From positions 1 through 37,014 of the forward strand of contig JAUSKT010000011.1 in assembly GCA_030646915.1 (NCBI GenBank): a DNA stretch of 37,014 nt, written 5' to 3'. Positions 1 to 37,014 of the stretch are shown here, in pieces. The position numbers and the translations under genes were made by a program. How positions within the stretch are numbered: the stretch's first letter is position 1; each line of letters begins with the position of its first letter. This DNA is from a bacterium (GTDB taxonomy: Bacteria; Patescibacteriota; Minisyncoccia; UBA6257; 02-FULL-45-10c). Below the pieces are notes generated by a model. It was not told the DNA's origin, did no database searches, and worked only from the letters and a program-made list of their open reading frames with translations.

Positions 1-279
1 AGGCAACTCGTAAAAATAGTGCCTCAAAATGCCTCAGTGACCGCGCATACTAATATAGTTCCCCATCTTACCCAGCGCGAAAAAATTTATATGCTTGGCA
101 CCGAACCATCTCCAGCAGATATCGCATTGATTGACGGCGCAGATCTTTCCGGCTTTGCGAATGAAGAAGTTTTTCAAGCTTACGCAGATTATTATATAAA
201 TTCCGGAAATTATAATTTTGAAACTCTGAATAATCGATATTTTATTTTATATAAAAAGGGCATACAACTTCAAAGATAA
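1..279 (+). CDS. C-terminal fragment of a DUF2079-like membrane protein, 5'-truncated by the window edge
   Basis: Frame is open upstream of the called GTG start (RQLVKIVPQNASVTAHTNIVPHL...); PQNASVxAxTNxVPHL and PADxALIDG resemble the DUF2079 C-terminus. Confidence 0.6.
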   Translation, partial: RQLVKIVPQNASVTAHTNIVPHLTQREKIYMLGTEPSPADIALIDGADLSGFANEEVFQAYADYYINSGNYNFETLNNRYFILYKKGIQLQR

Positions 280-324
280 AATAAAACTCCCCAAGCTTAT
301 GCTAGGGGAGTTTTATTTTATCTT
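273..324. terminator. bidirectional intrinsic terminator between convergent genes
   Basis: 20-bp perfect inverted repeat AAGATAAAATAAAACTCCCC / GGGGAGTTTTATTTTATCTT. Confidence 0.85.
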
Positions 325-536
325 CCGAAACCGCCACGGCCACCGCCGCTGCCGCCTCGAAAACTTGGCTTGCGCTTTTTGTTACAATCGTAACAATACA
401 AGCGTCCATAAGTTCCGTCTTGCCTTTGTGTCGGCTCAAACGGCAACTCTTTAATTGCAGTGTTGCACTCTGAACAAGTTAAGTTAAGAGCAGAAACATT
501 ATGCATTTGGCGCTGAGGCCTATCTTGCATTTCCAT
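318..536 (-). CDS. small zinc-ribbon protein with Gly/Arg-rich tail
   Basis: CSEC...CYDC Cys pairs, RLYCYDCNKKRKP, C-terminal GGSGGGRGGFGR; own promoter and structured leader. Confidence 0.75.
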   Translation of the reverse strand: MEMQDRPQRQMHNVSALNLTCSECNTAIKELPFEPTQRQDGTYGRLYCYDCNKKRKPSFRGGSGGGRGGFGR

Positions 537-537
537 T

Positions 538-585
538 TCGTTCGCCTTATTTACTTATAAATATCGTATATTTGAAGGCGAACGA
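538..585 (-). promoter_or_regulatory. 5'UTR hairpin directly upstream of the zinc-ribbon gene
   Basis: 11-bp perfect stem TCGTTCGCCTT(538-548)/AAGGCGAACGA(575-585) adjoining the ATG at 534-536. Confidence 0.6.
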
Positions 586-650
586 CTAATATTATATTTA
601 ATCCACTAACGGATCTACTACTATCGCCTTTATAACTAACGATAGTTTAA

Positions 651-678
651 AGTATAGCAGACTATTTCAAAAAGTCAA
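651..678 (-). promoter_or_regulatory. sigma70-like promoter
   Basis: Minus strand TTGACT - 16 nt - TATACT. Confidence 0.65.
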
Positions 679-695
679 TAGAAAAATCGGGAAAT

Positions 696-2336
696 CTAAG
701 ATTTAACTAAATGCTTAAAGGCATAATTTAAATCGCTATTAACTTTTTTGCCTGGATTAAAAATATTTTGCGGATCAAAAATCTTCTTAGTTTCTTCAAA
801 AAGTTTATAGACTTTTTCCCCATACATTTTCTTCAAATAAGAGCTTCTGATTAAGCCATCATTATGCTCCGCGGTAATAGATCCGCGATAAGATAAAACT
901 AAATTATAAACTTCTTCGGATAAATTACGGATAATCTCGGAAGATCGGATATCCCTCAAATCCATTAAGGGAATGATGTGGAAATTCGCATCGCCAACGT
1001 GTCCGGCGATTGTATAATTTAAATTATATTTAGCTAAAATATGATTTAACTTAGGTAAAAATTCCGGCAATTGCTCAACCTTAATTATAAAATCGTCAAT
1101 AAAAGGAGCAGTGCGCTTGCCCTTAATATGCTTACGAAGTAAGTTAAAACTTTCTCTTCTGATTGTCCAATATTTCTTCATCTCCATCTCTGATCTGATA
1201 ATCCTGAATTTTATTTTTGTTTCCACGAGAACGTTCTGCAAATTTTCTAATCTATTCTCTAATTCTTTTTCATCATCACTAGTAAATTCTGCCAAAAGAG
1301 CCAGTTTTGGGATGCCGCCGGATAATACCATCCAAACCTCCGGTAAAAATTGCCAAAATAACTTTATAAAATTTCTCGTCTGCCAGCCAGCTGCCCGGAT
1401 CAAGCTCGGCAAGAATCGGATTGCCAACTTAAAAGTATTATCATCAAAAGACTCAAAGCTTTCTGGATTAAACTCCAATACCTTTTTCGCAAGCATTGCA
1501 ATTTTATCCAGATCATCCAAAAAAATCACCGCCATACCGGAATATTTTTTAGGAGTAATCAAACGGAATTTTATTTCTGTAATCAGCCCTAAAGTGCCTT
1601 GGGAACCGACTAATAATTTAGTCAAATTAAAATGCTTTCCATCCCAGACATTCCATAAATAATAACCTGCAGAATTTTTAGAAACTTGGGGTTTGGATTT
1701 TTTTAAAAGCTCTTGGTTTTTTTCAATCAATTTATACAGCTTCCGATAAATTCCCCCCTCAAAATCCTTTTTAACCATTATTTTTTTTAGCTCTTTTTTG
1801 TCCAAAGGCTTAAATATATATTCTTTCCCGTCGCTTAAAACTGCTTTCAGTTCTAGAATATAATCTTCAGTTTTTCCATAAGCTAAAGTTTTTTCTCCTC
1901 CAGAATTATTCGCAACCATGCCCCCGACTGTGCAGGTTTCTCTGGAGGCCGGAAAAGATGGCAATAATGAATTCCTTTTTAAAGTTGCTATTTCAAAATC
2001 CCGATAAAAAACCCCCGGCTCCGTAACCGCGTAGCCATTTCCGACAGATTTAATCCGATTAAAATATTTCTTGAAATCCAGAATAATTGAACTATTCAAG
2101 GGCCCGCCGGTCATATCTGTTCCGCCGGCGCGCGCAGTAAGGGAAATTTCCTGATTAGAACTTTTTTTATGGCTGACAAACTCTACAATTTTTTTTAAAT
2201 CATTAACATCTCTTGGAAAAACCACCGCCTCGGGGTTTATTTCAAATAAACTTGCATCGCGGCTGTATTTAACTCTAACTTCTTCATCACTCAAGACCTC
2301 CCCTTTTACAATTTTTTTAAGCTCATCTACTAACAT
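696..2336 (-). CDS. FAD-binding oxidoreductase (GlcD-like FAD/FMN dehydrogenase)
   Basis: VFPRDVNDLKKIVEF, ARAGGTDMTGG, TVGGMVANNSGGE, C-terminal FDPQNIFNPGKK. Confidence 0.85.
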   Translation of the reverse strand: MLVDELKKIVKGEVLSDEEVRVKYSRDASLFEINPEAVVFPRDVNDLKKIVEFVSHKKSSNQEISLTARAGGTDMTGGPLNSSIILDFKKYFNRIKSVGNGYAVTEPGVFYRDFEIATLKRNSLLPSFPASRETCTVGGMVANNSGGEKTLAYGKTEDYILELKAVLSDGKEYIFKPLDKKELKKIMVKKDFEGGIYRKLYKLIEKNQELLKKSKPQVSKNSAGYYLWNVWDGKHFNLTKLLVGSQGTLGLITEIKFRLITPKKYSGMAVIFLDDLDKIAMLAKKVLEFNPESFESFDDNTFKLAIRFLPSLIRAAGWQTRNFIKLFWQFLPEVWMVLSGGIPKLALLAEFTSDDEKELENRLENLQNVLVETKIKFRIIRSEMEMKKYWTIRRESFNLLRKHIKGKRTAPFIDDFIIKVEQLPEFLPKLNHILAKYNLNYTIAGHVGDANFHIIPLMDLRDIRSSEIIRNLSEEVYNLVLSYRGSITAEHNDGLIRSSYLKKMYGEKVYKLFEETKKIFDPQNIFNPGKKVNSDLNYAFKHLVKS

Positions 2337-2381
2337 AGTAATAACCCCAAAATAATTTAATAAAACTAAAACTCGGGAAGT

Positions 2382-3152
2382 TTATTTAATTTTAAGAGCA
2401 ACGTCAATAATTTGTTTTGCTGATTGATATGGATAAGCTCCGTTGATAACCATCTTCTGCCCATTTTTTGCCACGACAATAGTATAAGGCGTGCCGCTTC
2501 CTCCGGAATTTACCGCATCCTGATATTGGCTTTCAACATTAGCTGCCTGCCGCCCGCTATTCAGGCAATTTTCAAAATTATTCCTATCCAAACCGATTTG
2601 AACGGCAATCTCCGGCAACAAAGAAAGATCTAACCCGTTATTAGAGGGGGTAACTTCAAAAATTTTATCTAAATAAGACCAAAACTTATCATTGCCGCCC
2701 AACTCACCAGCACATTCAATAGCCTCCGCTTCTTTTCTGGCCTTGGAATGAAGCGAATCTAGCGGAAATTGACGATATACCCAAGCCACTTGGCCATTAT
2801 AATCTTTAACAATTTGCTGCATTGTTTTATGAAATTGCTTGCAAAAGGGGCATTCTGAGTCAGAAAATTCAATCAATTTCACTGGCGCGTCCGGATTGCC
2901 AAAAATATAATCTGTTTTACTAACTGGCTTTACATTATCAATGGCTGAAGCTGTATCTGAATTTTTACTATCCGGATTGGCTGGCAAAGAATTTTTACCC
3001 GCAGTATAAATTACTGCTCCAGCAATTAATAATCCAGCAACGATAATTGCTCCTGGTACAGAAAGGAAGTTGGCGTCCTTTTTCCCATCTGATTCAGAAT
3101 CTGAAACTTCAATTTCTATAGTTTCTTTTATAACTTTTTTGGATTCTTCCAT
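2382..3152 (-). CDS. membrane-anchored DsbA-like thioredoxin-fold protein
   Basis: N-terminal TM; FSDSECPFCKQFHKTM (CPFC motif); GTPYTIVV cis-Pro loop. Confidence 0.85.
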   Translation of the reverse strand: MEESKKVIKETIEIEVSDSESDGKKDANFLSVPGAIIVAGLLIAGAVIYTAGKNSLPANPDSKNSDTASAIDNVKPVSKTDYIFGNPDAPVKLIEFSDSECPFCKQFHKTMQQIVKDYNGQVAWVYRQFPLDSLHSKARKEAEAIECAGELGGNDKFWSYLDKIFEVTPSNNGLDLSLLPEIAVQIGLDRNNFENCLNSGRQAANVESQYQDAVNSGGSGTPYTIVVAKNGQKMVINGAYPYQSAKQIIDVALKIK

Positions 3153-3208
3153 AAACTTTATTATATCACGGCTTCATTCATTATTTTTAATTCAAATTAA
3201 TAGCTAGA

Positions 3209-4372
3209 TTATTCTGCGGGCTCTACTTTTTCAACTGGAACTGCCGGTAATGGAATCGCAGAAACCGGCTCTTTATATTCATTTCCGCATTCACCTTTAT
3301 ATTTAACCGAAACTTCCGAAGCCGTTGCGAAACAAGAATTGGAATAAGTCTTGCCGTCTTCACCGCAAACCGGCTCATATTGCTGAGTGCATACCATCGA
3401 TTCAGCCGGAACCCGAATTGGAATTGCCGGAATCGGCCTAGGAATATACGGGGCAGGAACCCGTTGTTCGCACGATTCTAAATCTTTAGAAGCGCTGGCT
3501 AATTTTTCTTGATATTCAGCTTCGCTTAATGTCCCTTTTTCAAATTGCGATTTTAATTCTGAAATCTTATATTTTAATTTTTCGCAGCCGGTTTTAGCAT
3601 CAATGGGCAACGGCTTAATAATTGGGCGGCTTAATTCTTCTTTTACCTTTTCAGAAAAATTTTCCCTCAATTTTTCTAAAGAATTTTTAGCTTCTTCCGG
3701 CAATTGTTTTTGAATTTGGGTCACGATTTCCAATGATCGGGCATTTTTTAATTCTCCAGCTCCGGAATCCGATATTGCCCTTTCTAATCTGGAAGCAAAT
3801 TTACTAGGATCTTCTTTTTGAGCTGCCACTGCCACGATTGATTCAATACTATTTTTTGCGCCACTAATTGCATTTTTTAATTCAGGATTTTCTGATAATT
3901 TTTTATCTAATTCGCTGAAAATTTGAGCGTGCTTCAAAGATCGCTCTGTTATATTTTCCAAAAGGCGGTCTAAGTTAGGATTTTGAGAAGTTGTCGCCAA
4001 TTCTCCCAATTTAATTTTTAATCTTTCTTGGGAATTTTGATAATTCTTAATAGCTCGCCTAATTCCAGCTGAATCGTCCGGTTTTAATTCTTGAACTTTT
4101 TTTGCTTCAGACGCTTTTTCGTCGCTGATTCTAAGTTCCAATTCTACTTTAGAAACAGAGTTAAAGGTAAATAATCTTTCTACCCCCCTTCCCCACTCTT
4201 TAAAAAAATAAAATGGGTTAGTCGGCAAAAGCCCCGAATTTTCAATGCCCAAATCGCCAGCTGTAATTGTTTTTAAAGGATCTAAGGGGGCAGTTTGAGC
4301 AAAAGCACTGCCAACAACCAAAAAATTTAAAGTGGTTACTAAAGCAATGAATTTAAGGCTTAATTTAAACAT
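3209..4372 (-). CDS. secreted DUF5667-like protein with C-terminal Kazal-type domain
   Basis: Start moved to MFKLSLKF (signal peptide) because the called start overlaps the upstream gene; NPFYFFKEWGRGVERLFTF; CTQQYEPVCGEDGKTYSNSCFATASEVSVKYKGEC. Confidence 0.75.
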   Translation of the reverse strand: MFKLSLKFIALVTTLNFLVVGSAFAQTAPLDPLKTITAGDLGIENSGLLPTNPFYFFKEWGRGVERLFTFNSVSKVELELRISDEKASEAKKVQELKPDDSAGIRRAIKNYQNSQERLKIKLGELATTSQNPNLDRLLENITERSLKHAQIFSELDKKLSENPELKNAISGAKNSIESIVAVAAQKEDPSKFASRLERAISDSGAGELKNARSLEIVTQIQKQLPEEAKNSLEKLRENFSEKVKEELSRPIIKPLPIDAKTGCEKLKYKISELKSQFEKGTLSEAEYQEKLASASKDLESCEQRVPAPYIPRPIPAIPIRVPAESMVCTQQYEPVCGEDGKTYSNSCFATASEVSVKYKGECGNEYKEPVSAIPLPAVPVEKVEPAE

Positions 4373-4400
4373 AATTCTATTATACCCCGATAAACAATAT

Positions 4401-5087
4401 CTATATCTTAGCGCGTGCTGATTCCAAAGCAATTTTAATAATATCTAAATTACAGCTTTTATGCTTGTGACACCAATTTTCACATTGCCGAGCCGTAGCT
4501 TTATTGAAATAGTGCATTTTACATTCAGGGCATTGATACAATCCTTGCCCTTCCCTTTCTATTAAAATCTGGCCGTTCTTAAAACGAACCAAACTAGATG
4601 GCAAGGCGGCTTGTTGACCGCCATTTACATAAAAATCCGCCTCATTTCCAAAATATTTTTTTGCTTCCTTGATAGTTTTAGCCGGCGGCAAACCTTCGGG
4701 ATTAGCGCTTGGCGCAACCAGTGGTCCGGTTTTTCGAAGAAGATTGCGAAGCCAATTCAGTTTTGGCAAACGAAAGGCTAAAATTTTAGTGCCACGATGC
4801 AAAAAATAAAATTTTCCGGACGAACAAGGCAATATAACGCTTACCGGTCCTGGCCATATTTTTTTAAGCAATGCTTTAGTCTTTTGATCAAGTTTAACGC
4901 CAAAATAATTTAAATCTTTAACTGAACTTATTAATATAATAAAAGGCTTTTTAGAATTCCGCTTTCGGACTTTATAAATTCTTTCTACCGCCATTTTTGA
5001 AAGCGCTGACCCGACCAACCCATAAATAGTATCAGTCAGCAAAACACCAATGCCTCCCCGCAGCAAAATTCCTTCGATTTTCTTCAT
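4401..5087 (-). CDS. Sua5/YciO/YrdC family (TsaC-like) with Cys/His-rich C-terminal extension
   Basis: TDTIYGLVGSA, YKVRKRNSKKPFIILI, APSANPEGLPP; tail CPECKMHYFNKATARQCENWCHKHKSC. Confidence 0.85.
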   Translation of the reverse strand: MKKIEGILLRGGIGVLLTDTIYGLVGSALSKMAVERIYKVRKRNSKKPFIILISSVKDLNYFGVKLDQKTKALLKKIWPGPVSVILPCSSGKFYFLHRGTKILAFRLPKLNWLRNLLRKTGPLVAPSANPEGLPPAKTIKEAKKYFGNEADFYVNGGQQAALPSSLVRFKNGQILIEREGQGLYQCPECKMHYFNKATARQCENWCHKHKSCNLDIIKIALESARAKI

Positions 5088-5166
5088 AATGCTTCAGCTC
5101 AACATTAGCATATAATAATGCCGGCCGGATTTTAATTGAGTCCTTTTTATATTAAAATCAAAAGAT

Positions 5167-6819
5167 ATGGATAAAAAAAGAATTTTAATCCTAATATTAA
5201 TTGTCTCGGCGGTACTCCGCCTTTATGGTCTTTCTCGCGGCGACACGGTCAACGACGAAGTATTTATGTCTTTTCGAGGAATTGGAATGATAGATTTTGA
5301 TGAAGCAGAATTCCAAACTACCCCGTGGGAATGGACTGATCCCAGCATACCTTGGTGGGCTAATATTTCTTTTCACGACCATCCGCTCTTAGTGCCGGCC
5401 GCTGAAAATCTATCCATGAAAATTTTCGGAGAGAATAACTTCGGATTCCGCCTGCCGTCAGCAATTTTAGGCACGGCTTCGGTTTATCTTATTTATTTAA
5501 TCGGAACGATTTTATATACGGAAACTGCCGGATTAATTTCCGCTGCATTTTTAGGAATTACGCTGAACAGCGTTTATATTTCAAGAACCGGGATGCAAGA
5601 GCCTTACGTAATTTTTTTTCTGCTTCTTGCTTCATATTTATTTATAAAATCCCTTCAAAAAGATAAATATCTCTTATGGACTGGCGCAGCTGTCGGTTTT
5701 GGAACACTCGCAAAATATAATTCCTTAATTTTGGTTCCGATTTTTATTACCTATCTTTTATTATTCAAGCGAAAGTATTTTTTAAATAAAAAATTCTGGC
5801 TAGGAGTTATTTTGGCGCTTTTAATTTCCAGCCCGATAATTATTTATAATTATGAGCTTTATAGAAATTTTGGACATCTGGATTTCCAATTTTCCTATAT
5901 TTTCGGAGAGCATCCGGATGTTTGGAAAGTCGCGCCCGGTAAAGAAATAGGAACTCTAGCTGAAAGGCTGGGAAATTTTATACCCAGATTAATTGCCAGC
6001 AATTCTTGGCTATTTTTATCTTTAACCGCTTTATCGCTTATAACTTTATTTTTATCCATTATTAAAAATCTAAAAGAGAATTCTAAAAAACACGGCTTTC
6101 TTATCGTGTGTTTTTTATTTCTTATCCTACTCATATTAAAGATTGGTCCGTCTTACCGATTTTTAACCATGCTCACGCCATTTTTTGCGCTATCTATGGC
6201 TATTTTTATAGAAAATATTTATTCTAACATTCTGCAGAATGTTAGAATAATAAAAATTGCCTATTCAGCATTTGCGTTATTTATTAGTTTTGAAATTTTT
6301 TATTCAATTAATAATCAAATAATTTATTATCCAATTGGACCGACTCCGTGGCTTTCCTCTAAAGTCCGTTTTGAAAACTACAATTGGGGCTATAACCAGC
6401 TCGGTGATTGGCTAAACCAAGAATTAAATGAAAAAATGCCCGCTATCACCTTTGACCTTAAATATAAATTTTTAGAAAAACTTAGAGACCAAGCACTTGC
6501 TAATGGATTGCAAGAAGACTTAGAAACTTATCCTGCTATTTTTATCTACGATGGAAATTTTGACAAGGCCGCAAAACTTTGGACTTTAGACCGCCTGCAC
6601 ATTTACCATGGCTGGCCGATTATCAGCCTTAAAACTTATTATGATAATCTCCAAAAAGAAGGGTTTGATTTTTATGACCGGTCCGGATTTAAAATACGAT
6701 ATTTTATTCTGCAAAATAATATCGTTCCCTCCCCTGCCTCCAAAGCTTTAATGCGGGGAAATCCGATTTCTATTTATAATCCCCGCGGAGACGAAGCATT
6801 TAAAATTTACAAATTTTGA
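5167..6819 (+). CDS. PMT/ArnT-like membrane glycosyltransferase
   Basis: Multi-TM protein; FDEAEFQ; FHDHPLLVPAAENLSMKIFGENNFGFRLPSAILGTASVYLIYLIG. Confidence 0.75.
   Translation: MDKKRILILILIVSAVLRLYGLSRGDTVNDEVFMSFRGIGMIDFDEAEFQTTPWEWTDPSIPWWANISFHDHPLLVPAAENLSMKIFGENNFGFRLPSAILGTASVYLIYLIGTILYTETAGLISAAFLGITLNSVYISRTGMQEPYVIFFLLLASYLFIKSLQKDKYLLWTGAAVGFGTLAKYNSLILVPIFITYLLLFKRKYFLNKKFWLGVILALLISSPIIIYNYELYRNFGHLDFQFSYIFGEHPDVWKVAPGKEIGTLAERLGNFIPRLIASNSWLFLSLTALSLITLFLSIIKNLKENSKKHGFLIVCFLFLILLILKIGPSYRFLTMLTPFFALSMAIFIENIYSNILQNVRIIKIAYSAFALFISFEIFYSINNQIIYYPIGPTPWLSSKVRFENYNWGYNQLGDWLNQELNEKMPAITFDLKYKFLEKLRDQALANGLQEDLETYPAIFIYDGNFDKAAKLWTLDRLHIYHGWPIISLKTYYDNLQKEGFDFYDRSGFKIRYFILQNNIVPSPASKALMRGNPISIYNPRGDEAFKIYKF
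6219..6250. repeat. 32-bp perfect palindrome inside the glycosyltransferase CDS
   Basis: TTATTCTAACATTCTG|CAGAATGTTAGAATAA. Confidence 0.9.
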
Positions 6820-6821
6820 AA

Positions 6822-7004
6822 CTATTTAGATTCTCTCCGAAGCCCCCAAAAAAGTAAGCCTGCAAGTAATACTGCCACCCAACTAAGCCACATTGGCACT
6901 ACCCAACCGCCAATCACTGCTCCCCAACCGTAAAATAACCTAGCTAAATGCAAAATGGTGATTAATCCAAACACTAAAGCTGCAACTTTTGAAAAGGGCT
7001 TCAT
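6822..7004 (-). CDS. small two-TM membrane protein
   Basis: Hydrophobic 60-aa ORF overlapping the upstream stop by 4 nt. Confidence 0.6.
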   Translation of the reverse strand: MKPFSKVAALVFGLITILHLARLFYGWGAVIGGWVVPMWLSWVAVLLAGLLFWGLRRESK

Positions 7005-7783
7005 CTTATTTCATATCTTAATGTTACATTCACGACCACATCTTGAGAGCCCGGCTCAATAGCTGGAGCTGATTCTGCGCCACCACGGCCGACTGTTGCA
7101 TCCATAGTCTTATAAAATACTGGCTGAGGATAATATCCGCCTTCTTCGATAGAAAGCAAATCCCCTAGTCTAAACCCACCAGCTTTTGCAACTGCTTTAG
7201 CCCGCGCTTTTGCTTTTTGAATCGCCTCCGACCGAGCTTGATTCTGAACTTCTGTAGGATCATCAACTCTAAAAGAAAGCTGGGAAACGGAATTCGCTCC
7301 GCCCTGGACGACATCTGCAAGCATTGATCCGATTTTTTCAAAATTTCTGACTTTAACTGAAACAACTTGCTGAACTGTATATCCAACTATCTCCGGAGGC
7401 GGGCATGGTTTTCCACTCTCAAATAAGGCAGGAGAGCAGTTAAAATATTGATAACGGGGTTCAACGCTATAAGATTCGGTTTTAACATCTTTATCTTCAA
7501 CTCCCGATGCTTTTACTACGCCAATTGCCCGATTAACTTTAGTAGTATTTTCTTTTTGGAGAGCGCTAAGATCTTTTCCTCCTTGAGTAAGTACGCTGAA
7601 AGTAAATTGCGCGACATCCGGTATGGCCACAACCTTGCCTTCGCCGGTCACTGAAAAACTTCGGAAAGATCCTGGCTGGATAGATTTGGAATAAGTACGG
7701 ACATAACTTGCGACTCCATAAGAAGCAACTATTAATATTAAAATTCCCGTGTAACCTAAATAATTTTTAATTTTTGTATCCAT
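7001..7783 (-). CDS. SIMPL domain (DUF541) protein
   Basis: FSVTGEGKVVAIPDVAQFTFSVLTQG; EAIQKAKARAKAVAKAGGFRLGDLLSIEEGG. Confidence 0.9.
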   Translation of the reverse strand: MDTKIKNYLGYTGILILIVASYGVASYVRTYSKSIQPGSFRSFSVTGEGKVVAIPDVAQFTFSVLTQGGKDLSALQKENTTKVNRAIGVVKASGVEDKDVKTESYSVEPRYQYFNCSPALFESGKPCPPPEIVGYTVQQVVSVKVRNFEKIGSMLADVVQGGANSVSQLSFRVDDPTEVQNQARSEAIQKAKARAKAVAKAGGFRLGDLLSIEEGGYYPQPVFYKTMDATVGRGGAESAPAIEPGSQDVVVNVTLRYEIR

Positions 7784-7804
7784 AAATTATTTTAATTAAT
7801 TATT

Positions 7805-8017
7805 TTAAATAGACGACTCTTTTTTATCCTTTCTTTTGCTAAATATAAATATATATAAAATATCCAAAACTGCCAAGCTATTTACCAATAAAAGCGCAAT
7901 AAACCACCATTTATCTTCCCGCCTGGCTGCTTCCCAAAGCGCCAACCCCTTCCACGGCAAAACCCAGACTAATAATAATCCTAAAAATATTAAATTGTTA
8001 TCAAATATGCCCATCAT
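7805..8017 (-). CDS. small PLDc_N/DUF5652-like membrane protein
   Basis: LVWVLPWKGLALWEAARREDKWWFIALLLVNSLAVLDILYIFIFS. Confidence 0.65.
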   Translation of the reverse strand: MMGIFDNNLIFLGLLLVWVLPWKGLALWEAARREDKWWFIALLLVNSLAVLDILYIFIFSKRKDKKESSI

Positions 8018-8048
8018 TAATACAATTATATCATTTTATAAAAAATAA

Positions 8049-8067
8049 AAAACCCGTATAGGGTTTT
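8049..8067 (-). terminator. short intrinsic terminator
   Basis: AAAACCC gtata GGGTTTT. Confidence 0.5.
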
Positions 8068-9061
8068 AATAGGATGTCGTATAGGTAAAATGATGTCTGC
8101 CAAAACTGCCTGATTTCTTCTTACCCGTAGACCAAATGAAATAATCTAATTCTGTCATGGTAATCGGGCTGCCTTTTCGAAGCGCATTTATTCTTAAAAG
8201 AAGTTTATGCATGATATTCACGGCTTGGGCTCGGATCTCGATTTCCATATCGCTGTCTTTTGGTATTAGGACCCCCTTCTCAATTTTTCTAGCAAGCTCT
8301 TTTCTATAACAAAGCAATCCAAAATATCTTAAAACTTGCGGAATCCGATAATCAGAAATCGGGCCAAAATTTTCCGGATCCCGGATTGGCTGGAGTTTTC
8401 CATTAGAAGACAAAGCTCTTCCGTGATAAGCCATGGCAAAAAGCTGGGCTCGCTTATGGAATTGCAAAGTGTGACCATTCCACAAAGAAATGTCTTTATA
8501 ACAATCAAAGAAATTGGTTAATTTTTCCAAAATTCCTTTGCCATTATTAAAAAGATAGAAATCCGAATCTTTAAAAAGGTCAGTAAAGCTCCAAATCTTT
8601 TTGAAACCAAAAGTTCTTCCAATATTTTGCAAATTTTTCACTCTTTCATTCAGCATTGGAATAGGAGTGGTGTGGTGCCGAAAAATACGTTCAGCAAAAT
8701 TTGGCGAAAATTGCGAAAGAGTATATGGATGCAAAATCGGAAAATTTTCATCCAAAGCCCTTTTTAGGCTCGCAACCATTGCAAATGATCCTTTCCAGAT
8801 TTTGCCGCTGCCTTTCGGATATTCCACATCAAATTGCTTTCCAGTTTTAAAATCGGTAAAGCCAAAATTTATGGCATTGGCAACTCCGAAAAATTCAATG
8901 ACTTGGTCATCGGATTCCGGAAAACATGATTCCCGCCAAGCTGGCGTTTTAAATTTCTTTTTAGCTAAATCTTGCGCTAAAACTTCCAATGCTGCTTCAC
9001 CGACAAAACAATGCTTTGGATTTTTTAAAACCGGGTCAAGGCTCCTTACAAAAGGGTTCAT
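8066..9061 (-). CDS. queuosine salvage protein (DUF2419, Qng1-like)
   Basis: VIEFFGVANAINFGFTD, ISDYRIPQVLRYFGLLCY, DSDMEIEIRAQAVNIMHKL; next to tgt. Confidence 0.8.
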   Translation of the reverse strand: MNPFVRSLDPVLKNPKHCFVGEAALEVLAQDLAKKKFKTPAWRESCFPESDDQVIEFFGVANAINFGFTDFKTGKQFDVEYPKGSGKIWKGSFAMVASLKRALDENFPILHPYTLSQFSPNFAERIFRHHTTPIPMLNERVKNLQNIGRTFGFKKIWSFTDLFKDSDFYLFNNGKGILEKLTNFFDCYKDISLWNGHTLQFHKRAQLFAMAYHGRALSSNGKLQPIRDPENFGPISDYRIPQVLRYFGLLCYRKELARKIEKGVLIPKDSDMEIEIRAQAVNIMHKLLLRINALRKGSPITMTELDYFIWSTGKKKSGSFGRHHFTYTTSY

Positions 9062-9117
9062 TTCTGCCTATTTTAATATCAAATTACTGTAAATATTATA
9101 TTAAAAATACGGCAATA

Positions 9118-10266
9118 CTACAAGGCGCCTCGTTTAATTTTCTCCCTTATTTTTTCTACAAAAGTATTAAAAAAATATAAGTTATGGAAGGTCAGCAATT
9201 TTAACGGAGTAATTTCATTTGCTTTCAATAAATGGCAGATATAACTCCTGGTATAAGTCTGGCAGACAAAACATCCGCATGTTTTATCCAAGTAATTTTT
9301 ATCTTTTAGAAACTTAGATTTCCGCAAATCCAATTTGCCAATGCTGGTAAAAGCAATTCCCCGCCTCGCATAATGAGTCGGAACAATACAGTCAAAGGTA
9401 TCAATTCCATTTTTAATTATATTTTCCATATCTTCCAAATAGCCGATTCCTAAAAGATGCCGGGGTTTTTGTTCGTCCAAATACGGCATTGTCCATTTCA
9501 ATATTTGATCCATTGCCTTTTTGTCTTCGCCTAAATCTCCGCCAATCCCATAACCAGGGAATCCGAGTGAATTAATAAATTGAGAAGCTTCTTCTCTTAA
9601 ATCCTTAAATCTGGATCCTTGCACAATTCCAAAAAGCGCCTGCTTGCTTTTAACTTCTTTCCGGCAAATCTTCGCCCAATTATGAGTTTTTCTTAAAGAT
9701 TCTTTTACATATTCATAAGTGGAAAGCGGCGGAGTGCATTCATCAAAAGTAAAAATAATATCCGCCCCTAAATCCTGCTGGATTTTCATGGATTCTTTTG
9801 GCCCCAAAAAAAGCTTGCTGCCATCCAATGGCGAACGGAAATGAACTCCATCGTCGGTTATTGTAACGGATTTCGGCTGATTACTTTTTTCAATAATCTC
9901 TTTTCTTTCGTTGCCGGGAAAATATTTTAAAACTTTACCTACTTTCAAATCACGGCCGAATCCTAGACTGAAGACTTGAAACCCGCCGGAATCAGTCATA
10001 ATTGGCTTTTGCCAATTCATAAATTTATGCAAACCGCCATTAGCTTTAACAATTTTTTCTCCCGGCTTTAAATGCAAATGGAAAGTATTAGAAATTATAA
10101 TCCGGCTCTTCGCTTGAGCCGCTTCCTCGCTAGTTAAAGTTTTAACAACTGCCTGTGTTGCCACCGTTACCAATGCCGGAGTCTCAACAACTCCATGAGG
10201 CGTCTCCAATAGCCCCAGTCGCGCCCGACTTTTTTTAGACTTTTTTAAAATTTTAAAACTAATCAT
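9118..10266 (-). CDS. tgt: tRNA-guanine transglycosylase
   Basis: MTDSGGFQVFSL, FDECTPP, LFGIVQGS, zinc motif CGCFVCQTYTRSYICHL. Confidence 0.93.
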   Translation of the reverse strand: MISFKILKKSKKSRARLGLLETPHGVVETPALVTVATQAVVKTLTSEEAAQAKSRIIISNTFHLHLKPGEKIVKANGGLHKFMNWQKPIMTDSGGFQVFSLGFGRDLKVGKVLKYFPGNERKEIIEKSNQPKSVTITDDGVHFRSPLDGSKLFLGPKESMKIQQDLGADIIFTFDECTPPLSTYEYVKESLRKTHNWAKICRKEVKSKQALFGIVQGSRFKDLREEASQFINSLGFPGYGIGGDLGEDKKAMDQILKWTMPYLDEQKPRHLLGIGYLEDMENIIKNGIDTFDCIVPTHYARRGIAFTSIGKLDLRKSKFLKDKNYLDKTCGCFVCQTYTRSYICHLLKANEITPLKLLTFHNLYFFNTFVEKIREKIKRGAL

Positions 10267-10267
10267 A

Positions 10268-10693
10268 TTAGAATCTTACTGGAATCCTTAATTCATCTGC
10301 ATGCTCCGGCAATCCTGAGGGGTTATCTTTTTCTAAAACTATAGTGCCATTATCTGTTGCCGGCTTTTTAAATTCAAGAGTGGCTTTAAATGGCACAAAA
10401 TTTTCCGTCATCCATTCATCCTGCGCCTGCGCAATAGCCAAACCAATTTCTTTGCCATTGCCATCTAATAATTTTATGGGGAAAGACGCTTCAAAAAACC
10501 AATATCCGCGGGCAAAACCAATAACTATTAAAGGGCTTTTGATAAGACTATTGGGGGCTACATTCTTTAATTGAATAAGATCTGATTTATCCGCAAGTGA
10601 TGCTCCTTGAAAATTTCTCCATAAAAAAATCCCAGCAGCCAAAATTAAAAAAATGCCAACTAAAATAACTTTTAAATAAGATGTTTTAAGCAT
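10268..10693 (-). CDS. Gmad2-like immunoglobulin-fold protein with N-terminal anchor
   Basis: PNSLIKSPLIVIGFARGYWFFEASFPIKLLDGNGKEIG. Confidence 0.7.
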   Translation of the reverse strand: MLKTSYLKVILVGIFLILAAGIFLWRNFQGASLADKSDLIQLKNVAPNSLIKSPLIVIGFARGYWFFEASFPIKLLDGNGKEIGLAIAQAQDEWMTENFVPFKATLEFKKPATDNGTIVLEKDNPSGLPEHADELRIPVRF

Positions 10694-10711
10694 AGTTCTA
10701 TATTAATACAA

Positions 10712-10731
10712 AATCGCCTTGAAAGGCGATT
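10712..10731 (-). terminator. hairpin, probable terminator
   Basis: AATCGCCTT ga AAGGCGATT followed by a T-rich run. Confidence 0.45.
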
Positions 10732-11143
10732 AATTTTCTTTTGGCAATTTATCCATAAGAAAAAGCTGAGTGGAACCTTTTTTGGCCATAAATTGCTTGG
10801 TTTCCTCTGGGCTAGCCCCAACTACTATAGATGGCATTTCTTTGTCCGTCTTGATCACCACACCATTAAGATCTAGGGGCACTACTTGAAATTGTAATCC
10901 GCCGCTTGGCAAAATATGAAGTTCAATCCTCATTTTAGGAGGAACAACGCCATCTTGAGATACCCTAAAACTTGCAACTGTCATAGCATCAATTAAACTG
11001 CATATCAATTGATATATGATAGTGCTCAAATGATTCGAATCCTTTGTTTCTGAAATTCGGGAAATGTCTTCTATAAAAGCCGTTGCAAAATCTAATTGGA
11101 ATTTTTTGGTATCCTGCTTACGGCAGACTTCTATAGATTTCAT
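10730..11143 (-). CDS. hypothetical protein
   Basis: 137-aa ORF on the coding strand of the local gene run; no family recognised. Confidence 0.6.
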   Translation of the reverse strand: MKSIEVCRKQDTKKFQLDFATAFIEDISRISETKDSNHLSTIIYQLICSLIDAMTVASFRVSQDGVVPPKMRIELHILPSGGLQFQVVPLDLNGVVIKTDKEMPSIVVGASPEETKQFMAKKGSTQLFLMDKLPKEN

Positions 11144-11206
11144 CCAGTATTTAATTTTTTAAGAATTACTCAGACTATACAGCTAACAGGGAGATTTTTC
11201 AATAAC

Positions 11207-11235
11207 TTGACAAAATAATAGTAATATGCTATACT
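11207..11235 (+). promoter_or_regulatory. sigma70-like promoter for the 3D-domain gene
   Basis: TTGACA - 17 nt - TATACT. Confidence 0.8.
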
Positions 11236-11284
11236 ATATATAATGTGATAAATGCCCTAAGCGGGGCGTTTTTTATACAGAAAT

Positions 11285-11761
11285 ATGAAGAAAATCAAAT
11301 TCAGCCTATATAGAACAGCCCAAAACTTTATTTCTAAGACTGGACCTTATACCTTAGCTCTGGTTTTTGCCCTGCAGACAGCAAGCCCTTTATTGCCTGG
11401 AAATGCCCCTCATTTTCAAGAAACAGTTTCTCAAAGTTCTTTAATGAGCGAAACCAGCGGTCCGGTTATTATGAAAAAACTGGAAGTTACCCTGACTGGC
11501 TACTCCTCTACTCCGGATCAAACTGACAGCACTCCTTTTATTACCGCATCTGGAAGAAGGGTAAGAGATGGGATTATAGCTTCTAATGTATTGCCGTTTG
11601 GAACTAAAGTGCAAATTCCGGAAATTTTCGGCGATAAAATCTTTACCGTGGAAGACCGGATGCACCGCCGGTTCAATGACCGCGCCGATATCTGGTTTCC
11701 AGACAGATCAACTGCGCTAAAATTCGGAATCCAAAAAGCCACCATGATTGCATTCCTTTAA
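11285..11761 (+). CDS. 3D (Asp-Asp-Asp) domain secreted protein
   Basis: LTGYSSTPDQTDSTPFITASGRRVRDGIIASNVLPFGTKVQIP...VEDRMHRRFNDRADIWF. Confidence 0.88.
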   Translation: MKKIKFSLYRTAQNFISKTGPYTLALVFALQTASPLLPGNAPHFQETVSQSSLMSETSGPVIMKKLEVTLTGYSSTPDQTDSTPFITASGRRVRDGIIASNVLPFGTKVQIPEIFGDKIFTVEDRMHRRFNDRADIWFPDRSTALKFGIQKATMIAFL

Positions 11762-11762
11762 A

Positions 11763-11791
11763 TTAAAAAGCCCCAATTCGGGGCTTTTTAA
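11763..11791. terminator. bidirectional intrinsic terminator
   Basis: TTAAAAAGCCCC aattc GGGGCTTTTTAA. Confidence 0.85.
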
Positions 11792-11801
11792 TTTAATAAT
11801 C

Positions 11802-12338
11802 TTACTGTTCATCCCAAGTTCCCTTTGCTTTATTCCAAGTTCCCGTTGCTCTATCCCAAGTCATTGCTTTTTTAGAAGATTCTAAGGCTTGTTGCAAACC
11901 CTTCTTGGCTTCTTCCGGAGCTTTGGCTAAATTTTCTTTTAAAATTTCTTCGTGTCCGGAAACTTCTGCCTTAATTTTGTCTTCCAAATCTTTTACCTCT
12001 TCTTTTTTATCTTTTAATTCTTTTAATTTGTCTGTTGCCCTCTTTATTTGCTCTTCATATTTTGCAAGAGTCCTTTCGGCAATTTCTTTCTTTCCTTTTT
12101 CAATCATTTTTTGATATTCAGCCAAACGGACCGCGGCTAAGTGCAAAAACTGTTCTGCTTTATTTTTAGCATCCAAAGTAAAAAATACTTGGATTTGCTC
12201 TCTCCAGCTCTTTAAAAAATAGAGGGCGCTGTCTGGGGTGGTGCCAGGATCCGGAAGCTCTACGTGACTGGCGAAAGCTAATGCCGGAGCATTAATTATA
12301 ATAAGGCCACTGACTGTTATTAATAATTTTTTAATCAT
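11802..12338 (-). CDS. DUF5667-like secreted protein
   Basis: Start set to MIKKLLITVSG (signal peptide); PDPGTTPDSALYFLKSWREQIQVFFTLD, coiled-coil Lys/Glu-rich body. Confidence 0.7.
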   Translation of the reverse strand: MIKKLLITVSGLIIINAPALAFASHVELPDPGTTPDSALYFLKSWREQIQVFFTLDAKNKAEQFLHLAAVRLAEYQKMIEKGKKEIAERTLAKYEEQIKRATDKLKELKDKKEEVKDLEDKIKAEVSGHEEILKENLAKAPEEAKKGLQQALESSKKAMTWDRATGTWNKAKGTWDEQ

Positions 12339-12350
12339 AAATATAATTAT

Positions 12351-12387
12351 AACATAAAACTTTGCCAAGAGGGCAAAGTTTTATGTT
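12351..12387. terminator. intrinsic terminator
   Basis: AACATAAAACTTTGCC / GGCAAAGTTTTATGTT. Confidence 0.8.
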
Positions 12388-13117
12388 ATTTTAAATCTTT
12401 TCTTGCTTCTAAAAATAGGAATAGCGGAATTTCTTTTCTAATCCTGTCCTCAGCTTCTCTTCGAGGGCCGGGTTCGCTTTTTTTATTAGAATTCCATTCT
12501 TCTAAACGAGTTACGGAAAAGCCAGATTTTTGCAAAGCTTTAAAATAAACTTGGAGGGATCGGTGGAAAGAAAGCGTGAATTCATCCGGATTTTCCCCAG
12601 GATGCATCTGAATTTTTGTTTTAGATTCTGAAATATAGCTGCCTATCCTGCGATATTGAATTTTATTTTCTTCATCCCAGCCCCAGCTGGAAGCTTTAGG
12701 AACGCGAAAAGCTGGGTGGTTCATCACTAAAAATAATTTGCCATTCGGCTTTAAAACCCGGTTGCATTCCGCAAAAACCCCCTGCAAATTTTCCATATTC
12801 TGAATCGCTAAAATCAAAGTAATTTTATCAACGCTTTTATCTTTTACAGATTTAAGGTTGTCTGCTGGAGAAACCGAAAAATCCCCTTCCGGAAAATTTT
12901 TCTTTGCGATTAAAATCAATTCTTCAGCAATATCCGCCCCGATTATTTTTGCTCCTTTTTTAGAAAATTCTTTTGCAAAAAATCCCGGACCGCAGCCAAG
13001 ATCTAAAATTGTCTCCCCTTTTTTAATATCCAAAAGCCGGAGTAAATTTGGCAAAATCAAGTCTTTTTGATAATTACCTAAAACAAATTCATTTTCCCAA
13101 GAAGTGTTCTGTTTCAT
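12386..13117 (-). CDS. SAM-dependent methyltransferase
   Basis: ETILDLGCGPGFFAKEFSKKGAKIIGADIAEELI. Confidence 0.88.
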   Translation of the reverse strand: MKQNTSWENEFVLGNYQKDLILPNLLRLLDIKKGETILDLGCGPGFFAKEFSKKGAKIIGADIAEELILIAKKNFPEGDFSVSPADNLKSVKDKSVDKITLILAIQNMENLQGVFAECNRVLKPNGKLFLVMNHPAFRVPKASSWGWDEENKIQYRRIGSYISESKTKIQMHPGENPDEFTLSFHRSLQVYFKALQKSGFSVTRLEEWNSNKKSEPGPRREAEDRIRKEIPLFLFLEARKDLK

Positions 13118-13127
13118 TGAAATTTAT

Positions 13128-14369
13128 TTATTCATATCTCAGGGCTTCAATTGGATTTTTCTGAGCGGCTTTGCGCGCCGGGTAAAGGCCAAAAACCAAT
13201 CCTACGGCCGCTGAAACGCCCAAGCCCAAAAAAGCAGCTAATACCGGGAAAACAAAAACCCATTCCAAATTAGCATATTTACTCAAAACCAGCGACGTCA
13301 AGAAAGAAAGGCTAGCTCCCAGAACTATGCCGATAAACCCGCCGGTAGCCGTAAGTAAAACAGCTTCCAATAAAAATTGGGTTAAAATATTTTTTTCCGT
13401 AGCACCGATGGCCTTGCGCAAACCGATTTCGCGCGTTCTTTCCGTAACTGACACCAGCATGATATTCATAATGCCGACGCCGCCGACTAAAAGCGAAATT
13501 GCCGCCACGGCCGCCAAAAATAAAGTAAGGGCGCTGGTAACGGTACTTACCATACTCATCATCCCTTCCTGAGTTTCAATATAAAAATCATCTTTTTCCG
13601 GATCTGTAATGTTATGCATATTTCTTAGAGTAATTTTTATATCTTCAACTGTCCGGCTGACATTATTTTCAGAATCAGCCTCAACAATAATACGATGATA
13701 ATACTTAATGCCAAAAAGATACTGCTGTGCGGTAGAATAAGGGATAAAAACAGCATCATCAAAATTGACCATAGATCCGCTGCCTTTTTTCTTTAAAACG
13801 CCGACGACTCTCAAGCTCCTTCCTTTTGATTTAATTTTTTGGCCGATAGCTTCCGATGAGCCAAAAAGTTCTTCTTTTACTTTAGAGCCGATAACAACTA
13901 CATCCGCCCTTCCCTTCACGTCTTCTCCGGTAAAAAAATCACCATTTTCAATCTCGAGATCGTAAATCTTAACAACTAAATCATCTACGCCGAAAATAGT
14001 TAAGCGATAACTTTCATTTTGGTAAGTTGCGCTGGCAGATCCAAAAACAAGAGGCATAATTTTTGCCAAATTGGGAACATTGGATTTTTTCTTTAATGCT
14101 TCAACATCCCTTTCCTTCAAAGAATCGCCAAACATGGTACCTAAAGAATCCATAATTCCTTTTGGCTGGCGGCCCGGCAATATTGCAATGGTTTTCGAAC
14201 CTATGGTTTGTATTTGGCTAAGAATCAAATTCTGGGCGCCTTCGCCCAAAGACATCACCATCATTATGGCGGTAATGCCAATAACAATGCCCAAAATAGT
14301 AAGCGAAGACCGGGATTTATTCGCTTCAAGCCCCCTTAATGCAGTTTTTAAATTATATTTAAAAATCAT
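13128..14369 (-). CDS. MacB-like/FtsX-family ABC transporter permease
   Basis: ALRGLEANKSRSSLTILGIVIGITAIMMVMSLGEG; SVTERTREIGLRKAIGA; LYPARKAAQKNPIEALRYE. Confidence 0.92.
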   Translation of the reverse strand: MIFKYNLKTALRGLEANKSRSSLTILGIVIGITAIMMVMSLGEGAQNLILSQIQTIGSKTIAILPGRQPKGIMDSLGTMFGDSLKERDVEALKKKSNVPNLAKIMPLVFGSASATYQNESYRLTIFGVDDLVVKIYDLEIENGDFFTGEDVKGRADVVVIGSKVKEELFGSSEAIGQKIKSKGRSLRVVGVLKKKGSGSMVNFDDAVFIPYSTAQQYLFGIKYYHRIIVEADSENNVSRTVEDIKITLRNMHNITDPEKDDFYIETQEGMMSMVSTVTSALTLFLAAVAAISLLVGGVGIMNIMLVSVTERTREIGLRKAIGATEKNILTQFLLEAVLLTATGGFIGIVLGASLSFLTSLVLSKYANLEWVFVFPVLAAFLGLGVSAAVGLVFGLYPARKAAQKNPIEALRYE

Positions 14370-15085
14370 TTTTCAAAATGGTCTGTTGCATGGTGCTGAT
14401 GTTCAACTTTTACATCGCTTTCAATCGCGCCATCAATAATTTTAATAATTCTCTGGGCATGTTCGGCTGTATAAGTCTCATGAGTTATCAAAATAATCGT
14501 GTGGCCATATTCTTCATTAAGGCGCTGGATGATTTCCATAATTTTTTGGCCGGACTTGGAATCCAGATTGCCGGTCGGCTCATCGGCAAAAATAACATCG
14601 GGTTTCAAAATTAACGCCCTTGCAATAGCAACCCTTTGTTTTTCGCCGCCAGATAACTTTGTGGATTCAAAAACCGTCCGATGAGAAAGCCCGACTGCGT
14701 CAATTGCTTTATTAACCATTTCATCCCACAGATTATCTTCAATTCCTGAATAAACTAACGGCAATTTAACATTTTCAAAAACATTCGTTCTTGGTAAAAG
14801 ATTGAAAGACTGAAAAATAAAGCCCATTTTCTTATTCCTGATTTGAGCTAGTTCATCATTTGTATATTCATTCATTGATTTATTTTCAAATAGATAATCT
14901 CCCTTTGTTGGTTTATCTAAAAAACCTAAAATATTTAACAAGGTGGACTTGCCCGATCCGGAGGGTCCCATAATGGCAATAAATTCCCCTTTTTCTACCT
15001 TAAAAGAAACGCCGTTTAAAGCCGGCGTCTCCACATCATCTTCGTAAATCTTCTGTAAATTTTTAACTTCTATTAAACTCATCAA
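14366..15085 (-). CDS. ABC transporter ATP-binding protein (LolD/MacB type)
   Basis: Walker A GPSGSGKST; signature LSGGEKQRVAIARAL; Walker B VIFADEPTGNLD. Confidence 0.95.
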   Translation of the reverse strand: MMSLIEVKNLQKIYEDDVETPALNGVSFKVEKGEFIAIMGPSGSGKSTLLNILGFLDKPTKGDYLFENKSMNEYTNDELAQIRNKKMGFIFQSFNLLPRTNVFENVKLPLVYSGIEDNLWDEMVNKAIDAVGLSHRTVFESTKLSGGEKQRVAIARALILKPDVIFADEPTGNLDSKSGQKIMEIIQRLNEEYGHTIILITHETYTAEHAQRIIKIIDGAIESDVKVEHQHHATDHFEK

Positions 15086-15097
15086 TTAATTATTAAT

Positions 15098-16651
15098 TTA
15101 TTCTAAAGAAGTAATTACTTTATCGTTTTCTTTAAGGCCTTCTAAAATTTCATATCCAACCAATCCCTTAATGCCAACCTTAACCATCGCCTCTTTTACT
15201 TCATTACCCTCAAGAACTCTGACGAATTTATTTCCGTCTTTGGTAAGAAGAGCGCGCTGAGGAATAAAAATCGCATTTTCCGCCTTAGCAGTCACTATAT
15301 CAACATTGGCAGTCATGCCGGATTTCACCCGGCTATCGCTGTTAGCGAATTGCAGCGTTGTTTTATAAGTTGCAACCCCTTCAATCATAGTTTCCGCTGG
15401 ATCAATTTTTATAACCTTTGCTAAGAAAATATCATCATTACTATAAGCATCTAAAGTCAGATTAGCTTCGTCGCCAATTTTAATTTTTGCAATATCAGCT
15501 TCCGGTATATTGACTTCAATCTGAAATTTATCTCCGCTAATTACCGATATGATTTCTGCGCTGGCAGATACAATTTCACCAGCCTTAGCATCAATTTTTG
15601 TCACGATACCGTTAATAGGCGACCTTAAATAGGTTTTAGATAATTGAGCTTCATAATTTTGGACATCAGCTGCAGCCTTATCAACATTGGCTTTTTGAGC
15701 ATTAATCTGCTCTTCGATAGTTCCGGCTTTTTCAAGCACTAATTCTTTTTCAGCTAAAGCCAGCGCTGACTCGGAGCTTCGCCATGATTCTTCCGCTGTT
15801 GATAAATTTATAGTTGCCGTGCTTACATTTGTCCGGCCGGTGGAAACATCGCTCTTCCAACTGTCAATTGTAGCTTGAGTCAAATTAGTATTTATAGAAA
15901 GAGTACTCAATGTCAAAGAGACTTTATCTAAGAATATTTTAATTTGGCCAAGGCTCGCCTTAGCAACCCAGACATAATCAACAAGATCACTGCTGATAGT
16001 TAATTTGTTAAGGGATACTTCCCATGAGCTTAAAACATTTCCCACTGTCACCCGTGAATCCTCTATCTCATTCTTAAACTGGCTACTGCTCGGAGTGAAA
16101 ATAAGAGTAGGGCTGGCGCTTTCAATATTATTAAACAATTGATCGGCTTTGGCCCTAATGGCATCATCGCTTTTAAGATAAGCATCCCGCAACCTATCCA
16201 TTAAAACTTTTTTGGAATCATCGAGGCTGGTTTTGGCGTTTAATACTTTAACTTCTTGGACATTTATCTCCTCTTGCCTTGTGCCCCTTAAAAGTTCGCT
16301 GAGTTTCGCTTCCTGCGATTTTAAAGTTGCCCGGGAAGCGGATAGTTGGGCGGCTAAATCAGCGTTATCTTGCTGAAGCAGTATCTGCCCCACTCTAACC
16401 TCATCACCGACTTCAACATTAATGCGCGATAATCTCCCGCTTTTCTCAAACGCCAAATTAACATCCTGCGCAGCCTTAACCCGGCCGGTCACGCTCACCT
16501 CTTGAATAACATCCCCTTTCTTAATAATAAAAAAATCATATTTTGGCGCCGGATTTCCACTAAATAAAAAATAGGAGATAATAATTACTCCCAAAATGGA
16601 ACCTATTGTTATATAAATATGATTTTTAATATAGCTATACAAAAAACCCAT
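15098..16651 (-). CDS. HlyD/MacA-like periplasmic adaptor
   Basis: VTGRVKAAQDVNLAFEKSGRLSRINVEVGDEVRVGQILLQQD; coiled coil; YLRSPINGIVTKIDAKAGEIV; probable start MGFLYSYIKN. Confidence 0.9.
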   Translation of the reverse strand: MGFLYSYIKNHIYITIGSILGVIIISYFLFSGNPAPKYDFFIIKKGDVIQEVSVTGRVKAAQDVNLAFEKSGRLSRINVEVGDEVRVGQILLQQDNADLAAQLSASRATLKSQEAKLSELLRGTRQEEINVQEVKVLNAKTSLDDSKKVLMDRLRDAYLKSDDAIRAKADQLFNNIESASPTLIFTPSSSQFKNEIEDSRVTVGNVLSSWEVSLNKLTISSDLVDYVWVAKASLGQIKIFLDKVSLTLSTLSINTNLTQATIDSWKSDVSTGRTNVSTATINLSTAEESWRSSESALALAEKELVLEKAGTIEEQINAQKANVDKAAADVQNYEAQLSKTYLRSPINGIVTKIDAKAGEIVSASAEIISVISGDKFQIEVNIPEADIAKIKIGDEANLTLDAYSNDDIFLAKVIKIDPAETMIEGVATYKTTLQFANSDSRVKSGMTANVDIVTAKAENAIFIPQRALLTKDGNKFVRVLEGNEVKEAMVKVGIKGLVGYEILEGLKENDKVITSLE

Positions 16652-16682
16652 ATTATTATTATTATTATAACCCAACAATCTG

Positions 16683-16970
16683 CTATTCCCTAAAGAGCAA
16701 GCTTAAAAGCTTAACTAAGACAAAAGCAGCCAAACCATAACCGATCATTGCCGCAACCGCAGACCATTCTAAAAATCCATTTCCGCTGAAATAAGTATTC
16801 TGAAAAATTCCCCTAAAAGGATATATCAGCCAATCAGTAAGCGAATAAAGCCCTCGAACAACTGCCGCATAAGAACTGGCTGCCAAAAGCTTTAAAACCA
16901 GCCTTAAAGTCAAAACAACCTCCAATAAGGCGGTTAAATATTTAACTAAAGAAACTAAAGAATTAAACAT
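16683..16970 (-). CDS. YggT family membrane protein
   Basis: YLTALLEVVLTLRLVLKLL...LTDWLIYPFRGIF. Confidence 0.7.
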   Translation of the reverse strand: MFNSLVSLVKYLTALLEVVLTLRLVLKLLAASSYAAVVRGLYSLTDWLIYPFRGIFQNTYFSGNGFLEWSAVAAMIGYGLAAFVLVKLLSLLFRE

Positions 16971-17008
16971 AGTATTAAATTATTATAAATAAAGTTTTGA
17001 ATTTTTAC

Positions 17009-17153
17009 AATGAAACTCCACAGACTAAAGTCCGGGGTTTCTTTATATCGCAAGCTTCGCATATCCGGCACTACACCTAGGTGTAGTGCCGGATATGCCA
17101 ACTATTCCCGGCCCGAAGGCCGTGGTTTTAGTAGGGTATTTAGGCATATAAAA
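17009..17153. repeat. family II palindromic element, copy 1 (145 nt)
   Basis: Homologous end to end with 23798-23942; central perfect 40-bp palindrome 17059-17098. Confidence 0.9.
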
Positions 17154-17174
17154 TCCCTGATAATACAGGGATTT
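17151..17174. terminator. hairpin terminator adjoining family II copy 1
   Basis: AAATCCCTG ataata CAGGGATTT. Confidence 0.65.
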
Positions 17175-17184
17175 TTTAATTCTT

Positions 17185-17613
17185 TTAACGAAGATTGTAA
17201 AGATATAACAATGCTGCCCAGCCGCTCGGCATCATATCCGGAGGCGATTCCAACGACTTTCCATATCGCACCGCCATTTCCAAAAAATATCTGGCATGGA
17301 AAAATGCCTCTAAAATGGAATGGGTTGTTTTCAGCCACCTAAAGTTATCCGCCGTCGTAAATTTCTTGCCAGTACCCCCCTTAACGATCTCTAGAAACCA
17401 ACTATTTAGTTTTCTTCCCAGAAGAAGTTCTTCTAATGCCACCACCATCTCTTCGGTGATGCCCTGCAGATGATAGACCTTAAAACTCTGGTGGTAAAAT
17501 CGATAGATAAAATCTTCGCTTAATCTTGAAGATTCATCTAACAACTGCTCAAGGCGAGGAAGATTTTTTTTGATATTCCGCAAAAGTCTGACTCTTTGCT
17601 TATCTTCATCCAT
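17185..17613 (-). CDS. conserved-looking hypothetical protein
   Basis: Start moved to MDEDKQR with AAGAGA upstream; TTHSILEAFFHARYFLEMAVRYGKSLESPPDMMPSGWAALLYL. Confidence 0.6.
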   Translation of the reverse strand: MDEDKQRVRLLRNIKKNLPRLEQLLDESSRLSEDFIYRFYHQSFKVYHLQGITEEMVVALEELLLGRKLNSWFLEIVKGGTGKKFTTADNFRWLKTTHSILEAFFHARYFLEMAVRYGKSLESPPDMMPSGWAALLYLYNLR

Positions 17614-17664
17614 TTTTATCTCTTTTAAGGTGCTCAATGCTCCCAAAATATTAACAAAATAAAA

Positions 17665-17703
17665 TTAAAAATACAATCCTTAGATTAAGGATTGTATTTT
17701 TAA
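17665..17703. terminator. terminator downstream of tRNA-Asn
   Basis: TTAAAAATACAATCCTTA gat TAAGGATTGTATTTTTAA. Confidence 0.85.
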
Positions 17704-17707
17704 TTAG

Positions 17708-17779
17708 CTCCGGGAGCAGGGATCGAACCTGCGACCGTCGCGTTAACAGCGCGCCGCTCTACCGCTGAGCTATCCCGGA
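17708..17779 (-). tRNA. tRNA-Asn(GTT), CCA not encoded
   Basis: TCCGGGATAGCTCAGCGGTAGAGCGGCGCGCTGTTAACGCGACGGTCGCAGGTTCGATCCCTGCTCCCGGAG: cloverleaf with 7-bp acceptor, anticodon GTT, T-loop GGTTCGATCC. Confidence 0.95.
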
Positions 17780-17858
17780 ATACTTAATACAATAACAAAT
17801 CTTTTAAAAAAATAAAAGATGTCCAATAAATTAAAACCGCCTTATTAGGCGGCATGAA

Positions 17859-18011
17859 TTATTTATGGAGTAAAATCTGAAAATAAAGGAATAGGGAGAA
17901 AGTTATTCCCCAGCAAATAATTTCAATATAGGGGGTATTGCATAATTTATGGAGCGCCATGGAAACGATTCCAAAAATAACAGTCAGGCTGGCTATAACA
18001 AAAATGTTCAA
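17859..18011 (-). CDS. 50-aa membrane microprotein with TTG start
   Basis: AGGAGG SD at 18017-18022, 5 nt before TTG; MNIFVIASLTVIFGIVSMALHKLCNTPYIEIICWGITFSLFLYFQILLHK; hairpin follows. Below the ORF-track cutoff. Confidence 0.6.
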   Translation of the reverse strand: MNIFVIASLTVIFGIVSMALHKLCNTPYIEIICWGITFSLFLYFQILLHK

Positions 18012-18121
18012 AATATCCTCCTAAATTTCTATTAAAAGGCTTTTGATATTATAACGAAAAAATATTCTAAATGCAACGCGAGAACCCGCCTCCGCTAAAG
18101 CGGGACGTCTAAGGAAACTTA

Positions 18122-20602
18122 TTAAATACAACGGGAAAACCCGCATCCCTTACAAGACATGCAGCCTTCCGCCATTTCAAGCATATTCCCGCAATCCGGG
18201 CAGCCAGGCATCATTCCAAAATCTGCCATAGATTTTTTCTTAGGAGAAATCTTAGCTGCTGCCGCAACCGCTACCAGCACTTCTTTATTCATGTGCTCTT
18301 CTAAAGTTTCAGTTTTAGCTTCTTCTAATTTTGGGGTTTCTCCGCGGAGATATTTCATATGCTCTTCTAAAATCTGGCCGATCGCATCGGGCAAAGAAAG
18401 TACGGTTCCCTTATTGGTCATTACTGGCATTGGACCGCGAATGCCCTTTATATCTTGGATAATATCATCAACGCTTACCCCGGCGCGCAAAGCCAATGAA
18501 ATCAACCGGCAAATACCCTCGCTTTGTTCCTGGAAAAATCCTCCACTTTTTCCAATCGTAGCAAAAATTTCAAATGGCTCGCGATTCTCGTCATTATTCA
18601 CAGTCACATAAAGATTGCCATATCCGGTTTTAACTTTATAAGTCTGGCCATTTAACACTTCTGGCCGTGGCTTTGGAGAAAATTTTGGAGTTTCTTTGAC
18701 TAATTTCTGCATTGCCTCGGCAGTTGATTTTTCTACGCCCTCGCCTAATTCTGTCGGCGATTTAATATTTTCACCCGTGCCGAGATTTAAAATCTGGACT
18801 TGCCTGCTTCCTTCCCGATAAACCGTACAACCCTTGCAGCCGCCCTGCCAGGCTAAAATATATCCTCGAGCTACTTCTTCGCGCGTAGCAGTATTAGGAA
18901 AATTGATCGTTTTAGAAATGGAATTATCCACGCGCTTTTGAAAAGCAGCCTGAATTCCAATATGGTCATCCGCCGACATATCCATTGAAACTACGAAAGT
19001 GTCCCTAATTTTTTTAGGCAGCCAGTCTAATTTTTGGACGCTTCCGGTTTTTTCTAATTCTTCCCGCGCTTTTTCCAAACTTATTCCGGCTTTTTCTAAA
19101 ACCTCTTTAAAATATTTATTGAAATAATTATATTTATGGCCGTCTTTGTCCTGCTTGGTATACAAAAGCGCAAAATTCGGCTCAATTCCGCTCGAAGTAT
19201 CAAGCATCATAGAGATGGATCCAGTTGGCGCAACAGTAGTAAGCGCAGTATTCCGCCTTTTAATCCCCTGCTCAGCAAACACGCTTAGATTATAATTTGG
19301 AAAGACTCCTTTTTTCTCCGCCAATTCTTCAGACATTGCCTCGCTTTCTTTTTGGATAAAATCCATTAATTTTTCTGCAAGTTCAAAACCTTCTGGAGAA
19401 TTATATTTAACTTCCAGCTGATACAACAAATCCGCAAAACCCATAACGCCCAATCCGATTCGGCGATTAGACCTCATCATGTCAGAAACTTTAGCAACTG
19501 GAAAATTAGAGCGGTCAATTACGTTATCCAGCATGCGGATAGCGCTTCTAGTCACAAATGCCAGCCTATTCCAATTGATTCCATTCTTGGAATCACCCTG
19601 AGTTTGTCGAAGGGCTACCTTGTCTGCAAAAGCCGCTAAATTAATTGAACCAAGATTACAGACGTCATAATGGTGCAAAAATTGCTCTCCGCATGGATTG
19701 CAGGCATCAATCTCGCCAAGTTTAGGCAAGGGATTGGTTTTATTCACGGTATCCAAAAATACCACTCCTGGTTCGCCATTAGTCCAAGCGTTCTCTACTA
19801 TTTCATCAAAAAGCTGTTTTGCCGTCATATCCAGCTCTTCAAAGCCGGTTACTGAACCATTTTTTGCACGAAGCACTTTTCTTGGCTTCATTTTTTCTCC
19901 ATTAAAAGTTGCCAGCCATTGTTCATCCGGCCTATTTGTCACCGCATCCATAAATTCATCAGTCATTCCGACAGAAATATTAAAATTCCTGATTTTTCCT
20001 TCAACTTTTTTACAATTCAAAAAATCTAAAATATCCGGATGATCCACCCGCATAATCGCCATATTCGCTCCGTGTCTGCCCTGCTGTTTAATTACGCCGA
20101 AAGCCTGGTTATAAACTTCCAAAAAAGAAATTGGTCCGGAAGAAATTCCGCGCGAACGTTTTGTCTGCGAACCAGCCGGACGCAAATGGGAAAGAGCAAA
20201 GCCTAATCCCGAACCGGCTTGCTGCAAAAGAGCCGCGTCTTTCAAAGTTTGAAAAATACTGTCCATATTATCCATAATCGGAAGCACGATACAGTTAGCA
20301 ACAAGAGCAGTCGGCGCTCCGGCATTAGTAATTGTCCGGCCGGCAGGAGTAAATTCCTTATTGGCCATTATTTCAAAAAAATCTTTTTCAGTTTTATGGA
20401 CAAATTCATCGCTCGCGCCATAATCCCGCTCCACATCGGCAAGCGCATGGGAAACCCGGTACATCATTTCTGACGGAGTCTCTTTTGAGCCGTCATTTTT
20501 TTCCAACAAAAAACGCTTCCCCATCATTTTCAAAGCGTTCTCTGAAAAGGAAGCGTTTATTTCTTGAAATGATAATTTTTTAGAAGCGTTTTTATTAGAC
20601 AT
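18122..20602 (-). CDS. nrdJ: ribonucleoside-diphosphate reductase, adenosylcobalamin-dependent (class II) type
   Basis: EFTPAGRTITNAG, NCIVLPIMDNMDSIF, GSGLGFALSHLRP, NPCGEQ, VAPTGSISMMLDTSSGIEPNFAL, C-terminal Cys cluster. Confidence 0.92.
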   Translation of the reverse strand: MSNKNASKKLSFQEINASFSENALKMMGKRFLLEKNDGSKETPSEMMYRVSHALADVERDYGASDEFVHKTEKDFFEIMANKEFTPAGRTITNAGAPTALVANCIVLPIMDNMDSIFQTLKDAALLQQAGSGLGFALSHLRPAGSQTKRSRGISSGPISFLEVYNQAFGVIKQQGRHGANMAIMRVDHPDILDFLNCKKVEGKIRNFNISVGMTDEFMDAVTNRPDEQWLATFNGEKMKPRKVLRAKNGSVTGFEELDMTAKQLFDEIVENAWTNGEPGVVFLDTVNKTNPLPKLGEIDACNPCGEQFLHHYDVCNLGSINLAAFADKVALRQTQGDSKNGINWNRLAFVTRSAIRMLDNVIDRSNFPVAKVSDMMRSNRRIGLGVMGFADLLYQLEVKYNSPEGFELAEKLMDFIQKESEAMSEELAEKKGVFPNYNLSVFAEQGIKRRNTALTTVAPTGSISMMLDTSSGIEPNFALLYTKQDKDGHKYNYFNKYFKEVLEKAGISLEKAREELEKTGSVQKLDWLPKKIRDTFVVSMDMSADDHIGIQAAFQKRVDNSISKTINFPNTATREEVARGYILAWQGGCKGCTVYREGSRQVQILNLGTGENIKSPTELGEGVEKSTAEAMQKLVKETPKFSPKPRPEVLNGQTYKVKTGYGNLYVTVNNDENREPFEIFATIGKSGGFFQEQSEGICRLISLALRAGVSVDDIIQDIKGIRGPMPVMTNKGTVLSLPDAIGQILEEHMKYLRGETPKLEEAKTETLEEHMNKEVLVAVAAAAKISPKKKSMADFGMMPGCPDCGNMLEMAEGCMSCKGCGFSRCI
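19594..19616. repeat. short dispersed-repeat-like insertion in frame in the RNR gene
   Basis: CACCCTGAGTTTGTCGAAGGGCT; encodes ALRQTQGD on the minus strand. Confidence 0.65.
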
Positions 20603-20698
20603 TGTTATAAAAGTATTTGTATACCTTTAATTTTAAAGGTTTCTTAAATTATGAGCAAACATTTCTGTGGATATCTTTTGTCTATCTTGTCGCAAAAT

Positions 20699-20728
20699 AA
20701 AAACTGCACCCTAGGGGGTGCAGTTTTT
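20699..20728. terminator. intrinsic terminator after ftsZ
   Basis: AAAACTGCACC ctaggg GGTGCAGTTTTT. Confidence 0.85.
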
Positions 20729-21899
20729 ATTTCTTTTTCTTTCTCAAGAATGTCGGGATGTCCCAGACATCGCTTTTTTTAGGAAGCTCTTGCTTGACCC
20801 TTGGCCGCGGTTCATCCATATCTTCTTTTTCTTCTTTTCTATTTATTAATAATTCTGGCTGTTTTCTTTCGGAGGCAGTATTAAAAAGATTTGAAAGCGG
20901 AGAATTTCCCGCGCCTTTTAAAGAAGAACCATTAAAACCAGTGGCGATAATCGTTACTTTTAATTGCCCGGCTTTCATTTGGCGGTCATGATAAGCGCCA
21001 AAAATAATTTTAGCCGATGGATCCACCGCTTCAGAAATAATTTTGGCTATTTCATGAATCTCATTCATCCGTAAATCCTTTGGCCCAGAAACTCCAAATA
21101 AAACTCCTTTTGCTCCCTCAATTGAAACTTCCAGTAATGGCGAATTTACTGCTTGCATAACCGCGGTCATCGCGCGATCTTGGCCGGAAGATATGCCTAT
21201 GCCAACCAAAGCTGATCCGGCATTTTCCATAATTGCTTTTACATCCGCAAAATCCACATTAATAATTCCTGGCATTGCGATTAACTCGGCAATCCCCTGC
21301 ACGGCCGAACGTAAAATATCATCAACAGCCTCAAAAGCTTTAATCAAGGTAGTATCTTTTTCAATAATAGTAAATATCCGATCGTTGGGTACAACTAACA
21401 AGGTATCCACCTTATCTTTTAATTTCATCATTCCCTCTTGGGCAATCCGGCTCCGTTGCGCGCCTTCAAAAGAAAAAGGCTTGGTGACAACCGCAATTGT
21501 TAAAGCTCCCATTTCTTTTGCCGCTTCCGCAACTACCGGCGCCGCGCCAGTGCCAGTTCCACCGCCAAGACCAGCAGTAATAAAAACTAAATCTGCTCCT
21601 TTAATAGCTTCAACGATCTCTGCCCTTGTTTCTTCCGCGGCTTGCCGCCCCAAATCCGGATTCATACCAGTTCCCAATCCTTTAGTAAGATTTTTCCCAA
21701 TATGAATCTTTACATCCGCATTGCAAAGTTCTAAATCCTGAGTATCAGTATTAATAGCAATAAAATCCACGCCCTTAAAAAGCTCTTTTCTCATTCTTGA
21801 AATCACATTGCCTCCCCCTCCGCCAACGCCGACAACTTTAATCTTCGCCATCTCATGCCTTAATCCGCTATTATTTTGTTTTTTATTTTTTACTGCCAT
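20727..21899 (-). CDS. ftsZ: cell division protein FtsZ
   Basis: GVGGGGGNVISRM, FITAGLGGGTGTGAAPVVA, NVDFADVKAIM. Confidence 0.98.
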   Translation of the reverse strand: MAVKNKKQNNSGLRHEMAKIKVVGVGGGGGNVISRMRKELFKGVDFIAINTDTQDLELCNADVKIHIGKNLTKGLGTGMNPDLGRQAAEETRAEIVEAIKGADLVFITAGLGGGTGTGAAPVVAEAAKEMGALTIAVVTKPFSFEGAQRSRIAQEGMMKLKDKVDTLLVVPNDRIFTIIEKDTTLIKAFEAVDDILRSAVQGIAELIAMPGIINVDFADVKAIMENAGSALVGIGISSGQDRAMTAVMQAVNSPLLEVSIEGAKGVLFGVSGPKDLRMNEIHEIAKIISEAVDPSAKIIFGAYHDRQMKAGQLKVTIIATGFNGSSLKGAGNSPLSNLFNTASERKQPELLINRKEEKEDMDEPRPRVKQELPKKSDVWDIPTFLRKKKK

Positions 21900-22009
21900 C
21901 CCGTTTAGAAAATTAAAACTAACGTCTTGCCGACTAAAGACTTCCGATACTGCTCTATAAAATTATTGCTATATAAAAACATATTTATTAATTTTCTAAC
22001 GGGATTATG
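21898..22009 (-). repeat. family I (NPVR) inverted-repeat element, copy A
   Basis: ATCCCGTTAGAAAATTAA...TTAATTTTCTAAACGGGATG on the minus strand, from the ftsA stop to the ftsZ start. Confidence 0.9.
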
Positions 22010-23228
22010 GTAAAAGATCTTTAAATAATTTTTTTATCCAACTGCCTCCTGAGCTCCCTTCGCCAAACATCCTATCTCTGCCCCACAAGACTAATCCCAA
22101 CGCCCCTACAAATTCAGGATCTTCTGATTGGAGGCTCATCTCGCCGCTTGGCATTTCAATAGAAGAACTGTCTGGAATGCCTATTTGCGCGGGCAATTCT
22201 AATTCATCTTTTACTACATCAACAATCCCTGGAATTTTCGAACCTCCTCCTACTAATATAGCACCTACAGGCAATTGCCTAGCCTTCCCAATTAATTTAA
22301 GTTCATTATTAACAAATTCAAAAATTTCAGCAAGCCGCACTTCAATAATATCAGCAATCAATCTTCGGGAAACCGAAGCTCGGGCATTAGAATCAATTTT
22401 TTTTAAATCAACATTTTCTCTTCCTGAAATCCCTTTAGGGGACGCAGAACCAAAAGTTAACTTGACTGCTTCTGCCGCCTCTACCGAAGTTTTTAAACCA
22501 ATTGCCAAATCATTAGTAATATTGCCGGAACCGATTGGGAAAACCGCCGCATGGAGTAATTTATTTTCTTCATAAACACAGAGGCTGGTAGTGCCAAAAC
22601 CAATATCAATCAAAACAACGCCTAAATCTTTTTGATTTTTAGAAAGGACGGATCGCGCGGAAGCAAGTGGAGAAAAAATTAAAGCGCCGACAGTTCCGCC
22701 AGCCATTTCAAGGCATTTGGTAAGATTTTTTACCGACGGGGAAAAAGCGTCAATAATTAAACTATTTACCTCTAGCCGATTGCCAATCATTCCCAATGGA
22801 TCGCGAATATCACCGACTCCGTCAACTATAAATTCTCTAGTGATAGCGTGAAGCACCATCCGATTCGGAGGCAAATTAATCGCCTGAGATGCTTGCACTG
22901 CCCGATCAATATCGTCTTGATGAATTTCATAGTCCGCCCGGGAAACCGCCACTATCCCCTTAGAAGCTTGAGTATGAATATCTGCTCCGCCGACGTTTAT
23001 AAAAATATTTTTTAAGGCATTACGGGAAACTTTTTTAATCTCGCTAAACATTATATTCAGCGACCGGGTCATTTCTCCCAAGTCATCTACATTACCCTTG
23101 CGCATTCCGCCAGAAGGGGTTTTTAAAATTTTAACCAATGATAATTGGCCGTCATTTTTGACCTCTGCTATTGCTGCCTTTAAATTACTAGAACCAATAT
23201 CTAAACCAGTAACAAAATTTTGAGCCAT
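22005..23228 (-). CDS. ftsA: cell division protein FtsA
   Basis: GLDIGSSNLKAAIAE, VVLIDIGFGTTSLCVYE, ILVGGGSKIPGI. Confidence 0.95.
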   Translation of the reverse strand: MAQNFVTGLDIGSSNLKAAIAEVKNDGQLSLVKILKTPSGGMRKGNVDDLGEMTRSLNIMFSEIKKVSRNALKNIFINVGGADIHTQASKGIVAVSRADYEIHQDDIDRAVQASQAINLPPNRMVLHAITREFIVDGVGDIRDPLGMIGNRLEVNSLIIDAFSPSVKNLTKCLEMAGGTVGALIFSPLASARSVLSKNQKDLGVVLIDIGFGTTSLCVYEENKLLHAAVFPIGSGNITNDLAIGLKTSVEAAEAVKLTFGSASPKGISGRENVDLKKIDSNARASVSRRLIADIIEVRLAEIFEFVNNELKLIGKARQLPVGAILVGGGSKIPGIVDVVKDELELPAQIGIPDSSSIEMPSGEMSLQSEDPEFVGALGLVLWGRDRMFGEGSSGGSWIKKLFKDLLP

Positions 23229-23241
23229 AAAATTTAATCGA

Positions 23242-23643
23242 CTAGCCGAGAATGGCTAGCTTAGAAAGTAACTGCCCCTCTTTCTTTTCCATACTAATTC
23301 TATCATTCTTCTTTTCATGGTCATAGCCTAGAATGTGCAAAACTCCGTGGACCAGCATCAAATTCAAATCTTCCTTATGTTTTTGAATATATGCCAGGTC
23401 TAAATACACTTCTCCAAGCTTATTGCCTGGAAAATTTTTCGGCGCTGTAAAAGAAAGCACATTAGTGGATTTATTTTTCCCGCGGAAACGCTTATTCAAA
23501 GACTGCATCCTCTGGCTTTTAATCAAAAAGACTTCTGCTAGTCCCCTTTTAGGCAAAAATTTGCCAAGTTTCTTGGAAATTTTTCCTAATTCTTTTGCCG
23601 GCATTGCGGCAGATTTATCTAAAACTATTACTTCTAATTTCAT
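23242..23643 (-). CDS. ybeY: endoribonuclease YbeY
   Basis: NKRFRGKNKSTNVLSFTAP, LMLVHGVLHILGYDHE (HGxLHxxGYDH). Confidence 0.96.
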   Translation of the reverse strand: MKLEVIVLDKSAAMPAKELGKISKKLGKFLPKRGLAEVFLIKSQRMQSLNKRFRGKNKSTNVLSFTAPKNFPGNKLGEVYLDLAYIQKHKEDLNLMLVHGVLHILGYDHEKKNDRISMEKKEGQLLSKLAILG

Positions 23644-23773
23644 CCCGTTAGAGACAGGTCATCTTTAGATGACCATAACTCGGCCGCCTAAATAACTCCT
23701 GACGATTAATTATTAATACAAATTTTTGATAAATACTAAACATAGTTTGATTGTCTCTAACGGGATTCATAGA
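23642..23773 (-). repeat. family I (NPVR) inverted-repeat element, copy C
   Basis: ATCCCGTTAGAGACA / TGTCTCTAACGGGAT 15-bp arms; mini-ORF MNPVRDNQTMFSIYQKF...TCL* ends 4 nt before the ybeY ATG. Confidence 0.88.
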
Positions 23774-23797
23774 ATAGTAAAAGTATAGCAAAATAAA

Positions 23798-23942
23798 AAT
23801 GAAACTCCACAGCCTGAAGGCTGTGGTTTCTTTATATCGCAAGCTTCGCTTGTCTAGCACTACACCTAGGTGTAGTGCTAGATATGCCAACTATCCCCGG
23901 CCTTTAGGCCAGGGTTTTAGTAAAGTATTTCGGCATATAAAA
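23798..23942. repeat. family II palindromic element, copy 2 (145 nt)
   Basis: GAAACTCCACAGCCTGAAGGCTGTGGTTTC, near-perfect 40-nt palindrome centred on CCTAGG, third hairpin CCCCGGCCTTTAGGCCAGGG. Confidence 0.9.
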
Positions 23943-23963
23943 AACGGCTTATAAGCCGTTTTT
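23940..23963. terminator. intrinsic terminator
   Basis: AAAAACGGCTTATAAGCCGTTTTT. Confidence 0.85.
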
Positions 23964-24215
23964 AAATTCATTTTTCAAAGGTCTATATCCAAGCCATTTA
24001 TACAATATCCATAGCAAGGCAACCGGCCAGACAACCATCATTTTCAAAAGATTAGCTTCCGATGTTCCAATTTCTTTCTGCAGTTCTTCCTTAATTAGAA
24101 GATCTAAAACTAATTTCAAAATTATCAATCCAAAAGACAGATAAGCCATAATCGCTGACATTCCTATAACTAAATAAAATAACAATGATTGAACAAATAA
24201 AGGAATCTCTGGCAT
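23949..24215 (-). CDS. hypothetical membrane protein
   Basis: 88 aa with hydrophobic helices; terminator at its 3' end. Confidence 0.6.
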   Translation of the reverse strand: MPEIPLFVQSLLFYLVIGMSAIMAYLSFGLIILKLVLDLLIKEELQKEIGTSEANLLKMMVVWPVALLWILYKWLGYRPLKNEFKNGL

Positions 24216-24267
24216 ATTTAACTTTAAAAGCTGTTTCTGTTAAATATTCTAACTAATTAAAATTATT

Positions 24268-24391
24268 GAGTCAACTACCACGCCGTTACGGACGTGGCTT
24301 GAAATAGGAATTCAAGCTGATGCCTGTCCGCCTTCGGCGGATCCTATCCTTCTCCAGCCTTACGGCTAGGGCTTGACGGAGAAGTAGTCAA
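24268..24391. mobile_element. non-autonomous IS200/IS605-like end or remnant (tentative)
   Basis: Hairpins CCACG..CGTGG, TCCGCC..GGCGGA, CTTCTCC[AGCC..GGCT]GGAGAAG, then GTAGTCAA at the right boundary; no transposase. Confidence 0.4.
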
Positions 24392-24427
24392 ATAAAAATT
24401 TAAAACTATTCGTAATGCAACAACAAA

Positions 24428-24445
24428 AAGCCGCACAAGCGGCTT
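24428..24445. terminator. hairpin next to family III copy D
   Basis: AAGCCGC acaa GCGGCTT. Confidence 0.55.
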
Positions 24446-24485
24446 ACATTATTCCCCAACCAACTCCCATAAAAAGAAAAATTAA

Positions 24486-24633
24486 AAAGACGCCATTATA
24501 TTTTGTAGAGAAACTCCGCAGGCAGAAAAAGCTTGTTATCCCGCTACGCGGGATTTTTTCTGCCGAGGGGTAGCGGGCTTTTGCCGCTAGAGCAAAAGAA
24601 CCGCGGTTCTCATAGAAATATAATGGCGTCTTT
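24486..24633. repeat. family III structured element, copy D
   Basis: 18-bp perfect outer arms 24486-24503 / 24616-24633; GCCGAGGGGTAG core at 24562-24573; two inner stems. Confidence 0.85.
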
Positions 24634-25072
24634 AAGAAACTAATTTTTCTTTCACTACCTCACTTATCATTTTCCCATCCGCCTTCCCCTTCAATTCTGC
24701 CATTACCGCTTTCATCACCAATCCCTGATTGCTTTTATCAGCAAGTCCAGCTAAAACTTTCTCTACTACCGTCACCACTTCTTCTTTAGACATTTGCTTC
24801 GGCAAATAAGATTCCACAAATACAAGTTCTTTGCGTTCATTCTCCGCCAAGTCCGACCGTCCTCCTTTTTCAAAAGCCTCAATTGATTCTTTTCTTTTTT
24901 TCGCTTCCCGCCGCAAAACCTCTATTACCTCTTCATCGCTCAAAACCGCGTCTTTTCCTTTTTCAATTGCCCGATTTTTTACAGCAGCATTAAGCATGCG
25001 TAAAACTCCGAGCTTTTCGGCATTCCCAGATTTCATCGCTTCTTTTATATCTTGTAAGATCTTTGATTCCAT
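24632..25072 (-). CDS. GatB/YqeY domain protein
   Basis: DIKEAMKSGNAEKLGVLRMLNAAVKN...KQMSKEEV...KGKADGKMISEVVKEKL. Confidence 0.95.
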   Translation of the reverse strand: MESKILQDIKEAMKSGNAEKLGVLRMLNAAVKNRAIEKGKDAVLSDEEVIEVLRREAKKRKESIEAFEKGGRSDLAENERKELVFVESYLPKQMSKEEVVTVVEKVLAGLADKSNQGLVMKAVMAELKGKADGKMISEVVKEKLVS

Positions 25073-25077
25073 TTAGC

Positions 25078-25287
25078 TTAAACTAAGCCTAATTTTCTCG
25101 CTTTCATTACTTCTTTTTTCTTTTCATCCCGATACATTGCCGCTAGTTTTCTTTTAGAACGATTTTTAGGCCGATGGCGAAAACGCCGTTTTTTTGCCTC
25201 ACGTAAAATACCGCTTTGCTGAACTTTTTTAGAAAAGCGGTACATCAATGAGCCAATTGTTTCCCCTTCTTTTTTCTTTACTTGCAT
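25078..25287 (-). CDS. rpsU: 30S ribosomal protein bS21
   Basis: EGETIGSLMYRFSKKVQQSGILREAKKRRF. Confidence 0.93.
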   Translation of the reverse strand: MQVKKKEGETIGSLMYRFSKKVQQSGILREAKKRRFRHRPKNRSKRKLAAMYRDEKKKEVMKARKLGLV

Positions 25288-25313
25288 AGGTTGTTATTAT
25301 TGCAGATTTATTA

Positions 25314-25679
25314 TTATTTATCAAGACTCGGATGAGGCAGGATATCAATATCCTTTTTATTATTCCAACCCCCTAATAAATGAAGATGCAAATGGTCAAT
25401 TACCTGCCCGCCCTCTTTGCCAACATTAAAAACTAATTTATAACCTTTTAATCCGAATTTAATAGCCAATTCTTTAGCAGTAAAAATCAGCTTAGAAATT
25501 ACCTCTTTATGATTGCCTTCCAGATGAGCTATGGATTGAATATGTTCTTTGGGAATCACTAAATAATGAACCGGTGCCGATGGCTGTATATCTTTAAAAG
25601 CCATTACCTCCAAATCTTCAAATACTGCGCTTGATGGAATTTCCTTTTTAGCTATACCGCAAAATACGCAAGTAGTCAT
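25314..25679 (-). CDS. HIT family (histidine triad) protein
   Basis: CVFCGIAKKEIPSS, GGQVIDHLHLHLLGG (HxHxH). Confidence 0.97.
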   Translation of the reverse strand: MTTCVFCGIAKKEIPSSAVFEDLEVMAFKDIQPSAPVHYLVIPKEHIQSIAHLEGNHKEVISKLIFTAKELAIKFGLKGYKLVFNVGKEGGQVIDHLHLHLLGGWNNKKDIDILPHPSLDK

Positions 25680-25682
25680 TTA

Positions 25683-26981
25683 TTACTTTAGCCTCTTTTT
25701 AACTTCACTGACAAATTTCCTTAACGGCACAGTTTCCTGAACGCTATTTTGAAGATCTCTGATAATAATTGATTCTTCAAAAACTTCTTTCTGCCCTAAA
25801 ATTAAAGCATAATCCGCCTGCGCCTTACTGGAAGAACGAAGCTGGGCGCCCAAAGAATCCCTGCCAAGAGATTCTAAAACTGAAATGCCTTCTTCCCGCA
25901 ATTCCTCCATTAGAACTAAGCTTTTCTTTTTAGCTGCTTCTCCAATGTGGATAAAAAATACTTTTGGCCGGCTCCGCAAACCAAGCGCGACATTAGTAGT
26001 TTTCATAATTTCTACCACCCGCTCAATTCCTATGGCGCCGCCGATTCCAGAAGATTGCCGGACACCGAACATTTCCATCAAATAGTCATAGCGTCCGCCG
26101 CTGGCAATCGCAAAATCAAACTTTTCGCCGGTTTCTGAAGTTACTCCGGTAAAAAATTCAAAGACTGTGCGATTGTAATAATCTAAGCCGCGCACTAAAT
26201 AATTATCCAATTCATAAGGCAATTTTAATTCTTCCAGATACTCCAAAACCTTTTTAAAATGCTTATTACAGGTAATGCAAAGATTTTCCAGCATGATCGG
26301 AGCATTTACTTTATACTCCTGACAATCTGAATTCTTGCAATCTAAAAGGCGGAGCGGGTTTTCCCGTAGACGGCGCCGGCAATCCCTGCAAAGCTTAACC
26401 GCCAAATCCTTATAATAATCCGTCAATTTTTTCCGGTAATTCGGACGGCACACTCTGCAGCCGATGCTGTTGATATGAAGGCTAAGATTCGTTATCTTCA
26501 GGCGATTCAATAATTTAAATATAACCAACATTAACTGAGCTTCATAAATCGGATCATCATCTCCGCCTAAAATTTCAAAACCTGCCTGGTTAAATTGCCT
26601 GTACCGTCCGGCCTGCGGATGTTCCTTCCGGAACATCAACCCGGAATAAAAAAGTTTCAGCGGCTGGCCAAGATGACTCAGTCCATGCTGGACATAAGAA
26701 CGGACAATTGAAGCAGTTCCTTCCGGACGGAGCACTAAACGATCCCCCGAACCGCTTTTAAAAACAAACATTTGTTTTTCAACAATATCTGAAGTTTCTC
26801 CAAGCGAATTCTCAAAAATTTCCGCCCGTTCCAATAAAGTAGTTTCAATTCTAGAAAAATTATAGGAATCGGCAATCGCCTGCGTTTCTTTCCTGACTTT
26901 ATCCCACCATTGCTGATCTTGCGGAAGAATGTCATGCATTCCCTTGGGTGAATTTAAATTTTGTATTTTAGATTTAGCCAT
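25683..26981 (-). CDS. hisS: histidyl-tRNA synthetase
   Basis: PKGMHDILP, LRPEGTASIVRSY, FRKEHPQAGRYRQFNQAGFEILG, GGRYDYL. Confidence 0.97.
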   Translation of the reverse strand: MAKSKIQNLNSPKGMHDILPQDQQWWDKVRKETQAIADSYNFSRIETTLLERAEIFENSLGETSDIVEKQMFVFKSGSGDRLVLRPEGTASIVRSYVQHGLSHLGQPLKLFYSGLMFRKEHPQAGRYRQFNQAGFEILGGDDDPIYEAQLMLVIFKLLNRLKITNLSLHINSIGCRVCRPNYRKKLTDYYKDLAVKLCRDCRRRLRENPLRLLDCKNSDCQEYKVNAPIMLENLCITCNKHFKKVLEYLEELKLPYELDNYLVRGLDYYNRTVFEFFTGVTSETGEKFDFAIASGGRYDYLMEMFGVRQSSGIGGAIGIERVVEIMKTTNVALGLRSRPKVFFIHIGEAAKKKSLVLMEELREEGISVLESLGRDSLGAQLRSSSKAQADYALILGQKEVFEESIIIRDLQNSVQETVPLRKFVSEVKKRLK

Positions 26982-26992
26982 TAAATTTAAAC

Positions 26993-27535
26993 TTAATTAT
27001 ACGAAAAAGCTTTAATTTCTGTAACTGGCAATAATCTCAATCTGACTATGCCAATAATATATTTTTCCTTTAATACCCCCCAGCTCCGGGAATCATAACT
27101 ATAATTCCTATTATCTCCAAGAACAAAATATTCGTCCTTTCCTAATTCTTTAGTAATATTGCCGGAAGTTTTTACTCCAAGAGATAAATATTTTTCTCCC
27201 ACCAAGAATCCATTTAAGTTTTCTTTATTAAAAATTTTTACTTCGCCGTTTTGAATAACAATCTTTTCTCCCGGCAAGCCCAAAACTCTTTTAATATAGT
27301 AAGTGGAAGGATCATTCGGATATTTAAACACAATAACTTCTTCCCGCCCCGGCTCCCTAAATCGATAACTTATCTCATCAATTAATAAATAATTCCCCGA
27401 ATCAAAATTGGGTTCCATGCTGGCGCCGCTAACCAAAAACGGCTGGACTAAAAAGGTTCGGATTATAAAAACCGTAACTACAGCTACAATAACTACTTCT
27501 AGTACTTCCCAGACTGCGAGCAAAAATGACTTCAT
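26993..27535 (-). CDS. lepB: signal peptidase I
   Basis: LVSGASMEPNFDSGNYLLIDE, YYIKRVLGLPGEKI, FVLGDNRNYSYDSRSWG. Confidence 0.96.
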   Translation of the reverse strand: MKSFLLAVWEVLEVVIVAVVTVFIIRTFLVQPFLVSGASMEPNFDSGNYLLIDEISYRFREPGREEVIVFKYPNDPSTYYIKRVLGLPGEKIVIQNGEVKIFNKENLNGFLVGEKYLSLGVKTSGNITKELGKDEYFVLGDNRNYSYDSRSWGVLKEKYIIGIVRLRLLPVTEIKAFSYN

Positions 27536-27645
27536 CCCGTTTAGAAAATTAAACTCGACGCCTTGCGACCATAAGACTTCCGATAATGCTTGAAAGAATT
27601 TTTACTATTGATAAACATACTAGTTAATTTTCTAACGGGATTCAT
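27534..27645 (-). repeat. family I (NPVR) inverted-repeat element, copy B
   Basis: ATGAATCCCGTTAGAAAATTAACT...AGTTTAATTTTCTAAACGGGATG; mini-ORF 27541-27645 ends 5 nt before the lepB ATG. Confidence 0.9.
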
Positions 27646-27679
27646 AGCTCAATAGTTAAAATTTTAATATAATAAGAAG

Positions 27680-28165
27680 ATGATTACAAGCAAACCAAAA
27701 TTCAAGCTTATTATAGGCCTAGGCAATCCTGATGCTAAATATAAAAATACCTATCATAATGTAGGGCATTTATTTGTTGACTATTTAGACAGTCGAGTGT
27801 CGAAAGTTGAAAGTCGCTTATTGAAGTCTGATGTCTATATGAATGAATCGGGTTCGTTTGTAAAAAAAGAAATGAAAAAATCCAGCGCAAAACCGGAAGA
27901 ATTATTAGTAATCCACGATGATAGCGATATCACTGTTGGCAATTATAAATTATCATTTGATCGTGGCGCGGCCGGACATCACGGCATTGAAAGCATCCAA
28001 GCCACAATTAAGACCAATAACTTTTGGCGCTTGCGAATTGGCATCCGCCCAGCAAAAGAAAAAGTGCGGCAAAAATCCGAGGAGTTTGTTTTAAAAAAAA
28101 TCAGCTCCGCAAATAAAAAAATATTTGAGGAAGTTTTTGAAAAATCAACTACAGAAATTATTTAA
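27680..28165 (+). CDS. pth: peptidyl-tRNA hydrolase
   Basis: LIIGLGNPDAKYKNTYHNVGHLFVD, VIHDDSDITVGNYKLSFDRGAAGHHGIESI. Confidence 0.93.
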   Translation: MITSKPKFKLIIGLGNPDAKYKNTYHNVGHLFVDYLDSRVSKVESRLLKSDVYMNESGSFVKKEMKKSSAKPEELLVIHDDSDITVGNYKLSFDRGAAGHHGIESIQATIKTNNFWRLRIGIRPAKEKVRQKSEEFVLKKISSANKKIFEEVFEKSTTEII

Positions 28166-28172
28166 AAATCAA

Positions 28173-28190
28173 AAGCCGCGCAAGCGGCTT
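28173..28190. terminator. hairpin next to family III copy E
   Basis: AAGCCGC gcaa GCGGCTT. Confidence 0.6.
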
Positions 28191-28216
28191 ACCTACTTGC
28201 ACAGCAAACACCGAAA

Positions 28217-28358
28217 GCTTTAACTATCTGTTGTGCGGCAACTACGGAGGCGCTAAAAGCTAGGTCTTTTGCAAAGCAAAAGTTTTAGCGCCGAGGGGTA
28301 GGCGCGTTTCGCCGCAGGAGCGAAACGACGCCGGTGCCGGTAAGCAGATAGTTAAAGC
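28217..28358. repeat. family III structured element, copy E
   Basis: 14-bp perfect outer arms GCTTTAACTATCTG / CAGATAGTTAAAGC; GCCGAGGGGTAG core at 28290-28301. Confidence 0.85.
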
Positions 28359-28361
28359 GAC

Positions 28362-29873
28362 TTAAATCTTGAAAGTTAAGGTAAAAGAAACCGTCCCGTC
28401 AGCATTAGTAATAATATTAGAAAGTGGCAGAGAAACATTTTCAAAACCAGCTTTTATCAAAGCGTTTTTAAAATCAATAGTGGAAGCTTCATCGCTAGAA
28501 CGCCCCGAAAGCAACGCAGAAGATCTGCCTTTATCAATAAAAATTCTAGTCAGCACAATGTTCTTTTTTAAAAGCTCATTAATTTTTGAAAGCAGAGCTG
28601 AGAAAGCGGGGCTTCCATTTTTTGCGATTTCGGCTTTAGCTAATAATTGGTTAAAAAAAATAGCTTTTTCCTGAAGCTGAGCGGCTTCCTGTCCTCCGGG
28701 CGCAACTAATACTTCTTTTAATTTCTGTTCCAGTTGGCTGGAATTATATTTTAAAAAAGTATCCGAGAGAAGAAAAATAAAAACTAAAAATCCCAAACTG
28801 GTTAAAATTATATTCCTCCAGATTTTTATAAAAAACGCTATCTCTGATTGCAAATAAGCTTTTTCCGTTCCAACTTCTGCCAAGCTGATTAAATTATCCG
28901 ATGACCGCGATATTTTTCCGCGAAGCGCGCTCCCCAAAACGCCAAACCAGGATGGCGGCAAATCTGTAAAATCACGCAATTTTAATTCTATTACTTGAAA
29001 AGAAAAATTATCTTTGAGCAATTTAGCAATTTCAATATTAAGAGCCTGGGTAATAAGAATTAAATTGTCTAATTTGCCCCCCCAATGATTGCTGTAAAAA
29101 TTTGCCACTTTCCTTACCTCGCGGATAATAGTCTCCTTAAAATCTTCAAATAAAATTTCTCGCGCTATGTTTCCTTCTTCTTTAATCAATTTCCAAGAAG
29201 TAAAATAATCAAAATATAAATTGCCATTAGCTAAAACCATAAAATTTATTCCATCGCTGCCAATATTTAAAACCACCTGCGGCTTTAAAGGATCGATTCC
29301 AGCGGCCAAGCTTTCAACGGTTCTGGTAATCGCCAGGGCGGGGAATTCCACTGCTACCGGCACAAAATTAGCTTCTTTTAAAGCTTTATCATAGTCATCA
29401 ATAATACTTTTATTCGCAAAAGCTCCCAATAATTCAATCTTCCCGTCTTTTTCATGAAATCCGACTTTTTGCCAATCGGCATATCCGGATTTCAAATCAA
29501 TCGGGGAAATGCTTTCTAAATTTAATTGCGCGACTTCTGATAATTTTTCTTCTGAAAAAGCCGGGGTGCTGAAAATTTGCGCATAAACATTGACTGACGG
29601 CACAATTAAAATCACCGGGATTTTTCCTTGAGTCGAAACAAATTGACTGCGTAATTTTTTAAGATTGGCTACAAATTTTATCCGGTCTTTAATTTTGCCA
29701 TCTTCAATAATGCCCGGTTCTAAAGTTACTGAGGCTTTACGGATTTGATTGCCTTCCAGCCGTAAAATTCTGATTGCCACGTCTTTGATTTCCAAACCGG
29801 CAATCTCTTCTTTTGGCTGAAGTAATTTCTGAAAAAAAGCTCCGGCTCGATTCATCCAAAGTTTAATATCCAT
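28362..29873 (-). CDS. PilM-PilN-like fusion (type IV pilus assembly)
   Basis: N-terminal PilM-like actin fold (VAIRILRLEGNQI, VVLNIGSDGINFMVLANGNLYFDYFTSW), then TM and PilN-like region. Confidence 0.75.
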   Translation of the reverse strand: MDIKLWMNRAGAFFQKLLQPKEEIAGLEIKDVAIRILRLEGNQIRKASVTLEPGIIEDGKIKDRIKFVANLKKLRSQFVSTQGKIPVILIVPSVNVYAQIFSTPAFSEEKLSEVAQLNLESISPIDLKSGYADWQKVGFHEKDGKIELLGAFANKSIIDDYDKALKEANFVPVAVEFPALAITRTVESLAAGIDPLKPQVVLNIGSDGINFMVLANGNLYFDYFTSWKLIKEEGNIAREILFEDFKETIIREVRKVANFYSNHWGGKLDNLILITQALNIEIAKLLKDNFSFQVIELKLRDFTDLPPSWFGVLGSALRGKISRSSDNLISLAEVGTEKAYLQSEIAFFIKIWRNIILTSLGFLVFIFLLSDTFLKYNSSQLEQKLKEVLVAPGGQEAAQLQEKAIFFNQLLAKAEIAKNGSPAFSALLSKINELLKKNIVLTRIFIDKGRSSALLSGRSSDEASTIDFKNALIKAGFENVSLPLSNIITNADGTVSFTLTFKI

Positions 29874-29893
29874 AATATGAACCCATCTTAATA

Positions 29894-30340
29894 TTATAAC
29901 CCTAACTCCTTCAATGACTCTAATCGAACTTCCCCGGTAATAGAATTAATCTCTACAATTGCTTCCAGCTTTCTTCTTGCCCATCGAACCTTGCTAATAG
30001 AAATTATCTGATCTTTACCGACCCCAACGCAAATATCCCGGCAAACCGTGATATCGACTGAATTATCGCCGATGGTTAAAGTATAAAGCGCAGAAGAAAA
30101 AAATTTATCGCGCACCACCCTCATGCTGGCATCTTGAATTCCGGCTTTCGCAACAAGCAATGCTTCACTGGAAAGTTTAATCCCTAACTGAGAATTTATA
30201 AAAAGATAGGCGACTGAGGATATCGCAATAGCAACTCCGGTAATCAAGCCCCCAAACATCAAAATACTCGGCAAAGCGGCAATTCCTTTTTCAGCTGGTA
30301 GCTGGTAGCTTTTTAGCTTTTTAGAAATTATTGTGAACAT
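29894..30340 (-). CDS. PilX-like pilus assembly protein
   Basis: EKGIAALPSILMFGGLITGVAIAISSVAYLF with Gly cleavage-like site, then KAGIQDASMRVVRDKF. Confidence 0.6.
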   Translation of the reverse strand: MFTIISKKLKSYQLPAEKGIAALPSILMFGGLITGVAIAISSVAYLFINSQLGIKLSSEALLVAKAGIQDASMRVVRDKFFSSALYTLTIGDNSVDITVCRDICVGVGKDQIISISKVRWARRKLEAIVEINSITGEVRLESLKELGL

Positions 30341-30388
30341 AATATTTAAAACTAATCAGCTAAGAAGCTAATTAGCTAATAATCTAAT

Positions 30389-32221
30389 TTAAGGGCTCCA
30401 ATTAATAATTACATCTTCAACCTTTGGAGAATTGCTTTGATCCGAATCCATAATTAACTTATATCGGATATACCGCTTATTATTATGCTGGGAATCAATT
30501 TTAACCTGCACATTCGGCCCGCCGGGATTCAAAGTAGTCACATAATTCCAAGGGCCGCCGGAACTGTTGGAAGAAGCAATTTTAAAAATTACGCTACCGG
30601 ACAATTGAGTTCCCTGCCACATAAGAGTATTAAAAGCGGCGCCACCGGAAACGCCGGTGTCAAAAATACTGGAAATTAAATTACAAGTCTCAGATCCTCC
30701 AGTACATTGAGTAAAAGAAGTGGTTATACTAGTTGGATTATTAAACTGGCTCTGGCCACTGCCAAATTCCCCCCATTTATTTTGAAAAACTCCGGCACTA
30801 TTAAACCTTTGAACATCGTCTCTCCCGGAATCAACCACATAAATATAATCAAATTCGTCAACCACTACATCTTCCGGAATTTGAAATTGTCCGTCATTGA
30901 CGCCACTAACACCAGTTTTACCGCTGCCAGGATTATGCCATCCGGTAAAACCAACATTATCCTTTCCCCACCAACCCAGAAAAACACCTTCACTATCAAA
31001 TTTCTGAACTCTAGAATTACCAACATCCGCAATATAAATATAATTACTATCATCAATTCCAATGCCGTGCGGATCTTTAAACTGCCCGTCACCGCTACCA
31101 GTTGTTCCCCAAGTTTTTATAAAAACCCCTTCGCTAGTAAATTTTTTAACAAGCTCATTACTACTGTCAACAATATAGATATTATTCTGACTATCAACTT
31201 CAATACCATGCCCCTTTACATCTTTTTGCCCCTCAATTGCCCATTCCTTAATAAATATTCCACTACTGTTAAACTTTTCTACTCTGTCATTTAAATAATC
31301 GATCACATAAACATTATCAGAAGAATCAACCGCAATATCCATTGGCTGCTCAAATTCTCCCTCACCGCCGCCATGATCTCCCCAACTACTAATATAATCT
31401 CCGCCATTAGTAAACTTCTGTAATATATATTTTTTAGTATCAGCTACATAAATATTATACGCGCTATCCACTGAAATTCCCTGCGGAGTATCAAATAATC
31501 CGCCGGCACCCAAAGAACCATTCCATTGAGCTTTATAAACGCCGTCGCTATCAAATTTCTGAATGCGATTATTCCCGGTATCAGCAACATAAATAAAACT
31601 ATTTTCGACTGGCACCGGCACGATTGAGCCGGGAGTGGCGCTAAAATTAACATTTTGATAAGAATCAAATTTATTATTAATTTGGGAAACCGGCCCTTCC
31701 TGGCCGCTGCCTCCCGACCAATCCGTTTGCCATAATAACCGGTTTCTCCATCGAGTTAAATAAATGCTATAAGCAGTAACGCTGTTAGAACCATTAATAA
31801 TCCAGTTGGTGACCAAGGTTGCCTTCTGAGTAGAGGGGTCGTCATTAGAAACGTTATAAACGCTTTCAATATTTCCCCCAGAATTTCTGGACACATTTTC
31901 CGCATAAAAATAGCGCGCAAACTGGATGCCGTCCACGATTATTTGCTCTTCGCCGGATTGAATAACTAAAACGCCGCTAGAAGTCGCAATATAATATTTA
32001 TTGCCTGAACCTTTATTTAAATCATAAATATTGTGCCAATTTGATTCAGTAAGCACGGATAAATTATCTGCCAAAGCCACTGCCAATTCCGAAGCAGTCT
32101 GATTATTTTGGGATAATTGATTGGATTGCAAAACTAAAGCAATAGTGCCAGAAGAAACGGCAATCATGATCACCCCAATTGCCATTGCTATTACTACTTC
32201 AATTAAAGATTGGCCCCGCAT
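30389..32221 (-). CDS. type IV prepilin-like protein fused to an NHL-repeat beta-propeller
   Basis: MRG|QSLIEVVIAMAIGVIMIAVSSG (Glu at +5); six VADxGNxRVQKF-type blades. Confidence 0.85.
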   Translation of the reverse strand: MRGQSLIEVVIAMAIGVIMIAVSSGTIALVLQSNQLSQNNQTASELAVALADNLSVLTESNWHNIYDLNKGSGNKYYIATSSGVLVIQSGEEQIIVDGIQFARYFYAENVSRNSGGNIESVYNVSNDDPSTQKATLVTNWIINGSNSVTAYSIYLTRWRNRLLWQTDWSGGSGQEGPVSQINNKFDSYQNVNFSATPGSIVPVPVENSFIYVADTGNNRIQKFDSDGVYKAQWNGSLGAGGLFDTPQGISVDSAYNIYVADTKKYILQKFTNGGDYISSWGDHGGGEGEFEQPMDIAVDSSDNVYVIDYLNDRVEKFNSSGIFIKEWAIEGQKDVKGHGIEVDSQNNIYIVDSSNELVKKFTSEGVFIKTWGTTGSGDGQFKDPHGIGIDDSNYIYIADVGNSRVQKFDSEGVFLGWWGKDNVGFTGWHNPGSGKTGVSGVNDGQFQIPEDVVVDEFDYIYVVDSGRDDVQRFNSAGVFQNKWGEFGSGQSQFNNPTSITTSFTQCTGGSETCNLISSIFDTGVSGGAAFNTLMWQGTQLSGSVIFKIASSNSSGGPWNYVTTLNPGGPNVQVKIDSQHNNKRYIRYKLIMDSDQSNSPKVEDVIINWSP

Positions 32222-32266
32222 ATTTTAATCTTACACTAATTTTTGCGCGCTTCTAAATAATAAAAA

Positions 32267-32291
32267 AGGCCCGAATACCGCTTCGGGCCTT
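32267..32291 (-). terminator. intrinsic terminator
   Basis: AAGGCCCGAA taccg C TTCGGGCCTT. Confidence 0.8.
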
Positions 32292-32300
32292 ATAAAAAAT

Positions 32301-33995
32301 CTAATCACCAAGCAAAAAATTCCTTCCAGTAAACAACTCTGATCCATACTCAACTTGCGGCCTCCCATAATTAGGAGCAACTCCAGAAAGCGAAATAAAT
32401 TTACTGATTGAATCGTACTTAAAAGGGCTGCTGCAATCATACACTTGATAGTACATATCTTTCCCATTTCTTAAAATTTGCAGAGCTAGAAAAGTATGGT
32501 TCTGTTTTAATCCTTCCAGAGCGACTTTTTCTATTGGCGCATTGGGATCAACCTTAATTTTGTAAATTGCGCCATACTCATCTAAGAACCATTGGCCGTT
32601 GGTGGGGTCTTGCACCAACTGAACCCCGTGCCCCTCCCAAAGATCATAATCATAATAATTAAGTTCGAAGCTCTTATACCCATTGAGGGTATCCATAAAA
32701 GAATTATGGCAAGATTGCTCATCGCAATCTCCACCGCGCTCCTTATACACCTCATTGGCGTTTCGGAAACCCCAGCCGTCATCTGGTGCCGACTTCAAGG
32801 AAAGATTATGCCCGCTCCATTCATTCCTTTTCCGGAGCGTTCTCAGGCGTTCTGCCTGCTCTTTAAGAGTTAAGCGCGAATCATCTTTAATCCCGCTATC
32901 CCGGTAAAATTCATATTTTCGATCTTTGGCATAAGCATAACTGTCCAAATCCCGTAAATTTTTATCCTTTTGATTTCCAAATTTCCAACTAACCTCTAAT
33001 CCCGTAACTCTATCCTCTAAAGTAAAAGTAGAAAACCGATTTTTCGTAATTTTCTGATAGAGCTCAAGAGAAAAATTTTTAGAAACAATTCCTCCAGAGA
33101 TTAAACGCTCTTCTCCATTTTTGTGCAGCCAAGGAGCATAAACGCCTTTTAAGAAAATATTTGCCTTAAAATCAGCAGGCTCTTTTAGAATTACAGTTCC
33201 GCCCATTTCCCGCTTTTCCAAATCCACTCTCCCATCCCGTTCAATATTTACCTTTTTATAATTGAAGAGCGGGTTAATTTCCAAACGTTCAAGGGGCGCA
33301 ATTACTAATTCAGAACGAAGAGAAACTTCTTCAGTCCGTTTTTCGGTAAAAAAGTAAATCTCTGGATTGTATTTTGTTCTCCTGGCATCCCCGTCAAAGC
33401 GGAGGGAAAGCCAATCACTGAATTTAGATCTCACTTTATTCTGGATAAGAAAGCTGGAATTATCCCAAAAAGTCTTCTTCCCATAGTCATCTATCAATTG
33501 AGACATGGCTTTTTCCCCGCCGATTTTTATTGTGAAAGAATGGGCGGAATTTTCTAATCGGAATTTGAGGTATTCTCCCCCGCCATAAAGAAATTGATCT
33601 CGCTGGAACCGTTTTTGGCCGTTTTGCAAAAGAGCTTCTTCCAAAAATCCGCCCGCTAGAGCAGTTTCCAGCCATAATCCATTTTTCTCTTGATTTAATA
33701 TAGGAAGGTTTAAAATATACTTACCCCTTCCGGCAAATCCGTTTCTTCTTCCGTTTTTAAAAAGAAGATTTCCGGTAAAATTATGCATTTTATCCCAATC
33801 GGGATCGCTAAAAACCGATATGGCCCGGACATTTTCAGTGACATCCGCTGCAAGATTTATTCCTTCTAAAGAATCACGTAACTTATAAGAACCAGAACCA
33901 AAAGAGTTCATTTCTGTTCTCCATTCCACGCCCGCAAAAGCAAGATTGGCTGAAAGCATTGCCTCTATCAGCAACACTAAACAGAGTTTTCTCAT
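32301..33995 (-). CDS. secreted beta-rich (barrel-like) protein with C-terminal transglutaminase-like domain
   Basis: Signal peptide; alternating beta-strand pattern; GGDCDEQSCHNSF / WEGHGVQLV / WFLDEYG as candidate Cys-His-Asp triad. AGGAGG lies 6 nt before the second ATG, so start moved to MRKLCL. Confidence 0.6.
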   Translation of the reverse strand: MRKLCLVLLIEAMLSANLAFAGVEWRTEMNSFGSGSYKLRDSLEGINLAADVTENVRAISVFSDPDWDKMHNFTGNLLFKNGRRNGFAGRGKYILNLPILNQEKNGLWLETALAGGFLEEALLQNGQKRFQRDQFLYGGGEYLKFRLENSAHSFTIKIGGEKAMSQLIDDYGKKTFWDNSSFLIQNKVRSKFSDWLSLRFDGDARRTKYNPEIYFFTEKRTEEVSLRSELVIAPLERLEINPLFNYKKVNIERDGRVDLEKREMGGTVILKEPADFKANIFLKGVYAPWLHKNGEERLISGGIVSKNFSLELYQKITKNRFSTFTLEDRVTGLEVSWKFGNQKDKNLRDLDSYAYAKDRKYEFYRDSGIKDDSRLTLKEQAERLRTLRKRNEWSGHNLSLKSAPDDGWGFRNANEVYKERGGDCDEQSCHNSFMDTLNGYKSFELNYYDYDLWEGHGVQLVQDPTNGQWFLDEYGAIYKIKVDPNAPIEKVALEGLKQNHTFLALQILRNGKDMYYQVYDCSSPFKYDSISKFISLSGVAPNYGRPQVEYGSELFTGRNFLLGD

Positions 33996-34038
33996 CTTCA
34001 TCCTCCTTTTTCAATTTTCAACTTACGTTTCTTCTGCT

Positions 34039-34067
34039 ATTTTACAATATATTTTGTAAGATGTCAA
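34039..34067 (-). promoter_or_regulatory. promoter with operator-like palindrome
   Basis: Minus strand TTGACA - 17 nt - TAAAAT with TTACAAAATATATTGTAA in the spacer and -10. Confidence 0.65.
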
Positions 34068-34096
34068 ATCCAATTTTTTTCCTGACCGTTGATATT

Positions 34097-37014
34097 TTAT
34101 TGTTCAAAACAATAAAGATTATGGGGTATAGAACATACATCATTACTATTTAGCCAATCAGTCCAAGCATAATCAGTACCATTTACATATCCCAAATAGC
34201 CATAAATATAGATTCCACCTAATTGATTTGTACCTACTGTCCAATTTGAACAATGGTCATAAATACTAGAACTTTTTATACCGCCATTAGTTGAAGCATT
34301 AGTCCATGAGTCCAATAATTCGTTACTAGGATGATTTTTTCCTGTTTCATCTACCGAGATAGCTGTGCTTAAAGAAGCATCTGTTAAATCAGTCCAATTA
34401 TTGGCCACAGTGCTTCCGGTTAATAATTTGTATGGCGCCGAAGCATGGGTTAAGCGACTTGAGGCGGAAATACTTCCACTTGATAACCAAGCTTTCCACG
34501 ATCCACCCAAACCAATTCCGCTTGCAATAGTTTGACATTGACTATCTGCCCCAGACAAACCACCAAGATTACCATTAAATTTAGAAGAGGTTAAAAATAC
34601 TCTTTTATAAGATACGGATGCTTGTAAAAGAATAGTTAAAGTATGAGTTGTGCTTTTTGTAGAATAACCGTCAGTGCCATTAATAGTAATTGGATATGTG
34701 CCGACAGGTGCTGGCGCAGAAACATTCAAAGTTAAAGTTGAAGTACAGGTATTATTTGGCGTACAGCTAGTTGGATTAAATGAGGCAGTAACCCCCGCTG
34801 GCAATCCAGATGCCGATAAAGAAACAGAAACAGCTGGTCCATCAATTTTAGTAATGGTAACCGTTGTAGTTACAAAAGACCCCTGAACTAAAGAATTGGA
34901 GGGCGGACTGCTAGATAAAGAAAAATCCATTGAAGTTCTTGCCTCATTACTCAAAACTCCTTCTCCGATGCTATTTACCGCTGATACTTTATAATAATAA
35001 GTTCCTATGCCCAAACTATTATCGGTATAAGTTAATACATTACCAAGTGTGGTAAGCAAAGTTTCTCCGCCAGAAGAAGTGCCTCGATAAATTTTGTAAT
35101 TAGTGATTGGCGAACCGCCATCTGAACTGGGAGCCTGCCAATCTAAAATTGCCTGACCAATTCCAGGAATGACATTTAAATTAGGGGGAGCGCTAGGTGG
35201 ACCAGATTGCTCAAAACAATAAAGTCTAGAAGTCGTATTACATGTAGAAATAGAACTTTGAGTCCATCCACTATTAAGATTACTGGCAAAACCGTAACCT
35301 CCAGAATTACTACTAGAGATTGATGTCCAATTAATGCAACTATTACCTAAAGCAGACCCTCCAAAAGTGGTATTCGTCCAAGCGGCAAAGCTAGATGCAT
35401 TAGCTCCCATCTCAGTAACGTACAAATAAGAAGATATTGAACCATCAGTTAAGTCACTCCAATTATTAGCAATGGTGCTGCCATTAACTGTCTTATAAAA
35501 AACTGGCGAGTGATAAAATCGGGAAGCCGCAGAAGTATTGGAATCGCTGAGCCAAGCTTTCCAAGAACCTCCCAAAGATACAGAATCAGCTTTTACTTGG
35601 CAGATACTATCCGCGCCTGCCACCCCGCCTAAATTAGCACTATATGTTGAACTAGTTATAAATACTAACGCTAAATTATTGGGTGTAACATTAATTTCAT
35701 TGCTTAACGCACTCTCGCCAATATTGTTAACCGCAGAAATTTTATAATAATAGGTTATACCGTTAATAATAGAATTATAATCCAGATAATTTAATAAATT
35801 GCCAACAGTATAAAGCAAAGTTTCTCCACCACTAGATGTGCCTCGGTAAATTTTATAGCTAGTAATGGCTGAACCGCCATCTGATGACGGAGTAGACCAA
35901 TAAATCGGGACTCTGGCATTAGCTGCTACTGCCTTAGTAATGGTTGGCGCTAATGAAATACCTGCATACGGTGTAGCGCTAGACTCATTGCTAAAAACGC
36001 TTTCTCCAATAGCGTTTACAGCCGTAACTTTATAATAGTAAGCTGGGCCAATGGTTAAACTAGTATCATTGTAGACTAATAAATTACCTATAGTAGCAAT
36101 CAATGATTCCCCGCCGGAGGAAGTGCCACGATAAATTTTATAATTAGTAATTGCTGATGTGCCATTAAACGGCGCTTGCCAAGTTAAATACACAGTTACT
36201 GAAGTAGTTGCAGTTGCCAAAAGATTCTGCGGCGCATCCGAAACAACCGGCTGTTCAAAACAATATAAATTTAAATTGTTGTTACAACCAGCTGAATTAT
36301 AGGCAGTCCACCCGCTATTCGTGGCTCCACCTGAACCGTAACGAACAACATAACTTAATGGAACCGATGGATATCCTAAAGAAGATGTCCAATCTTGGCA
36401 AGTAAGGCTGGTGTTTGATGAATAAACAGTTCCGTTTGAGTTAGTGTTAGTCCAAGTGGAGCCTCCATTAGTATTACCTGATTCGGTTTTATTAATTGGA
36501 GATGCAATAGTCCCATCGGTTAAATCAGTCCAATTATTAACCACTGTTGTGCCAGTTAATAATTTATAAGGCACGGCTGGATGATAAAGCCTGGAAGAAG
36601 CTGATGTTACGCTAGAACTTAACCAAGCTTTCCACGAACCGCCAATGGATTGAGTATTAGCAAGAGATTGACATTTCACATCCGCGCCGGAAAGGCCGCC
36701 AAGATTGCCATTATAAGTAGCGCTGCTGATAAAAACAGAATAAGAATTAATTGGGGAACCGCTTACTTCATTGCTATAACTGCTATCCCCAACGCCATTG
36801 ATAGCTGTAACTTTATAATAATAAGTCGTGCCATTATTTAAATTGGATTTGTCCAAATACAAAAAGACATTACCAAGAGTCGTTAATAGAGTTTCGCCGC
36901 CGGAACTAGTGCCTCTATAAATTTTGTAACCGGTAATCGCGGAGCCGCCATTGGAAGCCGGCGCCTGCCAAACCAATTTCGTTCTGGAATTCAATGCAGT
37001 AATGACTAAACTTT
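34097..37014 (-). CDS. large surface protein: four FN3-like repeats, three DUF1554-like domains, one Ig-like domain; 5'-truncated by the window edge
   Basis: 4x YKIYRGTSSGGExL; 3x YNGNLGGLSGADxxCQ...LGGSWKAWLSS...NNWTDLTDG...LYCFEQ; frame open upstream of the called TTG start. Confidence 0.85.
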   Translation of the reverse strand, partial: SLVITALNSRTKLVWQAPASNGGSAITGYKIYRGTSSGGETLLTTLGNVFLYLDKSNLNNGTTYYYKVTAINGVGDSSYSNEVSGSPINSYSVFISSATYNGNLGGLSGADVKCQSLANTQSIGGSWKAWLSSSVTSASSRLYHPAVPYKLLTGTTVVNNWTDLTDGTIASPINKTESGNTNGGSTWTNTNSNGTVYSSNTSLTCQDWTSSLGYPSVPLSYVVRYGSGGATNSGWTAYNSAGCNNNLNLYCFEQPVVSDAPQNLLATATTSVTVYLTWQAPFNGTSAITNYKIYRGTSSGGESLIATIGNLLVYNDTSLTIGPAYYYKVTAVNAIGESVFSNESSATPYAGISLAPTITKAVAANARVPIYWSTPSSDGGSAITSYKIYRGTSSGGETLLYTVGNLLNYLDYNSIINGITYYYKISAVNNIGESALSNEINVTPNNLALVFITSSTYSANLGGVAGADSICQVKADSVSLGGSWKAWLSDSNTSAASRFYHSPVFYKTVNGSTIANNWSDLTDGSISSYLYVTEMGANASSFAAWTNTTFGGSALGNSCINWTSISSSNSGGYGFASNLNSGWTQSSISTCNTTSRLYCFEQSGPPSAPPNLNVIPGIGQAILDWQAPSSDGGSPITNYKIYRGTSSGGETLLTTLGNVLTYTDNSLGIGTYYYKVSAVNSIGEGVLSNEARTSMDFSLSSSPPSNSLVQGSFVTTTVTITKIDGPAVSVSLSASGLPAGVTASFNPTSCTPNNTCTSTLTLNVSAPAPVGTYPITINGTDGYSTKSTTHTLTILLQASVSYKRVFLTSSKFNGNLGGLSGADSQCQTIASGIGLGGSWKAWLSSGSISASSRLTHASAPYKLLTGSTVANNWTDLTDASLSTAISVDETGKNHPSNELLDSWTNASTNGGIKSSSIYDHCSNWTVGTNQLGGIYIYGYLGYVNGTDYAWTDWLNSNDVCSIPHNLYCFEQ

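Follow-up and report, generated by a model that had tools for sequence, protein, structure and literature searches.

Judged by description, the Rickettsia palindromic elements (RPEs) are, together with MITEs, the closest known kind of element to the repeats analyzed here. RPEs are palindromic units of ~150 bp that form several families and occur in many copies in small AT-rich genomes, often in frame in housekeeping ORFs and also between genes (PMC10969869). The Patescibacteria element described below is likewise palindromic, falls in a class of ~100 to 150 bp, and lies in frame in five protein-coding genes. It belongs to another phylum, however, and it conserves a fold and not a peptide, its in-gene copies being read on either strand; order-wide covariation, strand asymmetry, nesting, and copies in rRNA introns further distinguish it from RPEs.

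With MITEs and REP/BIME sequences the element shares its short, nonautonomous, intergenic, hairpin-forming, and multicopy nature, and with classical DDE-transposon MITEs it shares terminal inverted repeats (the P0 arms). Unlike MITEs, it is not accompanied by a target-site duplication, and it forms a three-way junction in place of the simple inverted repeats of MITEs and REPs. Besides, most carriers have no Y1/RAYT transposase, in contrast to the REP/RAYT and IS200/IS605 systems. In attC sites, the bottom strand folds and is recognized by its shape and extrahelical bases (PMC3053210). In the Patescibacteria element, too, one strand folds, antisense to the upstream gene and behind its stop codon, but a constant core is combined with variable outer arms, which is the reverse of attC; moreover, no cassettes accompany it, and carriers have one Xer-sized tyrosine recombinase (302 to 322 aa) per genome. 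The mobile hairpins of organelles (double-hairpin elements and GC clusters) are small, G+C-rich, and folded, and fill spacers, introns, and rRNA genes. By description, the Patescibacteria element is also small, folded, and located in spacers, introns, and rRNA genes, whereas its three-way junction and conserved bulge and loop are, as far as tested, specific to it. The element is previously undescribed, and it is present in many Patescibacteria with tiny genomes.

Conserved fold of the repeats

The window, i.e., the whole stretch of 37,014 nucleotides analyzed (GenBank contig JAUSKT010000011.1), contains two copies, whose sequences and coordinates, checked on the window sequence, agree with those given in an earlier note on this DNA (Table 1). 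Both copies share one three-way-junction hairpin fold, with RNA minimum free energies of -75.8 (copy 1) and -72.7 (copy 2) kcal/mol. The corresponding fold z scores were -10.5 and -7.9 with RNA parameters, none of 200 shuffles being equally good, and -11.0 and -7.5 with DNA parameters.

Table 1. Parts and surroundings of the two copies in the window
Feature	Positions	Strand	Remark
Copy 1, whole unit, outer arm to outer arm	24486..24633	+	Covariance model 142.6 bits, E 2.9e-31
Copy 1 P0 outer arm, 5' side	24486..24504	+	Pairs with 24615-24633; distal AAAGACGCCAT locus-specific, inner TATATTTT family-type
Copy 1 3x3 internal loop GTA	24505..24507	+	Opposite ATA 24612-24614
Copy 1 P1 GAGAA and P1b ACTCC	24508..24517	+	With TTCTC 24607-24611 and GGGGT 24567-24571, respectively
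Copy 1 P2 5' strand GGCAGAAAAA	24521..24530	+	3' strand 24555-24564
Copy 1 conserved 7-nt bulge GCTTGTT	24531..24537	+	Family consensus GCUUGGU
Copy 1 variable P2 apical hairpin ATCCCGC-TAC-GCGGGAT	24538..24554	+	Nesting site in other copies
Copy 1 P3 branch, GCGG/CCGC plus CTTTTGC/GCAAAAG	24573..24604	+	Loop CGCTAGA 24585-24591
Copy 1 P0 outer arm, 3' side	24615..24633	+	End meets yqeY stop codon
yqeY	24632-25072	-	Stop codon touches copy 1 right arm
Copy 2, whole unit	28217..28358	+	Covariance model 139.9 bits, E 1.3e-30
Copy 2 P0 outer arm, 5' side	28217..28232	+	3' side 28343-28358
Copy 2 P1 CGGCA and P1b ACTAC	28236..28245	+	With TGCCG 28335-28339 and GGGGT 28295-28299, respectively
Copy 2 P2 branch GGCGCTAAAA/TTTTAGCGCC	28249..28292	+	Bulge GCTAGGT 28259-28265, apical hairpin 28266-28282
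Copy 2 P3 branch, GGCG/CGCC plus CGTTTCGC/GCGAAACG	28301..28332	+	Loop CGCAGGA 28313-28319

Throughout the family, the element is a noncoding unit of ~135 to 150 bp from arm to arm, in which P0, a 3x3 loop, and P1 are followed by two branches, P2 with the GCUUGGU bulge and P3 with the loop CGCUGGA. The folded shape is strictly conserved, while nearly all letters vary. Over 82 distinct sequences, 43 of 43 pairs covary and 96.2% of cells are paired, and double-change cells number 1,251, versus 334 ± 20 in shuffles and 189 to 238 in slid controls; a partly out-of-sample set gave 32 pairs with 93.3% paired. The P0 arms reach or exceed ~12 bp in nearly every copy, with 97.4% of cells paired, and each of the G, U, and G of the consensus bulge is retained in 82 or more of 84 sequences. 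In appearance, the GGA/GA loop and the bulges would suit RNA as well as DNA. The element is among the few bacterial mobile DNA units with RNA-grade covariation, and its recognizer and acting strand are therefore directly testable questions.

These results strongly support the claim of the earlier note that the repeats form a structured family with compensatory stems, and P2 and P3 covary as it described. Its order of parts overlooked the 5-bp P1 and the short P1b (ACTNC/GGGGT), and the "4 nt" that it placed before P3 are really a paired part of this stem (GCGG/CCGC versus GGCG/CGCC). The outer arms, described there as perfect but unrelated, are locus-specific in their distal part only; the inner ~8 bp are part of the element and covary within subfamilies. 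A reported GCCGCnCAAGCGGC hairpin does adjoin these two copies and is no family-wide feature. As for the minus-strand neighbors, YqeY was confirmed, and the gene at 28362-29873, previously called a PilM-PilN fusion, had no Pfam match at E ≤ 1e-5.

Copy number and distribution

The core GCCGAGGGGTAG occurs seven times exactly, and never reversed, in the genome of the window, and a first covariance model, built from eight copies of this genome, finds 10 copies there. The Infernal-type search that the earlier note had proposed thus yielded more compensatory copies, in the same genome and in relatives: the first model matches 67 of 151 genomes (its own and relatives), and of 380 genomes drawn from the whole phylum, 24 have the element according to a second model. 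L008 and L009 have just the 12-mer in common with it. Pattern hits in Actinobacteria, Rubrobacter, and Pseudomonas were dismissed as chance, since at E ≤ 1e-4 the refined model did not match them; the pattern hits included no Rickettsia record. Searches of IMG/VR, phages, and plasmids were all negative, and an origin from phages or plasmids was therefore rejected. A named RNA family was likewise ruled out by Rfam searches, in line with what had been noted before: at the gathering threshold only a tRNA matched in the window, and at E ≤ 1 around the copies there were two subthreshold matches, both outside the copies.

In G006 (99% complete), 27 copies were seen. Patescibacteria are regarded as streamlined, with which more than 25 copies in one genome of ~700 kb stand in contrast, as do sites inside recG, tgt, mnmA, and 16S introns. 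The element accounts for part of the lineage-specific inserts in the proteins and rRNA of CPR bacteria, and in CPR genomes it should be masked or annotated.

Mobility

In several species of a single genus, unrelated loci carry 126-nt copies that are 93 to 94% identical, and insertion sites are polymorphic among congeners, the dut locus being empty in two genomes and the Xer/tRNA locus having no copy in two congeneric genomes. Besides, elements are inserted in one another at the P2 apical hairpin. Among 87 copies, we found no target-site duplication of fixed length; flanking direct repeats averaged 2.1 nt (mismatched controls, 1.5 nt), with GA..GA as the sole excess.

The Y1 (HUH) transposase (PF01797) is missing from 7 of 10 carriers, including G006, and RVT_1 gave no hit in five of these 10, among them G002, G100, and G144, which are near complete; being missing in many carriers, both enzymes were rejected as the mobilizer. 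That result also bears on a retro-type element copied via RNA by reverse transcriptase, which would fit the RNA-like fold and the RVT_1 genes of some carriers. We consider such an element very improbable, as RVT_1 was not found in half of these 10 carriers, no promoter was found, and neither a poly-A nor a TPRT signature was seen.

Insertions in genes, in introns, and behind stop codons

Five copies are inserted in frame, in the recG, tgt, cysteine desulfurase, mnmA, and phosphohexomutase genes, where they add ~44 to 51 residues each and are antisense in four cases. The peptides, read from differing strands and frames, look unrelated, and a conserved element-encoded peptide was not found among the five. 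Three copies lie antisense within the 16S-788 group I intron region in three genomes of three families. The position 3' of a gene, seen earlier for the two window copies, proved to be a strong preference (in 25 of 48 copies, an antisense stop codon lies no more than 55 nt from the right end) and not a rule, with copies also in 16S introns, other copies, and coding genes.

The proximity to stop codons would be expected of a 3'-UTR or terminator element that the host maintains as a long hairpin ending or protecting the upstream mRNA; some copies are indeed enclosed in terminator-like A-run/T-run hairpins, and orthology between genera, accompanied by compensatory changes, holds for three loci. 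We hold this explanation to be unlikely. Gene-sense RNA is the wrong strand and would carry A-C mismatches, the arms show no enrichment of T-runs, and the insertions in ORFs and rRNA introns would be left unexplained. Furthermore, congeners have at dut an intergenic gap of only ~15 bp without a terminator, and on the evidence of this empty site, insertion into preexisting terminators was also rejected as the usual origin of the arms.

Strand asymmetry and mode of action

Pairing on the plus strand is asymmetric in every gene context (124 G·T versus 27 A·C), and sigma70-like promoters are not enriched upstream of this strand (76 to 87 copies, a test of modest power). From these two results together, one strand probably acts in folded form, and we infer that the acting form is, most simply, probably single-stranded DNA. 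Mutational strand bias was rejected as the source of the G·T excess, which occurs in all gene contexts and is opposite to the deamination bias expected for a coding or leading strand. Replication strand was also rejected as the cause of the bias, since informative exceptions track the neighboring gene; the elements of G006 follow replichores.

The asymmetric G-U pairs, the conservation of internal loops and bulges of a kind typical for RNA, and the convergent placement relative to the neighboring gene would also suit a multicopy gene on the plus strand whose product is a structured small RNA, be it regulatory, a ribozyme, or riboswitch-like, with the outer arms and a T-run as its own terminator. 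This is rather improbable in view of the absent promoter signal (at modest power), the antisense copies in 16S introns, the in-frame and mostly antisense copies in coding genes, the nested copies, the sites empty in congeners, and the want of an Rfam relative. Taken together, the observations favor a mobile DNA element over an RNA gene.

With a probability of roughly 0.7, we regard the repeats as a small noncoding mobile DNA element of Patescibacteria, RPE- or MITE-like, that folds as a single strand and is mobilized in trans. The observations concerned are multiple copies, polymorphic insertion, nesting, insertion in genes and introns, fold conservation, and strand asymmetry. In the proposed mechanism, the conserved three-way junction would form on one strand alone, and the folded plus strand, as single-stranded DNA, would be the substrate of a putative trans-acting recombinase or transposase reading the fold and the conserved loops and not the stem sequence. 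Insertions would persist where they are least harmful: directly after stop codons, at hairpin tips, in peripheral loops of introns, or in frame in surface loops of proteins. A wider and doubtful proposal is a phylum-scale mobile class defined solely by a single-strand fold (single-stranded DNA or RNA), which may enter the tips of hairpins, introns of rRNA genes, and coding sequence and might be recognized by shape by a putative recombinase, possibly the single Xer, coevolving with the loops.

Against a mobile DNA element stand the negative results for the two enzymes and for a target-site duplication, and the partly RNA-like look of the loop and bulges. Orthologous copies retained across genera with compensatory changes also weigh against it, as they suggest that resident copies are maintained, and such maintenance is more than neutral insertion requires. 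Each genome has its own uniform P1b strand (GAGGGGTAG in 9 of 10 copies of one genome, GAGGCGTAG in 26 of 27 of another), even though three loci are orthologous, and we count this as pointing to recognition in trans.

Fold and covariation

The two element copies that an earlier note had placed in this stretch are borne out by the sequence, and under RNA as well as DNA parameters, and on either strand, both fold far above shuffled sequence. Read on the + strand, the outer P0 arms lead through a 3x3 loop (GUA/RUA) to P1 (5 bp) and from there to a three-way junction. One branch passes through P1b (ACUNC/GGGGU) and a GCA-or-GGA/GA loop into P2 (10 bp), which bears a 7-nt bulge (GCUUGGU) and ends in a variable apical hairpin; the other is P3 (4 + 7-8 bp), capped by a 7-nt loop, CGCWRGA. 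The near-invariant letters are the C-GGA/GA loop, the G-C-U-U-G-G-U bulge, the A preceding P3, the CGCNGGA loop, and A and GG on the 3' side of P3. Besides, within the window's genome the P2 apical hairpin swaps between copies separately from the other parts (CCGAGCACATAA in L003 and L007, CCTGAGCTTGTCGAAGG in L005, and likewise in other copies).

Among eight copies of the window's genome, double changes occurred in 24 of 43 pairs versus 13.3 in shuffles. With 82 distinct element sequences, 96.2% of cells were paired, all 43 pairs covaried, and the covariation score was 0.930, versus 0.226 when shuffled and approximately 0.1 in slid controls; because the alignments were fitted to the covariance model, these controls outweigh the raw pairing figures. 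RNAalifold recovered the same fold unaided, and pairing reached 93.3% in 32 further matches, partly from genomes outside model building.

Distribution

The first covariance model, built from those eight copies, detected 10 copies in the window's genome and matches in 67 of 151 genomes (this genome and its relatives), with 1 to 20 copies per genome when no more than 20 candidates were scored in each; genome G006 held 27 distinct copies. A refined model found the element phylum-wide, in 24 of 380 genomes from 23 genera; since genomes were sampled and strict filters applied, all these frequencies are lower bounds. Searches of Rfam, IMG/VR, phages, and plasmids with the element matched nothing.

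Mobility and insertion context

The element is mobile. Units of 126 nt at unrelated loci in different species of one genus in the family were 93 to 94% identical. The spacer between dut and the next gene is about 15 bp in two congeners and holds the unit with its surroundings (~230 bp) in two others, and a site behind a tyrosine recombinase gene is filled in genome G002 and empty in G014 and G016. Copies are also nested: several in G006 lie within remnants of another copy, and in the genus with the near-identical units, the unit caps a larger related hairpin, which has its own, again differing, outer arms. No target-site duplication was found at the insertions.

Based on simple ORF calls, 25 of 48 copies had their right end no more than 55 nt from the stop codon of an opposite-strand gene. 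The element also lies antisense to the rRNA in three genomes, each of a different family, in the 5' part of a large insertion at E. coli position ~788 of the 16S rRNA gene (L072, L073, and L074); Rfam identified the core of a group I intron in two of these genomes, and the third shows an intron-like P9 region. One of these insertions carries a small ORF. Copies in five genomes are in frame within conserved genes, those for phosphohexomutase, tRNA-guanine transglycosylase, cysteine desulfurase, RecG, and MnmA. For RecG and MnmA, the position of the element matches the gap in the alignment to a solved homologue, and the cysteine desulfurase gap likewise agrees. Strand and frame of the encoded peptides differ between copies; thus, what is conserved is the nucleic-acid fold and not a peptide. 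The cysteine desulfurase of L089 has, besides the element, a second short lineage-specific insert (residues 213 to 240).

The unit includes inner P0, and the arms of copies inside genes are roughly 12 to 15 bp. Distal arms are unlike between similar cores (L090 and L098 in genome G269), and the flanks beyond P0 paired with each other better than 20 mismatched controls in 18 of 87 copies versus 4.1 expected. The distal arms may derive from the target by capture, arise by copying during insertion, or stay perfect through templated correction.

Probable folding strand and putative enzyme

Non-Watson-Crick pairs on the + strand comprised 124 G·T and 27 A·C, and G·T exceeded A·C for every combination of neighboring gene directions, which points to the + strand as the folding strand. 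Deamination would be expected to bias coding or leading strands in the opposite direction. No promoter signal was found upstream of the + strand in a search of modest power, and most neighboring genes are transcribed on the opposite strand. The simplest interpretation is therefore that the element folds as single-stranded DNA.

As P1b strand, 9 of the 10 copies of the window's genome carry GAGGGGTAG and 26 of the 27 in G006 carry GAGGCGTAG, even though the two genomes share three orthologous loci; these loci show double changes in P0, P2, and P3. The stems vary freely with pairing kept, and the junction letters are specific to each genome. Either a trans-acting factor reading the shape plus the loop letters or gene conversion among copies would produce such a pattern.

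We propose a non-autonomous mobile DNA element whose folded single strand would be recognized by a putative enzyme in trans. A Y1 transposase was absent from 7 of 10 carrier genomes and a reverse transcriptase from 5 of 10, absences that are weak for incomplete carriers, including the window's genome (77% complete), and strongest for the transposase in G006 (99% complete) and for the reverse transcriptase in G002, G100, and G144. A single Xer-sized tyrosine recombinase occurs in 9 of the 10.

Neighboring repeats

At five loci (L025, L043, L048, L049, and L093, in genomes G150, G052, G130, G017, and G352), the element or an element pair lies between inverted repeats TGTAARATTnnnnAGCGTTGTTTACAT, a second mobile signature, like a MITE with the element or pair as its cargo. 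A related subfamily often lies near the element in opposite orientation, 22 to 480 nt apart. A repeat of ~100 nt adjoins the element at L069 and has many copies in G014.

Coordinates of element copies and of other repeats
Feature	Sequence	Position	Motif
Element, copy 1	Window	24486-24633
Element, copy 2	Window	28217-28358
Related subfamily	L025	1659-1795	GAGGCCGAGCGGGCATGGT...GCGAGGCCGAG, loop TCGCTGG
Related subfamily	L031	1323-1473	As above
Related subfamily	L037	2117-2252	As above
Related subfamily	L072	253-388	As above
~100-nt repeat	L069	3123-3250	GAGGAACATCTCGGAGGCGGC...TTATGCTGTTTCC, AAATAATTATTT arms
Palindromic unit	Window	23624-23784	CATCCCGTTAGA...TCTAACGGGATTCATAG
Palindromic unit	Window	27535-27651	As above
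46-bp palindrome	Window	17056-17101	Ends CACTACACCT/AGGTGTAGTG
46-bp palindrome	Window	23845-23890	As above

The two 46-bp palindromes are similar to each other, and the arm continuations of the other palindromic unit again differ between its two copies.
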